Source of the DNA: a bacterium SCSIO 12741
GTDB lineage: Bacteria; Bacteroidota; Bacteroidia; Flavobacteriales_G; Salibacteraceae
Reading direction: 5' to 3'
Assembly (NCBI GenBank): GCA_024398055.1
Contig: CP073749.1
Span: 806,001-870,000 of the forward strand
Length of the DNA: 64,000 nucleotides
Position numbers and translations under genes: made by a program. The notes below the pieces were generated by a model. It searched no databases. It worked only from the letters and a program-made list of their open reading frames with translations, and was not told where the DNA came from. This document shows, piece by piece, positions 1-64,000 of the stretch. Positions within the stretch are counted from its first letter, which is position 1. Every line of letters starts with the position of its first letter.

Positions 1-39
1 ATTCCCGGAATGCCCGGAATGAAGGACTTGTTCAAATAG
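1..39 (+). CDS. C-terminal tail of an upstream gene (partial)
   Basis: Frame 1 from the first base reads IPGMPGMKDLFK and then TAG at 37-39. A short Gly/Met/Pro-rich tail ending in a basic residue is typical of real protein C-termini such as YbaB/EbfC-type nucleoid proteins, but twelve residues are too few to name the family. The stop lies 19 bases before the next start, so this gene and the TerC gene could be co-transcribed. Identity is unknown. Confidence 0.4.
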   Translation: MPGMPGMKDLFK

Positions 40-58
40 ACTTATTCCTTAAAAACCA

Positions 59-823
59 ATGCTCGAACTACTTTCCAACCCGGACACTTACATTGCCTTG
101 CTTACCCTCACCTTTCTCGAAATTGTGCTGGGGGTAGACAATATCATTTTCATATCCATATTAGCCAACAAACTTCCTGAAGAGAAGCGGGCACGAACAC
201 GGAATACAGGTCTATTTCTGGCCTTGTTCTTCCGTATTGGATTGCTCTTTGGTATTACCTGGATCATTGGGTTTTCAGAACCTCTATTTGCCGTATTCGA
301 TCATGCTGTGAGCGGGCGGGATTTGATCCTACTTGCAGGTGGCCTCTTTCTGATTGCTAAGAGTACCAGTGAAATTCACCACAAAATGGAAGGCATTGAA
401 CACGAAAGCACGGAAAGTTCGGGCAAAGCGGTATCGGTGCCTTCGGTAATCCTTCAGGTAGTGGCCATGGATATCATATTTTCTTTTGACTCCATTCTGA
501 CAGCTGTTGGGCTTACTCAACAAATTGCCATTATGATTACTGCGGTGGTTATTGCTCTGATCATTATGATGACGTTCGCCGGAAAGATTGGCAACTTTAT
601 CAGCAAGCACCCGACGCTGGAGGTACTGGCCTTGTCCTTTTTGATCCTTATCGGTTTTATGCTGGTTCTGGATGCAGGTGGAGTTCATGTCCCCAAGGGA
701 TACATCTATTTTGCGGTATTCTTCTCCCTAATTGTTGAGGTGATGAATATGCAGATTCGAAAAAGAAGCCGGGAAAAGGTTGCCCTCAAGAGGAAGTGGA
801 AAGATCCTAATAAGACTCAATAG
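59..823 (+). CDS. TerC family integral membrane protein
   Basis: A 254-residue multi-spanning inner-membrane protein of the TerC family, whose members are linked to metal (Mn) export or tellurite resistance. The hallmark acidic membrane motifs are visible: LGVDNIIF with Asp27 in the first helix and a second MDIIFSFDS motif near residue 140. Both belong to the conserved metal-handling core. The C-terminus is basic (RKRSREKVALKRKWK), as expected for a cytoplasmic tail. Length is slightly short of the long TerC forms but complete for the short (YkoY/YjbE-like) class. It converges on the next gene with only 17 bases between the two stops. The transported substrate cannot be told from sequence. 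Confidence 0.9.
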   Translation: MLELLSNPDTYIALLTLTFLEIVLGVDNIIFISILANKLPEEKRARTRNTGLFLALFFRIGLLFGITWIIGFSEPLFAVFDHAVSGRDLILLAGGLFLIAKSTSEIHHKMEGIEHESTESSGKAVSVPSVILQVVAMDIIFSFDSILTAVGLTQQIAIMITAVVIALIIMMTFAGKIGNFISKHPTLEVLALSFLILIGFMLVLDAGGVHVPKGYIYFAVFFSLIVEVMNMQIRKRSREKVALKRKWKDPNKTQ

Positions 824-840
824 AAAACTGAGCGCAGCTT

Positions 841-2127
841 TTAGAAGCGGTAGATTAAACCGGCACGAATACCCATGAAGTGGGTTGTCTGCTTGTTTAG
901 AGTGGAATCGAATGAACGTAGGCCATAACGCAATTGAGGTTCCAATCTCAACTTAACTCCTGGAGATAGTTCGTAATCCAGATTTGCCCCCAAAAGTGCA
1001 TTAACCTGTCCAATGGGAGAAACCACAGTTTTGTTCATGCTTCTCTCTTGATCGTGGCTATACAAATTCAACTTGTGGCGATTAACCAAATTGGCTGACA
1101 ATCCAGTGGAGAAATAAAGCTTCCAATTGCCATTACCAAAGCCGTAACGAAGAATAAGAGGAATTTCCACAAAACTCTGAGAGAACTCGGTACGAACCGT
1201 ATCGTCTCTTTGGGAGTATAATGTTTGAGTGCTTTTTCTGGGCGAATAAGAAGATGTTGGATCGCTGGAAGGATCACTACCTCCATTCACCTCTACCCAC
1301 TCGGTATGGGTTATTTCATTACGAAATACGTTTTCCACCACCGTAGTTGAAACACCTGTCCAACGGTGGTAATGAATTCCTGTTTCCACTTCAAAATTTC
1401 GTCCCAGCTGCAAACCTCCTTGAACTCCAACGGCAAAGCCGGTAGTTGGCAAATAAGTAATCGAACGGGCTGAGGACTTGTCGAGGTTTTTATGAAAATG
1501 AAAACTCTCTTTCTGAACCAAACTGGCGTAGTGCGGATGATCCACCCAGGAATCAAAGGCAACACTTCCGCCCACAAACCACTGACTTCTTTTAGCCACT
1601 GGATCTGGGTAATCGGATTTCTCAAAAGGGTTGAAACCACTCAAGGAAGAGGTCAATCCACTTTGAGCAAAACCACTAAATGGCTTAGCGGGTAAAGAAG
1701 CTAACTCATTGGAAGAAGATTCAACCTCGGTCATCTCCGGCGACCAGTTGGTCCCTTGCTCAGAAGAAGAAGCTTGAGCAAGATATTGTTGAACGGCTCC
1801 TACCTGAGCCATCTGATCGGAAGAATATCTCTGCGGCTCTTGTGTCAGACCAGAAGCTTCTGATAAACTGGCAATGAGGTTGGAAGTATTTTCCTGATGG
1901 GCTCTTGAATAGCTTTCATCGAGCTGATGATCGGAAAGTGCTTGCTTGATTTTACCTTGAAGATTTCGGTGGTAATCCCGCATAAAATCCTTCCTTGCTT
2001 CCCAACTGCTTTTTCCATGGTAATCCAGGTAAAACAAAGAGACTGCAATCTGAACGGTAACCAGCCCAGCCGCCAAGGCCCAAAAGCCCCATTTGGAAGA
2101 ATTTTTATGTATTGAATCTGAAGCCAA
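841..2127 (-). CDS. Outer-membrane beta-barrel protein with N-terminal membrane anchor
   Basis: 428 residues. A hydrophobic segment at about residues 14-36 follows a short polar N-terminus, so the start is either an uncleaved anchor or a signal peptide. Residues about 50-180 are polar, Ser/Gln/Glu-rich and low in complexity. From about residue 180 the pattern of alternating aromatic and Gly residues and the final FMGIRAGLIYRF, ending in a C-terminal Phe, indicate an outer-membrane beta-barrel (PorT / OMP_b-brl type). Bacteroidota often place such proteins beside ECF sigma or anti-sigma genes, but none is seen here. It is transcribed alone. Function unknown. Confidence 0.7.
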   Translation of the reverse strand: MASDSIHKNSSKWGFWALAAGLVTVQIAVSLFYLDYHGKSSWEARKDFMRDYHRNLQGKIKQALSDHQLDESYSRAHQENTSNLIASLSEASGLTQEPQRYSSDQMAQVGAVQQYLAQASSSEQGTNWSPEMTEVESSSNELASLPAKPFSGFAQSGLTSSLSGFNPFEKSDYPDPVAKRSQWFVGGSVAFDSWVDHPHYASLVQKESFHFHKNLDKSSARSITYLPTTGFAVGVQGGLQLGRNFEVETGIHYHRWTGVSTTVVENVFRNEITHTEWVEVNGGSDPSSDPTSSYSPRKSTQTLYSQRDDTVRTEFSQSFVEIPLILRYGFGNGNWKLYFSTGLSANLVNRHKLNLYSHDQERSMNKTVVSPIGQVNALLGANLDYELSPGVKLRLEPQLRYGLRSFDSTLNKQTTHFMGIRAGLIYRF

Positions 2128-2273
2128 GAAAACCCCTGAAATAAAATGCTCCGCAAGATACGGCAGAAAGCTTATTTAGCCCTTGGCCACACCTTAAGGA
2201 ATTGTAAATTTTAACCTATCAAAGATAAGGATAATAGTCCTTTGAGGTTCGACGTTCTTTCGACCGCTCCGAT

Positions 2274-2906
2274 TCAGTTAACGGGAATATCTGCAGATTG
2301 TTTGACGTTTTTCATCAAGGTCATAATCTCCCTTTGAAGATCTTGCTGTTTATTCACGGCATACCAGCGGTGAATATCTTCCTTAACGTCTCCCGAATAA
2401 GCTTCCGGATTGGCCTTATAATCGATCATCAATTGCTGGGCATTGGCGGGTCTTGGACCCCACTCTGCCAATACATTTTCCAAATCCCCGTCGAACAAGA
2501 TCAACTTAGGAATGGCGCGCCCACCATTGGTTAAAAACTGATCCATTAAATCGAGGTGCTCATCGCGGTAAATCATCTTAAATGGAATACCACCAAGCTC
2601 AGCCAACTGGTTAATCGTTGCAATATTTTGAGCGACATCTCCACACCACGCTTCGATGATCATTAGCCATTTATACTCGCCTTGCTGGGATTGAAAAAAC
2701 GAAGTGGTCTCCTCATTGATTTTTGTAATGCGGTTCCATTTTTTCAAACGGCTGTAGTTAAGCTTCGTGAAGGCAGCTAAGGCCTCGTTTTGAACCGGTC
2801 CTGAAGTGGATTGTGTATCTACCCATCCCTTCATTTGTTCCAGGAAAGTGTTGTAATCAACACCCTGGTTCCATTTCTCAGCAAAAAAACTTTTCATAGT
2901 TCTCAA
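2274..2906 (-). CDS. Thioredoxin-like family protein
   Basis: 210 residues with no signal peptide, so probably cytoplasmic. The core looks like the bacterial thioredoxin_9 type: beta strand LMIIEAWCGD at about 80-90, where Trp87-Cys88 begin the redox site, and GGRAIPKLILF near 133 supplying the conserved cis-Pro loop. The active site reads WCGDVAQN, so the resolving cysteine of a classical CxxC is missing (Cys88 is followed by Gly, Asp, Val). This is usual in this subfamily and suggests a monothiol or binding role rather than a standard disulfide reductase. It lies between yaaA and the beta-barrel gene on the same strand. Confidence 0.75.
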   Translation of the reverse strand: MRTMKSFFAEKWNQGVDYNTFLEQMKGWVDTQSTSGPVQNEALAAFTKLNYSRLKKWNRITKINEETTSFFQSQQGEYKWLMIIEAWCGDVAQNIATINQLAELGGIPFKMIYRDEHLDLMDQFLTNGGRAIPKLILFDGDLENVLAEWGPRPANAQQLMIDYKANPEAYSGDVKEDIHRWYAVNKQQDLQREIMTLMKNVKQSADIPVN

Positions 2907-2990
2907 TTAGGCTACAAAGTTCGCCTAGGTCTAACAAATGAAATGTCACTTTTGATGCAGAGGAGACATGATTTTTGTCAGGAAAACAAC

Positions 2991-3764
2991 CTATTCCTGG
3001 TCCCGTGTAAAGACCCATTTATGGTCTTGAGAAAGCTCAGCATTGTATCCGTACCCCTCAAAATCGAATCCTTTAAGGTATTCAGGTTCATCGATTCGGT
3101 TTTGAATCAAGTACCTTGACATAAGTCCACGGGCTTTTTTGGCGAAGAAGGAAATGATCTTGAACTTCCCATTCTTCTTATCCATAAAGACAGGCTGGAT
3201 AATGGTACCGTTGACTTTCTTGGGCTTAATGGATTTGAAATATTCGTCGGAAGCCAGGTTAATCAATACTGGAACCTCTTGTTCCTGAAGTAAGGCATTT
3301 ACCTCATCTGTAATTCTCATTTTCCAGAATTCATAGAGGTTCTTTCCACGGGTAGTCCGTAAACCGGTTCCCATTTCAAGACGATAAGGTTGAATTCGGT
3401 CTAAGGGGCGCAATATTCCATAAAGGCCAGACAATATGCGTAAATGATCTTGGGCAAATTGATACTCTTCTTCGGAAAAATCCCAGGCACATAATCCCTG
3501 GTATACATCCCCTTGAAAAGCACTCACCGCCTGACGTGAATTGGCCTCCGTATTATCCATCGACCAAACTTGGTTTCGACCATAGTTCAACTCAGCCAAA
3601 TTGCGACTGATATCCTGCATTTGCATCAATTTATTCACGCTCTTCTTCCGAAGCGACTGCATAACCCTTTCGGATTGGTCAATCAGAGCAGGCTCTGTGA
3701 ATCCCACATTTGGGGCAGGTGATTCAAAGTCAAGTGATTTGGCCGGTGAGATTACTGTGATCAT
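2991..3764 (-). CDS. yaaA: Peroxide stress protein YaaA (DUF328/UPF0246)
   Basis: 257 residues, the full family length. The start MITVISPAKSLDFESP is the family N-terminus, and the internal GLYGILRPLDRIQPYRLEMG is the diagnostic block. Later conserved stretches include NLASDEYFKSI and the basic segment FFAKKARGLMSRYLI. In E. coli YaaA lowers free intracellular iron under hydrogen peroxide stress and has a DNA-binding fold. It is cytoplasmic, and no partner gene is evident next to it. The upstream gap to 3866 holds no unambiguous promoter on this strand. Confidence 0.93.
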   Translation of the reverse strand: MITVISPAKSLDFESPAPNVGFTEPALIDQSERVMQSLRKKSVNKLMQMQDISRNLAELNYGRNQVWSMDNTEANSRQAVSAFQGDVYQGLCAWDFSEEEYQFAQDHLRILSGLYGILRPLDRIQPYRLEMGTGLRTTRGKNLYEFWKMRITDEVNALLQEQEVPVLINLASDEYFKSIKPKKVNGTIIQPVFMDKKNGKFKIISFFAKKARGLMSRYLIQNRIDEPEYLKGFDFEGYGYNAELSQDHKWVFTRDQE

Positions 3765-3866
3765 AAACTATTTTCCGTTTGTATTAATTAACAATCAAAG
3801 AAAAACATTTTCCCCTCCTACAACGTCTAATATTACAAAGACTGAATCAAAAACATTCGAGATATC

Positions 3867-4016
3867 ATGAAAAAGAAAGTCAAACAAATAAAAGAGATAG
3901 CGAACAACATCAAGGTTCGCTTAGATCACCGAACTGTCATCACCTTAAAAGATATGGAGGCGCTGGCATTCTGGAAAGAGAAATACCCACAACTGGAAAT
4001 TATCTCTGTATCCTAG
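3867..4016 (+). CDS. Possible 49-residue microprotein
   Basis: An ATG at 3867 opens a 49-residue frame ending at TAG 4014-4016. It begins MKKKVKQIKEIANNIKV and ends with WKEKYPQLEIISVS. The composition (Lys-rich amphipathic N-terminus, one Trp, no rare-codon runs) looks protein-like. It starts about 100 bases from the divergent yaaA start and stops just before a block of palindromic repeats. No strong ribosome binding site is seen, which is common in Bacteroidota. I do not recognise the family. It could be a chance frame, and conservation in relatives would settle it. Confidence 0.42.
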   Translation: MKKKVKQIKEIANNIKVRLDHRTVITLKDMEALAFWKEKYPQLEIISVS

Positions 4017-4125
4017 ATCTAAAGAGTAAGCACTGTAGTCAAGTGATGGGCCATTTGTAACGATCTCCATGCTGATCGGAACGAGTGGCCCTTTTTTGAT
4101 TTCGATTCCCTCATTCGGACCCTCT

Positions 4126-4239
4126 CTTTCGGATATGCTATCCGAAAGTTCGAGCTGCGGATTTAAAACTGAGCTTGCGACCTCATGAACGAAGTGAGTA
4201 ATCCGCAATCTCCCTACATTCGGATTTCAAATCCGAATG
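4126..4239. repeat. REP-like pair of palindromic hairpins
   Basis: Two hairpins share the core TTCGGAT. The first is CTTTCGGATA-TGC-TATCCGAAAG (4126-4148, perfect 10-bp arms). The second is CATTCGGATTT-C-AAATCCGAATG (4217-4239, perfect 11-bp arms, in practice a 3-base loop). Between them GCGGATT (4157-4163) and AATCCGC (4200-4206) form a third inverted pair with the same core. Clustered imperfect copies of one palindrome in an intergenic region resemble REP/BIME elements mobilised by RAYT transposases. No transposase is present in this window. The remaining gap 4017-4271 holds no convincing gene. Confidence 0.6.
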
Positions 4240-4271
4240 AATCCGTAAAAGTGAGCGCCAACATTCAGAAT

Positions 4272-4844
4272 TCAAGTCCCAACCTTTCCATTCTGCCGCA
4301 TCCAATACAACTTTAACGTAGCAGCCACGGTTAAGCTATCCCTTAATTCTCCGGAGAGCACTCGCTCGATCAATTCATCCACGTGTACCCTTATTACCTT
4401 TAAGTCTTCCGAATCTTCTGGGTTAGACTCGTGAAAGCTTAGTCCCTTGGCTATAAAAAGATAGGCCCTTTCTGAGGTGGCAGAATTACTCAAGTCCATT
4501 TGCAATATTTCTTCCCAGTGCTCAGCTACAATTCCCGTTTCTTCGCGCAATTCCCTTTTGGCCGATTCCAGCGGCGTTTGATCCATTGGCCCGCCACCTT
4601 CAGGAATCTCCCACGTATAGGCTTCATGCGGATATCGATATTGTCCAACCAACCAGGTGTAGCCCTCATCGTCAATCGGGATCACCCCAATTGCCAGGTT
4701 CTTAAAGTCCACTACTCCATAGATTCCAGGGGTACCTCCAGGGTGAATTACCTGGTGCTCTCGGACCCTAATCCAGGGGTTGTCATAAATTTCTTCGGTA
4801 GATAATGTTTGCCAAGGGTTAGAATAAGTCGGCAATTTCTCCAT
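4272..4844 (-). CDS. NUDIX hydrolase (ADP-ribose pyrophosphatase-like)
   Basis: 190 residues if started at the ATG at 4844 (MEKLPTYSNPWQTL). The Nudix box is intact: a GG followed by GPMDQTPLESAKRELREETG fits GX5EX7REUXEEXGU, the Mg-binding helix that hydrolyses nucleoside diphosphates linked to another moiety. The YRYPHEAYTWEIPEGG context is typical of ADP-sugar pyrophosphatases such as NudF. An upstream in-frame ATG at 4865 would overlap the divergent Smr start, so 4844 is preferred. Only 19 bases separate the two divergent starts, so each promoter must lie inside the other gene's 5' end. Confidence 0.88.
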   Translation of the reverse strand: MEKLPTYSNPWQTLSTEEIYDNPWIRVREHQVIHPGGTPGIYGVVDFKNLAIGVIPIDDEGYTWLVGQYRYPHEAYTWEIPEGGGPMDQTPLESAKRELREETGIVAEHWEEILQMDLSNSATSERAYLFIAKGLSFHESNPEDSEDLKVIRVHVDELIERVLSGELRDSLTVAATLKLYWMRQNGKVGT

Positions 4845-4851
4845 GTCTGTG

Positions 4852-4859
4852 TAATTTTG
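4852..4859 (+). promoter_or_regulatory. -7 box TAATTTTG of the Smr-domain gene
   Basis: A perfect match to the Bacteroidota -7 consensus TAnnTTTG. The G is five bases before the ATG at 4864, so transcription would begin at or beside the start codon, giving a leaderless mRNA. The box lies in the 19-base gap to the divergent NUDIX gene. Confidence 0.6.
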
Positions 4860-4863
4860 CGCC

Positions 4864-5442
4864 ATGCAATTTTCGGTGGGCGATAAAGTTAAAGTAATCG
4901 ATGAGGCCGTTTCGGGTATTGTAACCCGATTGGGCAAAAAAAAGATTTACATCGATTCCGATGGTTTCGAATTTGAATATTCGCCCGCCAAACTGGTGGT
5001 TGTTACACAATCTGATCGACAACTATTAGAAGATTACCTGGCCCATACCGATGGACGGATTTCAACCAAACTTGATGACATTAAGCTGCCCAAGCCGATA
5101 AGCCGCGAGGAACGGATTGAAGAATTAGGATCGGTTAGCGGTCGGCGCAATTCCAAAGGCATTCTTGAATTTGATCTACACATTCATGATCTGCTGGTGT
5201 CTCACAGCCACATGATGCCCGGCGAAATGCTCCAATATCAACTTGACTACACCGTCAATTGCCTCGAAGAATCCATCCGAAAACGAGAACCTCGTATTGT
5301 CTTTATCCATGGTGTGGGTAAAGGGGTGCTAAAAACCGAAGTACATAAAATCATCCAAAGCTACGAACTACCCTATCACGACGCTTCGAGGAAGGAATAC
5401 GGAACCGGAGCCACTGAAGTGGAGCTCTTAGCTGGTAGATAA
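4864..5442 (+). CDS. DUF2027/Smr-domain protein
   Basis: 192 residues. The N-terminus MQFSVGDKVKVIDEAVSGIV is the small beta-barrel (DUF2027-like, KOW-like) seen in Bacteroidota Smr proteins. The C-terminal 90 residues are an Smr domain: FDLHIHDLL, then the signature HGVGKGVLK, and the terminal GTGATEVELL. Smr domains of the MutS2 C-terminus have nicking or RNA-cleaving activity in several bacteria. This stand-alone version lacks the MutS ATPase. It is shorter than the common Bacteroidota form of about 350 residues, with the middle part reduced. It probably acts on nucleic acid in the cytoplasm. The secreted protein gene starts 11 bases downstream. Confidence 0.8.
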   Translation: MQFSVGDKVKVIDEAVSGIVTRLGKKKIYIDSDGFEFEYSPAKLVVVTQSDRQLLEDYLAHTDGRISTKLDDIKLPKPISREERIEELGSVSGRRNSKGILEFDLHIHDLLVSHSHMMPGEMLQYQLDYTVNCLEESIRKREPRIVFIHGVGKGVLKTEVHKIIQSYELPYHDASRKEYGTGATEVELLAGR

Positions 5443-5453
5443 AACTAACTACT

Positions 5454-6185
5454 ATGAGAATTCCTTTACTTATCATCACCCTTTTATGCGGGAACCTGCT
5501 TTCCGCACAAGACACCCTAAGTTTAGAATTAGACAATCCTGCTCCTCGAGTAGGAGACAAGGTAGAAATGTCTTTTCCGCTTGATTTTTTAACCGATGAA
5601 ATAAAAGGCCAGCTAGGGGAACAAATAGAAATGACTCACCGCTCTTCCGCTTATGGAAGTCAAAGCGATGATTTTACCCAGGTCGTAAAATTCCCTGAAG
5701 AAGGCACCTACACGGTAGGCCCATTCCATTTCGAATTTAATGGCAAAACATGGATTACCGATTCGATTACATTGAACGTAGCCGAAAAACTCCCATTTGA
5801 AGAAGGTGTTTGGATCCGATTGATTGAAGATCAAGAAGGGAATAAATTTATCATCGTTGAGCAACTGATCCAGAACAAATCGGATTTTTCGGCAAGCAAG
5901 AATCAATTTTCATATACCATGGGTGGGGTTATGGATGAGAACACCCAATTTGTTGAGATCGATGAAATTTCTGAGGAGGGAATATCGATTGACTTTACCC
6001 AATCGAGAAGTAATACCCGAAGAGAAAAGGAAGACGACATTTTTGCACCTGGTTTATCCTATTCTTTCAAGAAATACAAAATCAAATTCAGTGACGATTT
6101 TGAAGGAACCTTTGTGCTTCAGAAAAAGCATCTAAAAAATGGCCCCAAGAAATTCAAGTTCTCTGATATTTCGATTTCGAGGTAG
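5454..6185 (+). CDS. Secreted protein, BatD-like in part
   Basis: 243 residues with a clear signal peptide (MRIPLLIITLLCGNLLSAQ, cleavage after SAQ). The rest is beta-rich, with PAPRVGDKVEMSFPL near residue 28 and a following strand pattern that recall the Ig-like repeats of BatD/oxygen-tolerance proteins and of Bacteroidota periplasmic proteins. No membrane anchor follows, so it is periplasmic or outer-membrane associated. It follows the Smr gene by 11 bases and is probably co-transcribed. No catalytic motif is visible and I do not assign a function. Confidence 0.6.
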   Translation: MRIPLLIITLLCGNLLSAQDTLSLELDNPAPRVGDKVEMSFPLDFLTDEIKGQLGEQIEMTHRSSAYGSQSDDFTQVVKFPEEGTYTVGPFHFEFNGKTWITDSITLNVAEKLPFEEGVWIRLIEDQEGNKFIIVEQLIQNKSDFSASKNQFSYTMGGVMDENTQFVEIDEISEEGISIDFTQSRSNTRREKEDDIFAPGLSYSFKKYKIKFSDDFEGTFVLQKKHLKNGPKKFKFSDISISR

Positions 6186-6218
6186 ATCGCCCCTTTTCGA
6201 CTCCAACTTCTAACGGTC

Positions 6219-6482
6219 ATGGCAGACACAACATCACAGTTTCAAAATTGGATTGCATACCTTCAGGAAAACGACTGGGTGCAACAGAATCCAATGAGTT
6301 ATGCGAAAGATGGAATTGAGCTCTTTTTTGACCAATCAAATTACATTGAGATTTATCCTGAGAACGACAGCACCCACCGCCTTGATGAAATGAGGATTCA
6401 TTCCCAAAAAGACTTAGAAGCACTTTTGGATCGAATCAACAACGGAATGTATAGCAATAAGGACAACGTTCCTTCAGAGTAG
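6219..6482 (+). CDS. Hypothetical 87-residue protein
   Basis: A short acidic protein beginning MADTTSQFQNWIAYLQ, with no signal peptide or membrane segment. The pattern of aromatic and Asp/Asn residues (YAKDGIELFFDQSNYIEIYP) suggests a small alpha/beta fold. It begins 33 bases after the secreted protein gene and shares its strand, so it probably belongs to the same transcript. I do not recognise the family. The 123 bases after it lead to the MBOAT gene. Confidence 0.6.
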   Translation: MADTTSQFQNWIAYLQENDWVQQNPMSYAKDGIELFFDQSNYIEIYPENDSTHRLDEMRIHSQKDLEALLDRINNGMYSNKDNVPSE

Positions 6483-6605
6483 CTATCTCAATCTATCCCC
6501 TATCGCAGTCTTCTAAGCGCATTTCCATATCTTGGCTGCCCGAGAAAAAGAACAGCAACGGGTAATAGAACATCGGTTAAACAAACACGATTTTAAAGAA
6601 GACAA

Positions 6606-8069
6606 ATGCTTTTCAACTCCATTGATTTTGCGATTTTTTTGCCGATTGTCTTCGCCCTATATTGGTTCGCAACCCAGAAAAACCTTAGGCTTCAAAACCT
6701 ACTCATCGTTGCAGCCAGCTACGTATTCTATGGTTGGTGGGATTGGCGGTTTCTTTCACTCATCATTTTCAGCACCATCGTGGACTACACGATTGGGATA
6801 AAGCTAAAAGAGGAAGAAAACCAGACCAAAAGGAAAGCCTTATTATGGACCAGTATTTTGGTTAATCTGGGGTTCCTGGGATTCTTTAAGTACTACAACT
6901 TTTTCCAGGACAATTTCATTTCCGCCTTTTCCTTCTTCGGAAGCGAAATAAAGCCGAACTCGCTAAACATCATTTTACCGGTGGGAATTAGCTTCTATAC
7001 CTTTCAAACCCTGAGCTACACCATCGACGTTTACAAACGTAAGCTTGAGCCTACCAAAGACTTTATTGCCTTTTCCGCCTTTGTCAGCTTCTTCCCTCAG
7101 TTGGTAGCAGGCCCCATTGAAAGAGCAACCAACTTACTCCCTCAGTTCTACGCCAAGCGAACTTTTGATTATTCAAAAGCCGTAGATGGTATGCGGCAAA
7201 TACTTTGGGGATTGTTCAAGAAAGTGGTCATCGCCGATAGTTGTGCCGAATATGCCAACCTTATCTTTAACAACTCCACCGACTATTCGGGAAGTACCTT
7301 GGCGCTCGGAGCATTCCTCTTTGCATTCCAGATCTATGGCGATTTCTCGGGCTACTCCGACATTGCGATCGGCACCTCCCGACTCTTTGGTTTTAACCTG
7401 ATGAGGAATTTTGCCTTCCCGTATTTTGCCCGGGATATTGCCGAATTCTGGAGACGCTGGCACATCTCCCTGTCTACCTGGTTTCGCGACTACCTGTACA
7501 TTCCATTGGGTGGAAGTCGAGGTGGAACGATGATGCAAGTGCGCAACACCTTTATCATCTTTATTGTAAGCGGCTTTTGGCATGGTGCTAACTGGACATT
7601 TATAGCCTGGGGAACATTAAACGCTATTTACTTTTTACCGCTGTTGCTTACCAAAAACAACCGTAACCATATTGAAATTGTAGCCCAGGGAAGACTGCTT
7701 CCTTCCCTTCGAGATTTGGCCTTTATGCTCATCACTTTTGGGTTAACCGTTTTTGCCTGGATATTCTTCAGAGCTGAAAACATGGGCCATGCATTTCAGT
7801 ACATTCAGGATTTGATTCTGGGCTTGACCGATAAAGAAGCCTACCTGCAAACCTTGGATCTGGTTGTTTCAAAAATTCGTTATGCATTCCCGCTTATGAT
7901 GATGGGATTTATTCTCATCGAATGGCTGGGACGAGACGGCCAATATGCAATAGAAAACATGACCAAGAAGTGGAAAATTCCCTTTCGATATGCCTTTTAT
8001 TATGGGATACTCCTTGCGGTCTTTTGGTTTGGCGGTAAAGAACAAGAATTCATTTATTTTCAATTCTAA
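6606..8069 (+). CDS. MBOAT family O-acyltransferase (AlgI-like)
   Basis: A 487-residue polytopic inner-membrane protein. The N-terminal FNSIDFAIFLPIVFALYW and the following ALYWF...YGWWDWRFL blocks are those of AlgI/DltB-type MBOAT proteins. The catalytic histidine is His326 in SGFWHGANWTFIAWG. The EFWRRWHISLSTWFRDYLYIPLGG stretch upstream is the other conserved block. Such proteins pass acetyl groups across the membrane for esterification of a cell-surface polysaccharide. The next gene begins four bases after the stop and encodes a probable extracytoplasmic partner, the usual AlgI/AlgJ-type arrangement. No polysaccharide synthesis genes lie nearby, so the target glycan is unknown. Confidence 0.92.
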   Translation: MLFNSIDFAIFLPIVFALYWFATQKNLRLQNLLIVAASYVFYGWWDWRFLSLIIFSTIVDYTIGIKLKEEENQTKRKALLWTSILVNLGFLGFFKYYNFFQDNFISAFSFFGSEIKPNSLNIILPVGISFYTFQTLSYTIDVYKRKLEPTKDFIAFSAFVSFFPQLVAGPIERATNLLPQFYAKRTFDYSKAVDGMRQILWGLFKKVVIADSCAEYANLIFNNSTDYSGSTLALGAFLFAFQIYGDFSGYSDIAIGTSRLFGFNLMRNFAFPYFARDIAEFWRRWHISLSTWFRDYLYIPLGGSRGGTMMQVRNTFIIFIVSGFWHGANWTFIAWGTLNAIYFLPLLLTKNNRNHIEIVAQGRLLPSLRDLAFMLITFGLTVFAWIFFRAENMGHAFQYIQDLILGLTDKEAYLQTLDLVVSKIRYAFPLMMMGFILIEWLGRDGQYAIENMTKKWKIPFRYAFYYGILLAVFWFGGKEQEFIYFQF

Positions 8070-8072
8070 AGG

Positions 8073-8951
8073 ATGAAGAGGTTTATCTACAAATCGGTCG
8101 TTTTCTTATTGATTCCCTCCATCTACTTTGTAATCATTGGATCAATCAACCGTTACATCGGAAAGGACCAAAAGGTGGATTTGCAAGGGGCTAGTACCCT
8201 CATTGCAGGCGACTCCCACCCGATGTCTTCCCTCAATCCAGATTTGCTTTACAATACCAAAAGTGTTTGTCAATCCGCCGAACCCTATATCATCAGCTAC
8301 TGGAAAGTCAAAGAAATCCTTGAATCCAACCCAGTCGATACCTTGATTTTGGGCTTTGCACCGCACAATATTTCGGCATTCAACGATTTTAAATTTTCTG
8401 ATCGGCAGTGGTCGTCTCAAATGTTTCATCGGAGCTACTACCTTAACGATTACAAAAACATCAGCGAGGTGGTTGACGTGGACCTTTATGAATACTACAA
8501 GATTCTAATGCGACACACTTGCCTATATCCCAAGATGAATCACATCAACTACGTGGGCAAGTTTTCCTCCCTTAGAATTTCCGATGTGGAGAGTTATGAA
8601 TCCGCCATTAAGCGTCATTATTATTACCGATCCGAGCGCTTGGGTGTATCTGAGGTGGCCATTTCTTATTTGGACTCTATCATTGATTACTGCCAACGCA
8701 ATCAAACTGAAATTATATTAACCAGTAATCCGGTTCACCACAGCTATTACGAAAACATTCCTCCAGCCATTCTTTCAAGGTACAATCAGTTATCCGAAAA
8801 GTATTCGAACGATGGACTCTTTGTTTTTAACTTAACATCGAGTAGTTATCCTGATTCCTTGTTTACCAATGTGGACCATTTGAATTTTTTTGGAGCCACC
8901 CGCTTTTCGAAAGAGTTTAGGCAAGCCAAAGCCAATAGAGCTTCCGAGTAA
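8073..8951 (+). CDS. SGNH/AlgJ-like partner of the MBOAT acyltransferase
   Basis: 292 residues, an N-terminal membrane anchor at about 8-25 and then a periplasmic domain. The segment TLIAGDSHPMSSLNP places a GDSH motif at residues 45-48, matching block I (GDS nucleophile) of SGNH hydrolases. Near the C-terminus, NVDHLNFFGATRFS resembles block V with its Asp and His. The gene starts four bases after the MBOAT stop, so the two are translationally linked. The likely role is final transfer of the acyl group to the surface glycan. The family match is by motif and context, not by overall similarity. Confidence 0.72.
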   Translation: MKRFIYKSVVFLLIPSIYFVIIGSINRYIGKDQKVDLQGASTLIAGDSHPMSSLNPDLLYNTKSVCQSAEPYIISYWKVKEILESNPVDTLILGFAPHNISAFNDFKFSDRQWSSQMFHRSYYLNDYKNISEVVDVDLYEYYKILMRHTCLYPKMNHINYVGKFSSLRISDVESYESAIKRHYYYRSERLGVSEVAISYLDSIIDYCQRNQTEIILTSNPVHHSYYENIPPAILSRYNQLSEKYSNDGLFVFNLTSSSYPDSLFTNVDHLNFFGATRFSKEFRQAKANRASE

Positions 8952-9010
8952 GTCAAGCCATCCTACCTACCTAAAGCCTTTAATTTTTTTTTCAGTTTTT
9001 TTTCGGGACT

Positions 9011-9024
9011 GTATCAAATGATAC
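9011..9024. promoter_or_regulatory. Small inverted repeat GTATCA-AA-TGATAC
   Basis: A perfect 6-2-6 inverted repeat about 70 bases before the first isochorismatase-like gene. It could be an operator. No regulator gene is adjacent and a 6-bp arm can arise by chance. Confidence 0.25.
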
Positions 9025-9091
9025 CGTTATGAGCTCTTGACCCGGCTCAACTTTGCTGCATAATTTATTACAAACCAAAGAAGTAAAGGTT

Positions 9092-9670
9092 ATGCAAAAC
9101 TCAGTTCTATTAATTACCTCAGCCCAAGTAGATCTGCTGGCTGAAAACGGAAAAGCCTGGGGCTCTACAGAAAGCTCAGAGAAGCAAAACTCCATGAGAA
9201 GAAACCTCACAACGCTGCTTAGAGAGGCCAGAAATCGAAGCATCCCCATCATCCACTCTCCGGTCGCTTTCGACTATGAAATGATGCAGGGATACGAACC
9301 CCTGAATGCGATTCAAAACGTGATTGTACAAAATCAATTGCTGGCCATGAATACGCCTGGAATCGAATTTATCCCAGAAGCCCGCCCAGAAAGTGGAGAG
9401 ACGGTTCTTCCTTATCGTCAGGGGTTCTCTTCCTTTTGGGCCAAGTCTATTCAAGAGCACTTGGAGAGAATGGGTACCGACACCCTATTCATCGCCGGTA
9501 TGCTGGCTGAGGGATGTGTAGAATCACATGCCCGGGACGCTGCCGAAAATGGTTACAAGACCATCGTGATATCGGATGCTATTGGCTCCACCAGCCTCGA
9601 TCTGTTAGAAGCATCCTACAAAACACTTGCCCTTCATACGGCATCCATCATCCCAACAGAAGAATTCTAA
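9092..9670 (+). CDS. Isochorismatase-like cysteine hydrolase, cytoplasmic copy
   Basis: 192 residues from the ATG at 9092 (MQNSVLLITSAQVDLL); an upstream in-frame TTG at 9053 would add residues with no family match. The fold signature is clear: the central strand, the SSFWAKS helix and GCVESHARDA carrying Cys142. Two of the three canonical catalytic residues differ. The usual Asp of the VIDxQ strand is Ser10 (LLITSAQ), and the Lys four residues before SxF is Arg109 (LPYRQGFSSF). No signal peptide is present. The gene is followed 33 bases later by a close paralogue that has one. The substrate is unknown; with Ser/Arg/Cys the chemistry may differ from amidase or isochorismatase activity. Confidence 0.85.
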   Translation: MQNSVLLITSAQVDLLAENGKAWGSTESSEKQNSMRRNLTTLLREARNRSIPIIHSPVAFDYEMMQGYEPLNAIQNVIVQNQLLAMNTPGIEFIPEARPESGETVLPYRQGFSSFWAKSIQEHLERMGTDTLFIAGMLAEGCVESHARDAAENGYKTIVISDAIGSTSLDLLEASYKTLALHTASIIPTEEF

Positions 9671-9703
9671 AACAAAGATTAATACCCCATAAATCGAAAA
9701 GAA

Positions 9704-10369
9704 ATGAAAAATTCAATTTTAGTACTCGCCCTCCTATTCATGGCTAACCTCATGTTTGGTCAGTCTTCCGATAACACCCACGGCAAAAGCGTCCTCCTCA
9801 TCACCTCCGCTCAGGTAGACCTGCTTTCTGAAAGCGGGAAAGCCTGGGGATTCACGCAAGAATCTGTCGAAAAAAATCAAATGAGAAAAAACCTCCTTAA
9901 GGTGATCAAAGAAGCCCGTAAGCGAAACATTCCCATCATTCACTCTCCGGTAGGATTTGACTACGAGCTGATGAAAGGATTTGAACCGCTGAATGCCATT
10001 CAAGGTGTAATCGTTCAAAACCAATTGTTGGCCGTCAATACCCCTGGAGTAGATTTCATTCCTGAGGCACAACCTAAAAGCGGTGATATTGTACTTCCCT
10101 TTCGTCAAGGATTTTCCTCCTTTTGGGCCAAGTCCATTCAAGCACACCTGAAAAAGATGGGTATTGAAACCATTTATGTAGTGGGAATGCTCGCAGAAGG
10201 TTGCGTAGAATCTCATGCACGCGATGCCGCTGAAAACGGATACAAAACTGTGGTCATTTCAGATGCCATTGGATCCACAAGTATGGAGCTTTATGAAGCC
10301 TCTCTGAAAACATTGGCTCTTCACACCGCCGGAATCATCACGACAAAGGAATTTTTGAACGGTAAGTAA
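9704..10369 (+). CDS. Isochorismatase-like protein, exported paralogue
   Basis: 221 residues, a tandem duplicate of the preceding gene with an added signal peptide (MKNSILVLALLFMANLMFGQ). The mature part matches the cytoplasmic copy almost throughout, including SVLLITSAQVDLL, LPFRQGFSSFWAKS and GCVESHARDAAENGY, so it carries the same Ser/Arg/Cys replacement of the Asp/Lys/Cys triad. Export of an isochorismatase-fold enzyme is uncommon. The pair suggests the same reaction on the two sides of the inner membrane. A strong terminator follows, which makes the two genes a closed unit. Confidence 0.87.
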   Translation: MKNSILVLALLFMANLMFGQSSDNTHGKSVLLITSAQVDLLSESGKAWGFTQESVEKNQMRKNLLKVIKEARKRNIPIIHSPVGFDYELMKGFEPLNAIQGVIVQNQLLAVNTPGVDFIPEAQPKSGDIVLPFRQGFSSFWAKSIQAHLKKMGIETIYVVGMLAEGCVESHARDAAENGYKTVVISDAIGSTSMELYEASLKTLALHTAGIITTKEFLNGK

Positions 10370-10414
10370 ATTCCCCATCCCGTAAAGAGGCTGTCCGTTG
10401 GATCGTCTCATATG

Positions 10415-10463
10415 CCTCCAAGGATCTAGCATAAGTTAGCATTCTTGGAGGTTTTGTTTTTTT
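10415..10463 (+). terminator. Rho-independent terminator after the isochorismatase pair
   Basis: CCTCCAAGGAT (10415-10425) pairs with ATTCTTGGAGG (10441-10451), an 11-bp stem with one G-U pair. TTTTGTTTTTTT follows directly. It separates the duplicated genes from the endonuclease gene. Confidence 0.85.
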
Positions 10464-10523
10464 ATCTTGTATGAAGACTATAACCTAATATTTCCATTGG
10501 CTTTCATAGCTGATGAAACGAAG

Positions 10524-11417
10524 ATGAAAGAAAGATCTTTTGGAGTAATCCCTGAAATTGAAGAGGGAAAAACTTTTAAAAATAGACTTGAATTATCCAA
10601 ATCAAAAGTACATCGACCGATTCAAGCTGGAATTAGCGGATCCCAAAATCAAGGTGCCGACTCCATTGTACTATCAGGCGGTTACGAAGATGATGAAGAT
10701 CATGGAGATTTAATCATTTATACCGGGCATGGAGGGAGAGATCTTGCCACTGGAAAACAATCATCGGATCAAGAGTTGATTCGACAAAATTTGGCTTTGG
10801 TAAAAAATTGTCAACAAGGGTTACCTGTTCGGGTAATTAGAGGAAGTAATCATAACTCCATATTTTCACCTAAAATCGGATATAGATATGATGGGTTGTA
10901 CAGAGTAGAAGACTACTGGCATGAAATCGGACAAAGTGGTTACAAAATTTGGAGGTATCGTCTTAGCAAAATTACAAATGAATCAAATGGACTAAATATT
11001 CCTGGAGATGCTCCTATTTCTGCCAATGAAAATGATGAAAACGATTATGGTCGAAGCAAACGAGCGGAGGTCTTAATTCAGAGAATTATTAGAGATACTA
11101 GGTTATCCAAAAGGATAAAAGAATTGTACAATAATCGTTGTCAAGTATGCGGAGTATCTATCAGAACGAACTCAGGATTGTATTCAGAGGCAGCTCACAT
11201 TAAACCTTTGGGTGCTCCGCATAATGGGCCAGATATCATAGAAAACATCCTATGTCTTTGCCCTAATCATCATGCAAGTTTTGATTTTGGAGGCTTTTCT
11301 ATAAATGACAATTTCGATCTAATTGGGGAGACTGGGGCACTAATTGTGAACCCAAATCACAAAATTGAAAAAGAGTTTTTGAAATACCATCGAGACCATT
11401 TCTTCAGAGAATACTAA
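10524..11417 (+). CDS. SRA(YDG)-HNH modification-dependent endonuclease
   Basis: 297 residues from the ATG at 10524 (MKERSFGVIPEIEEG); a TTG at 10467 would add 19 residues that precede the usual SRA start. Residues about 5-150 form an SRA/YDG domain: VHRPIQAGISG, SIVLSGGYEDDEDHGD and YTGHGG are its hallmark blocks, which flip out a modified cytosine. Residues about 195-270 are an HNH nuclease: CQVCG, then AAHIKPL, then ENILCLCPNHHASFD. This order matches type IV restriction enzymes of the ScoMcrA/TagI kind, which cut DNA carrying 5-methyl- or 5-hydroxymethylcytosine. It needs no methylase and none is present. The gene is visibly richer in A+T than its neighbours and is isolated between a terminator and an unrelated gene, which suggests transfer. 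Confidence 0.9.
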   Translation: MKERSFGVIPEIEEGKTFKNRLELSKSKVHRPIQAGISGSQNQGADSIVLSGGYEDDEDHGDLIIYTGHGGRDLATGKQSSDQELIRQNLALVKNCQQGLPVRVIRGSNHNSIFSPKIGYRYDGLYRVEDYWHEIGQSGYKIWRYRLSKITNESNGLNIPGDAPISANENDENDYGRSKRAEVLIQRIIRDTRLSKRIKELYNNRCQVCGVSIRTNSGLYSEAAHIKPLGAPHNGPDIIENILCLCPNHHASFDFGGFSINDNFDLIGETGALIVNPNHKIEKEFLKYHRDHFFREY

Positions 11418-11461
11418 TTCAAAACCTCAACAGAGGCGCTTCCAAATCTTAGAATAAAAAA

Positions 11462-12166
11462 ATGGAAACAGTGAAAAGTTTAAATGCTACCAACCCGAAG
11501 AAGATTGGACTTTTCTCCACCCAAGAAATCAAATCCGCCTACCAAGCCGTATTCCGCAACTCCACAGAGGAACCTGGTTTTTATTATTGGGATCTCGGAG
11601 ATCAAATCGACTCGCGAACTTTTCGGCAATACATGGTGGAACTTAAAAATGGGCTCGCTCAACTTTGTGAAAGTCAGCTGCAAAAGCGGCTAAACTACCA
11701 GAGCATGGGGCGGTTTAACCACCAACATACCAGTCGATACCACCGCGACAATGGTGATACCTTTTCTTTTCTCATGCTGGGCTATGAACCTACTCCGGTA
11801 GACAGTCGTGCATTTATTACCGATTACACGAAATACCTGGAAAAGGAGAATCTTTCCCTGATCGATTTTTTTGGTGGAGATCAAGAAGCCAACCTCGTGC
11901 TAAATCAGGAGATGCTCGATCCCTACACCACCGAGATGAATCCATTTCACAAGGACCATTATCGACTTCTACTGCTCAACAACAGCAAATCCTACGATGC
12001 GCCTTCTCACGGCGTTTTTCACAGTGCTGAAATTCCACATAAAATGGAAGAAAAAGATCGGGTGCTTAATTACCTGATGCTGCATTTGTGCGACTGGGAA
12101 ACGAAAGAACATTATGATGAACAGGCCGTTCACGACTTTATATACAATGACAAGGTTGATCGATGA
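11462..12166 (+). CDS. Hypothetical protein with an HxD...H pattern
   Basis: 234 residues, soluble, no signal peptide. The stretch RYHRDNGDTFSFLML contains His94-x-Asp96. A distal histidine occurs in SHGVFHSAEI near residue 189. The spacing and the beta-strand character around both are those of the metal-binding facial triad of 2-oxoglutarate/Fe(II) or related cupin-type oxygenases. I do not recognise a named family, so the oxygenase idea is an inference from pattern only. It is followed 55 bases later by an ACMSD-like decarboxylase gene on the same strand, hinting at a shared pathway of an aromatic or muconate compound. Confidence 0.6.
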   Translation: METVKSLNATNPKKIGLFSTQEIKSAYQAVFRNSTEEPGFYYWDLGDQIDSRTFRQYMVELKNGLAQLCESQLQKRLNYQSMGRFNHQHTSRYHRDNGDTFSFLMLGYEPTPVDSRAFITDYTKYLEKENLSLIDFFGGDQEANLVLNQEMLDPYTTEMNPFHKDHYRLLLLNNSKSYDAPSHGVFHSAEIPHKMEEKDRVLNYLMLHLCDWETKEHYDEQAVHDFIYNDKVDR

Positions 12167-12221
12167 GGAAATCCATATTTCGTTGGTCAATCCTTTGTAA
12201 TAACCATTGTACTTTTATCCC

Positions 12222-13259
12222 ATGCGAATAAACGGACACGGACATATACTTCCAGAGCCTTCTCAGATCCCCAAATTCATGCGGGACAAGAAGCTGTTTT
12301 GGATTGATGAGGACAAAAAATTCATGCGACAAGGTGATTGGTCACGGCCGATTACGGATCCGAGTTTTTTCCTGAAGGAAAAACTGGAATGGATGGATCA
12401 GTTTAACATCGATCATGGAGTAATGCTCTGTCTTTCGCAATTGTACTGCAACGGTTGGGAGGAACAAGACTGCGCCGATGGAATTCGCTTCCAGAACGAT
12501 TACAATGCTTCGGTTCAAGCTGATTACCCAGACAAGTTTACTTGTGGGTTTGTGGTTCAGCCTTTGTACATGGATCAAGCTCTAAAGGAGATCGACCGGT
12601 GTGTGAACGAACTAGGGTTAAAAATGCTCTGTTTACCTACGCATTTCTTAAACGCTGAGGGAGAATGGCTCTCCGTAGCTGAGGCAGATGTAGACCCGAT
12701 TTATGAATTGGCCAACGAACACAACCTGGCCATTCAAATTCACCCCTACGATGGGGAGAAAATGATTGCCCTGAAAAACAAATACTGGCGATTCCACCTG
12801 GTTTGGATGATGGCTCAATGTGGAGATACGCTCCACCTCTACACCTTGCGTGATTTGCCTAATCGCTTTCCGAATGTTCGTACCAGCTTCGCTCATGGTG
12901 GTATGTTGGGTATCGCTAACTACGGAAGAAGAATCCAAGGATTTGACGGTCGTCCGGATATCTTCAAGGATATGGAAGATCCCAGAAAATCATTGGGGCA
13001 TAAAAACCTTTTTTACGACACGCTGGTACACGATTCTTATACCCTGGAACTTTTGAAAAAACGAGTAGGAAGTAGCCAGATTATTGTTGGTTTGGACGAT
13101 CCTTACCCGCTGGGAGAAATGGAAGGTGTGGGAACTTCTTACCCAGGTCGTGTAGTGGACTATGCAGTAGAAATTGGCATTCTCACTGATCAGGAACGAA
13201 AAGACATGTGGTACAAAAATGTGCAGGATTGGCTGGGGATAGAAATACCGAGTTCTTGA
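12222..13259 (+). CDS. ACMSD-like amidohydrolase-fold decarboxylase
   Basis: 345 residues from ATG 12222 (MRINGHGHILPEP); the alternative TTG at 12207 adds five residues with no family support. The zinc ligands of 2-amino-3-carboxymuconate-6-semialdehyde decarboxylase are all visible: the His6-x-His8 pair in NGHGHILPE, IQIHPYDGE, SFAHGG and the Asp of GLDDPYPLGE (GTDYPFPLGE in characterised enzymes). The RRIQGFDGRPD block corresponds to the substrate Arg region. The reaction would be non-oxidative decarboxylation in kynurenine or nitrobenzoate breakdown, but no other kynurenine gene is in the window. The substrate could therefore be a related muconate or aromatic acid. Confidence 0.8.
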   Translation: MRINGHGHILPEPSQIPKFMRDKKLFWIDEDKKFMRQGDWSRPITDPSFFLKEKLEWMDQFNIDHGVMLCLSQLYCNGWEEQDCADGIRFQNDYNASVQADYPDKFTCGFVVQPLYMDQALKEIDRCVNELGLKMLCLPTHFLNAEGEWLSVAEADVDPIYELANEHNLAIQIHPYDGEKMIALKNKYWRFHLVWMMAQCGDTLHLYTLRDLPNRFPNVRTSFAHGGMLGIANYGRRIQGFDGRPDIFKDMEDPRKSLGHKNLFYDTLVHDSYTLELLKKRVGSSQIIVGLDDPYPLGEMEGVGTSYPGRVVDYAVEIGILTDQERKDMWYKNVQDWLGIEIPSS

Positions 13260-13293
13260 CCAAAATCTTAGACACAGTTAAGAACAAGTAGAG

Positions 13294-14063
13294 ATGGCAA
13301 AACCAATGAAACCTACACTCCTTCTTCTAATATTGTTCCTATTCTCATCTTGTGATGGACCGAAATTACCATCTATCGATGTTAAATCGCTTAGGACGGA
13401 CCAAGACAGGATAATTGCACGAGGCTTTCAGTTTATCCAAAGCTTAAAAGGGATTTCCTACCCCTGGAAGATGACACTGTTAAATTAGGAAGTCCGATCT
13501 ACTCTTCAAATCCATGCGGCCTTTTCCAACTTGATACCATGGATAAGAACTCCTTGCTTTTTTTCAATGATGTCTCTTATTCGGAAAATAAACTGGCCTT
13601 TTACCTTCCAAATACGGATCACGAATCCCTGCTTGATCAAGTGAACACTCCGAACAATAGAACCTGGAATGCGGTGGATTTTGGAGGAGACCTGTTCTTT
13701 GAGGATATCCAAATCATAGACTCTAACCTATGTGGCCCACAAGGATGGTTTGATGCTCAAAAATCAAGAGAAAGGATCAAGGGGTCGGATCATTTTTTAG
13801 TTTTTGCCAGCCCTCCGATCTTATCGAATGGTTTTGATTATGCCTTAATGGGTTTTTCCGCAATTGACGAAGATTACCGGATTGATTACTTGGTTAGCTT
13901 CAAGTTAGAAGAAAGTAATTGGAAAGTTTATCAGGTTCTTACCGGATTCTACCAATGGATTTCCATTGAACAAACCCAGTCAACCGATACAAGTGGTACC
14001 AAAGCTTGGCAGCAGCAGGAGATATCCCAGAAAATCATGGGGCATTTCGTTCAGGAGTTTTAA
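13294..14063 (+). pseudogene. Frameshifted lipoprotein gene
   Basis: Two frames read as one broken gene. The first (13294-13488) starts with a lipoprotein signal (LLLLILFLFSSC, lipobox Cys) and ends early at TAG. The second runs from before the ATG at 13539 to 14063, and read backwards from that ATG it stays open through LPLEDDTVKLGSPIYSSNPC. Restoring one C in the CCCC run at 13461-13464 joins them as ...KGISYPLEDDTVKLGS..., a protein of about 256 residues. A one-base deletion, or a sequencing error in a homopolymer, explains this. The function of the intact lipoprotein is unknown; the second part has no recognisable motif. Confidence 0.68.
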
Positions 14064-14152
14064 ATTCATGATTTAGTTCAATATGGCGCTATAAAGAGGT
14101 TTGAATCTATAGGCTCGGCCAAGTGGATTCCCAATAAACGAATTCGATAGAA

Positions 14153-14548
14153 ATGCTAACCGTAAACAAATCCTCCTTTCACACCCTTCTACAACTAATG
14201 AATGGAGCAGTCCTTTTGGGGTTGGTTTACTTGCATTTGGATTCGGAAGGCGGAGGATGGATTATCCCTACCTTTATGACCGTGGCAGTTATTTTTGGCA
14301 TTTATGCCATCTTGTATTATCAGCTAAAACCATTCCTTATCCTAAATTCAGATTTTCTCATCATAAGACGTCCACTCAGAAACTTAAAATTTGAGCTTTC
14401 AGAAATCCAGAATTTTGAAATAAATCGTAGGTATATCGTTTTGGTGACGGCGAAAAAAAGAAAGAAAATCTGGACTCAATCCTGTGACCAAAAGGAGTTA
14501 GAAGATTTCTTAGCCAAGCTCTCCATTCTCCTAGAAGAAAAAGGTTAG
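14153..14548 (+). CDS. Small membrane protein with PH-like C-terminal domain
   Basis: 131 residues with two membrane helices (about 11-27 and 36-54) followed by a soluble beta-rich part that starts LKPFLILNSDFLIIRRPLRN. A two-helix hairpin followed by a strand-rich domain is the plan of bacterial PH-domain (bPH) membrane proteins. The next gene has the same plan and is 25 bases away. No enzymatic motif is seen. Confidence 0.6.
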   Translation: MLTVNKSSFHTLLQLMNGAVLLGLVYLHLDSEGGGWIIPTFMTVAVIFGIYAILYYQLKPFLILNSDFLIIRRPLRNLKFELSEIQNFEINRRYIVLVTAKKRKKIWTQSCDQKELEDFLAKLSILLEEKG

Positions 14549-14553
14549 TTTCA

Positions 14554-14561
14554 TACCTTTA
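14554..14561 (+). promoter_or_regulatory. -7-like box TACCTTTA before the second PH-like gene
   Basis: TACCTTTAG lies 12 bases before the ATG at 14574. The same TACCTTTAG string occurs before two other genes in the window (48335 on the plus strand; about 39526-39533 on the minus strand). It looks like a variant of TAnnTTTG with A in the last position. Confidence 0.4.
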
Positions 14562-14573
14562 GCTCCAACCACT

Positions 14574-15041
14574 ATGAAATTCAAGGCCCGACTTCTAATC
14601 TGGAGACAGTGGATACTCTTCCCAATATTAGGCACAGTGCTCGCTGTTTTGCCTTTACGACTTATTCAGAATTTGCTCGATATTCAACCGCCATTATACT
14701 GGAATATTCTCATCATGCTTGGTTTGTTTATCGGCCTATGCGCTTTTTTCTACTTCCACAATCGCGATGTCAAATATGTAGACTTGTTAGACAATCGAAT
14801 CGAGGTGACCTATTTCAACTCCTATAAAGCCAATAATGATAGTTTGTATCATTCAGAAATCAATAGGATTAAAATCTATCCCAGTCGTAGTTTTAATACC
14901 TCGCACCTTTATCAAATTGATGGTATATCAGGGCAAAATCTCCAATTCGACTCACATTTTGTTCCAGTAGAAATCCTAAAAAAGTACGCCAAAAATCACC
15001 ACCTGAACATCGAAATAATACCCAATCATGATTTTGGATGA
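14574..15041 (+). CDS. Small membrane protein with PH-like domain, second copy
   Basis: 155 residues, two membrane helices (about 12-31 and 40-60) and a C-terminal strand-rich domain (VKYVDLLDNRIEVTYF...). Overall plan as in the preceding gene but with low sequence identity, so probably an old duplicate. It converges on the receptor gene, with 20 bases between stops and a small hairpin CTCTAA/TTAGAG across the junction. Function unknown. Confidence 0.58.
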   Translation: MKFKARLLIWRQWILFPILGTVLAVLPLRLIQNLLDIQPPLYWNILIMLGLFIGLCAFFYFHNRDVKYVDLLDNRIEVTYFNSYKANNDSLYHSEINRIKIYPSRSFNTSHLYQIDGISGQNLQFDSHFVPVEILKKYAKNHHLNIEIIPNHDFG

Positions 15042-15061
15042 ATTAAACTCTAATGTTGATG

Positions 15062-17499
15062 TTAGAGCTTCAAGGAAATAGATGCATAGAAATTCAGAGG
15101 GTCCGCAGGAATGATTCCAGGACCAGGGTATCCTTCTGCTCTTCGGGTAAAGTAAACGTTGTCGGTTAGGTTGTTGAGTCCAGCGCCGAAGCTGAGTTTT
15201 TTCCAGGTGTATTTGGCTGAGAGGTCCATGACGTAATACGCTGGCACTTCACCCACCACAGCGGTAACTACTTTTTCGGTATTGGTGGCATCGGTGTATT
15301 GTTTGCTGGTATAGCTTAGCTGGTAAGACAACTGGAAGGTTTTCCATTTTCCGGTCAATCCGGTTCGCATGATCACGTTAGGTACATGCTCCACTTTTTT
15401 GTCCCTAAAGGCAGACTCTTCGGAGTCCACATAGCGGGCGTCCTGAACGGTGGTATTGATAAACCAGCTCAACCCCCAATCGGATTTCTTGTTCTTCTGC
15501 CGTAACAAACGCAGCAATTCGGCTTCCACAAAAACCTCAGCGCCGTAGTTACGAGACCTGGCAATATTGGTTCTTAATCGATACAAACGAAGTGTGCTCT
15601 CATCGACCATGAGAACGGAACCAATTCGATTGTCGTAATTGATGTAGAATACACTCACATCGTATACCACCTTATCCTGAACGGAACTTCGGATACCAAG
15701 GTCAACGGAAAACCCTTTCTCATCGCTTAGGTTCGGATCCACTTGCAGGTTCGGGTTATTCACCCGCATGTCATTGAAGTTTACAGCTCGGTAGTTCTGA
15801 GAGATGTTGGCATAAATATCGGTGTTGGCGTTGGGTTTGTACGAAGTACCGATACCTCCAATAATGAAGGAGCGGTCAAAATGCTGTGCGTCCTGAATGT
15901 TGGTGTCTACAAGGATGGTTCCAGCCAAGTCATACGTTCTTAGCTTGTAATAGCCATCGGCTTCGGTGATGATGTTTTCGAAGCGCAGTCCTGGAGTAAT
16001 GCTCCATTTGGGAGAAATCTGGAAAATGTTTTCGGCAAAGAAGGATAGGTTTTGGCTGGGGAAGGTGTAATCGCTGTGCTCCAAATCACCAGGGTTGTTG
16101 AAATCGAAGTTGGCATCGGAACCATCAGAACCCAAGCCTTGTTTTCTACTTGTATTCCCCGGTAATAGCGCATTCCTACCAGCAAGTTGGAGGAGTTACC
16201 TAAGAATTTGTAGGTATGTACCACCCGAGTCTCATTCCCAAAATTGCGGTAACGGTCGGAGAGTAAATCTCTTGGTCCACCTGGATCGGGGCGATTGATA
16301 AACCCAAGAATTCCCAATGCTTCCCGAGAGGCTATCAATCCAAAGTTTCGCATCTCCATTCTCCATTTGTGGCTAAATCGATACTCTACGATCAAGGCCA
16401 TCAGATTCCAGTTTACCCGAAACCAGTTTCTCGCTCTCACTGATTGAGAAGGATCGTCGTAGAACATGTCATCCGTTAATCCACCAGGTTGTTGCGCCAG
16501 GTATTGCATTCCGGTATACTCGGCTTTCAGGGTCAATTTCTTCCCGAATTGCTGAACAATTTTAGCGTGGCCGGTAAAGGATTCGAACTGAGAATTGGGT
16601 CTCCAACTTTCTCCTCTTTTGTAATTAACAAAGGCATAGTAGCCCGTATTTTTTACCGTTCCACCCACGGAGTTAAAGGAGTTGAACAAACCAAAAGATC
16701 CAATGGATTGACTGCTCACCAGACTAAACTTCTTGGAAGGATCCGGACCGCGAAGTTTAAAGTTGATCATTCCGCCAAACTGCGTTCCGTATTGCAAACT
16801 GGCCGCTCCACGAACTACATCAATTTGCTCGATGGCTTCAGAGGGTGGGGTGTAATAACTCTCTGGATAACCCAGCGCATCAGCGGCAATGTCGTAACCG
16901 TTTTGACGGGTATTAAAATTAGACGTTCGATTGGGACTCAATCCGCGACCACCAATGTCTAACTGAAGTCCGGCCCGATCGCTCTCCCAGATGTTCAATC
17001 CGGCTACTCGAGAAAAAATTTGGCGGCTGTTGTTGGTGGCCATGTTGGCCGGAGTTTGATCCAATACAACTACCTCATTCTTCTTACCGGCGAATATATC
17101 AACCCCTTCAATCGACCGGCGGTGCATCAGTCCAAATCCAGTAGCATTTTCAGCGATCACGCTAAACTCTTCCAATTCCTCTGAAATGCTGTCCAGCTCA
17201 AAGTTGAGGGTATTCTTTCCCTCTACCAAGGTAATTTCTTGCTCGGTACTTTTGATTCCGAGTGTAAATGCGATAACCGTATATGTACCCGTTGGAATTC
17301 CTTTTATACTGTACTTCCCTTCCCCATCGGTTTGGGTTTTATAGGGCGTGTACTTGAGAATGATTTCGGTTTGCTCGGAGGTATTTCCGTTGGCTTTCCA
17401 GGTCACCTTTCCACTCAATGATGCTTTTTGACCCATGGCCGGCTGAACCAGCATAAGTCCGAACCAAATACACCCTATGACACTCCAGAACTTACTCAT
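15062..17499 (-). pseudogene. TonB-dependent receptor, interrupted by a frameshift
   Basis: One receptor of about 812 residues read in two frames. The N-terminal part starts at ATG 17499 with a signal peptide (ending AMGQ), then a carboxypeptidase-regulatory-like domain (LSGKVTWKANGNT...) and the plug (GQLGG-like SLQYGTQFGGMINFKL, VRGAASLQYG). Its frame drifts into nonsense after VENKA near 16140. The second frame resumes at once with GLGSDGSDANFDFNNPGD and runs through the barrel to the terminal FYASISLKL. One missing base in GAAAACAAGG (about 16136-16147) accounts for it. It is the last gene of the iron-type operon: its ATG overlaps the HTTM stop (ATGA). The ligand is probably a ferric siderophore or ferric citrate. 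It may be a real pseudogene or a sequencing error. Confidence 0.85.
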
Positions 17500-18848
17500 T
17501 GTTCAAAGGGTTTAATCCATTGTTTATTGGTCCAGGTATCACTCAATTCCGCGAGGTTGACATTGGAATCAATGAAAGGTCTGCTCCCACTTCCGTTAAG
17601 CGTAACATAAGACTCAGCAAATATGGCCGCATCAGGATAACCTTTTTCATCCAAATCCTTTTTAATGATCTGAGCAAACTGCAACATCATATCGGGCTGG
17701 GTTGACATCATCTTTTCCTGATTAGGAGTCAGGTAATCGCTGTTTCGAATTTCGATTCGTCTATCCGATCCCGGTAATTGGGCGTAGAAAAAAGTACTCC
17801 CGGCCTTTTCAATAAGCATGACTCGCCAACCAAAACGAAATCCTTGTTCGTGCCAAAACAGATCACCTGGATAGGCCAAATAACGAAAGGGAAAGGCCCA
17901 TTGAATGAAGAAATGCAATACTAAGACCGCTGTAATCCATCGAGCTTGAATTCCACGAGACAAGGAATTACCGTCAATTTCAGGATAGCGTACCCATTCT
18001 TTCAGTTTTCCCAAAAGGCGCTCATGAAAATCAGCTGAGAAAAAGACCAGGGTAGCCAAAATCATGATGTAAGGAAACATGCCAATCTGAAACAACCAAC
18101 CGGTGATCACGTGAAAGGAAACCACTGCTCCATAGGCCAGCCAGCGAAAACGCTTGGCCATTAGAAAAAAGGGAATGAACAAGTCGTAAATCGCACCGAA
18201 CCAGGAAAAAGCAAAAGCTACCCAGGTTTTCTGTAACAAAGCTCCTACCACTGGAATGGTTCCATGAGCCGGCAACCACAGTTTGAGTGGCATAGCCCGA
18301 AACAACCAATCGTAGTTAAGTTTGGCAATTCCAGCAAAAAAGTAAACTGTCCCCAATTGCAAACGGATGGCTCCAATGGTCCAGGCAGCCGTAGTATTCC
18401 GATTGAGCGATGGCTTTCTCCAAACATCGATTGAAAAATGACGATGGGCCGGCAACAGGATCATCAATAAGGAAACAATACTGATGAAATAGTAGTGATT
18501 GAGGTAATTGCTTTTATCAATCAACTCAATGTAGGTAAAACCTAAAAAGAACAAGGTAGCCGACCAGCGGTAAAAGAGACCTAATGCGATTCCTATAGCA
18601 GCGAGCATTACGCCAAAAAACAGGAAGTACATACCCATTTCACCAAAGGGTTTCACCCAGTCAAATCCATAGTAGGTAAAGAAGTGCTTGGGCGCAACGT
18701 ACAAATCGTATATCCACCCTTTTAACCAAAAACGAAGTAAACTCACAAACATCATCAACCCAAACACAATCCGGAAGGTAACCAGAGGTGCGATAGACAC
18801 TTCACGTGCCGCCGCTTGGTGCAGGGTATGGAATGTTTGTTTAATCAC
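17496..18848 (-). CDS. HTTM domain membrane protein (vitamin K carboxylase-like)
   Basis: 450 residues, GTG start at 18848, overlapping the imelysin gene end by 8 bases and overlapping the receptor start by 4 bases. It has multiple membrane helices with HTTM features: the N-terminal VTFRIVFGLMMFVSLLRFW, the central FIELIDKSNYLNHYYF-type segment (here YIELIDKSNYLNHYYFISI) and GTVYFFAGIAKLNYDWL. HTTM proteins share the membrane part of gamma-glutamyl carboxylase. In Bacteroidota this gene is repeatedly seen with imelysin and a TonB receptor, pointing to a part in metal uptake. Carboxylase chemistry is not demonstrated for these bacterial forms. Confidence 0.87.
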   Translation of the reverse strand: MIKQTFHTLHQAAAREVSIAPLVTFRIVFGLMMFVSLLRFWLKGWIYDLYVAPKHFFTYYGFDWVKPFGEMGMYFLFFGVMLAAIGIALGLFYRWSATLFFLGFTYIELIDKSNYLNHYYFISIVSLLMILLPAHRHFSIDVWRKPSLNRNTTAAWTIGAIRLQLGTVYFFAGIAKLNYDWLFRAMPLKLWLPAHGTIPVVGALLQKTWVAFAFSWFGAIYDLFIPFFLMAKRFRWLAYGAVVSFHVITGWLFQIGMFPYIMILATLVFFSADFHERLLGKLKEWVRYPEIDGNSLSRGIQARWITAVLVLHFFIQWAFPFRYLAYPGDLFWHEQGFRFGWRVMLIEKAGSTFFYAQLPGSDRRIEIRNSDYLTPNQEKMMSTQPDMMLQFAQIIKKDLDEKGYPDAAIFAESYVTLNGSGSRPFIDSNVNLAELSDTWTNKQWIKPFEQ

Positions 18849-19959
18849 CGTCGTTGTCCTGGTAAGTAATAAGTACTCCTAAACTTGAGGGCATATCCGC
18901 CTTTAGGAGAATCACCAATTTTTGAAACTCCTTGAACAATTCAGAGACCTTATCGGAGTCTTGAACCACCGCTTCTTTCATAGTTCCAGGAACGGCATCA
19001 ATAGCGCTGTAACAAGAAGCAATTTGACTTTTGATGGCGGCATCCAAGGCCTGATCGCCATGTTTTGCACCGAGGCTATTCAAGGCGTCGTCAAGACCCA
19101 TTCCATTGCTACCATCTTGTTTGGTACCCAAATAGATATTTTCAAGTCCTTTTAGATTAGCTCGAATGAATTCTTTAGAAACATCGCCCTTATAAGCTGC
19201 TTCAACATGCCCGGGCAAGGGATCTCCGCTAAAGGATCTTTCTCCATTAGGAATACCCACCTTTCCATCACGTAAAAAACGCTCCAGATGCATGTTAACC
19301 GAATTGATCATGATACCCAGTGAGCTTCCCACGTTACTGCCGGTAGCCGACTTAAATTCTGCCACGTGGTTTCCTGATCCTGAATTCCATTCCTGGTAAA
19401 CAGTTTGTGCCAATTGATCTACTTCAGCAACCAAAGCTTTAAGGTAATCTCCCCGCTTTGAATCTGCCTTAAACTCCTGTACCACTTCTGCTGCAGTAGC
19501 ATGGTGTAGCAAATAATCGATGGCTGCATATCCCTTTTCATCTAAGCGAGATGCTCCTGACAAATCAAGGTTACCATTTTGAATGTTCTTCTCAATCTGA
19601 GTGGTGTCGCAAGGATAAATATTGGTATTGGCCCGAATTACATGATCCGAACCTGGTCCAAATTCAAAAAGTGATACACTCTGCCATGTCTTCTGAGAAG
19701 TCTTCCATTTGTCAGAAAAAGCCTGCAAAGAAGATTCAGTAGGATCACTGATAAAAGCATCGGCAAAACTCTTCTGATCAGAAGTGGCCTGGGTATAAGC
19801 AAAATAACCGGGTACGATTATTTCATCGCCCCAGTTATTCAATAAACTTTGCTGATCGTAAGATGCCGAGTCCGGTTGTGTCGGTTCCGGATCCGGATCT
19901 TTCTTACATCCGGCCAGCAAAATCGCTGCAAATAGAAAAAGTAAAAATCCTTTGTTCAC
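18841..19959 (-). CDS. Imelysin-family (M75) lipoprotein
   Basis: 372 residues, GTG start at 19959 overlapping the TAG of the gene before it by one base. A lipoprotein signal is plain: MNKGFLLFLFAAILLAGC, Cys18 followed by Lys-Lys. The mature domain shows two imelysin repeats with LNNWGDEIIVPGYFAY and the conserved GFDLxGxxF-like region replaced by FEFGPGSDHVIR. Imelysin-like proteins bind iron or heme at the cell surface; the GxHxxE motif of the founder is not obvious. It is anchored in the envelope, between a DUF4856 protein and the HTTM protein in one transcript. Confidence 0.87.
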   Translation of the reverse strand: MNKGFLLFLFAAILLAGCKKDPDPEPTQPDSASYDQQSLLNNWGDEIIVPGYFAYTQATSDQKSFADAFISDPTESSLQAFSDKWKTSQKTWQSVSLFEFGPGSDHVIRANTNIYPCDTTQIEKNIQNGNLDLSGASRLDEKGYAAIDYLLHHATAAEVVQEFKADSKRGDYLKALVAEVDQLAQTVYQEWNSGSGNHVAEFKSATGSNVGSSLGIMINSVNMHLERFLRDGKVGIPNGERSFSGDPLPGHVEAAYKGDVSKEFIRANLKGLENIYLGTKQDGSNGMGLDDALNSLGAKHGDQALDAAIKSQIASCYSAIDAVPGTMKEAVVQDSDKVSELFKEFQKLVILLKADMPSSLGVLITYQDNDGD

Positions 19960-21140
19960 TACAAGTTTGCTTTGTGAGAAGCCAAGTCCTGAATGGCACC
20001 TAACTGGTCAATTGCCCAGTCGATGTCAGCCGTTTTAACCTCGTAATTGTTGTCACCTAACTTAGCAAGAATGGCATCCAACTGAGCACCAGACAATGAA
20101 GGCTCGTATCCAAAACGAAGGTCATTGATAAAGGCTCTTGCTTCAGAAAGAGTGTGATTTCTTAATGCGTCATCAGCAAAATCAGCTTTTGCCGAATTCA
20201 AGTAATGAATTGCAGTACCGGCACATACACGCTCCAATTGCTTGCGAATTTCAGCGATAGCCTCGTCACGAGCGGTGTAATCTTTGTTGATGATTGCGGT
20301 ACGTCCTTTCAAGTAAGCGGTCATGATAGCCGAGTTGGTTCCCAACAAACCGTCACGAGAATTACTGTACTTACCCCAGAAACGATCTGTTCCGTTAGCC
20401 GGGAAATCAGGAGCTGAAGTGAAGTACCCGAAGGCCTCATCCCAGTGGTGCTCCATTTTGGTATAGTTCTTACCGTCTACCAAACTTTCGTTGTCAACGT
20501 CCATCTTACCAGAACCTAAGTATACGTTGGTAATTTGGTGATAGAATACAGCGCCCATCAATCCTTTTTCGATCAACTGAGTATACTCCATTCCTTTAGC
20601 GTCCATCAAATACGCTTTAGTACCAGACTGAACTACTCCAATCTTTCCATTGGCACCGTCATACTGTCCGGTAACTGTACTATCACTTCCAGCAGCGGCA
20701 GCGTTCATCAACCCTTCGAAATAGGCTTGAATAGAAGCATCACCACCAGCTGTTTTATTTTTCAATTGCTTAGAAGACTCATTCAAATCAGCTGTTGACC
20801 AAGGTGAGTTTTCATTAGCGTACATATTTAAAAGCTTGGTAGCATCTAAAGAAGTACCTGGAGTGTTAGCGGATTTCAAATAAGAGGTCATCTCGCTCAA
20901 CATATCCAATCGGTTGGTCTGACCACTGTAGCTTACACTGGTTTCGTTGTTACGCGTAAATACGTATGTGCTTGGCTGAGTATATTTCGAATCAACCGTG
21001 GCAGCTATACAACTTCCATCATCTTCCTTGGCATCACTATCGTAATTAGTTGCTGTTGGGTCAGTACACCCTTCTTTCTTACAACTTGAGAAAGCTGCAA
21101 CCATCGCCAATCCTACTACTAAAAATCTGACTTTTGTCAT
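19959..21140 (-). CDS. DUF4856 domain lipoprotein
   Basis: 393 residues, lipoprotein signal ending AAFSSC (Cys20) followed by a short thrombospondin-like acidic segment (CTDPTATNYDSDAKEDDGSC). The rest is the DUF4856 fold: YTQPSTYVFTRNNETSVSYSGQTNRLDML begins it. It is rich in helices like imelysin. This is the first gene of a four-gene operon and sits directly behind a promoter with a perfect palindrome. In Bacteroidota DUF4856 and imelysin genes travel together, so it probably takes part in surface metal capture. The molecular role is unproven. Confidence 0.85.
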   Translation of the reverse strand: MTKVRFLVVGLAMVAAFSSCKKEGCTDPTATNYDSDAKEDDGSCIAATVDSKYTQPSTYVFTRNNETSVSYSGQTNRLDMLSEMTSYLKSANTPGTSLDATKLLNMYANENSPWSTADLNESSKQLKNKTAGGDASIQAYFEGLMNAAAAGSDSTVTGQYDGANGKIGVVQSGTKAYLMDAKGMEYTQLIEKGLMGAVFYHQITNVYLGSGKMDVDNESLVDGKNYTKMEHHWDEAFGYFTSAPDFPANGTDRFWGKYSNSRDGLLGTNSAIMTAYLKGRTAIINKDYTARDEAIAEIRKQLERVCAGTAIHYLNSAKADFADDALRNHTLSEARAFINDLRFGYEPSLSGAQLDAILAKLGDNNYEVKTADIDWAIDQLGAIQDLASHKANL

Positions 21141-21176
21141 GTTTATGTTTATTTAGACTTATTTTAAATAACAAGG

Positions 21177-21184
21177 CAAATGTA
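21177..21184 (-). promoter_or_regulatory. -7 box TACATTTG of the DUF4856-imelysin-HTTM-receptor operon
   Basis: Perfect TAnnTTTG on the minus strand, 36 bases before the DUF4856 start. A TTG (plus-strand CAA 21205-21207) lies 20 bases further upstream, fitting the -33 element. The identical octamer with a following C drives trxB and the E1 gene. Confidence 0.65.
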
Positions 21185-21205
21185 GCAGGCGAGGTTGGTC
21201 ACTAC

Positions 21206-21225
21206 AATACCTACTCATAGGTATT
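21206..21225. promoter_or_regulatory. Operator-like palindrome AATACCTA-N4-TAGGTATT
   Basis: Perfect 8-bp arms around CTCA. One arm overlaps the -33 TTG of the operon promoter. An outer weaker pair GGTCA (21197-21201) / TGACC (21227-21231) flanks it. The position is what a repressor would use. Because the operon looks metal-related, a metal-sensing regulator of the DtxR or Fur class is the first guess, but the sequence is not a textbook site of either. Confidence 0.6.
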
Positions 21226-21253
21226 TTGACCTCGTCTCATTTTAAAGTTAAAT

Positions 21254-23230
21254 CTAATAGCGTAGTAATTCGTCTATAGTCTCTTGGAGTCTTTCGGATG
21301 CCAGGAAGTCTTTTTCCAACGCCGCAGCAAAAGGAATAGGAGTATCCAGAGAAGCTACCCGTCTTATAGGAGCGTCGAGTGATTCGAAACAATCTTCATT
21401 GATTCGAGCGGCAATTTCAGCACCAATGCCACCGGTCAAATTGTCTTCGTGCAATACGAGAACTTTTCCGGTTTTCTCCACCGATGCATATAAGGTATCC
21501 CAATCGATGGGTGATAGAGATCTCAGGTTTATGATCTCAATTGAATGATCTGAAAATGATTTAGCTGTTTCCAAAGCCCAATGCACACCCATACCATAGG
21601 TAATAATGGTAAGATCGTCACCTTCTTGCTGCACTTTGGCTTTGTCCAGTGGCAAGGTGTAGTATCCTTCACTCACCTCTTCAGACAAACTGCGGTAAAG
21701 TGCTTTGTGTTCAAAGAACATCACAGGATTCGGCTCAGCTAAGGCGGCCAACAACATTCCTTTGGCCTCTTCAGGAAAAGCGGGATAAACAATTTTCAAT
21801 CCAGGCACATGGAAAAACCAGGCTTCGTTGCTCTGTGAGTGAAATGGTCCTGCACCAACACCAGCTCCGGTAGGCATACGTACAACTACGTCAGCATTTT
21901 GCCCCCATCTCCAGTGAATCTTGGCCAGGTTGTTTACGATTTGATTGAACCCACAGGTTACGAAATCCGCAAACTGCATTTCCATCATGGCTTTCTTCCC
22001 TTTGATGGAAAGTCCCAAGGCGGCACCAACAATGGCAGATTCACATAAGGGTGTATTTCTTACCCGATCGGCGCCAAATTGATCGACAAACCCTTCGGTT
22101 ACTTTAAACACACCGCCGTACTCCCCAATGTCTTGTCCCATAAGAACCAACTCGGGGTGCTTTTTCATCCCTTCGTTCAATCCAGAAGAAATGGCGTCGA
22201 TGAAGCGCATCTCTTTTTTCGGGCCTTGAGCTTCAACAAGCTGTGGCTCATGAGCAGCAAACAAGTCACTCACTTCTTTATCGGCGTCTGCTTCTATAGT
22301 TTCCTCCTGGGCTGCCTCTTCAACGGCTTTGTTGATGGCCAATTTATTCTTGAGTCGGAAGTGCTCCACATCAGCTTCGGTGATTACCTTTTCTTTTAAT
22401 AGGTATTCTTCGAAGTTTTTGACGGGATCTTTATCCTCCCATTTTTCGACCAATCCATCTGGATAGTATTTGGTTCCAGAAGCTTCTTCGTGTCCTCGAA
22501 TTCTAAAGGTTAGGCATTCTACCAAAACGGGAGCCGGGTTTTCCCGCATTTCATCTCCCACTTCTTTAATGGTATTGTATACATCCAGTAAGTTGTTTCC
22601 ATCACACTGAACGGCCTTCATCCCGTACCCAGGACCTTTATCTATAAATTGCTTGAATCGGAATTGCTGATTGGATGGAGTACTTAAGCCCCATTGGTTG
22701 TTTTCGATCAGAAAAATCACGGGCAGTTGCCAAACGGCAGCCACGTTAAGCGCTTCGTGAAAATCTCCTTCACTGGCACCGCCGTCACCAGAGATCACCA
22801 AGGTTGCGGCCTTCTCACCATTTAGTTTACCAGCCAGGGCAATCCCGTCGGCAATCCCCAATTGAGGACCCAGGTGAGAAATCATTCCAACCAACTTATG
22901 TTCCTTACTTCCAAAGTGAAAGCTACGATCACGACCGTTGGTAAATCCGGAACGCTTTCCTTGAAACTGAGAGAACAAGCGATTCATCGGAACATTACGT
23001 GTAGTAAAGATTCCCAGGTTTCGGTGCATGGGAAGAATAAACTCTTCCTCATTCATAGCCAAAGTGGCTCCCACCGAAATGGCTTCTTGTCCCCAGCCGC
23101 TGAACCACTTAGAAATTTTCCCTTGACGCAACTGCACCATCATCTTCTCTTCGATTTGACGCGGTAGAAGCAAGGATTTGTAAAAACGGATCAGCTCCTT
23201 ATTATCCAGATTTTTTCTGTCGAATTTCAT
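21254..23230 (-). CDS. Fused alpha/beta 2-oxoacid dehydrogenase E1
   Basis: 658 residues joining E1-alpha (about 1-325) and E1-beta (about 340-658) of a thiamine-diphosphate dehydrogenase. The alpha part has the TPP motif GDGGASEGDFHEALN...ENNQWGLSTP. The beta part begins MRFIDAISSGLNEGM and contains MGQDIGEYGGVFKVTEG and the C-terminal VLHEDNLTGGIGAEIAA. Fused E1 of this length is common in Bacteroidota for branched-chain 2-oxoacid (2-oxoisovalerate) dehydrogenase. The E2 and E3 genes are not nearby, so pyruvate as substrate cannot be excluded. It is transcribed alone from a TACATTTG box. Confidence 0.92.
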   Translation of the reverse strand: MKFDRKNLDNKELIRFYKSLLLPRQIEEKMMVQLRQGKISKWFSGWGQEAISVGATLAMNEEEFILPMHRNLGIFTTRNVPMNRLFSQFQGKRSGFTNGRDRSFHFGSKEHKLVGMISHLGPQLGIADGIALAGKLNGEKAATLVISGDGGASEGDFHEALNVAAVWQLPVIFLIENNQWGLSTPSNQQFRFKQFIDKGPGYGMKAVQCDGNNLLDVYNTIKEVGDEMRENPAPVLVECLTFRIRGHEEASGTKYYPDGLVEKWEDKDPVKNFEEYLLKEKVITEADVEHFRLKNKLAINKAVEEAAQEETIEADADKEVSDLFAAHEPQLVEAQGPKKEMRFIDAISSGLNEGMKKHPELVLMGQDIGEYGGVFKVTEGFVDQFGADRVRNTPLCESAIVGAALGLSIKGKKAMMEMQFADFVTCGFNQIVNNLAKIHWRWGQNADVVVRMPTGAGVGAGPFHSQSNEAWFFHVPGLKIVYPAFPEEAKGMLLAALAEPNPVMFFEHKALYRSLSEEVSEGYYTLPLDKAKVQQEGDDLTIITYGMGVHWALETAKSFSDHSIEIINLRSLSPIDWDTLYASVEKTGKVLVLHEDNLTGGIGAEIAARINEDCFESLDAPIRRVASLDTPIPFAAALEKDFLASERLQETIDELLRY

Positions 23231-23249
23231 GCCTAAAAACTTAGCCCGG

Positions 23250-23257
23250 CAAATGTA
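23250..23257 (-). promoter_or_regulatory. -7 box TACATTTG of the E1 gene
   Basis: Perfect TAnnTTTG on the minus strand, about 20 bases before the ATG at 23230. Same octamer as the trxB and DUF4856 promoters. No clear -33 TTG at 19-21 bases. Confidence 0.55.
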
Positions 23258-23299
23258 AAATTATCGGAGAAGAAGAATTGTTGGAAAGAAGGGATTTTG

Positions 23300-23464
23300 A
23301 ATCTTAAATGTTAAATGATCAAGTTAAATTTTCAGGACTCTTGAAAACGGATGCGGCACCTCATTTAAGATTTACCCCCTCGGGCTGGCGCAATCTTAAA
23401 TGTTAAATGATCACGATAAATTTTCAGGTTTCTTGAAAACAGATTTATCGCCTCATTTAAGATT
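23300..23464. repeat. Two 73-base direct repeats with inverted ends
   Basis: Unit 1 (23300-23372) and unit 2 (23392-23464) each start AATCTTAAATG and end CATTTAAGATT, so each unit is also a large hairpin. They share TTAAATTTTCAG-like and CTTGAAAAC inner blocks and differ mainly in the middle. The 19-base spacer is C+G-rich. They fill most of the 360-base gap between the divergent E1 and LtaS-like genes, which has no gene. They look like a dispersed intergenic repeat family. Confidence 0.75.
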
Positions 23465-23576
23465 TTCCCTTAGCGTTTAAGATTTAGAAACGAGATTGAA
23501 AATCCAGTTTTCACATTATTAAGACTTTCCCTTCACTCTCAGAACTCGATTCTCGCATCTCAATCCTCTCTTTCCT

Positions 23577-23584
23577 TATTTTTG
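23577..23584 (+). promoter_or_regulatory. -7 box TATTTTTG of the LtaS-like gene
   Basis: Perfect TAnnTTTG. The ATG at 23591 follows by six bases, so the mRNA is probably leaderless or nearly so. Confidence 0.55.
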
Positions 23585-23590
23585 CCGCGC

Positions 23591-25468
23591 ATGAATCGAT
23601 TTCGAGCACGTCTAACCGCTTACTTGCAACGGACCTTAATGGCCTTTGTGGTCTTTACTCTTTGCCGAATTTTGTTTTACGGCTTCAATGCAGGGCAATT
23701 TGCCAACTTGGGAATAGATGAATTTCTGATGGGACTTCGATTTGACGGAGCTGCCTTCTTTTACCTCTTCCTTCCCTTCAACGTATTGTCTCTGGTCGCC
23801 TTGCTGGTTCCGGTCAACAAACTCTATGATCAAATCATCAAGTGGTCGTTTCTGGCGAGTAATGCTATTAATGTCATGCTCAACTGCATCGATATTGAGT
23901 ACTATAAATTCACCCTCAAACGCACTACTTCCGATATTTTTTCGCTGGTCACTTACGGAGATGACATCTATACCCTCATTCCCCGTTTTTTGGTGGACTA
24001 CTGGTACATCGACCTGATCTTTATCATTCTCGTTTACCTCTCTTTTGTTGTGTACGGCAAAACCGAACGCGAACCTCGGGAAGGTCAATCGCCCAATTGG
24101 TTTATTCGGGTTGGAATTACGCTTTCCATTCTGGCTGCTTTGATCGTTATGGGAAGAGGCGGCACTCAGCTGATACCAATTGGCATTATGGATGCGGCCA
24201 AAAACACCCAGCCTCAAAATGTTCCTTTGGTTCTCAATACTCCTTTTGCGATCATTCGAACCCTGGACAAAACGGGACTTGAACCCGTGGATTACTATAC
24301 CTTGGATGAGGTGGATGACTGGTACCATCCCATTACAACCTTTCCCAATGGCAAAGGAGAATTCCGCCCCAAAAACGTGGTTGTCATCGTTCTGGAAAGC
24401 TTCTCCAATGAGTTTATCTACCGCGATAAAACCCAAAAGAAACTAACGCCCTTTCTTTCCAAACTAATGGCCAAGTCACGAGTATTTACGCGCTGCTATG
24501 CCAACGGAAAGAAATCGATTGAAGGTATTCCTGCCATCGTTTCAGGGATTCCCAGCTTGATGAATACGCCATTCATTTCATCCACTTATGCTGGAGATGA
24601 GTTTAGCAGCTTGGCATCATACCTCAATCCTAAGGGATACCACTCTTCCTTTTTTCACGGTGGAAAAAACGGCACCATGAATTTTGATGCCTATGCTGCC
24701 GCGGCCGATTTTCAGCACTATTATGGAATGAACGAATACCCCAATCACGGTGATTATGATGGCACCTGGGGGATTTACGATGAGCCTTTTTTCCAGTTTT
24801 ATGCGCAGGAATTAGAGGAGTTTCCCGAGCCTTTTGTCTCCGTTTTTTTTAGTCTCTCCTCGCACCACCCCTACTCTATTCCTGAGCAATACCAACAGCG
24901 ATTTATCGGGGGAAAAACACCTTTGGAAAACACGGTTCAATACACCGACTTTGCCCTGGAACAATTCTTCATCAAAGCCCAGCAAAGCGATTGGTACGAA
25001 AACACGCTATTCATCATTACCGCCGATCACACTTCCGATTCCAAAAACAAATATTACCGCAACTCCCTGGGTATGTATCACATTCCACTGATTGCTTATT
25101 ATCCGGATGGCTCGTTGAGCGGAAGCTCCAATCGGGTAACTCAGCAAACCGACATTTTACCCTCAGTTTTGGATTGGCTGCATTACGATCAACCCATATT
25201 CTCTTTTGGCCAAAGCATTTTTACCGATAATCCAGGATACAGCACCCAATTTATCAATGAAGTTCATCAACTCATTACCGATGAGTATCTGCTCCAATAC
25301 AGCGATGAAAAGGTGGTTGGATTTTTTGACATCACCTCGGATACATTATTGAAGAACAATTTGGTGCAGGAGACTTCTCCTATGAAAGATTCTCTGGAAA
25401 TGGAGATCAAAGCGATCATCCAGCAATACAACAACCGAATGATCTACAACAAATTGAGTGCTGAATGA
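23591..25468 (+). CDS. LTA synthase-like sulfatase-fold membrane enzyme
   Basis: 625 residues from ATG 23591. About five N-terminal membrane helices (residues 15-190) are followed by an extracytoplasmic alkaline-phosphatase/sulfatase domain. Key parts are visible: VVIVLESFSNEF (metal Glu), NGKKSIEGIPAI with Ser as the nucleophile position, SSHHPYSIP and ITADHTSDS with the Asp-His metal ligands. Homologues transfer phosphoglycerol or phosphoethanolamine from a phospholipid to a surface acceptor and release diacylglycerol. Its stop overlaps the start of a diacylglycerol kinase gene, which would recycle that product. In a Gram-negative host the acceptor is unknown. Confidence 0.88.
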   Translation: MNRFRARLTAYLQRTLMAFVVFTLCRILFYGFNAGQFANLGIDEFLMGLRFDGAAFFYLFLPFNVLSLVALLVPVNKLYDQIIKWSFLASNAINVMLNCIDIEYYKFTLKRTTSDIFSLVTYGDDIYTLIPRFLVDYWYIDLIFIILVYLSFVVYGKTEREPREGQSPNWFIRVGITLSILAALIVMGRGGTQLIPIGIMDAAKNTQPQNVPLVLNTPFAIIRTLDKTGLEPVDYYTLDEVDDWYHPITTFPNGKGEFRPKNVVVIVLESFSNEFIYRDKTQKKLTPFLSKLMAKSRVFTRCYANGKKSIEGIPAIVSGIPSLMNTPFISSTYAGDEFSSLASYLNPKGYHSSFFHGGKNGTMNFDAYAAAADFQHYYGMNEYPNHGDYDGTWGIYDEPFFQFYAQELEEFPEPFVSVFFSLSSHHPYSIPEQYQQRFIGGKTPLENTVQYTDFALEQFFIKAQQSDWYENTLFIITADHTSDSKNKYYRNSLGMYHIPLIAYYPDGSLSGSSNRVTQQTDILPSVLDWLHYDQPIFSFGQSIFTDNPGYSTQFINEVHQLITDEYLLQYSDEKVVGFFDITSDTLLKNNLVQETSPMKDSLEMEIKAIIQQYNNRMIYNKLSAE

Positions 25469-26361
25469 GGTTTTACCACTTTGTAATCAATCCTAAATCA
25501 GGAACGGGTAATGCTCAACAACAGCGGGCTTTAATCGAAAAATTCTTTTCGGGTAGAGCTGAAAAAATGGCCATTCATTTTACAGAATATCCCGGTCATG
25601 CTCACGAACTGGCTTTGGAATTGGGCAAAACGAAAGAAGATGTCATTGTCTGTGTAGGCGGGGATGGTTCGATCAACGAAATTGCCCGGGCCTTGATGAA
25701 CAAGCCAGCCACTCTTGGAGTTATTCCTGTAGGAAGTGGAAATGGATTAGCCCGACATTTGGGCATTCCGCTCAAATCGATCCTGGCACTGGAAGAATTG
25801 GTGAAAGACCACAGCATTGCCATGGACGTAGGTGAACTCAATGGACACCCCTTTTTCGTAACGGCAGGAATCGGATTTGAGGCCGAAGTAGCCTACCTGT
25901 TTTCCAAAAGATCGATCAGAGGTATTTTGGGTTACACCAGTGAAGCCGTCAAACTTTTCCCTCAGTACCGGTCTAAAACCTACAGAATTTCTACCCCTGA
26001 TGGGGATCGAGACACACAGGCCTTTAGCCTGACCGTGGCCAACTCATCGCAGTATGGCAACAATGCCATCATTGCCAAACATGCCAGCGTAATGGATGGC
26101 TTATTGGACCTTAGTATCATTCACAGTTATCCCAAAATCCTGGGCCCTCAAATTGGTTTGAGTTTGATGACCAATAACCTTCATCAATCCAAGTATTACG
26201 AAAGCGAACAGATAACCCGGGTTCAGATTCATGGAACTGAAGGCGAAAAAAAGACCCATGCTCACATTGACGGAGATTCCGTTTTGTTGACCTACCCCTT
26301 GGAAGCCATCATTCGTCCCAAATGCCTGAACGTTATCGTTCCCAAAAACAAAATCGTATGA
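25465..26361 (+). CDS. Diacylglycerol kinase family lipid kinase (YegS/DgkB-like)
   Basis: 298 residues. The catalytic-domain motif [11 protein letters not shown] (residues about 65-75) and the following GSGNGLARH loop are those of the DAG kinase/YegS/sphingosine kinase superfamily. The C-terminal part is the beta-sandwich with [14 protein letters not shown]. The ATG overlaps the LtaS-like stop by four bases (ATGA), so translation is coupled. The likely job is to phosphorylate diacylglycerol to phosphatidic acid for reuse. Its stop in turn overlaps the SUI1 start by four bases. Confidence 0.9.
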
Positions 26362-26711
26362 GCCGAAAAAAGAATAACCGCAAAAACAGAATTGATGTGG
26401 TTTACTCCACCAATCCGGATTTTAGCTACGAAACAGAATCGGATGAAGAGATGGAAACCCTTGATCCTGAGGATCAGGAGCTACGAGTTTATCTGGAAAA
26501 GAAAGGCCGCGGAGGAAAATCGGTAAGCGTAGTTAAGGGATTTGTTGGAACGGAAGATGACCTTATCGATTTGTCCAAAAAGCTGAAAACGAAATGTGGC
26601 GTAGGTGGTTCGGTAAAAGATGGAGAAATCTTAATTCAGGGAGACCAGCGTGACAAGATGGTTTCCTTGCTCAAAGAGTGGAATTACCCGTGTAAAAAAG
26701 CAGGCGGGTAA
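26358..26711 (+). CDS. SUI1/eIF1-like translation factor (YciH family)
   Basis: 117 residues from the ATG at 26358, which overlaps the kinase stop (ATGA). The N-terminus is basic and disordered ([18 protein letters not shown]). The SUI1 fold follows, from about residue 45: [19 protein letters not shown], then [25 protein letters not shown], which is the hallmark block. These bacterial eIF1 homologues bind the 30S subunit near the P site and affect start-codon selection. Coupling to a lipid kinase gene has no obvious functional reason. Confidence 0.92.
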
Positions 26712-26712
26712 A

Positions 26713-26919
26713 TCAAGATCCGGTACAGGTGTAGCCGTCGTCTTCTTTGGCCTTAAGCTCACTCTCATTAGCGGTACACAACGATTCTTCCTGATACTCC
26801 GTGTAGGTGGTGTCTGGCGTACGAACTTCGACCGGAACCCGACACTCATAACACTTGGAACAAGACGTCATGGCCAATAAGCCAGCGGCAAAAGACAAGG
26901 TGATAAATATCCGTTTCAT
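26713..26919 (-). CDS. Small cysteine-rich lipoprotein
   Basis: 68 residues from the ATG at 26919. Signal peptide and lipobox are clear: MKRIFITLSFAAGLLAMTSC. Four further cysteines occur in the short mature part (SKCYECRVP, SLCTAN, YTCTGS), which could form two disulfides or bind a metal. It ends one base past the SUI1 stop, convergent. No family is recognised; similar short lipoproteins are common in Bacteroidota. Confidence 0.65.
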   Translation of the reverse strand: MKRIFITLSFAAGLLAMTSCSKCYECRVPVEVRTPDTTYTEYQEESLCTANESELKAKEDDGYTCTGS

Positions 26920-26950
26920 GGTTATCATTTACCCTTCAAATATACAAGTA

Positions 26951-28087
26951 TCATTCCACAACAGGATTCTTCAGCACTTGATTATACAGGGCTTCGTACT
27001 GGGGTAAAATTCGATTGATGTCAAATTCCAAGGCTTGCTCATAGGCCTGCTCTTTGAACCGGTTCAAGGTTTCTGTATCCCTCAATATTTTCAAGGCATT
27101 GGCAGCCATGTCATCCACATCACCAACGTCGCTCAGGTAGCCAGAATACTCATGTTTATTCACCTCGGGCAAACCACCGGTATTGGTAGAAATAACGGGC
27201 ACTTTGGTAATCATAGCTTCCAACGCAGCCAATCCAAAACTTTCAGTTTCCGAGGTCAATAAAAACAGGTCAGCAATGCTGAGTACTTCTTCCACTCCTT
27301 GAATTTTGCCCAGGAAAAAAGTATCGTCACAAGCTCCCAACTCCCTGCACATGGCCTCAATTCGGTAACGTTCCGGTCCATCTCCAACAAATAGCATTTT
27401 GGAAGGAACTTCTTTGCGAACCTTGTCGAACACAGACATCACGTCTTGCACCCGCTTCACCTTTCTAAAGTTGGATATGTGCATAATGATGCGTTCTCCG
27501 TTCGGAGCATAGTAGTTCACCAAAGACGGATTTTCCTTGCGTACATGCCTGTCCGGGCAAATGAAATTGGGAATCACATCTATCGGGCGACTGATTTGGA
27601 ATAAGCGGTGAGTATCGTCTTTCAAACTGGCAGAAACGGCTGTTACGGCATCGCTTTCGTTAATGGCGAAAGTAATGACTGGTTCAAATGAGGGATCCCG
27701 TCCCAGCAAGGTGATATCCGTACCGTGTAGCGTAGTGATGTATGGAATTCGGATATTTTCCTTCGCCAAAATTTTTTGCGCCATAAAAGCCGCTGAAGCG
27801 TGCGGAATGGCGTAATGAACATGAAGAAGATCGAGCTTTTCGTGTTTTACCACATCCACCAGTTTACTGGTTAATACAAGTTCGTAAGGCTTATAGTGAA
27901 ACAAAGGATAATCGGATACGCTCACCTCATGGTAAAACATATTTTCACCCAACTCACTCAACCGGGCCGGCTGATCGTAGGTAATGAAATGCACTTCGTG
28001 TCCTTTCTCCGCCAAAGCCATCCCCAATTCGGTGGCCACTACACCACTTCCACCAAAAGTTGGGTAAAGCACGATACCTATCTTCAT
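26951..28087 (-). CDS. bshA: N-acetylglucosaminyl L-malate synthase, bacillithiol pathway
   Basis: 378 residues, the usual BshA length. The start MKIGIVLYPTFGGSGVVATELG and the segment LHVHYAIPHASAAFMA are diagnostic of BshA among GT4 enzymes. The C-terminal E-x7-E block reads SETESFGLAALEAM. It joins UDP-GlcNAc and L-malate in the first step of bacillithiol synthesis. It sits alone; bshB and bshC are not in the window. A -7 box TAATTTTG lies 15 bases before its start. Confidence 0.93.
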   Translation of the reverse strand: MKIGIVLYPTFGGSGVVATELGMALAEKGHEVHFITYDQPARLSELGENMFYHEVSVSDYPLFHYKPYELVLTSKLVDVVKHEKLDLLHVHYAIPHASAAFMAQKILAKENIRIPYITTLHGTDITLLGRDPSFEPVITFAINESDAVTAVSASLKDDTHRLFQISRPIDVIPNFICPDRHVRKENPSLVNYYAPNGERIIMHISNFRKVKRVQDVMSVFDKVRKEVPSKMLFVGDGPERYRIEAMCRELGACDDTFFLGKIQGVEEVLSIADLFLLTSETESFGLAALEAMITKVPVISTNTGGLPEVNKHEYSGYLSDVGDVDDMAANALKILRDTETLNRFKEQAYEQALEFDINRILPQYEALYNQVLKNPVVE

Positions 28088-28101
28088 TGCTAATTTTTTG
28101 C

Positions 28102-28109
28102 CAAAATTA
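28102..28109 (-). promoter_or_regulatory. -7 box TAATTTTG of bshA
   Basis: Perfect TAnnTTTG on the minus strand. The ATG at 28087 begins 15 bases after its first downstream base, so the 5' leader would be only about 8 bases. Confidence 0.5.
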
Positions 28110-28166
28110 AATCCTCCATCGGGACAGGTGATTGATGGCGATCAATATTTAAGACTATTTCAGGGT

Positions 28167-31100
28167 TTAGCCTTCTACACGACTTTTAGACGCTTCGATC
28201 GCATCGTAAATCACTTCCTGAATTCGGGTACGGGTATTGAGCTGAATAAGCTTGTAGTTAGAAGCATCAGGATACACCCGATTGGATAGAAAAATGTACA
28301 CCACTTCTTCGGTCGGATCGGCCCAAGCCATGGTTCCGGTAAACCCTGTGTGGCCAAAGCTCTCGTAAGAAATACAGTGGCAGGTCGGGCCGCCGCCGCC
28401 ATCTCTTACCGGCTTATCGAAACCTGCTCCACGACGATTGTCATCTTCGCAGAACTGACACTTGGTAAACTCTTTAACCGCTACCCGAGAGAGGTATTGC
28501 TCATTGCCATAGTGACCAAATTGCATAAAACACTGCATGATCTTGGCCAGGTCATTCGCATTGGAAAACAATCCCGCATGACCACCTACTCCACCCATCA
28601 TCGCCGCTCCAGGATCATGAACGTCTCCATGAATAAGCTGACGGCGAAAGGTTTTGTCATTTTCTGTCGGAACAATCTGATCCAAAGGGGCCCTTTCCCG
28701 TGGATAAAACCCTGTGGTGGTCAAGCCCATGGGGCGATAGAATTCCTGCAGCACGTATTGATCCAAGGTCTGTCCAGTCTCCTTCTCAACGATCATTTTA
28801 AGGAAGTAATAACCCAAATCGCTGTATTTATAGTCTCGGTTGTCGCGCAAAGGTGTATTGAGGATCTCGCTAATTATCTGAGCTGGGTAATCCTTATGCA
28901 TGTAAAGGCTCTCAGTTACTTTGTAGGGATACGTCTCTGACTTAACCAGGGAGTAGTAGTTGTACATCGGGTATCCGTTGGCCAAAGTTCTTTTGTAGAA
29001 AGGAATCCAAGGCACCAATCCGGCCTGGTGAGCAAGCATATCTCTCAACTTGATTTCGCTGTACTGATAGGTGGCAGTATCTACCCACTCTGGCAAATAA
29101 TCACACAGGTAATTATCGAGGCTAACCTTCCCTTCATCCATCAGCTTCATCAAGCTGAAGGTTGTTGCTGCCACTTTGGTAATGGAAGCCAAATCGTAAA
29201 TGGATTCGTCCGTAACCGGAATCTTTTTGTCGTAGGTGTGGTATCCAAAATTTTTAGAGTAAAGTACCTTTCCCTTGCGGGCTACCAGAATCTGGCATCC
29301 AGGATAAGCTCCCTGGCGAATTCCTTCCCAGGCAATAGAATCGATTTGAGCCAGGTCTGAACTATTGATTCCTAAATCTTCAGGAAGCGAATATTCGAAC
29401 CGCCCAATAGCTTCTTCAGCTAGACCTGTTCCCACCGGAAAAGTTTCACCAACGGAAACCGGTAGCTTTCCTTCAAACGGAATTGCTCCAAACAGGGCTT
29501 GAGCCATATAGTCCTGGTACCATTCGTTATCATGGTATCCCATGGCCAATGCTTCCAATCGGTTTACCCCAGTGAAACGGGCAAGACCATAAGGATTTCC
29601 GAAATAGGAGAATATCGTTGGTTTCTTCTCAGCGAGCAAGGTCAAGAAGTCAACGGCTTCGTTGGTCACTCCAAATTTTCGGGAAGGGTATTGACTTGTA
29701 CCATGCAAACTCACAATGAGCAAATCGTAGTCGGCTACTTTGTCATTGATCTCAATCAGGTTCTTAAGTTGCGGTTTCTTGCTCACCTGAAAATGGTCGA
29801 CCTGAGCATATCGGGACAGACCACTTTGAAAGGTATTTACCGAATCAGCCCCAATGGCGATGCTGGCAATTTTCAGGCTATCCAAATTGCGAATGGGAAT
29901 CACCTGCTTGTTGTTTTTCAATAGAGTCAGGGACTTCTTCACTAGGTTCCGATTCACCATTTCAGCCTCTTTTTCCGACAGGTCATTGGCCAAATTATCG
30001 AGAACGATGGGTTCGTATTTATCCAACCCCACCCACTTTTTGGCAGCTAATATTTTACGGCAGCGACGATCCACTTCTTCTTGAGTAATCAACCCTTCAG
30101 CAATACTTTCTTTGATTTTTTTGATCGCTTGAGGAACATCTTCAGCAAAGAGCAATACATCGTTACCGGCCAGCAAAGCTTTTACATCTACTTCTCCAGG
30201 TTTGTAAAACTGGCTCACCCCTTTCATGTTGAGTGCATCGGTAAAAATGAGTCCCTTGAATTTAAGGTCATCTTGCAACAGTTCTGTCACCACATTAGGG
30301 CTCAAAGTTGTTGCTGTGTTTTCTGCAGGTTCTAAGGCAGGTACTTGCAAGTGAGCAACCATCACACTGGCCAAACCACCATTGATCAACTCTCGGAAAG
30401 GATAGAGTTCAATATCATGCAGGCGGGTACTATCGTGGTTAATCACGGGAAGTGCCTTGTGCGAATCTTTGTCCGTATCGCCGTGCCCAGGAAAGTGCTT
30501 GGCACAGGCCACCACATGTTCATCCTGCATTCCCTTCATGTAGGCCATTCCCATCTGAGCCACACGCAGTTTATCTTCTCCAAAAGACCGGGAATTGATA
30601 ACCGGGTTGTTGGGGTTGTTGTTTATGTCAACCACGGGTGCAAAATTCACGTGCACTCCAAGGCGTTTACATTGCATGGCCAAAACACGACCCATTTCGT
30701 ACACTTCAGAGGGATCCGCAATGGCTCCCAAGGCCATTTGACGAGGAAATTCCATCGTGCTATCCAACCGCATGGAAAGCCCCCATTCAGCATCCATTGC
30801 GATCATCAACGGCACCTCACTTTTCTCCTGGTAAGCATTCGTCAATTTAGCCTGACGAACAGGACCTCCTTGAAAGAAAATCAGCCCGCCAATGTGGTAC
30901 TGGGTAATGAGCTTATTGATTTGTTTAATGTGATCCTCGTCCCGGTTGGAGTAGGCTGCTACCATAAAAAGCTGGGCGATCCGTTGCTCTTCGGTTAGGT
31001 TACGCATGGTTTTATCCACCCATTGATCGGTAGAATCAAGCAGAAATTCGGGGGTTTGAAAAGTCGATAAGTAGGGCTTTGACTCCGGATCATCTGCGAT

Positions 31101-31172
31101 ATCGCTGAACTGCGCATAGGTGGGCAGGACAAGCCAAAGGCAAAAGAACCAGGTAATTGCGGATCGGATCAT
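28167..31172 (-). CDS. GH3 glycosidase fused to a beta-lactamase-type serine hydrolase
   Basis: 1001 residues with a signal peptide (MIRSAITWFFCLWLVLPTYAQ). Residues about 50-390 are a GH3 NagZ-like domain: KHFPGHGDTDKDSHKALP carries the catalytic His loop and IFTDALNMKGV the nucleophile Asp. Residues about 400-590 form the GH3 C-terminal alpha/beta domain. Residues about 610-1000 are a class C beta-lactamase fold: ASITK gives the Ser-x-x-Lys pair, YSDLGYYF the Tyr motif and GHTGFTGT the HTG motif. The combination suggests cutting of GlcNAc-containing peptidoglycan fragments plus an attached esterase or peptidase activity in the periplasm. The fusion is known in Bacteroidota; substrates are not well defined. 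Confidence 0.9.
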   Translation of the reverse strand: MIRSAITWFFCLWLVLPTYAQFSDIADDPESKPYLSTFQTPEFLLDSTDQWVDKTMRNLTEEQRIAQLFMVAAYSNRDEDHIKQINKLITQYHIGGLIFFQGGPVRQAKLTNAYQEKSEVPLMIAMDAEWGLSMRLDSTMEFPRQMALGAIADPSEVYEMGRVLAMQCKRLGVHVNFAPVVDINNNPNNPVINSRSFGEDKLRVAQMGMAYMKGMQDEHVVACAKHFPGHGDTDKDSHKALPVINHDSTRLHDIELYPFRELINGGLASVMVAHLQVPALEPAENTATTLSPNVVTELLQDDLKFKGLIFTDALNMKGVSQFYKPGEVDVKALLAGNDVLLFAEDVPQAIKKIKESIAEGLITQEEVDRRCRKILAAKKWVGLDKYEPIVLDNLANDLSEKEAEMVNRNLVKKSLTLLKNNKQVIPIRNLDSLKIASIAIGADSVNTFQSGLSRYAQVDHFQVSKKPQLKNLIEINDKVADYDLLIVSLHGTSQYPSRKFGVTNEAVDFLTLLAEKKPTIFSYFGNPYGLARFTGVNRLEALAMGYHDNEWYQDYMAQALFGAIPFEGKLPVSVGETFPVGTGLAEEAIGRFEYSLPEDLGINSSDLAQIDSIAWEGIRQGAYPGCQILVARKGKVLYSKNFGYHTYDKKIPVTDESIYDLASITKVAATTFSLMKLMDEGKVSLDNYLCDYLPEWVDTATYQYSEIKLRDMLAHQAGLVPWIPFYKRTLANGYPMYNYYSLVKSETYPYKVTESLYMHKDYPAQIISEILNTPLRDNRDYKYSDLGYYFLKMIVEKETGQTLDQYVLQEFYRPMGLTTTGFYPRERAPLDQIVPTENDKTFRRQLIHGDVHDPGAAMMGGVGGHAGLFSNANDLAKIMQCFMQFGHYGNEQYLSRVAVKEFTKCQFCEDDNRRGAGFDKPVRDGGGGPTCHCISYESFGHTGFTGTMAWADPTEEVVYIFLSNRVYPDASNYKLIQLNTRTRIQEVIYDAIEASKSRVEG

Positions 31173-31275
31173 GTGTTACGCGAATTGAAGGGAATTCAAC
31201 ATCTAAAATTAGAATATCCAACACCGTGCCAGGTAGTTAGGAAAGGTACTTATTAACATTTCGAGTTGAACTTTT

Positions 31276-31341
31276 CAATCTTGAATCTTGAATCATCAAT
31301 CTTCATTTTTTCATGTTCAAGATTCGAGATTGATGATTGAA
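31276..31341. repeat. AATCTTGAATC-type intergenic repeat with hairpin
   Basis: CAATCTTGAATCTTGAATCA is followed by AATCATCAATC (31291-31301), which pairs with GATTGATGATT (31328-31338). Copies of the same AATCTTGAATC words occur at 33867-33900. This one overlaps the upstream part of the rnpB promoter. Confidence 0.55.
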
Positions 31342-31351
31342 ACTTCCTTGT

Positions 31352-31359
31352 TACTTTTG
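31352..31359 (+). promoter_or_regulatory. -7 box TACTTTTG of rnpB
   Basis: Perfect TAnnTTTG, five bases before the P1 helix of RNase P RNA. A TTG at 31330-31332 is 19 bases upstream and fits the -33 element. Confidence 0.65.
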
Positions 31360-31363
31360 CAGC

Positions 31364-31703
31364 GTTGCAATTCGTTCCATCGCTCCGCTTTGTCGGAGAG
31401 GAAAGTCCGGACACCGAAGAGCGCCATACCCTGAGAAACCAGGGGCAGTTGTTGGGAGACTGGCAATTGACAGATAGGGCCGCAGAAAGTATACCGCCGT
31501 TTTCAATTTTATTGGAAAAGGTAAGGGTGAAAAGGTGCGGTAAGAGCGCACCAGTAGGGTTGGCAACAGCCTTAGCTTGGTAAACCTTTTGGGGTGAAAG
31601 GCCAAATAAACCCGGGTTTGAGGGCTGCTCGTCCAAACCGGGAGGGTAGGTCGTATAGACAAATGATGGATTAAAACAGAATCCGGCTTATTAAGGTTGT
31701 AGC
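31364..31703 (+). ncRNA. rnpB: RNase P RNA (class A)
   Basis: The conserved core is plain: GAGGAAAGTCCGGAC at 31399 onwards, GCCGCAGAAAGTATACCGCC near 31480, the GGTAAGAGCGCACCAG region near 31537 and the 3' ACAGAATCCGGCTTA near 31676. The 5' end GTTGCAA (31364-31370) pairs with TTGTAGC (31697-31703), giving helix P1. It is the ribozyme that matures tRNA 5' ends. The ends are set from P1 and the promoter and may be off by a few bases. Confidence 0.95.
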
Positions 31704-31722
31704 ATTTAAGCAATGAGAACGT

Positions 31723-31773
31723 AGAACGAGAACGAATCTTTTAAAGACCGTCCTCGCTCTTCGAACTCGTTCT
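31723..31773. terminator. Possible bidirectional terminator hairpin between rnpB and the M49 gene
   Basis: AGAACGAG (31723-31730) pairs with CTCGTTCT (31766-31773), with further partial pairing inside. It lies between two convergent transcripts. The loop is long and the T-tract is weak, so this is uncertain. Confidence 0.35.
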
Positions 31774-31775
31774 CT

Positions 31776-33809
31776 TTATAGGAATGAGTAGTTCTTAGCG
31801 TACTCCATCATTTGCTCGCTAAAGTCGTCTGGGTATTCTACTTTAACGTCAACGATTTTTCCGTCTTTTTCTACGGGTACCAATCGTGGGTTAATGAATC
31901 CACCGTAAGGAGCAATGTTTAGCTTCTCGCTACGCTCCAATACTTCGCGGTGAATGTCCTGATCCACTTTTACACCATATCCTTCTACCATTTCAGTAGC
32001 GGCAGCATAATCACCCTGAGATTTAATTCGCTGAATTTCACGCAACAATTCACCGAAAATTACCTGTAGTTTTTCATAGTCGTTGATCCGGAAATAGGTC
32101 TTTCCATCCTGAACCACTTTTTCAATGACGTTTTCTTCTTTTCCTCTTTCGTAGGCCCAAGAAGCTACCAACTGACGGTTTCTCATGTGAGCTTCTTCAA
32201 TATCAGCTCCTGGCTCCAAACGACGAAGCTGAGCCATCAAACCATTGCGGATGTAAGAATCGTACTCGGCTTTTCCAACTTCAAGACTTTCCATCAATCC
32301 CAAATCGATCAAATGAGAGTCCAACAAGAAGTACAAGGCTACCAAGTCAGCTCTACCCTCTTCCAGAGTTGATGCATAGCTTTCCAAAGTTTCCTTAGGC
32401 GTTCCTACACCTTCTTCCAGTTTTCCGGAAGCGTGACCTACTACTTCGTGTAGAGCGGTGTGTAGTTTGGATGCCAATTTTCCGTGATCTTTTGCTCTTT
32501 GGTACTCTTCCTCGGTCAGGCAGAATTCCTTTAACATTTTAGATCCACCAGCCTGGCTGTAGGCCTCAACAATGTTTCCAAGAGAAACGGACTTAGAACC
32601 ATGCTTAGCACGGATCCAGTTGGCATTAGGTAAGTTCACACCGATTGGTGTGCTTGGAGAAGCGTCTCCACTTTCCACGGCAACGTTGATTACCTTGTAG
32701 GTAACACCCACTACTTTTTCCTTCTTGTGACGGTCTTCAATGCTCGAGTTGTCTTCAAACCACTGAACGTTGTCCTGAAGAACTTTCATCCGCTCAGAAG
32801 CATCAAAATCTTTTACCTGAATAATGGATTCATAAGTCGCACGGTAGCCCATGGCATCACCATATACCTCGATAAATCCATTGATGTAGTCTACCACATC
32901 ACCAGTTGTTTGAGTCCATTGAATGTTGTACTCATCCCACTTTTCCAGATCACCGGTTTTGTAGTATTCGATCAACAATTCAAATCCTTTTTTCTGCTCT
33001 TCGCTTTCAGCAACGGTGGCGGCTTTCTCCAACCAATAAATCATTTTTTGGATCGCTGAACCATACATACCGTCAGCCTTCCAAACCATTTCAGTAAGGT
33101 TACCATTCTCGTCGCGAACCAACTTAGAGTTCAATCCATAAGAGATTGGTTCGGCATCGTTGGTATCGATTACTGATTTGTAGTAAGCCTTAACTTCTTC
33201 TTGGGTAATTCCATCGTCGTAGAAGTTGTTCGCAGAACCAGCGATCAAGTCTTTCTTAGGGTCCAGATTCACTCGCTTGGTATCGGTGGTTTTATCAAAA
33301 ATGATGTCCACGATAGCTGCGTCCAAAGTGGTATTTGTTTCGGTCAATACCTGATCGAAGAATTCCCGGCTACAAGTAGGGTTGAATTTCTCCGTGGAAT
33401 AGTGATGGTGAATACCGTTGGAGAACCATACTCTTTTGGTGTAATCCATAAACCCTTTCCAATCGGCCGAGTTTTTATCACCCTGGTAGTTAGCAATCAC
33501 ATTTTCCAGAGCTCTCCGGATAACTATGTTGTGCTTGTAGTTCTGATCGTAGATAATATCGCGACCACTCAAGCTCACTTGGTATAGATAATAGACAAGT
33601 TCCTTTTGCTTCGGAGTCAACTGATCAAACCCAGGCACTTGATAGCGAATGATTTTAATATCCGCAAATTGCTCGGTTTGATACTTAAATTTTTCTTCTG
33701 TTTTCTCTGGATTATCAGCGTTATCCATTGTGTCATTCGATTTTTCTACCTGGCAGGAATACAGCGAAAGTGCCGCCAATCCGCTAAGCAGATATGCTCT
33801 GGTTTTCAT
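31776..33809 (-). CDS. M49 (dipeptidyl-peptidase III family) lipoprotein peptidase
   Basis: 677 residues. The N-terminus is a lipoprotein signal (LLSGLAALSLYSC). The zinc site of the M49 family is complete: HEVVGHASGKLEEG gives the HExxGH motif and EEGRADLVALYFLLD supplies the second motif with its Glu ligand. The family removes dipeptides from the N-terminus of short peptides. A lipid anchor places this one in the envelope, where it would process peptides from outside. It is transcribed towards rnpB. A near-consensus -7 box (GATATTTG) lies at 33831-33838. Confidence 0.92.
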   Translation of the reverse strand: MKTRAYLLSGLAALSLYSCQVEKSNDTMDNADNPEKTEEKFKYQTEQFADIKIIRYQVPGFDQLTPKQKELVYYLYQVSLSGRDIIYDQNYKHNIVIRRALENVIANYQGDKNSADWKGFMDYTKRVWFSNGIHHHYSTEKFNPTCSREFFDQVLTETNTTLDAAIVDIIFDKTTDTKRVNLDPKKDLIAGSANNFYDDGITQEEVKAYYKSVIDTNDAEPISYGLNSKLVRDENGNLTEMVWKADGMYGSAIQKMIYWLEKAATVAESEEQKKGFELLIEYYKTGDLEKWDEYNIQWTQTTGDVVDYINGFIEVYGDAMGYRATYESIIQVKDFDASERMKVLQDNVQWFEDNSSIEDRHKKEKVVGVTYKVINVAVESGDASPSTPIGVNLPNANWIRAKHGSKSVSLGNIVEAYSQAGGSKMLKEFCLTEEEYQRAKDHGKLASKLHTALHEVVGHASGKLEEGVGTPKETLESYASTLEEGRADLVALYFLLDSHLIDLGLMESLEVGKAEYDSYIRNGLMAQLRRLEPGADIEEAHMRNRQLVASWAYERGKEENVIEKVVQDGKTYFRINDYEKLQVIFGELLREIQRIKSQGDYAAATEMVEGYGVKVDQDIHREVLERSEKLNIAPYGGFINPRLVPVEKDGKIVDVKVEYPDDFSEQMMEYAKNYSFL

Positions 33810-33866
33810 GTGCGTGAAATTTTAGGATCCCAAATATCGCATAATCGGAGAAATGATCGATGGGGT

Positions 33867-33900
33867 TTCAATCTTGAATCCTCAATCTTGAATCTTGAAG
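33867..33900. repeat. AATCTTGAATC intergenic repeats
   Basis: TTTCAATCTTGAATC is followed by CTCAATCTTGAATCTTGAAG, the same words as at 31276. The 183-base gap 33810-33992 between the M49 gene and the giant gene has no gene. The string ATTCAGAATTCAAG just after the giant gene stop also appears just after the NUDIX stop near 4263. Confidence 0.5.
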
Positions 33901-33992
33901 CTCAAATTTGTAGGATTTCAAGATGGAAGAATGAGATCAATATTTCGAATTTTAAGTGCTTAGGATAACATCAAAATTCAGAATTCAAGATT

Positions 33993-36900
33993 CTAATGCT
34001 GAACCGTAACTCGATAAACGGCATCACCTTTTGAAGTGGAAATCCGCAACAGATAGATTCCATTAGCCAAAGCCGATACATCAACGGTTTCCTGATGAAC
34101 CGAAGGAATTTCATAAAGGGTTCTGGAAGTAATCTCTTCGCCCAACATTCCGGTAAGCGTAAGAACTGCCTCAATGCCCTCCATTCCTTTCAGCTCAATA
34201 TTCAACTGCTGATCTGATGGATTTGGAAATAGCGTAATATCTGCTGTTTGGGCCAATGAAGGATCAATGCCTAAACAAATATCCTGATAGGAAATTAACA
34301 CCTCATCCTGATTGGCGCAGCCATTCAAATCCACTACGACTGAATAACGGCCAGCCTTGGTTACGGTAATTTTCTGGCTACTTCCTCCTGTGTTCCAAGT
34401 GTAATTAGCACCCGCATTTCCGGCATCCAACTCTAAGGTTTGATTCCCACAGAAGCTACGATCACCCCCCAAATTCACAGCTGGAATGGGTTTTATCAAA
34501 ACATTCTTGCTCGCCGTATCGGTACATCCTCTGAAGTCAGTAAAGCTGTAGTATACTGGGAAACTACCCAAGCCTGATGATTGAACATCAAAACTTCGGG
34601 CGTTAGAATTCACGTATTGCCCAAACAACGTACCTGCTGGAGGCGTACCACTCAATAATCCAACGGTAGTCTGATTTTCACATGCCTCGGGCTGATCGGG
34701 TAATTGTACGTTAGGTTTCGGGTGAATCAGTACCGGACGAATCTCAGTGGTATTACAGCCACCTGTTCCATTCACGGTATAGGTAATATTGTGCAAACCT
34801 GGGCCTGTAGCAGCAGGATTCAAAATAGTCCCATTCACGGTACCTCCACCGAAGGTTCCTCCAGCCGGAGTCACATTTAGTGCAAAATTTCCTTGATTCT
34901 CACACAGGGTTGATATGGAGTCAAAGGTTACGTAAGGTGCGGGCTTCACTTGAACGGTTGTCCAAGCCGTGTCGTGGCAACCATTCATTCCGTAAAACAC
35001 GTAGTAAATGGTGTCGGTACCCACATCCTTGGGCAAGAACTTGCTGTGCTGCACATTTCGACCATAGTAGTATCCGGATGGACCAACGGGTGACCCTCCG
35101 CTTAGGGCCATTCGATTTCTACGATCCTGGCACACGGCGGTCATCGGGGCTAAGGATACATTCACGGTTGTATCCACTTTTACTAAAGCCGTTGCCGTAC
35201 TGGCACATCCATAATAATTTGAATATCGATAAGTGATCAAGTGATTTCCGAGTCCGGCAATCTTCGGGTCAAAGCGATTGTTGACCACACCGGTTCCGGT
35301 AATCATACCTCCTCTGGGCTGACCATGGAGACTATCGGCAGCCGCGTTTTCGCAAACCATCCGTGGACTAAAGGTCACAGTGGGATAAGGCACTTCAATA
35401 ATTTCAATACTATCCCGGGTTACACATCCATTCGATGCAGCTACATCCACAAAGTAGGTACCCTTGCGAGTTACACTAAAATTCGGACTGGTGGAATTGT
35501 CCTGCCATTTGTAGGATACAGCTCCAGTGGTCGTGGCATTCAGAGGGTGATTGATCGAAACTCCCACACAATAACCAGTATCTCGGCCGATATCCACATT
35601 CAAGGAAGGGCGCACTCCAACGGGCACTTCTACCAAATTAGAATTACAACCATCTACCGAGATGTACCAATCATAGAAGAAGTAGTAAGAAAAGGTGCTT
35701 CCGTTGATATCTCCAAGTAATACACAGGCGGAATCAGCATCCCAATACGGATAATTTACCGTGCTGTAGGTTCTCCATAATCCACGACAAGTGGTCCCTG
35801 TTGCTTCCAGTTTGTATCCGTATCCCTGAGGTACCAAAAAGTTAATAGGCAAAACCTCTTCTCCCGTAATTCCAACCTTGAAGGTATCGGACATGATTTT
35901 GGTATTGGAGGCATCCAATAGGTTAACGATTACATCGCCCGAATCAAAGGGGTGAACGGTAACTGAGTCAATCGTAAATTCTCGAACGGCATCAAAGGTC
36001 ATTCCCTGCGTCATAAAGGAGTAGTTAGCTCCAGTGGTACCGGAAATATTTTTCATCCCGAAATTACTAACGTAGTCATCAGAAGCCTCTACCCAAAGTG
36101 TATCTGGAGTGGAAATGTTTAAACGGAATGAGTCTCCGGTGTGAATTCTATTTCCACCTGGCTTGTCATACCAGTAGGTCAATTTTCCATTGGAGGTTGA
36201 AACCAAGGTGGTATCAATATCTGAACATGCCACTATGTTGGTTCCCACTACAGGATCGTTTGGCGTTCGATTGATAAAGAAGTTGCCAAATTCTAAAGTA
36301 TCGTTGATTCTAAGCGAATCGTTGTTCAGGTTGGAAATGATTTTAATTTGAAAACGGCCACCCAATCGAGTGCTGATTTTACCCACCAAAACGGTATCCG
36401 CTTTATTGGACTGAATGGTGCGACTCACGGTCGTACTTATTGTATCTGAATGAGCACCGATCACTTGCACCTCTATCGGAAGGCTGGTAATAGAATTGGT
36501 ACCATTGTTTTTTACCAATACTTCCACATCAACCGAATCCATCCCGCAATCACCACTGTTCGGTGAAATCAAACCAATGGGTCTAAGGTCAATGGATTTT
36601 GGAGAAAACTCATCCGCTCCGATATCGGGTGCCGTCACACTTCTTACCTGGCCATCATAATCTAATGGAACAGCGGTAATCGGTGTTCCCATGTTGTTCA
36701 AATCAATGGCCTGAACATGCAAATCAGAGACGGAGTAGTAACCCGGATCCACGTTGATGGTGGTTGACGCCTGAGTTTGGGTAGATAGGAAGTCAATTCC
36801 CGATCGGGAATGAAAGTTGTTGTAAGATTCCTGCATGGGGCCTGCCTGCTCGTAAGCTGTTCCAGATCCCAAATGCGCCACGCAGTTGTTTTGAAGAAGA

Positions 36901-39488
36901 CAAGTAGCCGCATTGTTCATAAACATGGCTGTTGACGCCTGACCTCCTGCATTGAATAAAACATTGTTGTGGGCAATATCCATATAACTTCCGGCAAGAA
37001 TTTGAAGACCATCCCCCTCTGGAGCACTGTGATTGGGCATCACGATCCAGTTATTGAACACTTCACAACGGTTGCCGTTAACTCCTTCAATCAGGTTCAT
37101 GTATACTACCTGGGCATTGGAAGCGCCAACGGATACAAAGTTGTTGTTGAATTTCAGGAAGCGGCTGTAGTAAATGTAAACACCATAGGTCGTGTAAGGA
37201 ACATTTATCCGAGGAGACACTTTACAATGCTCCACTTTGGGCCCCTCATTGTAAGCGATATTGATTCCCTGGTAGTAGAAATCAAGAACTTCAGAATTTT
37301 GGAGTACAAAACTGGTATCGCGGAAAGTAGCTCCCGTACCTTCTATGTTCACTCCAAAGTATCCACCTCGAATGACGGAATTGGATATCGTTAAACGACT
37401 CAAGACATTATTCGCCCGATTAGAAACTGCCCGACATTGAAACGAGGTACTTGTTGTATCAGTCCGAATTTCACAGCTGTCAATGTGAATGTCATGGTTA
37501 TCGCCAACAAAATTCATGGCAATACCAAAAACATTGTCACACCGGAAGCGAATGTTTTTGATCGTTACGTGCGACATTCCGGTAAGTTCTACTCCCGGGC
37601 TCAAATTGGTAAATACCAATGGGTTTTGCTGCACTCCGGTATCGGCGGTAATCAACAAGGAGTCAGTTGCACTGAGACCACTAATTCCATTGATCAACAA
37701 GCGTTCGTTATAACTTCCGGCACGCAATTTCAAGGTAACCGGGCCACAAACACCATCTTGCTGCAAAGCTGTGATGGCACTCATAACAGTTGGAAAATCG
37801 GGAGTAATACCACCAATGGTATAGGTACCTGACATGGCCGTTTGGAAAGTTCGGGTAACCAGGGTATCGTTGCTGCTATTCAAATCCACGCCAGAATTCG
37901 GAGCCGACACATAGGCCCTGATTTGGTAGGAAGAATCTTTCTGAAAAGTATAGGTACCCAAAGTCGCCATGGTCTCTTCGGCCGAAGCCAAAGACCCCGT
38001 CCAGCTGTAGGGTGTTTGAGCTACGAATGCACCCGCATTTCTTTTGACCAGCCAGTGAATGGTAGCAGTCTTAATGGTATCCAATCCGAGATTAAGCAAA
38101 TTGGTGGTGACACTTTGACTTCCGGTACAGTAGATATCATCCAACCAGACGATTCCCATGTCCAAAGAATCGGGATCAAATTCATCTGCACCAATATCGG
38201 GCTCAGTTGTGCTTCTGATGTCTCCATCAATATCGGTGGTAACACCGGGAGTGGTTTGTCCAGCGGCATTCAACTTTACAAAGTCAACATGCAAATCGGT
38301 AACGCCATGAAAATTGGGATCTACGGCTATCGAATTGGCTCCTGGAGTGGTGTTGTTGGGCGTAGGTGAATGGGGCGCCCAAATGTTGTTGTAATCATGG
38401 GTTTGAGTACCCAAGGTATAATAGGCATGACCCGAGGTAGCAAGGTTGGCAAAAATGTTGTTTTTAACCGTGGTGTTAGACCCAAAATAGAAGTAACCTG
38501 CTCTCAGGTTCGTTAATCCAGCATCTACTTTAACCGTATTGAAAACAAAGTCAGAATAGTTGCAGCTGTATAGACAGGCCCCGTAAAAGGCACGAGCGGC
38601 ATAAATGGTATTGCTGGCTATCAGATTTCGATCCGAAAAACTTCCGTCACAGTATCGCAAATACAAAGCGTAGGCGTAGCTGCTTGGATAACATTCAATC
38701 TGGTTCCGCTCGATTTCAACGCGATCAGAATAATTCAAATAGACCCCATAAATAGCAGTGGAAGCCACATTTTTTGAAATAATCTTGTTGTCCTTCAACT
38801 TTAGATTGAGGGTATACAAAGCTTCAACACCACGGGAATACCATCCGGTAATCTCATTGTTCTCCAAGGTCCATCCGTTTTGCAGGGTAACGGTATTTGA
38901 TCCAGCAATGTAAAATCCGTACGAACCATTTCGGATCGCGCAATCTTTAAAAGTGACGTTGGTGGCCTGATTGGCTGCTCCGGAATGGTCATAAACTGTA
39001 GCATGTACTGTATTGCTGATAAAGGTATTGTAACCTTCGAGGGAGCATTCTGTAAAGGTGATATTGCTCGTGGCTCCTGTAAATTCAACAGCATGACCAT
39101 AGCTGATACCGGTAACGCGAACAGTAAGAGAATCGAAGGTTACATAATCACAACCACTTAGGGTGATCGTTCCGCTATTGGCGGCTGAAAGGGCTCCATA
39201 TTGCAGAATAACAGCACCTGTATTGGCAGAATCAGGTTGAAAGGTAACCGTATTGATCGCCGAGCTTCCGGTAATGGCATTTATCTGTATCCGACCGGTA
39301 TAAGTACCGGTGCGAATCTTAAAGGTTACTGCCCCATTTACACCTTGAGAGTTGAGTGAATCAACCGCTTCAACAACGGTGGCATAATTGGCTCCAGTAC
39401 CCCCGACAGTGTACGAACCAGAAAGCTGGGCGAGACCAGTCAAACTGAATGCAAGGAAAGCCAGGGTCAGCGAAAATATTTTATTCAT
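33993..39488 (-). CDS. Giant secreted beta-helix protein with T9SS sorting domain
   Basis: 1831 residues with a signal peptide (ending LTGLAQ). Two long right-handed beta-helix regions start with near-identical blocks, SGSYTVGGTGANYATV near 24 and SGTYTIGGITPDFPTV near 548, and both end in DIGADEF (near 433 and 973). A region with a CARDB/Ig-like character follows (about 980-1300). Then come several SprB-like Cys-containing repeats (VCENAAADSLHG, LCENQGNFALNV, ACENQTTVGLLSG). The end is a T9SS type A sorting domain, from LFPNPSDQQLNIEL to GDAVYRVTVQH. It should be exported by T9SS and kept on or released from the cell surface, perhaps in polysaccharide binding or adhesion. Its neighbour upstream is a LytTR regulator. 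Confidence 0.88.
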   Translation of the reverse strand: MNKIFSLTLAFLAFSLTGLAQLSGSYTVGGTGANYATVVEAVDSLNSQGVNGAVTFKIRTGTYTGRIQINAITGSSAINTVTFQPDSANTGAVILQYGALSAANSGTITLSGCDYVTFDSLTVRVTGISYGHAVEFTGATSNITFTECSLEGYNTFISNTVHATVYDHSGAANQATNVTFKDCAIRNGSYGFYIAGSNTVTLQNGWTLENNEITGWYSRGVEALYTLNLKLKDNKIISKNVASTAIYGVYLNYSDRVEIERNQIECYPSSYAYALYLRYCDGSFSDRNLIASNTIYAARAFYGACLYSCNYSDFVFNTVKVDAGLTNLRAGYFYFGSNTTVKNNIFANLATSGHAYYTLGTQTHDYNNIWAPHSPTPNNTTPGANSIAVDPNFHGVTDLHVDFVKLNAAGQTTPGVTTDIDGDIRSTTEPDIGADEFDPDSLDMGIVWLDDIYCTGSQSVTTNLLNLGLDTIKTATIHWLVKRNAGAFVAQTPYSWTGSLASAEETMATLGTYTFQKDSSYQIRAYVSAPNSGVDLNSSNDTLVTRTFQTAMSGTYTIGGITPDFPTVMSAITALQQDGVCGPVTLKLRAGSYNERLLINGISGLSATDSLLITADTGVQQNPLVFTNLSPGVELTGMSHVTIKNIRFRCDNVFGIAMNFVGDNHDIHIDSCEIRTDTTSTSFQCRAVSNRANNVLSRLTISNSVIRGGYFGVNIEGTGATFRDTSFVLQNSEVLDFYYQGINIAYNEGPKVEHCKVSPRINVPYTTYGVYIYYSRFLKFNNNFVSVGASNAQVVYMNLIEGVNGNRCEVFNNWIVMPNHSAPEGDGLQILAGSYMDIAHNNVLFNAGGQASTAMFMNNAATCLLQNNCVAHLGSGTAYEQAGPMQESYNNFHSRSGIDFLSTQTQASTTINVDPGYYSVSDLHVQAIDLNNMGTPITAVPLDYDGQVRSVTAPDIGADEFSPKSIDLRPIGLISPNSGDCGMDSVDVEVLVKNNGTNSITSLPIEVQVIGAHSDTISTTVSRTIQSNKADTVLVGKISTRLGGRFQIKIISNLNNDSLRINDTLEFGNFFINRTPNDPVVGTNIVACSDIDTTLVSTSNGKLTYWYDKPGGNRIHTGDSFRLNISTPDTLWVEASDDYVSNFGMKNISGTTGANYSFMTQGMTFDAVREFTIDSVTVHPFDSGDVIVNLLDASNTKIMSDTFKVGITGEEVLPINFLVPQGYGYKLEATGTTCRGLWRTYSTVNYPYWDADSACVLLGDINGSTFSYYFFYDWYISVDGCNSNLVEVPVGVRPSLNVDIGRDTGYCVGVSINHPLNATTTGAVSYKWQDNSTSPNFSVTRKGTYFVDVAASNGCVTRDSIEIIEVPYPTVTFSPRMVCENAAADSLHGQPRGGMITGTGVVNNRFDPKIAGLGNHLITYRYSNYYGCASTATALVKVDTTVNVSLAPMTAVCQDRRNRMALSGGSPVGPSGYYYGRNVQHSKFLPKDVGTDTIYYVFYGMNGCHDTAWTTVQVKPAPYVTFDSISTLCENQGNFALNVTPAGGTFGGGTVNGTILNPAATGPGLHNITYTVNGTGGCNTTEIRPVLIHPKPNVQLPDQPEACENQTTVGLLSGTPPAGTLFGQYVNSNARSFDVQSSGLGSFPVYYSFTDFRGCTDTASKNVLIKPIPAVNLGGDRSFCGNQTLELDAGNAGANYTWNTGGSSQKITVTKAGRYSVVVDLNGCANQDEVLISYQDICLGIDPSLAQTADITLFPNPSDQQLNIELKGMEGIEAVLTLTGMLGEEITSRTLYEIPSVHQETVDVSALANGIYLLRISTSKGDAVYRVTVQH

Positions 39489-39689
39489 AATTGTTGGGTG
39501 TTAAATCTGCTTATCCTACCTAAGTCACTAAAGGTAACAACTATTTCAGTTATAGACGAAAAAAGCACCCCGGTGGTTGGCTGGTCAACTCTCACAATTT
39601 GAGGCAATAAAGGCTTAAATGACGCTATAGATTCATGCTCCAAAACAGCGATAACTCATGGCATGGAAGGTCCACGAACTGCGGCACCC

Positions 39690-40433
39690 TTACTCCAAAA
39701 GGCGTAGCTTCCTTTTCACATGATCTTTCATTCGTAAACTCACCGGAACAAAATGCCCTCCCTCAAGTTCCAATTCTCCTCCATTGGATCGAATGAAGGT
39801 TTTGACGCATTGAACATTGACTAAGTGGGAATTGTGGGTGCGAATGAATCCTCTTTTTTCCAATCGATCAGCATAGTATTTAAGCCTTCTACTGGTGAGA
39901 ATTTTACGCCCCTCTTTCAGGTAAAACTCCGAATAACTCCCCGATGCTTTGACCCGGATGATTTGATCGATCTCCACAAAATGGTACGATTGTCCTTCAG
40001 TTAGCGGTATGCGTTTGTGAAAGGGTTCGGGAAAATGATTTAGCAACGATTCCAATTTCGATTCGAGGTCATTCACCTCAGTGGAAGTCACTCGACTTAC
40101 GGCCTCAACCAATTCATTTTCATCAACGGGTTTAAGCAAAAAGTCAATGGGATTAACCCGAAAAGCCTGTACCGCATATTTGCTATGAGCGGTTGTAAAA
40201 ATCACTCCAGGAAGATTTTCGACCCCTACAATTTCGATAAACTCAAACCCATTCATTTCGGGCATTTCAATATCCAAAAAAAGCAGCTGAGTGGACTCCT
40301 TTTTCAAATAGAGTAAGGCCTCAACCGGATTGGTCAGAATGGTAATAGAAGTCACTTCAGGGCAATACTTTTTCAACAATGCTTTGAGGTGATTAGCGGG
40401 ATTAATCTCGTCGTCTAATATAAGGGCGTGCAC
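39690..40433 (-). CDS. LytTR-family response regulator
   Basis: 247 residues with a GTG start at 40433. Receiver domain: HALILDDE at the N-terminus and the phosphorylation site Asp54 in LFLDIEMPEMNGFEF. The C-terminal about 100 residues are a LytTR DNA-binding domain (IRVKASGSYSEFYL, RGFIRTHNSHLVN). The start is two bases after the stop of the histidine kinase gene, so both make one unit. It would bind direct-repeat LytTR sites, probably including one upstream of a neighbouring surface-protein gene; none is obvious by eye. Confidence 0.93.
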   Translation of the reverse strand: MHALILDDEINPANHLKALLKKYCPEVTSITILTNPVEALLYLKKESTQLLFLDIEMPEMNGFEFIEIVGVENLPGVIFTTAHSKYAVQAFRVNPIDFLLKPVDENELVEAVSRVTSTEVNDLESKLESLLNHFPEPFHKRIPLTEGQSYHFVEIDQIIRVKASGSYSEFYLKEGRKILTSRRLKYYADRLEKRGFIRTHNSHLVNVQCVKTFIRSNGGELELEGGHFVPVSLRMKDHVKRKLRLLE

Positions 40434-40435
40434 AG

Positions 40436-43400
40436 TTAATTGATCGTTTTTGAAATTACCAAAGGAATCGAAAAAGTAACCTTTGTCCCCAGGACATCAC
40501 CTTCAGGACTGATCACATCTTCAACTTCAAATTGGGATTGTTTATCCATATTCAAAGCCTCGATACGACGTGTGGCCACTAATATGCCATAGGAGCGATG
40601 ATTATTGCCGGCAGCAGGTTTGAGCGAAGCTGCCTTCCTACCAATACCATTATCCTCCACCGTTAGGATTAGGTTCTCACCTTCTCTTCTTCCCTTGATC
40701 CAAATTTTACGGTCACTCAGTTTATCCTTCAAACCATGTCTAACCGCATTCTCCACATAGGGCTGCAACAAAGACGGAGGTATTTGAATCTCATCCAGGT
40801 CCAATTCTCCAAATTCCAGAATTAATTCGATTCGATCACCGGAAAAACGCTCTGATTCCAGGTCTACGTAGTGCTCTAACATAGAAAGTTCACCCCTCAA
40901 CGAAATGGCATTTTTATCCGAATTCTCGAGTACCAGCCTCATCAGCCGGGCAAATTTTTTGAGATAGGACTCCGCTTTGACCGAATCATTTTCGAGCATG
41001 TAATAGGAGACCGAAGAAATCGAGTTAAAAATGAAATGGGGGTTAATCTGGGCCTTCAGAGCCTTGAGTTCAAGGTAAGCTCGTTCGGTGACTAATTTGG
41101 CTTTCCGTTGCTCCAGCTTTTTCACCTGATCGGTACGCCAACGGATAATCCCAAACAGCCCAAAAAGAGCGGCCACAACCACGCCAATTCTAAACCACCA
41201 AGTCTCCCAAAATGGAGGGCGAATGTTTATTTGCACGATCGTGGATTCTCCCCAAAAGGCGCCTTTTAACTTGGCTTGAACCTTAAAGGTGTACGCTCCG
41301 GATGGAAGGTTGGTATACCTCACATTCTCGTATTCAGAGGGCACCCAGGAAGAATCCTGACCAAGCAATTGATATCGAAAATCCAATTCCTTCATGGAAT
41401 AGGACAATCCCGAAAAAGTGAAGTAAAGATCGTTTTCGAAATAATCTAACTCATAGGAATCCTTAAGCCCCACCCTCTTGTTATTGACTCCTACATCGGT
41501 TATGAGTACAGAGGGAAGTTGAGAAACGGGCAAAATCTCATTAGTTTTTTGGATAAACACACCCTCTTTCGAGCCGTAAAAAAGATAATCTCCCTGAATC
41601 ACAAAGGAGAACATATCATAATCCCTCGAGGCTAGATTATCAAAATGCAGATAGTCCATTTGAGGTTGATCATTTTCCCAGCCAATTCGACATAGGTAGC
41701 CACTTACACTGCTCCATCTGCTCCATATATTTCCATCAGGTCCGGTACAATATCCAATCAGAAAAAGGTTACTCCCGTCTTTATTTTTAGCTATGTTGAA
41801 ATCCCCTGTTCGATCAACATTCATGAATCCATAATCAAGGGTACTGAACCACAGTCGATCATGAGCCCAGATAAAGTCAAAATTCAACTTGGTCAATTCC
41901 TCCGGTATTTCATCAAAAGGCCGCACAAACACCTCATTTTCCAATTTCCAAAGCCCTTTGTCACTCGCCACCCATATAGTGCCTTCCGGATCTTCTATAA
42001 AATCGGTTATTCTCCAAGGCGCCCAGTTTGATATTAAATAGGGTTCTTCCGCAGAAACAACAACCAGATTTTTTGTGGTCGCTCCTACTACGGTTCCATC
42101 GTTAAGTACGGCAAGCTTTATAAGATATCTTTGACCAATTAACTCCCGAGATAAATTTATGAACCTCCAATTGGAGCCATCATAAACCATCACTTTCGAA
42201 CTATAGCTCACCCAAAGCTCCCCGGTCTTATCATTGAAAACAACGTATACCGGATACTGTCGGTATTCCTTACCGGATACTTCATCAGGTAATCTAATGG
42301 TTGTAATTGAATCTTTCTCAATGCGTAACAAAAAGGTATCAGGCATAACAGCAATTACACCACCGGGAACAGAAGTAAAGTCTGATACTCGATTCATCTC
42401 CGGAAATCCGTTTCGTTCGGAATAATGGGGTGCCGAGGGATGGGCTATAAATCCAAAGCCTTTTTGACTTGACTTTATCCAAAGTCCGCCGTTTTGGCCT
42501 TCTGTTACCACCGCCTCGGATGCCTCTGACCGGAAATGATCCATATCCGAAAAGGAGCCTCCCTTTGCCCTAAAAATCCCTTGATCCAAAGTACCAATCC
42601 ACAGATCATTTCGGCTATCGGTAAACAGCTTTATGACCTTATGCGGAAAGTTCTTTTCTTCAATGAGTTTACCGGATTTAAATCGAATAATCAACTGATT
42701 TCCAATAGAAAATGAATAGGAACTATCAGCATGTTGTACCAATGAAGTTTCGTAGATGGTATTTTCATTCGTTACTAAAATCAATTTGGGCTCAGCATCC
42801 TTTTCAATCCAATAAATTCCACGTGAAAGACTTTTTTGAATAGGATCTGTAACGTAGAAATTGAAGAGCCTTCCATCCCCCAAAACCAATACACCATGAC
42901 CGCGCAGTCCATCCTTTCGGCCAATTTGCTCGGTAAACTCCCCATCCTTGGATACGGTATAATACCCAAAGCCCCTGGGGGCAAGATGAAGTGTTCCTGA
43001 GCTATCGCTATAAACTGCTTCAAAACCACGCGTCCACTTATCCGAATACGGTTCCGGTATGGAAAGTTCATAAATGCTATCATTTTCAACATAGGCGATC
43101 CCGTACAGACTACTCAACCAGATTTTCCCTTGATAGCCGGAGTGCAGGGCCGTATATAATCGTCTTGGAGAATTGGTCGAAAAAGGAATCCTGGTGGTTT
43201 TCGAGCCACCGGAATAGGTATACAAATCGCCCCCGTTTCCTAAAATCCATAACACTCCACGCTCGTCTACATGCATATCATATACCCTACCCTCCCCAAA
43301 CTGATCCCTTCCAATAAAATCAGCATCCGTAGCGATAGCCCGCAATGGTTTTTGCGCATACCCGCTGAGATGAGCAGCTATTAGGAGCAGAAAGGGAAAT

Positions 43401-43480
43401 AAGCAAGGTGCCCATAGGTGTGTACAAATGAACCTTTTTAAATGTCTGAAGAAGGCTTGAAGGGATAGGTTTAATAGCAC
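40436..43480 (-). CDS. LytS-type sensor histidine kinase with periplasmic propeller
   Basis: 1014 residues. A membrane segment near 20-42 precedes a large periplasmic region of Reg_prop-type propeller repeats (DMHVDERGVLWILGNGG, DSRNDLWIGTLDQG, DPEGTIWVASDKGLW). A Y_Y_Y domain follows (FSGLSYSMKELDFRYQLLGQ...). The second membrane helix is about 753-772. The cytoplasmic part is a His_kinase (LytS) domain with phospho-site NPHFIFNSISS, then an ATPase domain (VENAVRHGLKDK, VEDNGIGRKAA). This plan senses extracytoplasmic ligands, often carbohydrate. It feeds the LytTR regulator two bases downstream. Confidence 0.93.
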   Translation of the reverse strand: MLLNLSLQAFFRHLKRFICTHLWAPCLFPFLLLIAAHLSGYAQKPLRAIATDADFIGRDQFGEGRVYDMHVDERGVLWILGNGGDLYTYSGGSKTTRIPFSTNSPRRLYTALHSGYQGKIWLSSLYGIAYVENDSIYELSIPEPYSDKWTRGFEAVYSDSSGTLHLAPRGFGYYTVSKDGEFTEQIGRKDGLRGHGVLVLGDGRLFNFYVTDPIQKSLSRGIYWIEKDAEPKLILVTNENTIYETSLVQHADSSYSFSIGNQLIIRFKSGKLIEEKNFPHKVIKLFTDSRNDLWIGTLDQGIFRAKGGSFSDMDHFRSEASEAVVTEGQNGGLWIKSSQKGFGFIAHPSAPHYSERNGFPEMNRVSDFTSVPGGVIAVMPDTFLLRIEKDSITTIRLPDEVSGKEYRQYPVYVVFNDKTGELWVSYSSKVMVYDGSNWRFINLSRELIGQRYLIKLAVLNDGTVVGATTKNLVVVSAEEPYLISNWAPWRITDFIEDPEGTIWVASDKGLWKLENEVFVRPFDEIPEELTKLNFDFIWAHDRLWFSTLDYGFMNVDRTGDFNIAKNKDGSNLFLIGYCTGPDGNIWSRWSSVSGYLCRIGWENDQPQMDYLHFDNLASRDYDMFSFVIQGDYLFYGSKEGVFIQKTNEILPVSQLPSVLITDVGVNNKRVGLKDSYELDYFENDLYFTFSGLSYSMKELDFRYQLLGQDSSWVPSEYENVRYTNLPSGAYTFKVQAKLKGAFWGESTIVQINIRPPFWETWWFRIGVVVAALFGLFGIIRWRTDQVKKLEQRKAKLVTERAYLELKALKAQINPHFIFNSISSVSYYMLENDSVKAESYLKKFARLMRLVLENSDKNAISLRGELSMLEHYVDLESERFSGDRIELILEFGELDLDEIQIPPSLLQPYVENAVRHGLKDKLSDRKIWIKGRREGENLILTVEDNGIGRKAASLKPAAGNNHRSYGILVATRRIEALNMDKQSQFEVEDVISPEGDVLGTKVTFSIPLVISKTIN

Positions 43481-43604
43481 AGATCGATTGAAGTCAGTTT
43501 TGATATGAGATTTGGGTATCTGTCATCGAACACTAAAGTAGGAAACCAAACTTAATTCCCTACACCTATTAAAACCATCTGGTTCACCCATAGTTGGTAT
43601 ATCG

Positions 43605-43645
43605 CAAAAAAAATCCCTCCTCCAGAAAATCCTGGAAGGAGGGAT
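43605..43645 (-). terminator. Rho-independent terminator after the BspA-like gene
   Basis: On the minus strand ATCCCTCCTTCCAGG pairs with CTGGAGGAGGGAT (one bulge), followed by TTTTTTTT at 43605-43612. It lies 57 bases after the stop. Confidence 0.85.
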
Positions 43646-43701
43646 ATGCGCATCGGGCCGCTTATTTCGACCTCAACTCTATCTATAGATAAAACTTACT
43701 C

Positions 43702-46700
43702 TTAGCGCAGTTGTATTTTTTGGTTGTGCACCTTTTGATCGGCTTCAACCGTTACAGTATAAATTCCGGTAGCTATACCCGGTAGGTAAAACTGGTTGTT
43801 GCTCGCCGATTGCTTGGCTTGATACACCAATTGCCCGGAAGCACTAAAGACCTTTACCGTTAACTGAGTATTTGGCTTCGTAGGATTGCTTTGGTCTACT
43901 TGAAGCACCCCCTGAGCAGGTTGATAGATAGACATCTGATTCAAGGCTCCACTGTTTGAACCCGAATTCAGACTACCACCCGGAGCCTTTGGAACGTTAC
44001 AGTTCTCACCATCACCAGTAATCGTCCATCCTCTTTGGTGCTCAATATTGGTAATGGCCGTAGCTCCAGACCCCGAATGAAGTTCACTACAAAAATTCAT
44101 ATTCTGCGCACCAAGGTCCACGTTCGGAACTATGTTGCCATTCTGATTCCACCCATGTAAGGTTAAGTCATAGTTCGCTCTATTCATTCCACAATCATCC
44201 AACATGCGAAGTAATCCTGATTGTGGAGCGTTTACAATGCTATTCAGCTTCCAGTTACCCAAAGACTGATTGAAAGCAGAGGCATGATCAAACATACTGA
44301 ACATGTTCTCCACATTGGAAACATTCCAATTACCAATAGGCTGATCAAAATGATCGGTATACCAGAACATTCGTAGCATATTTTTTACATTGACAAGTGT
44401 ACTTGAATTCCCTGTCGTCGATCTTTGCCAATTGGCCAAAGGTTGGTTGAATGAATAGTTGTTAGCTGCATTACTGGAGGCAAACATGTAGCTCATGTTT
44501 TCAACCGCTGTAACGTTCCAATCACCAATGGGTTGATTAAAATCATTGGCATTGTAGAACATAGACGACATGTTCTTCACGTTTTGGGTTGTGCTCGTAT
44601 TCCCCGAAGTTGATCGTTCCCAATTATTCAGAGCTTGGTTAAATGGGGTATTGGCAAACATGAAACTCATGTCTTGAACGGAGGAAACATCCCAACTTCC
44701 CACACTTTTGTTGAAGGGAGATGCCCGAAACATATTGCTCATATTCGTGACCGAACTTACATCCCAGTTGTCAATTCCTGAATTAAAATCAGAAAAGGCA
44801 AACATGTTAAACATTGTAGTCACATTGGCCGTGGAGCTTGACGTTGGCGAAGTTCTTTCCCACCCGTTCAAAGGCTGCCCTCCATTGGTAAATGAATTGG
44901 CCTGAAAAAACATCTTTTCCATATTGGTAACATTGGAAACATTCCAGGCACTCAAGTCCTGATCAAACACCAAACTATGATTGAACATAGACTTCATAGT
45001 AGTTGCTCCTGCTGTATTCCAATTGGAAATATCCTGATCGAACTTGTAAGCCTTAAAGAAGAAATACTCCATATCCCAAACATTGGCCAGGGTACTCACG
45101 TCTGGAGAAGTTCTTTCCCAATTACCCAGCTTATCTATTCCACCATTATTAAAAACTTCCGCTCCATTGAACATACCGAGCATTCGAGTTACCTTGCTCA
45201 CATTCCAATCCGAAATATCCTGATCGAATTTTTTGGTCAATGCAAAAGTTTCGATCATGGTGGTTACTTTACCCACATCCCATGAGCCAATGGGTTGATT
45301 AAAAGACTGGGCATTTAAGAAGGTTCTTGTCAGGTGGGTAACGGATGAAGTGTTCCAATTGGATATGTTCGCATTGAACTGCGTACAACCTGCAAATAGA
45401 TTGGTTAGATCCACAAAACCGCTGGTGGTACGGCCGGTGGCTGAGTTCTCCCAGGATCCCACGCCACCATCTATGAGCGAGCTTGCCCCATTGAACATTC
45501 CACTCAGGTCGCTCACGTTGGACATATCCCAATCCTGCATCGGGCCAACGAAGCTGGTGCACTCCCGAAACATTTCGTGGGCACTGGTTACATTGCTCAT
45601 ATCAGGAGGTAAATGAGCTCCTAATGTCAAATGCGTACATCCGTAAAAGGCATCTACAAAAGACGACCACTGAATATCACCCCATTGAACAATCTCGGTA
45701 ATCAAATCTTTACTACCTCCATTGTTAAACCAAATAGCGGGGAAGGTTCCGCGAATATTGATGGTTACGGTCATCGGTGCACTACCTGTGTTCACATAAC
45801 TATGGGAAGCATCACCGGTTAAACCTTGATCAACGGGATCAAAAACGCCATCATTGTCCCAATCGATATCATAGTTGTATTGATAATTACCAAGACTGGC
45901 TTGGGTAGGAATAGTTACCACGGTTGTTCCTCCTGCCGGAATACTCCATCTCGTTACAAACCAACTCGGATCTGGACAAACGTCGTATTTACTCTGGTGA
46001 TCTCCATCAAACTGCCATCCTTTGTTACTCATCAGGTTTGCTCTCGAAGTAAAAGATGATCCATAGAAAAGTCCATCAGCACCAAGTACCAAATTGGACG
46101 CTATTCCCACTTGAGACTCCCATCCGTTCAAGGTGGCCTGGTAGTTACAATCAGAAAGCCCTGATGCGCTCAACATGTTATTCAAATCGGTTGCACTCGA
46201 CATGTCCCAATCTCCTATGTACTGATCAAAAGAAACCGCCCCTTCGAATAGGTGAGACATATCTTCTACCGAAGACGTGGTCCAACTGGAAGATTGCTGA
46301 AAATCATAGTTAAAGGAAGTCGCATTGGCAAACATGGCGCTCATATTAGTAACAGCACCCGTATTCCAATTAGCTAAGGGTTGATTAAAGGCTGAAGCTC
46401 CAGCAAAGAGAGAGGACATGTCCGTTACAGCATTAACCGCCCAATTGGATAAATTCTGATTGAAGCTGGAGGCATTCATAAAGGTTCCGCGCATATCGGT
46501 AATGTTGGAAACATCCCAATTAGATATATCTACATCGAAAGACGTTGCTCCGCTGAAGGCATAGCTTATATCGGTGACTTGAGACAAGTCAGGCGCATTG
46601 GCTGGTAAAGTAGTCAAGTTGGAGCATCCATAGAAGGCGAGTCCGAACGTTTGCCATTGGGTTCCTCCCCAATCTGTGACACCGGTCAACTTTATCCGAT

Positions 46701-47010
46701 CATCGTGATCCAATCCTCGAAAGAAAAACGCTGGAAAGGTGCTACTGTTATTCGGCCTAATGTGGACCGTTTGCGCACCTGAACTTGAATAAACGTGGGA
46801 CACATTTCCTGTTGCGCCCATCACATCGTAAATTCCATCACCATCCCAATCGACATCATAGTCATAGATATAGGATACCCCCGGATGAGTAGGAATAACC
46901 ACCTTATTATCCGATCCAGGCTCCAGGTACCAGGTTGTTGTTATCACCTGGGCAGGCAAGGCCCCAACGACTAAAAGCAGGAGCATAAAAAAGGGAATTT
47001 CTTTTTTCAT
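43702..47010 (-). CDS. BspA-like (DUF285) surface protein with T9SS sorting domain
   Basis: 1102 residues, signal peptide ending VGALPAQ. Two PKD-like or lectin-like segments start YIYDYDVDWDGDGIYDV and YQYNYDIDWDNDGVFDP. Each is followed by many copies of the DUF285 repeat, for example SFNQPIGSWDVGKVTTM and FNQPIGDWNVTAVENM, the consensus being FNQ.IG.WDVS.VT.M..MF. This is the BspA leucine-rich-like fold that binds host or surface ligands. The C-terminus is a T9SS sorting domain (LTVKVFSASGQLVYQAKQ... GIYTVTVEADQKVHNQKIQLR). It is the second T9SS substrate in the window and lies directly upstream of the sensor kinase gene, about 220 bases apart. Confidence 0.9.
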   Translation of the reverse strand: MKKEIPFFMLLLLVVGALPAQVITTTWYLEPGSDNKVVIPTHPGVSYIYDYDVDWDGDGIYDVMGATGNVSHVYSSSGAQTVHIRPNNSSTFPAFFFRGLDHDDRIKLTGVTDWGGTQWQTFGLAFYGCSNLTTLPANAPDLSQVTDISYAFSGATSFDVDISNWDVSNITDMRGTFMNASSFNQNLSNWAVNAVTDMSSLFAGASAFNQPLANWNTGAVTNMSAMFANATSFNYDFQQSSSWTTSSVEDMSHLFEGAVSFDQYIGDWDMSSATDLNNMLSASGLSDCNYQATLNGWESQVGIASNLVLGADGLFYGSSFTSRANLMSNKGWQFDGDHQSKYDVCPDPSWFVTRWSIPAGGTTVVTIPTQASLGNYQYNYDIDWDNDGVFDPVDQGLTGDASHSYVNTGSAPMTVTINIRGTFPAIWFNNGGSKDLITEIVQWGDIQWSSFVDAFYGCTHLTLGAHLPPDMSNVTSAHEMFRECTSFVGPMQDWDMSNVSDLSGMFNGASSLIDGGVGSWENSATGRTTSGFVDLTNLFAGCTQFNANISNWNTSSVTHLTRTFLNAQSFNQPIGSWDVGKVTTMIETFALTKKFDQDISDWNVSKVTRMLGMFNGAEVFNNGGIDKLGNWERTSPDVSTLANVWDMEYFFFKAYKFDQDISNWNTAGATTMKSMFNHSLVFDQDLSAWNVSNVTNMEKMFFQANSFTNGGQPLNGWERTSPTSSSTANVTTMFNMFAFSDFNSGIDNWDVSSVTNMSNMFRASPFNKSVGSWDVSSVQDMSFMFANTPFNQALNNWERSTSGNTSTTQNVKNMSSMFYNANDFNQPIGDWNVTAVENMSYMFASSNAANNYSFNQPLANWQRSTTGNSSTLVNVKNMLRMFWYTDHFDQPIGNWNVSNVENMFSMFDHASAFNQSLGNWKLNSIVNAPQSGLLRMLDDCGMNRANYDLTLHGWNQNGNIVPNVDLGAQNMNFCSELHSGSGATAITNIEHQRGWTITGDGENCNVPKAPGGSLNSGSNSGALNQMSIYQPAQGVLQVDQSNPTKPNTQLTVKVFSASGQLVYQAKQSASNNQFYLPGIATGIYTVTVEADQKVHNQKIQLR

Positions 47011-47145
47011 AGCTAATTGATTTTAACAGAGTTAGTAAACAAAAGATAATTCCTCAAAGTACGGAGGCTGGCGGGTCTAAGCAGAAACCATTTCACAGCT
47101 GCGCACCCCAGATTCATAATGAATCAATCCGGTTTCAAAACCGCA

Positions 47146-47179
47146 TAAAAAAAGGCCACCCCGATCCGGAGCAGCCTTT
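47146..47179 (-). terminator. Rho-independent terminator after trxB
   Basis: On the minus strand AAAGGCTGCTCC-GGATC-GGGGTGGCCTTT forms a 12-bp stem with three G-U pairs, and the T-tract TTTTTTT follows. It ends trxB transcription. Confidence 0.8.
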
Positions 47180-47201
47180 CATTTTATGAATGTGGTATCT
47201 C

Positions 47202-48149
47202 TTAGTGAATCCCCTTGGCAGCCAAGTAACGCTCAGCATCCAGGGCAGCCATACAACCGGTTCCAGCGGCAGTTACTGCCTGGCGATATACTTTATCAGC
47301 CGCATCACCGGAAACGAATACTCCTTCAATATTGGTTTGAGAAGTACCTGGCTTGTTTAGAATGTATCCAACGTCATCCAAATCGAGCCATCCCTTGAAA
47401 ATGTCTGTGTTAGGCTTATGGCCAATAGCAACAAAGAATCCTTCCACATTGATGGTCGTTTCTTCATTGGTTTTGTTGTTCAACAAACGAGCACCTTCTA
47501 CCCCATTCTCACCCAATACTTCCTGGGTTTCATGGTTGTACAAAATTTCGATGTTTTCGGTATTCTCAACCCGGTGCTGCATCGCTTTAGAAGCACGCAT
47601 GTGGTCCTTGCGAACAATCATGTAAACTTTATTACACAATTTGGCCAGGTAAGTAGCCTCTTCTGCAGCGGTATCACCAGCTCCAACGATGGCTACATCT
47701 TTTCCACGGTAGAAGAAACCGTCACAAACCGCACAGGCAGATACTCCTCCACCCATGTCTCTCAAGCGGATCTCAGATTCCAACCCAAGCCATTTGGCTG
47801 AAGCACCTGTTGAAATGATTACACTATCAGCTGAAATCCAATCACCACCATCCACTTGAACGTAGTGAATAGGACCTTCAAATTTCACCTCAGTTACAAA
47901 ACCGTAACGAATGTCGGTATCAAATCTTTCAGCTTGCTTTTTGAATTCTTCCATCATGTTAGGGCCGGTAACACCTTCCGGGTAACCAGGAAAATTTTCC
48001 ACCTCAGTGGTATCCATTAACTGCCCTCCAGGTTGCATACCCTGAATCATTACGGGACTAAGATCGGCACGAGCGGCGTAAATCGCAGCTGTATATCCAG
48101 CAGGACCCGAACCGATAATCACACATTTATGATGTTCTTTTACTTCCAT
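47202..48149 (-). CDS. trxB: Thioredoxin reductase
   Basis: 315 residues, the normal low-molecular-weight TrxR length. FAD motif GSGPAGYTAAIYAA at the N-terminus, the active disulfide CAVC at residues about 138-141 (ACAVCDGFF), the NADPH motif GAGDTAAEEATYLA and the C-terminal VFVSGDAAD are all present. It reduces thioredoxin with NADPH. It is transcribed alone from a TACATTTG box. Confidence 0.96.
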   Translation of the reverse strand: MEVKEHHKCVIIGSGPAGYTAAIYAARADLSPVMIQGMQPGGQLMDTTEVENFPGYPEGVTGPNMMEEFKKQAERFDTDIRYGFVTEVKFEGPIHYVQVDGGDWISADSVIISTGASAKWLGLESEIRLRDMGGGVSACAVCDGFFYRGKDVAIVGAGDTAAEEATYLAKLCNKVYMIVRKDHMRASKAMQHRVENTENIEILYNHETQEVLGENGVEGARLLNNKTNEETTINVEGFFVAIGHKPNTDIFKGWLDLDDVGYILNKPGTSQTNIEGVFVSGDAADKVYRQAVTAAGTGCMAALDAERYLAAKGIH

Positions 48150-48175
48150 GGTTTAATCTATTGTAATAAGGGTAG

Positions 48176-48183
48176 CAAATGTA
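48176..48183 (-). promoter_or_regulatory. -7 box TACATTTG of trxB
   Basis: Perfect TAnnTTTG on the minus strand, 26 bases before the ATG. Identical to the boxes of the E1 gene and the DUF4856 operon, including the following C. Confidence 0.6.
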
Positions 48184-48334
48184 GTTCGCACTCAGGTAGG
48201 AAAAAAGTCTTTTAGTGCCTTGTTAACACATTTTTAGGTCATCTACTTACCACATTGTGCAAGTCGTTGACGAGGGAATAAAATCAATCCTAACGGCGCC
48301 TAAAAAAAGCCGGACCACGAAACCACTTAATCAT

Positions 48335-48342
48335 TACCTTTA
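48335..48342 (+). promoter_or_regulatory. -7-like box TACCTTTA
   Basis: TACCTTTAG is found 22 bases before the ATG at 48365; a GGGAGG ribosome binding site at 48358-48363 follows. The 12-mer TTACCTTTAGTG recurs before the giant beta-helix gene (minus strand, about 39523-39534). Confidence 0.45.
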
Positions 48343-48364
48343 GTGGAACAAACAACGGGAGGTT

Positions 48365-49081
48365 ATGAGTAAAGTGGATAACCCTCTTGTCAGAGAATTA
48401 AAACGAGAGGAAGAATACGAAAAGCAAAAAAGCATTATTCGGGAGGCGAACTATATTTTGCGTAACCGAAAGCTGGAGGAGGTATTGATTGAACAAATTC
48501 AAAGTCCCTCTTCTCGCCCTACCCTCTCTTACCAAGTTTCGGAAAGCAGTTTTTGCCAATCTTCTATCCGAACCATTTGCCTTCGCTACCGTTTGCGATT
48601 TCTCCCCCTCCACTTATACAAAGGAGACATTCCTCCCAAGGCCCAGTTTATTATTCATAAGTACCAGGATTTACTAGGCATGAAAGCTGCTGATTTTCGA
48701 ATCGCTGCACCGGCCGAAAAATTCCAACTCAGGGATTGCACAAACGACCCCTTGCTCTTTCTACGCGTGGGAGACGATCGTTTTTTACTGGTTCATCAAT
48801 GGGGACGTGATATGAGTCGTTTTCGGAAAGTCATATCCTACCCTTGGATTAGCATGAGCCACCTGATCAAGTCGGTAATTATGGTCTCGCTTCTTCTTAC
48901 TTTGATTTTCCCGGATAGCTTACTTTTGGCGGATCAAGCGTCTACCGGTATGCGGATTCAACTTCACGGCTACCTTTTTCTGGTCACCGGTGGGTTATTG
49001 TTTTTCGCATCACTGATTTATGGCGTGATGACGTCGCAGGATTTTTCCTCCGACAATTGGAACGACAAGTATTTTAATTGA
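48365..49081 (+). CDS. Hypothetical membrane protein
   Basis: 238 residues. A basic cytoplasmic N-terminal domain of about 165 residues is followed by two membrane helices (about 173-192 and 202-222) and a short tail. The segment YRLRFLPLHLYKGDIPPKAQ and the later FRIAAPAEKFQLRD look like a folded domain, but I do not recognise a family. Its stop overlaps the next start by one base (TGATG), so it is translationally coupled with a small lipoprotein. A good Shine-Dalgarno-like GGGAGG precedes the ATG, which is unusual in this window. Confidence 0.65.
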   Translation: MSKVDNPLVRELKREEEYEKQKSIIREANYILRNRKLEEVLIEQIQSPSSRPTLSYQVSESSFCQSSIRTICLRYRLRFLPLHLYKGDIPPKAQFIIHKYQDLLGMKAADFRIAAPAEKFQLRDCTNDPLLFLRVGDDRFLLVHQWGRDMSRFRKVISYPWISMSHLIKSVIMVSLLLTLIFPDSLLLADQASTGMRIQLHGYLFLVTGGLLFFASLIYGVMTSQDFSSDNWNDKYFN

Positions 49082-49464
49082 TGACGGCATTTTTTTCGGG
49101 CCGAGTAGGCTCCTTCCTTTCCTTTTCCATCCTTTTTTCTTTGATCCTAATGCTTTCTGCATGTCAGGAATCCGGTCCTTGTGAATGGTACACTTCCAAG
49201 TTCCATGCTGGTATTTCGGCTATCGAATTCAAGGAGGTAAACGCCAATGGAGATTCCACCTATCGGGTGATGCTCCAATTTGACCAGGGAACGCTTTCTC
49301 GGGAATACCAGGATTTAGGAGAATTGAGAAATGTAGAAATCACCCAAGAGGCCCTGGTTCGCAATACGCTTCGCGTAGGTGTTTCATTCACCGGTTCCAT
49401 CAGCGATGTAAAATCCGGAAATTGTGAGTCACCCATAGTCGCATTTGACCAAAAGTGGCGTTAA
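49081..49464 (+). CDS. Small lipoprotein
   Basis: 127 residues from ATG 49081. The lipoprotein signal ends LILMLSAC, Cys29 being the lipid site. The mature part is beta-rich, with a second Cys pair (ESGPC and SGNC) at each end that may form a disulfide. It overlaps the upstream membrane protein gene by one base. No family recognised; likely envelope. Confidence 0.62.
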   Translation: MTAFFSGRVGSFLSFSILFSLILMLSACQESGPCEWYTSKFHAGISAIEFKEVNANGDSTYRVMLQFDQGTLSREYQDLGELRNVEITQEALVRNTLRVGVSFTGSISDVKSGNCESPIVAFDQKWR

Positions 49465-49474
49465 CATTTTGGGT

Positions 49475-49482
49475 TATTTTTG
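49475..49482 (+). promoter_or_regulatory. -7 box TATTTTTG of meaB
   Basis: Perfect TAnnTTTG. The GTG start at 49487 follows by four bases, so the message is probably leaderless with a GTG start. Confidence 0.5.
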
Positions 49483-49486
49483 ACCC

Positions 49487-50494
49487 GTGTCCACGAACAA
49501 AAACTTTCACCTCAAAAAAAGGAAGGAACCTTCCGTAGAGCAGATTCTTGCCGGAATTCAATCGGGCGATCGTTACCTTTTGGCTCAAGGCATAACCTGG
49601 CTGGAAAGTAAAAAACCTCAGCACCGGGTAAAGGCCCATCAGCTGATCAATCAAGCTCTGCAACAACCCAAAAAATCGATTCGGATCGGAATCACCGGGG
49701 TGCCTGGCGTGGGGAAAAGTACCTTTATTGAATCCTTTGGTACTACGCTTGCCGATGCCGGTCATCAGGTTGCAGTACTTACCATTGATCCTAGTAGTCA
49801 AATGAGCAAGGGCAGCATCTTAGGTGATAAAACCCGGATGGAAACTCTGAGTGTGCATCCTTCGGTTTTTATTCGCCCCTCCCCGTCCGGAGATTCTTTG
49901 GGCGGAGTGGCTCAAACCACAAAAGAGAGCATTCTGCTTTGCGAGGCGGCGGGATTTGATGTGGTCATCGTGGAAACGGTAGGTGTTGGTCAAAGTGAAA
50001 CGGAAGTACATTCCATGGTCGACTTTTTTATGCTCCTCATGTTACCTGGTGCAGGTGATGAACTGCAGGGAATTAAACGGGGCATCATGGAAATGGCCGA
50101 TCTGATCGTCATCAACAAAGCCGATGGACAAAACGAGAAAAAAGCTCGTTTGGCTCAAAAACAATTGGCTGCAGCGTTGCACTACTTCCCACCAAATCCA
50201 AATGGATGGACCACTCCTGTTATGACTTGTTCAGCGCTAAAGCACGAAGGCATATCTGAACTTTGGGACAAAGCCCAGGATTTTTTAACCCAAGTACAGG
50301 AAAACAATCATTTCGAAAACAGACGTGGGCAGCAATCTTTGCAATGGTTTAGACAAAGTCTAACTGAAAAGCTCAAGAGTCGTTTCCTCGATGAACCAAA
50401 GGTTCAAGAAAGAATAAAAGATTTGGAAAAGGCCATTGTTCAAGGCCAGGTTAGCCCATTCTATGCGGCCGATCAACTTCTGGACGAGATCTAA
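49487..50494 (+). CDS. meaB: MeaB/ArgK-type G3E GTPase
   Basis: 335 residues, GTG start four bases after a -7 box. The P-loop GVPGVGKST lies at residues 71-79 within IGITGVPGVGKSTFIESFG, the switch region DPSSQMSKGSILGDKTRM follows, and the base-recognition motif is VINKADG. The VETVGVGQSETEV block is the family signature. MeaB protects and reactivates the adenosylcobalamin enzyme methylmalonyl-CoA mutase. The mutase genes are not in the window. It overlaps the next, convergent gene by four bases at the stops. Confidence 0.93.
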   Translation: MSTNKNFHLKKRKEPSVEQILAGIQSGDRYLLAQGITWLESKKPQHRVKAHQLINQALQQPKKSIRIGITGVPGVGKSTFIESFGTTLADAGHQVAVLTIDPSSQMSKGSILGDKTRMETLSVHPSVFIRPSPSGDSLGGVAQTTKESILLCEAAGFDVVIVETVGVGQSETEVHSMVDFFMLLMLPGAGDELQGIKRGIMEMADLIVINKADGQNEKKARLAQKQLAAALHYFPPNPNGWTTPVMTCSALKHEGISELWDKAQDFLTQVQENNHFENRRGQQSLQWFRQSLTEKLKSRFLDEPKVQERIKDLEKAIVQGQVSPFYAADQLLDEI

Positions 50495-51012
50495 AGACTT
50501 TTACGCAACTCTCTGCGCAAGTAGTCCTTGGCTACATCCACTGGATTTTCCTTCATTTTCATCATGATTTGAAAAATCATGTTGCTCAAATCAATTCCGG
50601 ATGCATTTTCGGGCATGTTGGAGGCTGCAATATTGATCAGCTTAATGGTCTCTTCTTTCGCAATTTTAATCAAGCCCCAAGCCTCAGGAGAAACATATAG
50701 CTGTTGGGTTAGATTATGCTGATACTCGGTCCGGATGGACTTGACCAATTCAGATTGAAAATGACGACCTTTCATTCCTTTTTTATGAGTCCGCAAAACC
50801 AACTCTGAGGGATGGATGCGCTCCAAAAACAGCGTTAAACGCTCATAAGCGTTCACCTTCGTAGGAGTAAAAGCCTGACGAGCCTCTCTGCGGAGTTCCA
50901 ATTCCTTTCTCTTGTACTGACTTTCCAATACCTGCTTCAGCATGTAAAAAGTAGTTAGGAAAACGATCATTCCGGGAATCGTCAATTTCAATATTTCAAG
51001 CACTATATCCAT
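50491..51012 (-). CDS. Conserved hypothetical single-pass membrane protein
   Basis: 173 residues. One N-terminal helix (about 8-27: LTIPGMIVFLTTFYMLKQVL), then a charged, helical cytoplasmic part beginning ESQYKRKELELRREARQ. This plan is widespread in Bacteroidota, where such proteins are annotated only as hypothetical. The soluble part is helical and may form a coiled coil. It ends inside meaB by four bases. No function can be given. Confidence 0.75.
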   Translation of the reverse strand: MDIVLEILKLTIPGMIVFLTTFYMLKQVLESQYKRKELELRREARQAFTPTKVNAYERLTLFLERIHPSELVLRTHKKGMKGRHFQSELVKSIRTEYQHNLTQQLYVSPEAWGLIKIAKEETIKLINIAASNMPENASGIDLSNMIFQIMMKMKENPVDVAKDYLRRELRKSL

Positions 51013-51163
51013 GGTCTCCTTTTTTCGATTTGGGTAACCCTGCAGGGTGATTAAACATCGGATTGTGAAACCCGAGGTCCAACTTTCAGGGGGCCAAATA
51101 TCGTAATTTGCTTCATAACGTCACCTTCCCTAGAATAGTATTCCACCAAGCGCCCCAATTTTA

Positions 51164-51171
51164 TAGCTTTG
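51164..51171 (+). promoter_or_regulatory. -7 box TAGCTTTG of the aminotransferase gene
   Basis: Perfect TAnnTTTG. The ATG at 51176 follows by four bases, so a leaderless transcript is likely. Confidence 0.55.
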
Positions 51172-51175
51172 CAGC

Positions 51176-52384
51176 ATGACGCAAGAAACCATGGAGCGAC
51201 TGTCAGACAGAATCCAAGCCTTGTCTGAATCGCAAACGCTGGCGATGGCACGATTGAGTCGGGAGATGAAAGCTCAAGGGCTTGATATCATTAGTCTGAG
51301 TCTGGGTGAACCTGATTTCAATACTCCGGATTTCATTAAAGATGCTGCCAAAAAGGCCATTGATGATAATTACTCTCATTATCCACCAGTTAACGGTTAT
51401 CTCGAATTAAGGCAGGCCATTTCTGCCAAGTTTAAAAGGGATAACAACCTGGATTATCCAGCTGATCAAATCGTCATTTCAACGGGAGCTAAGCAATCCC
51501 TGGCCAACATTGTTTTGAGCATTGTTAACGAAGGTCAGGAAGTTTTACTTCCCGCTCCATATTGGGTAAGCTATTATGAAATCGTCAAATTGGCGGGTGG
51601 AATTCCAGTACCCGTCGAAACGTCGATCGACCGGGATTTTAAAATCTCGGCAGAACAATTGGAAAATGCGATCACACCGAATACCCGGTTGATCATTTTC
51701 AGTTCACCATGCAACCCAAGTGGTTCGGTATACACCGCTGAGGAGTTAACGCAATTGGCTAAGGTCATTGCCAGGTACCCCAATCTGATGGTGATTTCAG
51801 ATGAGATTTATGAAATGATCAATTTTGAATCACGCCATGCGTCTTTAGCCACCAATGCAGAAATTTTTGATCAGGTCATCACCGTTAATGGTGTTTCCAA
51901 AGGTTTTGCCATGACCGGTTGGAGAATTGGATATATCGGAGCCCCGCTGTGGGTTGCTCAAGCTTGCTCCAAAATGCAAGGGCAATTTACTTCCGCTCCA
52001 AGCGGCATTTCCCAAAAAGCAGCACAAGCTGCCGTGGAAGCCGATCCGGCAAAAGTTGCCTACATGCGTGATGAATTTTTGCTCCGTCGCAATTTGATGA
52101 TTGAATTGCTAAGCGAAATTCCAGGTATTCGTTGCAACCGTCCACCTGGAGCCTTTTATCTCTTCCCGGATATTTCTGAATTTTTCGGAAAGAAAACGGA
52201 TGGATATGAAATCAACAATGCCAGCGACCTAAGCATGTATCTACTCAAAGAAGCTCATGTAGGTGTGGTAACAGGGGAAGCATTTGGTAATCCTGAATGC
52301 ATTCGACTATCGTATGCCGCTTCTCAGGATCAACTCAAAGAGGCTGCTGCCCGCATGAAAAAACACTTAAACCGTTTACATTGA
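51176..52384 (+). CDS. Class I aspartate aminotransferase
   Basis: 402 residues. The fold type I signature is complete: YWVSYYEIV region, FSSPCNPSGSVY, SDEIYEMI and the PLP lysine in VNGVSKGFAMTGWRIGY. The C-terminal Arg that binds the substrate carboxylate is in CIRLSYAAS. Aspartate is the likely substrate, as in the thermophilic type Ib AspAT. It overlaps the next gene by four bases (TTGA), so translation is coupled to a sugar kinase, methyltransferase and PorT in one run of genes. Confidence 0.88.
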   Translation: MTQETMERLSDRIQALSESQTLAMARLSREMKAQGLDIISLSLGEPDFNTPDFIKDAAKKAIDDNYSHYPPVNGYLELRQAISAKFKRDNNLDYPADQIVISTGAKQSLANIVLSIVNEGQEVLLPAPYWVSYYEIVKLAGGIPVPVETSIDRDFKISAEQLENAITPNTRLIIFSSPCNPSGSVYTAEELTQLAKVIARYPNLMVISDEIYEMINFESRHASLATNAEIFDQVITVNGVSKGFAMTGWRIGYIGAPLWVAQACSKMQGQFTSAPSGISQKAAQAAVEADPAKVAYMRDEFLLRRNLMIELLSEIPGIRCNRPPGAFYLFPDISEFFGKKTDGYEINNASDLSMYLLKEAHVGVVTGEAFGNPECIRLSYAASQDQLKEAAARMKKHLNRLH

Positions 52385-53400
52385 CATTAAGTAATCACGA
52401 AATAAATACGCTGTTCGACAGCTTTATCAACCAAAAGGTATTGATCATCGGTGACGTTATGATTGACGCTTATTACCGAGGCAAAATCGAACGCATTTCT
52501 CCAGAAGCTCCAGTTCCGGTGGTAGAAGTTACTTCACGGGAAACCCGATTGGGTGGAGCAGGGAATGTAACCGTTAACCTGGCAGCCATGAAGGCCACAC
52601 CGATCATCTGCTCCGTTATTGGTGCCGATCCAAATGGTAGTGATTTGATCGGATTGTTGGAAAACGAAGGAATTCCATCCCGTGGAATCCTGCAATCCAA
52701 ATCCAGAAAAACAACGGTTAAAACTCGGATTATCTCAGGCAGTCAGCACATGCTCCGAATTGACGAAGAGCGTATCGAGCCATTGAGTGACGAAGATCGC
52801 CTGAACTTTATCGACCACATCTTGTCTATCTTGAAGAAAGAAGAGGTGGGTGTGGTAATTTTTGAAGATTACGATAAAGGAGTGATCGATCGAACGGTGA
52901 TTGAAAAGGTGGTGGAGTATTGCAATGCCAATCAAATTCCCACAGCTGTTGATCCCAAGAGAAAAAACTTCCTGCATTACGAAAAAGTGACCTTGTTTAA
53001 GCCCAATCTCAAAGAATTGAAGGACGGTCTTAATCTTTTGGATTTTCAAACGGACGTTGATGGATTGAATGAAGCGAATCAGCAATTGACTAAAAAGCTG
53101 AATCACGAAACTTCCTTGATTACCCTATCTGAAAAAGGCGTTTACATTTCGTCTAAAGGTGAATCCTCCATTATTCCGGCTCACTTAAGAAATATCGCCG
53201 ATGTATCCGGAGCCGGAGACACGGTAATCTCCGTTGCGGCTCTTTGCCTGGCGGCGGGCACCTCACCTCAAAACTTGGCCGAAATTGCTAACCTGGCCGG
53301 AGGTTTGGTATGCGAGCAAGTGGGGGTTGTTCCCATTTTGCATGAAGACCTCCTTAAAGAATGTTTATCACTCAATCAGGAAGATTCCTATACAGCATGA
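52381..53400 (+). CDS. PfkB-family heptose-7-phosphate kinase (HldE N-domain-like)
   Basis: 339 residues with a TTG start at 52381 that overlaps the aminotransferase stop; no in-frame ATG fits before the core. The sequence [29 protein letters not shown] is the hallmark of the HldE/RfaE kinase domain; [16 protein letters not shown] and the catalytic [20 protein letters not shown] follow. The ADP-heptose nucleotidyltransferase domain of full HldE is absent. The likely reaction is phosphorylation of D-glycero-D-manno-heptose-7-phosphate for lipopolysaccharide core. It is coupled to ubiE downstream by a further four-base overlap. Confidence 0.82.
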
Positions 53401-54119
53401 GCAAAGTAACACCTTACGAATCCGATTCCAGCAAGAAGGAACAAGTAGCAGAAATGTTTGACAACATCTCTGCCAACTACGACTTGCTCAATCACCTTCT
53501 CTCCATGGGCATTGATATTACCTGGAGAAAAAAAGCCATCAAGCTGCTTAAGCCCTCAGCACCTAAGCAATTGCTTGACATTGCAACTGGAACTGGTGAC
53601 TTCGCCTTGGAAGCGATGAGCTTAAATCCAGACAAAATCACTGGAGTGGACATTAGCCGCGAAATGCTGGCCGTGGGTGTTGAAAAAGTGAAAAAACGCG
53701 GACTGGAAGGAAAAATCGAGCTGAAATATGGCGATTCAGAAAACCTTCCCTTCTCTGACAATATGTTTGACGCTATTACCGTTTCCTTCGGCGTGCGAAA
53801 CTTTGAAAACCTAAAAGCTGGTCTGTCGGAAATGCATCGGGTGCTTAAGCCTGGTGGCAAAGTGGCCATTATCGAATTTTCGAAGCCTCAGGCATTTCCT
53901 ATTAAACAGATCTACCAATTCTATTTCAAAGCGATTCTGCCTTTTATCGGAAAAACGATTTCAAAGGACTCCAGAGCATACACTTACCTACCTGAATCGG
54001 TGGACGCCTTTCCTTATGGAGATGAGTTCATGTCTATTCTAAAAGAGGTTGGATTTAGAAATGGTCAATGCATTCCACTAACATTTGGTATTGCATCTAT
54101 ATATTTGGGCGAAAGATAG
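53397..54119 (+). CDS. ubiE: Menaquinone biosynthesis methyltransferase
   Basis: 240 residues from ATG 53397, overlapping the kinase stop. The SAM motif is [14 protein letters not shown], the second part [19 protein letters not shown] and the C-terminal [19 protein letters not shown], all diagnostic of UbiE/MenG. It methylates demethylmenaquinone to menaquinone, the respiratory quinone of Bacteroidota. PorT follows after four bases. Confidence 0.95.
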
Positions 54120-54123
54120 CGGA

Positions 54124-54867
54124 TTGACAAGTCGTTTGTACATACTTACCGGGATTACCCTCTTCCTCCTATTGAGCGCCACCCAGGTTCAGGCTCAACG
54201 GCATCGCTATAAGCTGAAGAAGATTACCAACCTTTCTACCTTCGATGATAAATTGGTCCATTTCGGATTTTCCTTGGGTGTAAACACGGCTGGTTTCCGC
54301 CAGGAGAATGACTTAAGTAGAAATGACTCACTCAAGATTGTTGAAACGAATCCTCAATTGGGTTTTAATCTCGGAATTGTAGGAGCTCTTCACTTTGGCA
54401 AACACGTAAGTCTACGGTTTATTCCTACTCTGTCTTTCTGCCAACGAAACATGGAATATACCTATACAAGTTTCGCAGGGAGTCAAAACAAGAAGTACAT
54501 AAAACCAGTTGAATCCACCTACCTGGACTTTCCCCTGAACCTCAAATTACGTTCAGCCCGGTATCACAATTTTGCAGCTTATGTAGTCGGTGGATTCATG
54601 TATAGCTACGATTTGGTGAGTCAGCACGACGTGGTCAATGAATCGGTTAACCCCGATGATATCGTTATCAAACTTAATCAACATACCTACAGTTATCAGA
54701 TCGGAGCGGGGTTTGATTTCTTTCTACCCTACTTTAAGTTCTCTCCGGAATTTAAACTTTCCATGGGGCTAAACAATAACCTGATTCAGGATAATACTTT
54801 GTTTGCCACCCCGCTTAACTACCTGAAATCACGTATCTTTCTGGTGTCTTTTACCTTCGAAGGGTAA
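54124..54867 (+). CDS. porT: PorT-like outer-membrane protein of the type IX secretion system
   Basis: 247 residues with a TTG start at 54124, four bases after the ubiE stop. A signal peptide ends QVQAQ. The mature protein starts RHRYKLKKITNLSTFDDKLVHFGFSLGVN, the well-known PorT/SprT N-terminus, and shows an outer-membrane barrel with alternating aromatic residues. ubiE-porT order is typical of Bacteroidota. PorT is needed for secretion of T9SS cargo; two such cargo proteins are encoded at 33993 and 43702. Confidence 0.88.
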   Translation: MTSRLYILTGITLFLLLSATQVQAQRHRYKLKKITNLSTFDDKLVHFGFSLGVNTAGFRQENDLSRNDSLKIVETNPQLGFNLGIVGALHFGKHVSLRFIPTLSFCQRNMEYTYTSFAGSQNKKYIKPVESTYLDFPLNLKLRSARYHNFAAYVVGGFMYSYDLVSQHDVVNESVNPDDIVIKLNQHTYSYQIGAGFDFFLPYFKFSPEFKLSMGLNNNLIQDNTLFATPLNYLKSRIFLVSFTFEG

Positions 54868-54882
54868 TCTCTTAAATTCTTT

Positions 54883-54913
54883 AAAATACTATGCGAGCAT
54901 AGTATTTTTTTAT
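54883..54913 (+). promoter_or_regulatory. Palindrome AATACTATGC-GA-GCATAGTATT: operator and/or terminator
   Basis: Perfect 12-bp arms (54883-54894 and 54897-54908, with AA/TT extension) followed by a T run to 54910. It sits 15 bases after the porT stop and six bases before the MarR -7 box. It can end porT transcription as a hairpin and it is placed exactly where a MarR dimer would block its own promoter. Confidence 0.7.
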
Positions 54914-54914
54914 C

Positions 54915-54922
54915 TAAATTTG
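54915..54922 (+). promoter_or_regulatory. -7 box TAAATTTG of the MarR/fad operon
   Basis: Perfect TAnnTTTG. The ATG at 54929 follows by six bases, implying a leaderless or near-leaderless mRNA. Confidence 0.6.
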
Positions 54923-54928
54923 GGTCAT

Positions 54929-55381
54929 ATGAAACCTGAAGACACTATTGACTTCCCTATCAGATGGGCATGGCACGGCATTCAAAGACAGTATAATTTG
55001 ATCGCTTCGCGCCACGAATTAACCATGACGATGGGGTATGTATTGCTTAACATCGACATGAATGAGGGAACTCCAAGCACCCAGCTTGGACCGAAAATTG
55101 GCATGGAACCCGGGAGCCTCACCCGTACGTTAAAAACGATGGAGGACAAAGGTTATATCTACAAAGAGTCTGACGTTTCTGACAAAAGAAAAGTGCGCAT
55201 TTGCCTGACCGAACTGGGTCATGAAAAAAGAGAGGTATCCAAGGATGCCGTTCTTCGTTTCAATGAATTTTTCTCCAAGAAAATTCCAAATGGCAAGCGT
55301 AAACATTTCTTCGATGTGATGGAATTGATAAACGAATCATTAAAAAACGAAAACATTTTTTTTCAGCATGAGGAGAATTAA
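54929..55381 (+). CDS. MarR family transcriptional regulator of beta-oxidation genes
   Basis: 150 residues from ATG 54929. The winged helix is visible: TPSTQLGPKIGMEPGSLTRTLKTMEDKGYIYKESDVSDKRKVRICLT, with the DKR wing motif. The N-terminal helix IRWAWHGIQRQYNLI serves dimerisation. It overlaps the FadB-like start by 14 bases and so is translated with the fatty acid genes. It probably represses the operon and itself through the palindrome at 54883, released by acyl-CoA. That ligand is an inference from the gene context. Confidence 0.9.
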   Translation: MKPEDTIDFPIRWAWHGIQRQYNLIASRHELTMTMGYVLLNIDMNEGTPSTQLGPKIGMEPGSLTRTLKTMEDKGYIYKESDVSDKRKVRICLTELGHEKREVSKDAVLRFNEFFSKKIPNGKRKHFFDVMELINESLKNENIFFQHEEN

Positions 55382-57770
55382 GCACGTAACCGTTATCGGA
55401 TCTGGCGTGATGGGCTCCCGAATAGCTTGTCATTTTGCCAACGTAGGTGTGGAGGTCCTATTGTTGGATCGCGCACCAGACGCACTCACTGAGAAGGAGG
55501 AGAAAGTGGGGTTAAATCTGTCGGACAAGGCGGTTAAAAATCGCATTGTAAACGATTCCCTCAAGCAAGCCTTAAAGTCAAACCCCTCCCCTATTTACAG
55601 CAAAAAATTTGCCTCAAGGATACAAACCGGAAACCTGGACGATGACCTCAACAAGGTGAGTGATACGGATTGGATTATCGAGGTAATTATTGAGGACCTG
55701 GGTATTAAGCAAGCCTTGTTCGAGAAATTGGATGGATTGCGTAAACCGGGCACTTTGATCAGTTCCAATACCTCGGGCATCCCTATCAACATGATGATTC
55801 AGGGGCGCTCCGATGATTTTCAAAAGCACTTCTGCGGGACTCACTTTTTTAACCCGCCTCGGTACCTGGCTTTATTGGAAATTATTCCTACCCAGAAAAC
55901 AGACTCTTCGGTCATTGACTTCTTAATGGATTATGGCAAGAGATACCTGGGCAAGCAGACGGTATTGTGTCAAGACACTCCAGCATTTATCGCGAATCGG
56001 GTTGGAATTTTCTCCATTATGGCCCTCTTCCATTTGGTAGATGAATTAGAACTAACAGTAGACGAAGTTGATCGATTAACCGGCCCCCTCATTGGCCGTC
56101 CTAAATCGGCAACCTTCCGAACCTGCGACGTGGTTGGATTAGATACCTTGGTTCGAGTAGCCAAGGGGTTGGAACAACATCTGCCAAACGATGAACAACG
56201 CGCCATTTTCAAGTTGCCTGATTACGTCGAGAAAATGGTAGAAAATCGCTGGTTTGGAAGTAAAACCAAGCAGGGATTCTTCAAAAAAATAAAGGGGGAA
56301 AATGGTAAAAGTGAGATTCTATCACTTGATCTTAAAACCCTTGAATATGGCCCCCGCCAAAAAGCAAAATTTGCCACATTAGAAGCAGCGAAGCCAGTAG
56401 AAAACATGGCCGAACGTTTCAAGGTGTTGGTATCGGGCAAGGACAAAGCTGGTGAGTTTTACCGCAGGTCATTCATGGCCCTGTTCGCCTATGTGAGTTA
56501 CCGAATTCCGGAAATCACAGATGCGCTATACAAAATTGATGATGCCATTCGGGCTGGATTTGGTTGGAAATACGGTCCTTTCGAAACCTGGGACATGCTG
56601 GGATTGGAAGACACGTTAAAGGCAATGGAGGCCAGTGGACATGCTCCAGCTCCCTGGATTGCTGAAATGGTAGCTTCAGGTAAAACATCTTTCTACGGCG
56701 TAGAAGACGGCAAACGGACCTACTACGATAAAGCAAGCGGTGAATACCGCCTGATCCCAGGACAAGAGAAGACTATTTCCCTGGACGTTATCCGCGATCA
56801 AAATACGGTTTGGAAAAACGCCTCCACCACCCTTACAGATTTGGGTGATGGCATTCTGAATTTGGAGTTCCACACCAAGATGAATACGATTGGAGGTGAC
56901 GTTCTCGCCGGAATCAATTACGCCATAGACCTGGCCGAAAAAGAATATCAAGGTCTGGTCATTTCAAATACCGGAGACAACTTCTCGGCAGGCGCCAATG
57001 TGGGACTCATTTTCATGATGGCCATTGAGCAGGAATACGACGAGCTGGATTTTGCCATTCGAACCTTTCAGAATACTATTATGCGGGTGAGATACTCCTC
57101 GATTCCCGTAGTAGTAGCCCCTCACAATCTTTGTTTAGGTGGTGGTTGTGAAATGTCTATGCATGCTGACAAGGTGGTGGCTCATTCCGAGCTGTATATG
57201 GGCTTGGTGGAATTTGGAGTAGGTGTTATTCCAGGAGGTGGTGGAACCAAAGAATTTGCCCTCCGTTGCTCCGACGGTTTTAAAGATGGTGACATCAGAA
57301 TCAACACTTTCCGCGATCGATTCCTGACCATTGGTCAAGCCAAAGTATCTACCTCAGCATACGAGGCCTTTGATTTAGGCTACCTAAGAAAGGGAATTGA
57401 CGAAGTAGTCGTAAGCCGTGAGCTACAATTGTCTACGGCCAAAAGAGCCGCTTTGGAAATGGCCGAACGTGGATATACACAGCCCATTCCAAGAACCGAC
57501 ATCAAGGTACTTGGTCAGGAAGGATTGGGAATCGTATACGTTGGGGCCAATTCAATGAAATCGGGTCATTACATTTCTGAGCACGATCAGCTGATCTCTG
57601 AAAAATTGGGATGGGTTCTGTGTGGCGGAGATCTCTCTGAAATAACTGAAGTAAGTGAACAATACCTGTTGGATATGGAGCGAAGAGCATTCCTGGAATT
57701 ATGTGGTACACGTAAAACCCTGGAAAGACTTCAAAGCATTATTAAAACAGGTAAAGTATTAAGAAATTAA
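55368..57770 (+). CDS. 3-hydroxyacyl-CoA dehydrogenase / enoyl-CoA hydratase
   Basis: 800 residues. The N-terminal part is the dehydrogenase: RIKHVTVIGSGVMGSRIACHFAN (Rossmann motif), CGTHFFNPPRYLALLEI with the catalytic His, and two C-terminal HADH domains to about residue 460. The C-terminal third is a crotonase: NFSAGANVGLI (oxyanion hole), CLGGGCEMSMHAD and VEFGVGVIPGGGGT. This order, dehydrogenase then hydratase, is the reverse of E. coli FadB. It catalyses two steps of beta-oxidation of acyl-CoA. It is the first enzyme of a three-gene operon behind marR. Confidence 0.92.
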   Translation: MRRIKHVTVIGSGVMGSRIACHFANVGVEVLLLDRAPDALTEKEEKVGLNLSDKAVKNRIVNDSLKQALKSNPSPIYSKKFASRIQTGNLDDDLNKVSDTDWIIEVIIEDLGIKQALFEKLDGLRKPGTLISSNTSGIPINMMIQGRSDDFQKHFCGTHFFNPPRYLALLEIIPTQKTDSSVIDFLMDYGKRYLGKQTVLCQDTPAFIANRVGIFSIMALFHLVDELELTVDEVDRLTGPLIGRPKSATFRTCDVVGLDTLVRVAKGLEQHLPNDEQRAIFKLPDYVEKMVENRWFGSKTKQGFFKKIKGENGKSEILSLDLKTLEYGPRQKAKFATLEAAKPVENMAERFKVLVSGKDKAGEFYRRSFMALFAYVSYRIPEITDALYKIDDAIRAGFGWKYGPFETWDMLGLEDTLKAMEASGHAPAPWIAEMVASGKTSFYGVEDGKRTYYDKASGEYRLIPGQEKTISLDVIRDQNTVWKNASTTLTDLGDGILNLEFHTKMNTIGGDVLAGINYAIDLAEKEYQGLVISNTGDNFSAGANVGLIFMMAIEQEYDELDFAIRTFQNTIMRVRYSSIPVVVAPHNLCLGGGCEMSMHADKVVAHSELYMGLVEFGVGVIPGGGGTKEFALRCSDGFKDGDIRINTFRDRFLTIGQAKVSTSAYEAFDLGYLRKGIDEVVVSRELQLSTAKRAALEMAERGYTQPIPRTDIKVLGQEGLGIVYVGANSMKSGHYISEHDQLISEKLGWVLCGGDLSEITEVSEQYLLDMERRAFLELCGTRKTLERLQSIIKTGKVLRN

Positions 57771-57782
57771 ACGCATAGAAAA

Positions 57783-58958
57783 ATGGATGCATACATCGTA
57801 GCTGCCAAGCGTTCGGCTGTAGGTAAGGCCAACAGGGGAACCTTTCGATTTCTCCGCCCAGATGACCTGGCCATGCACGTTATTCGCGATTTGATGGATT
57901 CGGTACCTGAGTTAGAAGTTGACCGGATCGATGACCTCATTGTGGGTAATGCCATGCCAGAGGCTGAGCACGGACTAAACGTAGGTCGATTAATCTCCCT
58001 GATGAGCTTCGACACGGACAAGGTCCCTGGAATGACCGTAAACCGGTATTGCTCATCCGGATTAGAAACCATATCCATTGCTGCCGCTAAAATTCATGCA
58101 GGAATGGCCGATTGCATTATTGCAGGAGGAACAGAAAGTATGTCTCTTATTCCTATGGGTGGATGGCGTGTGGTTCCAAATGCGCGAATCGGAAAAAACA
58201 ATCCCGGGTGGTACTGGGGAATGGGCCTAACCGCAGAAGAAGTAGCTAACCGCTACAACGTAAGCCGGGAAGACCAGGACGAATTTGCCATGAAGTCTCA
58301 TCAAAAAGCGGCTCTGGCCATTCAGGAAGAACGCCTTCAACTGGGAGTTACTCCGGTAGAAGTCGAAGAAGTATTCCTTGACGGAAAAGAACGTAAAACC
58401 CGTAAGAAAACCTTATCCGTGGACGAAGGAGTTCGACCGAACACCAATTTGGAGGCTCTCGCTCGGTTGCGACCTGTTTTTGCAGCCGATGGTTCGGTAA
58501 CAGCGGGTAATGCTTCTCAAACTTCGGATGGAGCTGCTTTCGTAGTGGTGATGTCTGAAAAAATGGTCAAGGAGCTCAACGTCAAACCTATCGCCCGACT
58601 TCTGTCTTACGCAGCTGTAGGGGTAGAGCCTGAAATCATGGGTATTGGTCCGGTGAAAGCTATTCCAAAGGCCTTGAAACTGGCAGGCATGTCCCTTCAA
58701 GATATTGACCTCATCGAGCTCAACGAAGCCTTTGCCTCTCAATCTCTCGCAGTGATTCGAGAAGCAGGCCTCAACCCAGACATCGTCAATGTAAACGGCG
58801 GTGCTATCGCTCTTGGTCATCCCCTGGGGTGTACCGGAGCCAAGCTATCCGTCCAGTTGTTTAATGAAATGCGACTGAGAAAACAGAAATATGGAATCGT
58901 GACCATGTGTGTAGGAACCGGACAAGGTGCTGCCGGTGTATATGAATTGTTGGATTAA
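57783..58958 (+). CDS. Acetyl-CoA C-acyltransferase (3-ketoacyl-CoA thiolase)
   Basis: 391 residues, the standard thiolase length. The nucleophilic cysteine is in VNRYCSSGLETI, the histidine in GGAIALGHPLGCTGAK and the second cysteine in MCVGTGQGAAGV. It performs the thiolytic cleavage of beta-oxidation. It starts 12 bases after the FadB-like gene, making the pair equivalent to FadA/FadB. Chain-length preference is not readable. Confidence 0.94.
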   Translation: MDAYIVAAKRSAVGKANRGTFRFLRPDDLAMHVIRDLMDSVPELEVDRIDDLIVGNAMPEAEHGLNVGRLISLMSFDTDKVPGMTVNRYCSSGLETISIAAAKIHAGMADCIIAGGTESMSLIPMGGWRVVPNARIGKNNPGWYWGMGLTAEEVANRYNVSREDQDEFAMKSHQKAALAIQEERLQLGVTPVEVEEVFLDGKERKTRKKTLSVDEGVRPNTNLEALARLRPVFAADGSVTAGNASQTSDGAAFVVVMSEKMVKELNVKPIARLLSYAAVGVEPEIMGIGPVKAIPKALKLAGMSLQDIDLIELNEAFASQSLAVIREAGLNPDIVNVNGGAIALGHPLGCTGAKLSVQLFNEMRLRKQKYGIVTMCVGTGQGAAGVYELLD

Positions 58959-58978
58959 GAACTAAAAAACGTTTAAAA

Positions 58979-60754
58979 ATGGATGCTATTAAAGGAGGAG
59001 AATTCCTGATTCGTGAAACTGATGCTCAATCGGTTTTTATTCCCGAAGAATGGAACGAAGAACAAAAAATGATCGCCCAAACTTGCCAGGATTTTATGGA
59101 TCAAGAGGTATTTCCCCACCTTGATCGCATTGATTCGATGGAAGAAGGCCTGATGCCCGAATTGCTTCAAAAAGCTGGAGAATTGGGTATGCTTGGTATT
59201 TCTGTTCCGGAAGAATATGGAGGGTTTGAAAAACGATTCGTCACCTCTATGCTCACCACCGAAATTACGGGTGCGGGCCATTCATTTGCTGTTGCCTTTT
59301 CGGCCCATGCCGGAATTGGAACCCTCCCTATTCTATACTATGGTAACGAGGAGCAAAAACAAAAATACATTCCCAAACTGGCGAACGGCGAGTGGAAAGC
59401 ATCCTATTGCTTAACGGAACCTGGTTCGGGATCTGATGCCAACTCTGGAAAAACAAAAGCTACTTTGTCTGAAGATGGAAAGCACTACATCTTAAATGGG
59501 CAAAAAATGTGGATCACCAATGGTGGCTTTGCAGATGTGTACACGGTTTTTGCCAAAATTGACGATGACGAGGATTTGAGTGCCTTTATCGTTGAACGCG
59601 GTTACGAAGGAATTTCACTGGGTGCAGAAGAGAAGAAAATGGGAATCAAAGGTTCTTCTACCGTTCAGGTGTTTCTAAACAACTGTAAAGTTCCGGTGGA
59701 AAACATGCTCTATGAGCGTGGCAAAGGGTTTAAGATCGCTCTTAACATTCTCAATATTGGTAGAATTAAACTCGCAGGGGCCTGCCTGGGTGGATCGAAA
59801 CGCACCATCGATTTGTCCGTGAATTATGCCAACGAAAGAAATCAGTTTGGACGCCCTATTTCCAAGTATGGCGCCATTCGTCATAAAATGGCAGAGCAAG
59901 CAACCCGCACTTTTGCTTTGGAATCTGCCATGTACCGTTGCTCTCAAAACATCGATGACGCCATTCTGGCTCTCGAAGAAAGCGGAATGGAACATGGACA
60001 AGCCTTACTCAAAGGAGTGGAACAATTTGCAGCCGAGGCAGCCATGCTAAAGGTATACGGATCAGAAGTAGCCGACTACGTAATCGACGAAGGTGTTCAG
60101 ATCTATGGAGGTATGGGATTCTCAGCAGAAGCTCCAATGGACCGTGCCTACCGCGATGCTCGTATTAACCGGATATTTGAAGGGACCAATGAGATTAACC
60201 GGATGCTGACGGTTGACATGTTACTTAAAAAGGCCCTGAGAGGAGAATTGGACCTCATGGGACATGCCCAAAAAGTGGCCAATGAGTTAATGGGCATTCC
60301 TGAATTCGGAGATGCTGAAGAAGGGCTTTTCGCAAAGGAGAAAAAGGCCATTGCCAACTTCAAAAAAGCAGTCCTTTTAGTAGCCGGATCAGCGGCTCAA
60401 AAATTGGCGATGCAATTGGCCAAGGAGCAGGAAGTACTCATGAACATCTCAGACATGGCCATTATGACGTATATTGCCGAATCTATTCAGCTTCGTGTAG
60501 AAAAGCTCGTTGGCATGCGGGGAGAAGAATCCTGCAGGGAACAAATTGCCATGGTTCAGTTATTCATCTACGATGCTGCTGATGCCATTCACAAACACGG
60601 CAAGGACGCTCTATCTTCCTTTGTTGAGGGAGACGATCTCCGTTTGCAATTGATGGGTTTAAAAAGGTTTGCTAAGGTGGACCCAGTCAATGTTAAGGAA
60701 GCTCGCCGAGCTATTGCTGCCAAAATGATTGAAGCTAACCGCTACTGTTATTAA
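58979..60754 (+). CDS. Acyl-CoA dehydrogenase, long C-terminal form
   Basis: 591 residues. Core ACAD features: YCLTEPGSGSDANSGKT, the FAD block MWITNGGFADVYTVF, SVNYANERNQFGRPIS and the catalytic Glu in RIFEGTNEINRML. An extra C-terminal domain of about 180 residues follows, as in very-long-chain ACADs and the Bacillus FadE form. It catalyses the first, flavin-dependent step of beta-oxidation. It is 20 bases after the thiolase, so the full cycle is in one operon. Confidence 0.93.
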   Translation: MDAIKGGEFLIRETDAQSVFIPEEWNEEQKMIAQTCQDFMDQEVFPHLDRIDSMEEGLMPELLQKAGELGMLGISVPEEYGGFEKRFVTSMLTTEITGAGHSFAVAFSAHAGIGTLPILYYGNEEQKQKYIPKLANGEWKASYCLTEPGSGSDANSGKTKATLSEDGKHYILNGQKMWITNGGFADVYTVFAKIDDDEDLSAFIVERGYEGISLGAEEKKMGIKGSSTVQVFLNNCKVPVENMLYERGKGFKIALNILNIGRIKLAGACLGGSKRTIDLSVNYANERNQFGRPISKYGAIRHKMAEQATRTFALESAMYRCSQNIDDAILALEESGMEHGQALLKGVEQFAAEAAMLKVYGSEVADYVIDEGVQIYGGMGFSAEAPMDRAYRDARINRIFEGTNEINRMLTVDMLLKKALRGELDLMGHAQKVANELMGIPEFGDAEEGLFAKEKKAIANFKKAVLLVAGSAAQKLAMQLAKEQEVLMNISDMAIMTYIAESIQLRVEKLVGMRGEESCREQIAMVQLFIYDAADAIHKHGKDALSSFVEGDDLRLQLMGLKRFAKVDPVNVKEARRAIAAKMIEANRYCY

Positions 60755-60793
60755 CATCGTTCCCGAGATAATTTCACCTGGCAAACTTCATCA

Positions 60794-60820
60794 GCTCTAA
60801 TTTGTTGTTCAATTTAGAGC
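60794..60820. promoter_or_regulatory. Hairpin GCTCTAA-TTAGAGC upstream of the helicase gene
   Basis: GCTCTAA-T-TTG pairs with CAA-T-TTAGAGC, seven plus three pairs with a T-T mismatch and a five-base loop. No T-tract follows, so it is less likely a terminator than a regulatory structure. It is 16 bases before the DEAD-box start. Confidence 0.3.
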
Positions 60821-60835
60821 CGACAGTTTATTAGT

Positions 60836-62245
60836 ATGAAATTCGACGATTTTGATCTTTCCGAGCCTCTGAAAGACGCCATATTTTATATGGGTTTTGA
60901 AAAGGCCACCCCGATACAAGAACAGGCCATCCCATCCATTATCGAAGGCAAAGACCTAATCGGTTGCGCTCAAACGGGAACTGGGAAAACAGCGGCCTTT
61001 TTAATTCCCCTGCTGGAGAAGATATCCAAGTCAGAAAAAAAGGGAATTAAGGCACTCATTTTGGTTCCTACCCGGGAATTGGCTATGCAAATTGACGAGC
61101 AGGTAGACGCTCTCGGTTACTTTGCCGATGTTTCCTCCGTTCCTGTGTATGGCGGTGGTGTTGGTGATGTATTTGCCCGGCAAAAAATGGCTATTCAGCA
61201 AGGGGTCGATATCATTATCGCTACACCCGGAAGATTTCTGGCACACCATAATCTGGGTTACCTCAATCTGGATGACCTGGAAACACTCATTCTGGATGAA
61301 GCGGATCGCATGCTCGACATGGGATTTATCGACGACATTCAACGAATCATCAATCTATGTCCGCAAGAAGGAAGGCAAACCCTACTTTTTTCCGCGACCA
61401 TGGCTACTGAGATTCGGGTATTGGCCAAAAAGATTCAGAAGAATCCCGTACAAGTAAACCTGGCCATCGCAAAGCCTGCTGCAAACGCGGTTCAGAAAAT
61501 ATACCTGGTCAATGACGAGCACAAAATAGCTTTGCTCGAGCATTTGCTGGATAACGAAGCTGAGGAGATCAGTAACATGATCATCTTCGCCTCCACTAAA
61601 GAAGGCGTCGATAAAATCTACCGCAAGCTCAACCGTGGAAATCGCAGTATTCAAAACCTGCATTCGGGCAAATCACAGGATGAGCGAAACGAAGCACTCC
61701 GCAAATTCAAAGCAGGAAGCCTAAAAATATTGGTAGCCACCGATGTTCTTTCCCGCGGAATTGACATTGAAGGCTTGAGCCATGTTGTTAATTATGACAT
61801 GCCGAACGACCCTGCCGATTATGTACATCGCGTAGGTAGAACTGCCCGAGCTGACCGCTCTGGAATAGCTATTTCTTTTGTAAACCGGGATGATCAGTTC
61901 AAGCTTCTAAATGTGGAAGAGCTTATCGAACGATCACTGGATAAATTGACCATTCCGGAATCCATTGGAACGAGTCCGGAATACAATCCGGATGAGTTAC
62001 TCAAGCGAAAAAGAAAAGGCCGGGGTAAGTCCAGGTACCGTCAGGGCGGAGGAAACCGCAGAAAAGGAGGAGGACAAAACCGAAATTCGAACAACCGTAA
62101 CAAAGGCGGGAAGAATTTTCGTGGTCAGAAAAAGAACAATGACCAGTCCAATCGTTCGGGCAAGAAACCTCAAGGCAAAAGACCACCGGGAAAGGGAAAC
62201 AATTCCCAAAAAGGTTCAGGCAACTCTGGCCAGGGCAAATCCTAA
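60836..62245 (+). CDS. DEAD-box RNA helicase
   Basis: 469 residues. Motifs in order: Q motif (FEKATPIQEQAIP), AQTGTGKT (I), PTRELA (Ia), TPGR (Ib), LDEADRMLDMGF (II), FSATM (III), IFASTKEGVDKIYRKL (IV), TDVLSRGIDIEGLSHVVNYDMP (V) and HRVGRTARAD (VI). A basic Gly/Arg/Asn-rich tail of about 90 residues (RKRKGRGKSRYRQGG...) favours RNA binding. It is probably used in ribosome assembly or RNA turnover, as with RhlE/CsdA. It ends four bases into the convergent XRE gene. Confidence 0.95.
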   Translation: MKFDDFDLSEPLKDAIFYMGFEKATPIQEQAIPSIIEGKDLIGCAQTGTGKTAAFLIPLLEKISKSEKKGIKALILVPTRELAMQIDEQVDALGYFADVSSVPVYGGGVGDVFARQKMAIQQGVDIIIATPGRFLAHHNLGYLNLDDLETLILDEADRMLDMGFIDDIQRIINLCPQEGRQTLLFSATMATEIRVLAKKIQKNPVQVNLAIAKPAANAVQKIYLVNDEHKIALLEHLLDNEAEEISNMIIFASTKEGVDKIYRKLNRGNRSIQNLHSGKSQDERNEALRKFKAGSLKILVATDVLSRGIDIEGLSHVVNYDMPNDPADYVHRVGRTARADRSGIAISFVNRDDQFKLLNVEELIERSLDKLTIPESIGTSPEYNPDELLKRKRKGRGKSRYRQGGGNRRKGGGQNRNSNNRNKGGKNFRGQKKNNDQSNRSGKKPQGKRPPGKGNNSQKGSGNSGQGKS

Positions 62246-62565
62246 TTGCCTTTTAATTGCTTCAGTTCTTGCTCCAGGTTTTCCAACCTTTGGTAGAGCA
62301 TTTTAATTTCGGTTTCAGCTGGATTTGAAATGGGATTTAATTGATCCGGCCTCACTTTGTTTCCTTCTCGACTAAAGCGTACAATCTCATCCATAGAGAA
62401 GCCCAACACCCGGGATATTTCATAAAATGTAGTAGCCTGAATTCGGGTTACTCCGTTTTCTAAGTTTGAATACACCTTTTGGGAAACACCCAATTGGATG
62501 GCAACATACTCTTGTGTAAAATGCTTGTATTCTCGTAAAATTCGAATGGCCAATGCGAGATCCAT
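62242..62565 (-). CDS. XRE-family helix-turn-helix protein
   Basis: 107 residues from the ATG at 62565 (MDLALAIRILREYKHFTQEYVAIQLG); an earlier ATG at 62622 would add a Phe/Cys-rich stretch with no family support. The HTH_3 domain covers about 5-60, with the recognition helix around SQKVYSNLENGVTRIQ. The last 25 residues form a short coiled coil (AETEIKMLYQRLENLEQELKQLKGN), suiting a dimer. The target is unknown. It converges on the helicase gene. Confidence 0.85.
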   Translation of the reverse strand: MDLALAIRILREYKHFTQEYVAIQLGVSQKVYSNLENGVTRIQATTFYEISRVLGFSMDEIVRFSREGNKVRPDQLNPISNPAETEIKMLYQRLENLEQELKQLKGN

Positions 62566-62716
62566 CGATCCACTTGTGTTTAAGAAGTTGGCGAACTCAT
62601 AGTAAAAGACAAAGCAACACATTCGTACTGTTTTGCCTTTCCAAAAAGGGTATAGACTATCCCAAGAACTGGGTAAGCTTATACGATTTTCGGGGTAAAC
62701 TGAAAATCAACTGACT

Positions 62717-62724
62717 TATATTTG
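62717..62724 (+). promoter_or_regulatory. -7 box TATATTTG of a possible small RNA or leader
   Basis: Perfect TAnnTTTG in the gap between the XRE gene and the 62894 gene. No clear -33 TTG at 19-21 bases. The RNA it would make contains two hairpins, the second a good terminator. Confidence 0.42.
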
Positions 62725-62729
62725 TGGTA

Positions 62730-62842
62730 TCATCTGCAAAAAGGAAGAAAATCGGTTAGATTGGCTTGTTTTTCGCAGGAATCTCAAAAACTCAAATTTA
62801 ATACATTTGAGTTGTTCTTTTTGTATTTAAAAAGAACTTTTT
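62730..62842 (+). ncRNA. Candidate small RNA or attenuator
   Basis: Starting about six bases after the -7 box, this stretch contains AACTCAAAT (62789-62797) paired with ATTTGAGTT (62805-62813), then at once GTTCTTTTT (62814-62822) paired with AAAAAGAAC (62829-62837) and a T run to 62842. A promoter plus a terminator about 115 bases apart without an open frame fits an sRNA. It may equally be a leader that attenuates the membrane gene at 62894. Not matched to a known family. Confidence 0.35.
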
Positions 62843-62893
62843 CAACCGAATTATTACTCCATGTAAATGGAGGAAAAAACTAAGAACTAAACA

Positions 62894-63304
62894 ATGGAAG
62901 CGAACTGGATGGTTCCCGTAAATGTATCCTACAGCACCCTGGCCAAATGCACGGCTTTTTTGGTGGTGAGTTGCATTACCGCCTTCCAAAGTCTTAATCC
63001 TTTTACGCCTTGGCTCTACAATTTGGGTTTGGCCTTGAGCATTCTATTCTCAGTAGGACTATTGACGCTACTCAATAGAATGCGACAGGTTGATCATGTG
63101 CCGATGTACGGCTCTATTCCAAGACCTTACTTCCAGTTGCAATATTTGCTGTTTTCACTCATGGCTTTAGGGCTAATGCAGGATGGGTGGGAAGAAAAAG
63201 ACCGGCTCGTGGATCGAGCACTGGTCGGTCTTTGCATCTACTTTGGTGTTTTGTTTATTGGATCGCTCTTTCAAACCAGAACACACCCTTCGGAGATTCC
63301 CTGA
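62894..63304 (+). CDS. Hypothetical membrane protein
   Basis: 136 residues with about four membrane helices (about 15-33, 39-57, 72-90, 108-126) joined by short loops. Segments VSYSTLAKCTAFLVVS and YNLGLALSILFSVGLLTLL are typical helices. No conserved polar residues suggest a transporter or enzyme. It lies after the candidate small RNA; CTCCAT-GTAA-ATGGAG just before it forms a small hairpin. Function unknown. Confidence 0.6.
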   Translation: MEANWMVPVNVSYSTLAKCTAFLVVSCITAFQSLNPFTPWLYNLGLALSILFSVGLLTLLNRMRQVDHVPMYGSIPRPYFQLQYLLFSLMALGLMQDGWEEKDRLVDRALVGLCIYFGVLFIGSLFQTRTHPSEIP

Positions 63305-63330
63305 ATATCTCCAGTAAAATATTCCTCATT

Positions 63331-63405
63331 CGCCGGTGCCGTTGCAGTTCAATAGTCTAAGGTTGTGACCAGGTCACATTTCTGCAAAGGTTGGCGGCAC
63401 AGGCG
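63331..63405. other. Large compound inverted-repeat structure, candidate structured RNA
   Basis: CGCCGGTGCCGTTGCAG (63331-63347) pairs with CTGCAA (63382-63387) and CGGCACAGGCG (63395-63405): 16 of 17 positions pair, with one seven-base bulge on the right side. Inside the loop TGTGACC-A-GGTCACA (63364-63378) is a perfect palindrome. A second hairpin GAGGATG-T8-CATCCTC (63409-63430) follows. This is far more pairing than chance gives for 100 bases. It does not match a known class that I can recognise. The rest of the gap 63305-63608 is C-rich and has no gene. Confidence 0.5.
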
Positions 63406-63586
63406 TTTGAGGATGTTTTTTTTCATCCTCCATCAATCCCTTAAATAAATTCACTCATACCGCCCAAAAACAGCCTTATTCCGGCCTATTCAGCCTCCCC
63501 TACTACCCATTCTCATCTCCTCAATTTCAGCCTTAGCAAGCCCCTCAAAAATGCCGAGCACCCAACTCCCCGAAAAATGCGATTGT

Positions 63587-63594
63587 TAGATTTA
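63587..63594 (+). promoter_or_regulatory. -7-like box TAGATTTA before the last gene
   Basis: TAGATTTA lies 14 bases before the ATG at 63609. It differs from TAnnTTTG only in the last base, as do the TACCTTTA boxes elsewhere in the window. Confidence 0.35.
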
Positions 63595-63608
63595 TAGACA
63601 CGTCGCCT

Positions 63609-64000
63609 ATGTTAATTTCAAGGTCCCAACTACTACCCCTCTTGGCATTGCTCACAATCAGCTTGCTACATGCTTGCCAAAAAAATGACGTTCAAGGGCT
63701 AACCACCCGGAACCTAACCTCACCATCCTGCCAGCTCCGGTCGTCGAATTATATTTTCGACGCCGGATCTAAATGGATTTATCAAAACGACAGCACTGGA
63801 GAACTCATTCAGGTTAAAGTAAGAAGCACTAAGCGTGATCAAGCCCCAAATCAGGAGCACCACGAATCGATTTGCTTTATCCAGAGTCAACTATCACCAG
63901 CCGACTTCAGTTATTCCTACTCAGAAGGAGAGTTTAGCAATCCTCCAACCGATCAGGAGTCTACCTCTCTCCCCTCCTATTGGGAAAGAAGTGGCGCTCA
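63609..64000 (+). CDS. Lipoprotein, 3' end beyond the window
   Basis: An ATG at 63609 opens a frame that runs off the end after 130 residues. The start LLPLLALLTISLLHAC is a lipoprotein signal with Cys23. The mature part has FDAGSKWIYQNDSTGELIQVKV, a strand-rich segment seen in many Bacteroidota lipoproteins. It has no stop to 64000 and its composition is protein-like. Function unknown because the rest is missing. Confidence 0.7.
   Translation, partial: MLISRSQLLPLLALLTISLLHACQKNDVQGLTTRNLTSPSCQLRSSNYIFDAGSKWIYQNDSTGELIQVKVRSTKRDQAPNQEHHESICFIQSQLSPADFSYSYSEGEFSNPPTDQESTSLPSYWERSGA

Follow-up and report, generated by a model that had tools for sequence, protein, structure and literature searches.

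A large unbranched hairpin, most likely a gene-end element, behind an orphan gene of bacterium SCSIO 12741

Introduction

Close to the right end of the window (the whole 64,000-nt stretch of bacterium SCSIO 12741 DNA analyzed here, from contig CP073749.1), nested inverted repeats occupy positions 63331-63430 between two genes on the + strand. A preliminary description suggested that these repeats may form an undescribed structured RNA. The question raised by this locus is whether the repeats act in RNA or in DNA and, if in RNA, whether they represent a conserved RNA family, a lineage-specific small RNA, or the end of a gene.

Architecture of the inverted repeats

Direct reading of the sequence with rechecked coordinates confirmed that all of the inverted repeats previously listed at 63331-63430 are present exactly as given. 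Of the 17 positions of the left arm CGCCGGTGCCGTTGCAG (63331-63347, + strand), 16 are paired with the right arm at 63382-63405 (+ strand), which is split and consists of CTGCA (63382-63386), a 7-nt bulge (63387-63393), and GCGGCAC-A-GGCG (63394-63405), as seen in both the sequence and the fold. Specifically, 63331-63334 pairs with 63402-63405, 63336-63342 with 63394-63400 (including one U.G pair), and 63343-63347 with 63382-63386, and the sole mismatch of the left arm is G63335 opposite A63401. The perfect 7-1-7 palindrome TGTGACC-A-GGTCACA (63364-63378) was likewise found in sequence and fold, where it forms the tip hairpin.

Additionally, we identified an outermost helix that had been overlooked, in which the 6-bp arms TCCTCA (63323-63328, + strand) and TGAGGA (63408-63413, + strand) pair with each other in the sequence and in the RNA fold. 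When a slightly longer piece is folded, the minimum-energy structure extends this helix by pairing of the A tract AAAATAT (63316-63322, + strand) with ATGTTTT (63413-63419), so that AAAATAT-CCTCA (63316-63328) faces TGAGG-ATGTTTT (63408-63419). The complete object on the + strand is thus an unbranched hairpin of approximately 104 nt (63316-63419), interrupted by a 2x2 internal loop, one G.A mismatch, the 7-nt bulge, and a 16-nt unpaired stretch, ending in the 7-1-7 tip, and followed by the remainder of U8. The T8 tract (63416-63423, + strand), directly behind the closing helix, is presumably the U tract and transcript end.

The same T8 tract had been interpreted as the loop of a further hairpin, GAGGATG-T8-CATCCTC (63409-63430). 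The repeat exists, but its "loop" is better read as a terminator U tract, directly behind the outer helix. This alternative hairpin overlaps the outer right arm, and since the outer helix with its A/U extension overlaps it as well, the two cannot coexist in one molecule. The RNA folds contained the helices of the long hairpin on both strands, and the T8 hairpin in the minus-strand fold only. Among 708 T runs of at least six (57 + 56 + 595), the one in this 7-bp hairpin was the only one with at least five perfect flanking pairs, for an expectation at equal base frequencies of approximately 0.7 at 5 bp and 0.04 at 7 bp; this rarity was noticed post hoc and is mildly surprising.

Stability of the fold

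The repeats and their fold are real and go beyond chance. A 120-nt piece gave z = -3.69 on the + strand, with 1 of 200 shuffles as stable, and z = -4.58 on the minus strand, with 0 of 200. The 91-nt core (63323-63413) gave z values of -5.2 (+) and -6.0 (minus), and none of 1000 dinucleotide shuffles was as stable on either strand.

For comparison with the rest of its own genome, the window was combined with 19 stretches of 20 kb, 444 kb in all. This set contains 141 intergenic regions with a length of 80 nt or more (28,846 nt), and the element ranked 5th among them by energy and 12th when ordered by z. By eye, T-tract terminator hairpins beside genes on the same strand appear to account for many of the strongest intergenic folds in the genome. 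An earlier table of terminator spans was dominated by branched folds, and it was replaced by a comparison of unbranched hairpins only, at 256 intergenic T tracts in the 444 kb. In this comparison the element was the most stable hairpin (-41.8 kcal/mol, 33 pairs) and is an outlier by energy, with a runner-up close behind (-38.2 kcal/mol) that lies on the strand opposite its neighboring gene. Because 62 of the 114 scored hairpins (-10 kcal/mol or lower), mostly weak ones, also span at least 70 nt, the span alone proves little, and energy is the distinguishing feature.

Other structured sites were also recorded in this genome. At 23341-23480 of the window, a strong minus-strand fold containing AAATCTTAAATGAGG twice lies between divergent genes and is perhaps a repeat element. 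In another stretch of the genome (L182, 17880-17965), another long-span terminator-like element of 83 nt, AAAGGGCGAGA ... TCTCGCCCTTT, was scored on both strands.

Neighboring genes

The hairpin begins (63316) 11 nt after the stop codon of a + strand open reading frame (ORF) at 62894-63304, which encodes 136 aa, looks membrane-protein-like by eye, and belongs to no family; its mRNA is the probable parent of the element. The ORF had no Pfam match, and its best NCBIfam match reached only E 0.16. In a set of 60 genomes, the own genome was the sole match (no relative in the 59 others), and a search of genome contigs returned none among 35 candidate stretches. Of the six frames, that of the ORF had the best codon score (0.12), in a weak test where the correct frame came out best for only 5 of 9 comparison ORFs. 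Its G+C contents by codon position (0.49, 0.39, and 0.52) are near those of the training genes (0.51, 0.39, and 0.45). Judging from these sequence properties, the ORF is probably a gene.

The next gene downstream (63609-64000, + strand) extends past the window end and encodes a lipoprotein-like orphan of 217 aa, as judged by eye. Its start codon lies 185 nt after T8. It was found only in its own genome among 395 genomes, and the codon score of its in-window part was weak (0.026 vs 0.077 in an antisense frame). Past it are genes for citrate synthase and enolase on the opposite strand; the 3' end of the citrate synthase gene, approximately 0.9 kb from the element, faces the 63609 gene. Neither orphan was seen in 29 other citrate-synthase loci, inspected over at most 1.5 kb per side and less in some.

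Several further features were observed on the upstream side. A single-domain helix-turn-helix (HTH) protein is encoded at 62242-62622, with the HipB antitoxin as its best NCBIfam match, below cut-off (37.6 of 79 bits). The leader between this divergent gene and the orphan ORF (62717-62822) carries a TATATTTG box, which we take to be a Bacteroidetes -7 type element and for which no -33 partner passed the promoter scan, followed by a AACTCAAAT..ATTTGAGTT hairpin with a GTTCTTTTT tail. The leader folds with z = -3.4 on the + strand (3 of 1000 shuffles as stable), and could be a leader terminator or a short RNA. Within the orphan ORF, an interrupted inverted repeat at 63197-63233 (AAAGACCG..CGGTCTTT, with an inner 5-bp helix) was matched in stability by at most 1 of 1000 shuffles; it reads as a minus-strand terminator with T5, and the terminator scan lists 63219-63205 on that strand.

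Terminator-like properties of the element

The element is very probably an RNA-level structure, namely a stable, unbranched hairpin that carries a U tract and sits right after a co-directional ORF. Its arrangement corresponds to intrinsic-terminator anatomy, in which a stable hairpin closes at a sense-strand T tract shortly after a co-directional stop codon. When growing transcripts were folded from 63280, the closing helix was present by 63413 and extended into the U tract from 63419, and the minimum-energy fold was unchanged once the downstream arm CATCCTC was added (to 63430 or 63440); these are equilibrium minimum-energy folds, not kinetics. The tail score on the + strand was 5.31 from T8 and 3.74 from the base after TGAGGA, compared with 1.61 on the minus strand. 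We consider that the element is probably an oversized Rho-independent terminator hairpin at the mRNA 3' end of the orphan ORF.

In such a mechanism, the tip hairpin (63364-63378) would fold first as the polymerase leaves the orphan gene, and the inner arms would follow. With the polymerase at T8, the outer helix TCCTCA/TGAGGA would close and zip into the A/U tract, and the transcript would be released near 63419-63423, whereby transcription of the orphan gene would be kept out of the 63609 gene. The long hairpin would also shield the mRNA 3' end. The left A tract and the near-symmetry of the element may permit weaker action on the minus strand, too, and two-way termination is a guess because the tail on that strand is poor. 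According to PMC12207403, A-rich upstream tracts are a feature of bidirectional terminators and possibly stabilize hairpins by pairing with the U tract.

Although the element resembles intrinsic terminators, including bidirectional ones, in its hairpin followed by U8, its place behind a co-directional ORF, and its upstream A tract pairing with the U tract, it differs from them in size and form. In PMC12207403, the TransTermHP criteria are quoted as a stem-loop of at most 59 nt with a loop of 3-13, and median terminator hairpin lengths, counted as stem nucleotides, are given as 20-35. With a span of 91-104 nt and 56-66 stem nucleotides, the element exceeds the 59-nt limit for a compact stem-loop quoted there and those medians, and it has an internal bulge and a complex apex. 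It was absent from the list of the terminator scan, in which loops were limited to 3-8, and two bases (TG) separate TGAGGA from T8. Its rank by z alone (12th of 141) and the absence of homologues of the parent ORF, for which the codon evidence is weak, likewise speak against a terminator. Most likely, the element works like a terminator yet exceeds the canonical size limit, with an upper part that is mostly beyond what termination needs. This surplus leaves room for a small RNA, either derived from the 3' UTR or independent.

Search for relatives and known RNA families

No known RNA family was recognized in the element, as the preliminary description had held for the candidates that it considered: no Rfam match rose above the gathering score, and relaxed searches returned only irrelevant matches far below it. 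In the window, only RNase P reached its gathering score (class A, RF00010, 31364-31707, + strand, 197 bits), and the minus-strand ORF that overlaps it (31253-31636) is probably spurious.

The element shares with bacterial small SRP RNA (RF00169) the form of a single long unbranched hairpin of approximately 100 nt, but it gave no covariance-model match and the SRP RNA of this genome sits elsewhere, and this identity was rejected. The long interrupted stem of 6S RNA (RF00013), closed by pairing of both ends, is also similar. 6S RNA contains a symmetrical central bubble. The element is approximately half as long, lacks such a bubble, and has no Rfam match, and its identity as 6S RNA was therefore rejected. 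Rfam found no 6S RNA in this genome, with a model that matched 8 of 14 control genomes and so can miss members.

Homologues were searched for with a covariance model of a single sequence (an alignment of the same stretch entered twice), which misses distant relatives. No credible homologue was detected in 35 genomes of the family, 120 of relatives, and 395 of the class; these sets overlap, each counts the own genome, and the searches of the 120 and 395 genomes ran with stricter filters that lose weak matches. The model also gave nothing credible in 110 citrate-synthase loci, the own locus included; of these, 30 were retained from the matching genomes (36 of 43), and 80 came from genome contigs. 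Five marginal hits, L203 (genome G401, E 0.013), L205 (E 0.17), L035 (genome G114, E 0.34), L206 (own genome, E 0.67), and L050 (E 3.2), all lie inside ORFs, and the E value of L203 is about the chance level across 395 genomes.

DNA matches at E of 1 or less occurred in 45 of 60 genomes, and those outside the own genome were short, had E above 0.008, fell in many cases over the T tract, and were treated as chance. At E of 1 or less, the own genome (5.1 Mb) contains the element once in full, along with four partial matches that are short and located at its T-tract end, and an additional minus-strand match is the near-palindrome reading itself. As far as the single-sequence model could test it, the arms are not conserved in related genomes, and the idea of a conserved family of structured RNA is not supported by Rfam, the genome sets, or the citrate-synthase loci. 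The part of the earlier proposal that placed the element at the RNA level fared better, in that there is one full genomic copy and the palindrome does not recur. In the sets listed, the genus has no member besides this genome, and so absence from other genera leaves conservation within the genus possible.

Alternative explanations

The element can also be read as a lineage-specific small RNA of approximately 100 nt, either made independently or released by cleavage from the 3' UTR of the orphan ORF, with the closing helix and U8 as its own terminator; it would base-pair through its unpaired 16-nt stretch or its 7-nt bulge. The elaborate unbranched fold with its single-stranded segments goes far beyond terminator needs. 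Furthermore, PMC7366714 treats intergenic small RNAs of Bacteroides thetaiotaomicron with a transcription start site and an intrinsic terminator as high-confidence and includes putative 3' UTR-derived ones, one of them validated. The element, known from its sequence, resembles these Bacteroidota RNAs, as they are presented there, in size class, 3' terminator, and structured body. Nevertheless, no homologue and hence no covariation was detected, Rfam matches were neither above the gathering score nor relevant below it, and no Bacteroidetes-type promoter was matched on the + strand at 62800-63330 (a weak test), and we regard this reading as conceivable but unlikely. Its more specific form, a young structured RNA of approximately 100 nt that is processed from, or shares, the terminator of the orphan mRNA, regulates through the 16-nt stretch and the 7-nt bulge, and adopts the T8 hairpin as an alternative fold in read-through transcripts, is rather improbable.

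The strong fold of the complementary strand (z from -4.6 to -6.2) and the terminator-like site at 63219-63205, together with the larger hairpin at 63197-63233 with T5, would fit a minus-strand structured RNA or terminator, in which, reading leftward, ATATTTTA comes after the hairpin and the 63197-63233 hairpin may take part. We judge this very unlikely, as such an RNA would overlap the orphan ORF in antisense, its tail score is the low one given above, and rightward of the element no minus-strand ORF of at least 100 aa appears until citrate synthase, approximately 0.9 kb away. Two mutually exclusive helices sharing GAGGA(TG) might also suggest that an attenuator or riboswitch in the leader acts as a switch for the 63609 gene, with the T8 hairpin as its alternative fold. 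On the + strand, however, the CATCCTC arm is made only after the U tract and so cannot prevent termination there, and it leaves the minimum-energy fold as it was; with 185 nt between T8 and the start codon and no riboswitch family match in Rfam, such a switch is very unlikely.

Gene cassettes consist of an ORF directly trailed by an imperfect palindrome, and the orphan ORF with its immediate imperfect palindrome is reminiscent of them; this and the perfect palindrome TGTGACC-A-GGTCACA could point to a DNA element, namely a regulator operator, a mobile-element end, or an integron attC site. We consider a DNA element highly improbable, given that a single full copy exists in the genome and the four other matches are short and at the T-tract end. 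For an operator, the palindrome besides its own two strands had 0 matches in the own genome at up to 1 mismatch and one place at 2, and at up to 3 mismatches 29 + 32 matches vs 38 + 38 for the control. No RYYYAAC or GTTRRRY core of an attC site was found at 63290-63450 on either strand, and the single full copy in 5.1 Mb is at odds with a dispersed repeat or mobile-element end. A phage or plasmid origin was rejected, since no similar DNA was found in phages or plasmids, and a viral pattern scan gave 8 matches, none of which resembled the element by the covariance model.

Biological meaning

Taken together, the orphan gene most likely ends in an oversized hairpin, namely the element, which would act as a terminator or a 3' UTR hairpin and perhaps in both directions. 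If the element terminates transcription, it shows that a task usually done by a much shorter hairpin is also within reach of a bulged one of approximately 100 nt. Such sites would escape scanners that limit the length of the hairpin or the size of its loop, as happened with the terminator scan here. If the element is a small RNA, this RNA would have arisen together with an orphan gene. Otherwise, it would be an ordinary gene-end signal of unusual size.
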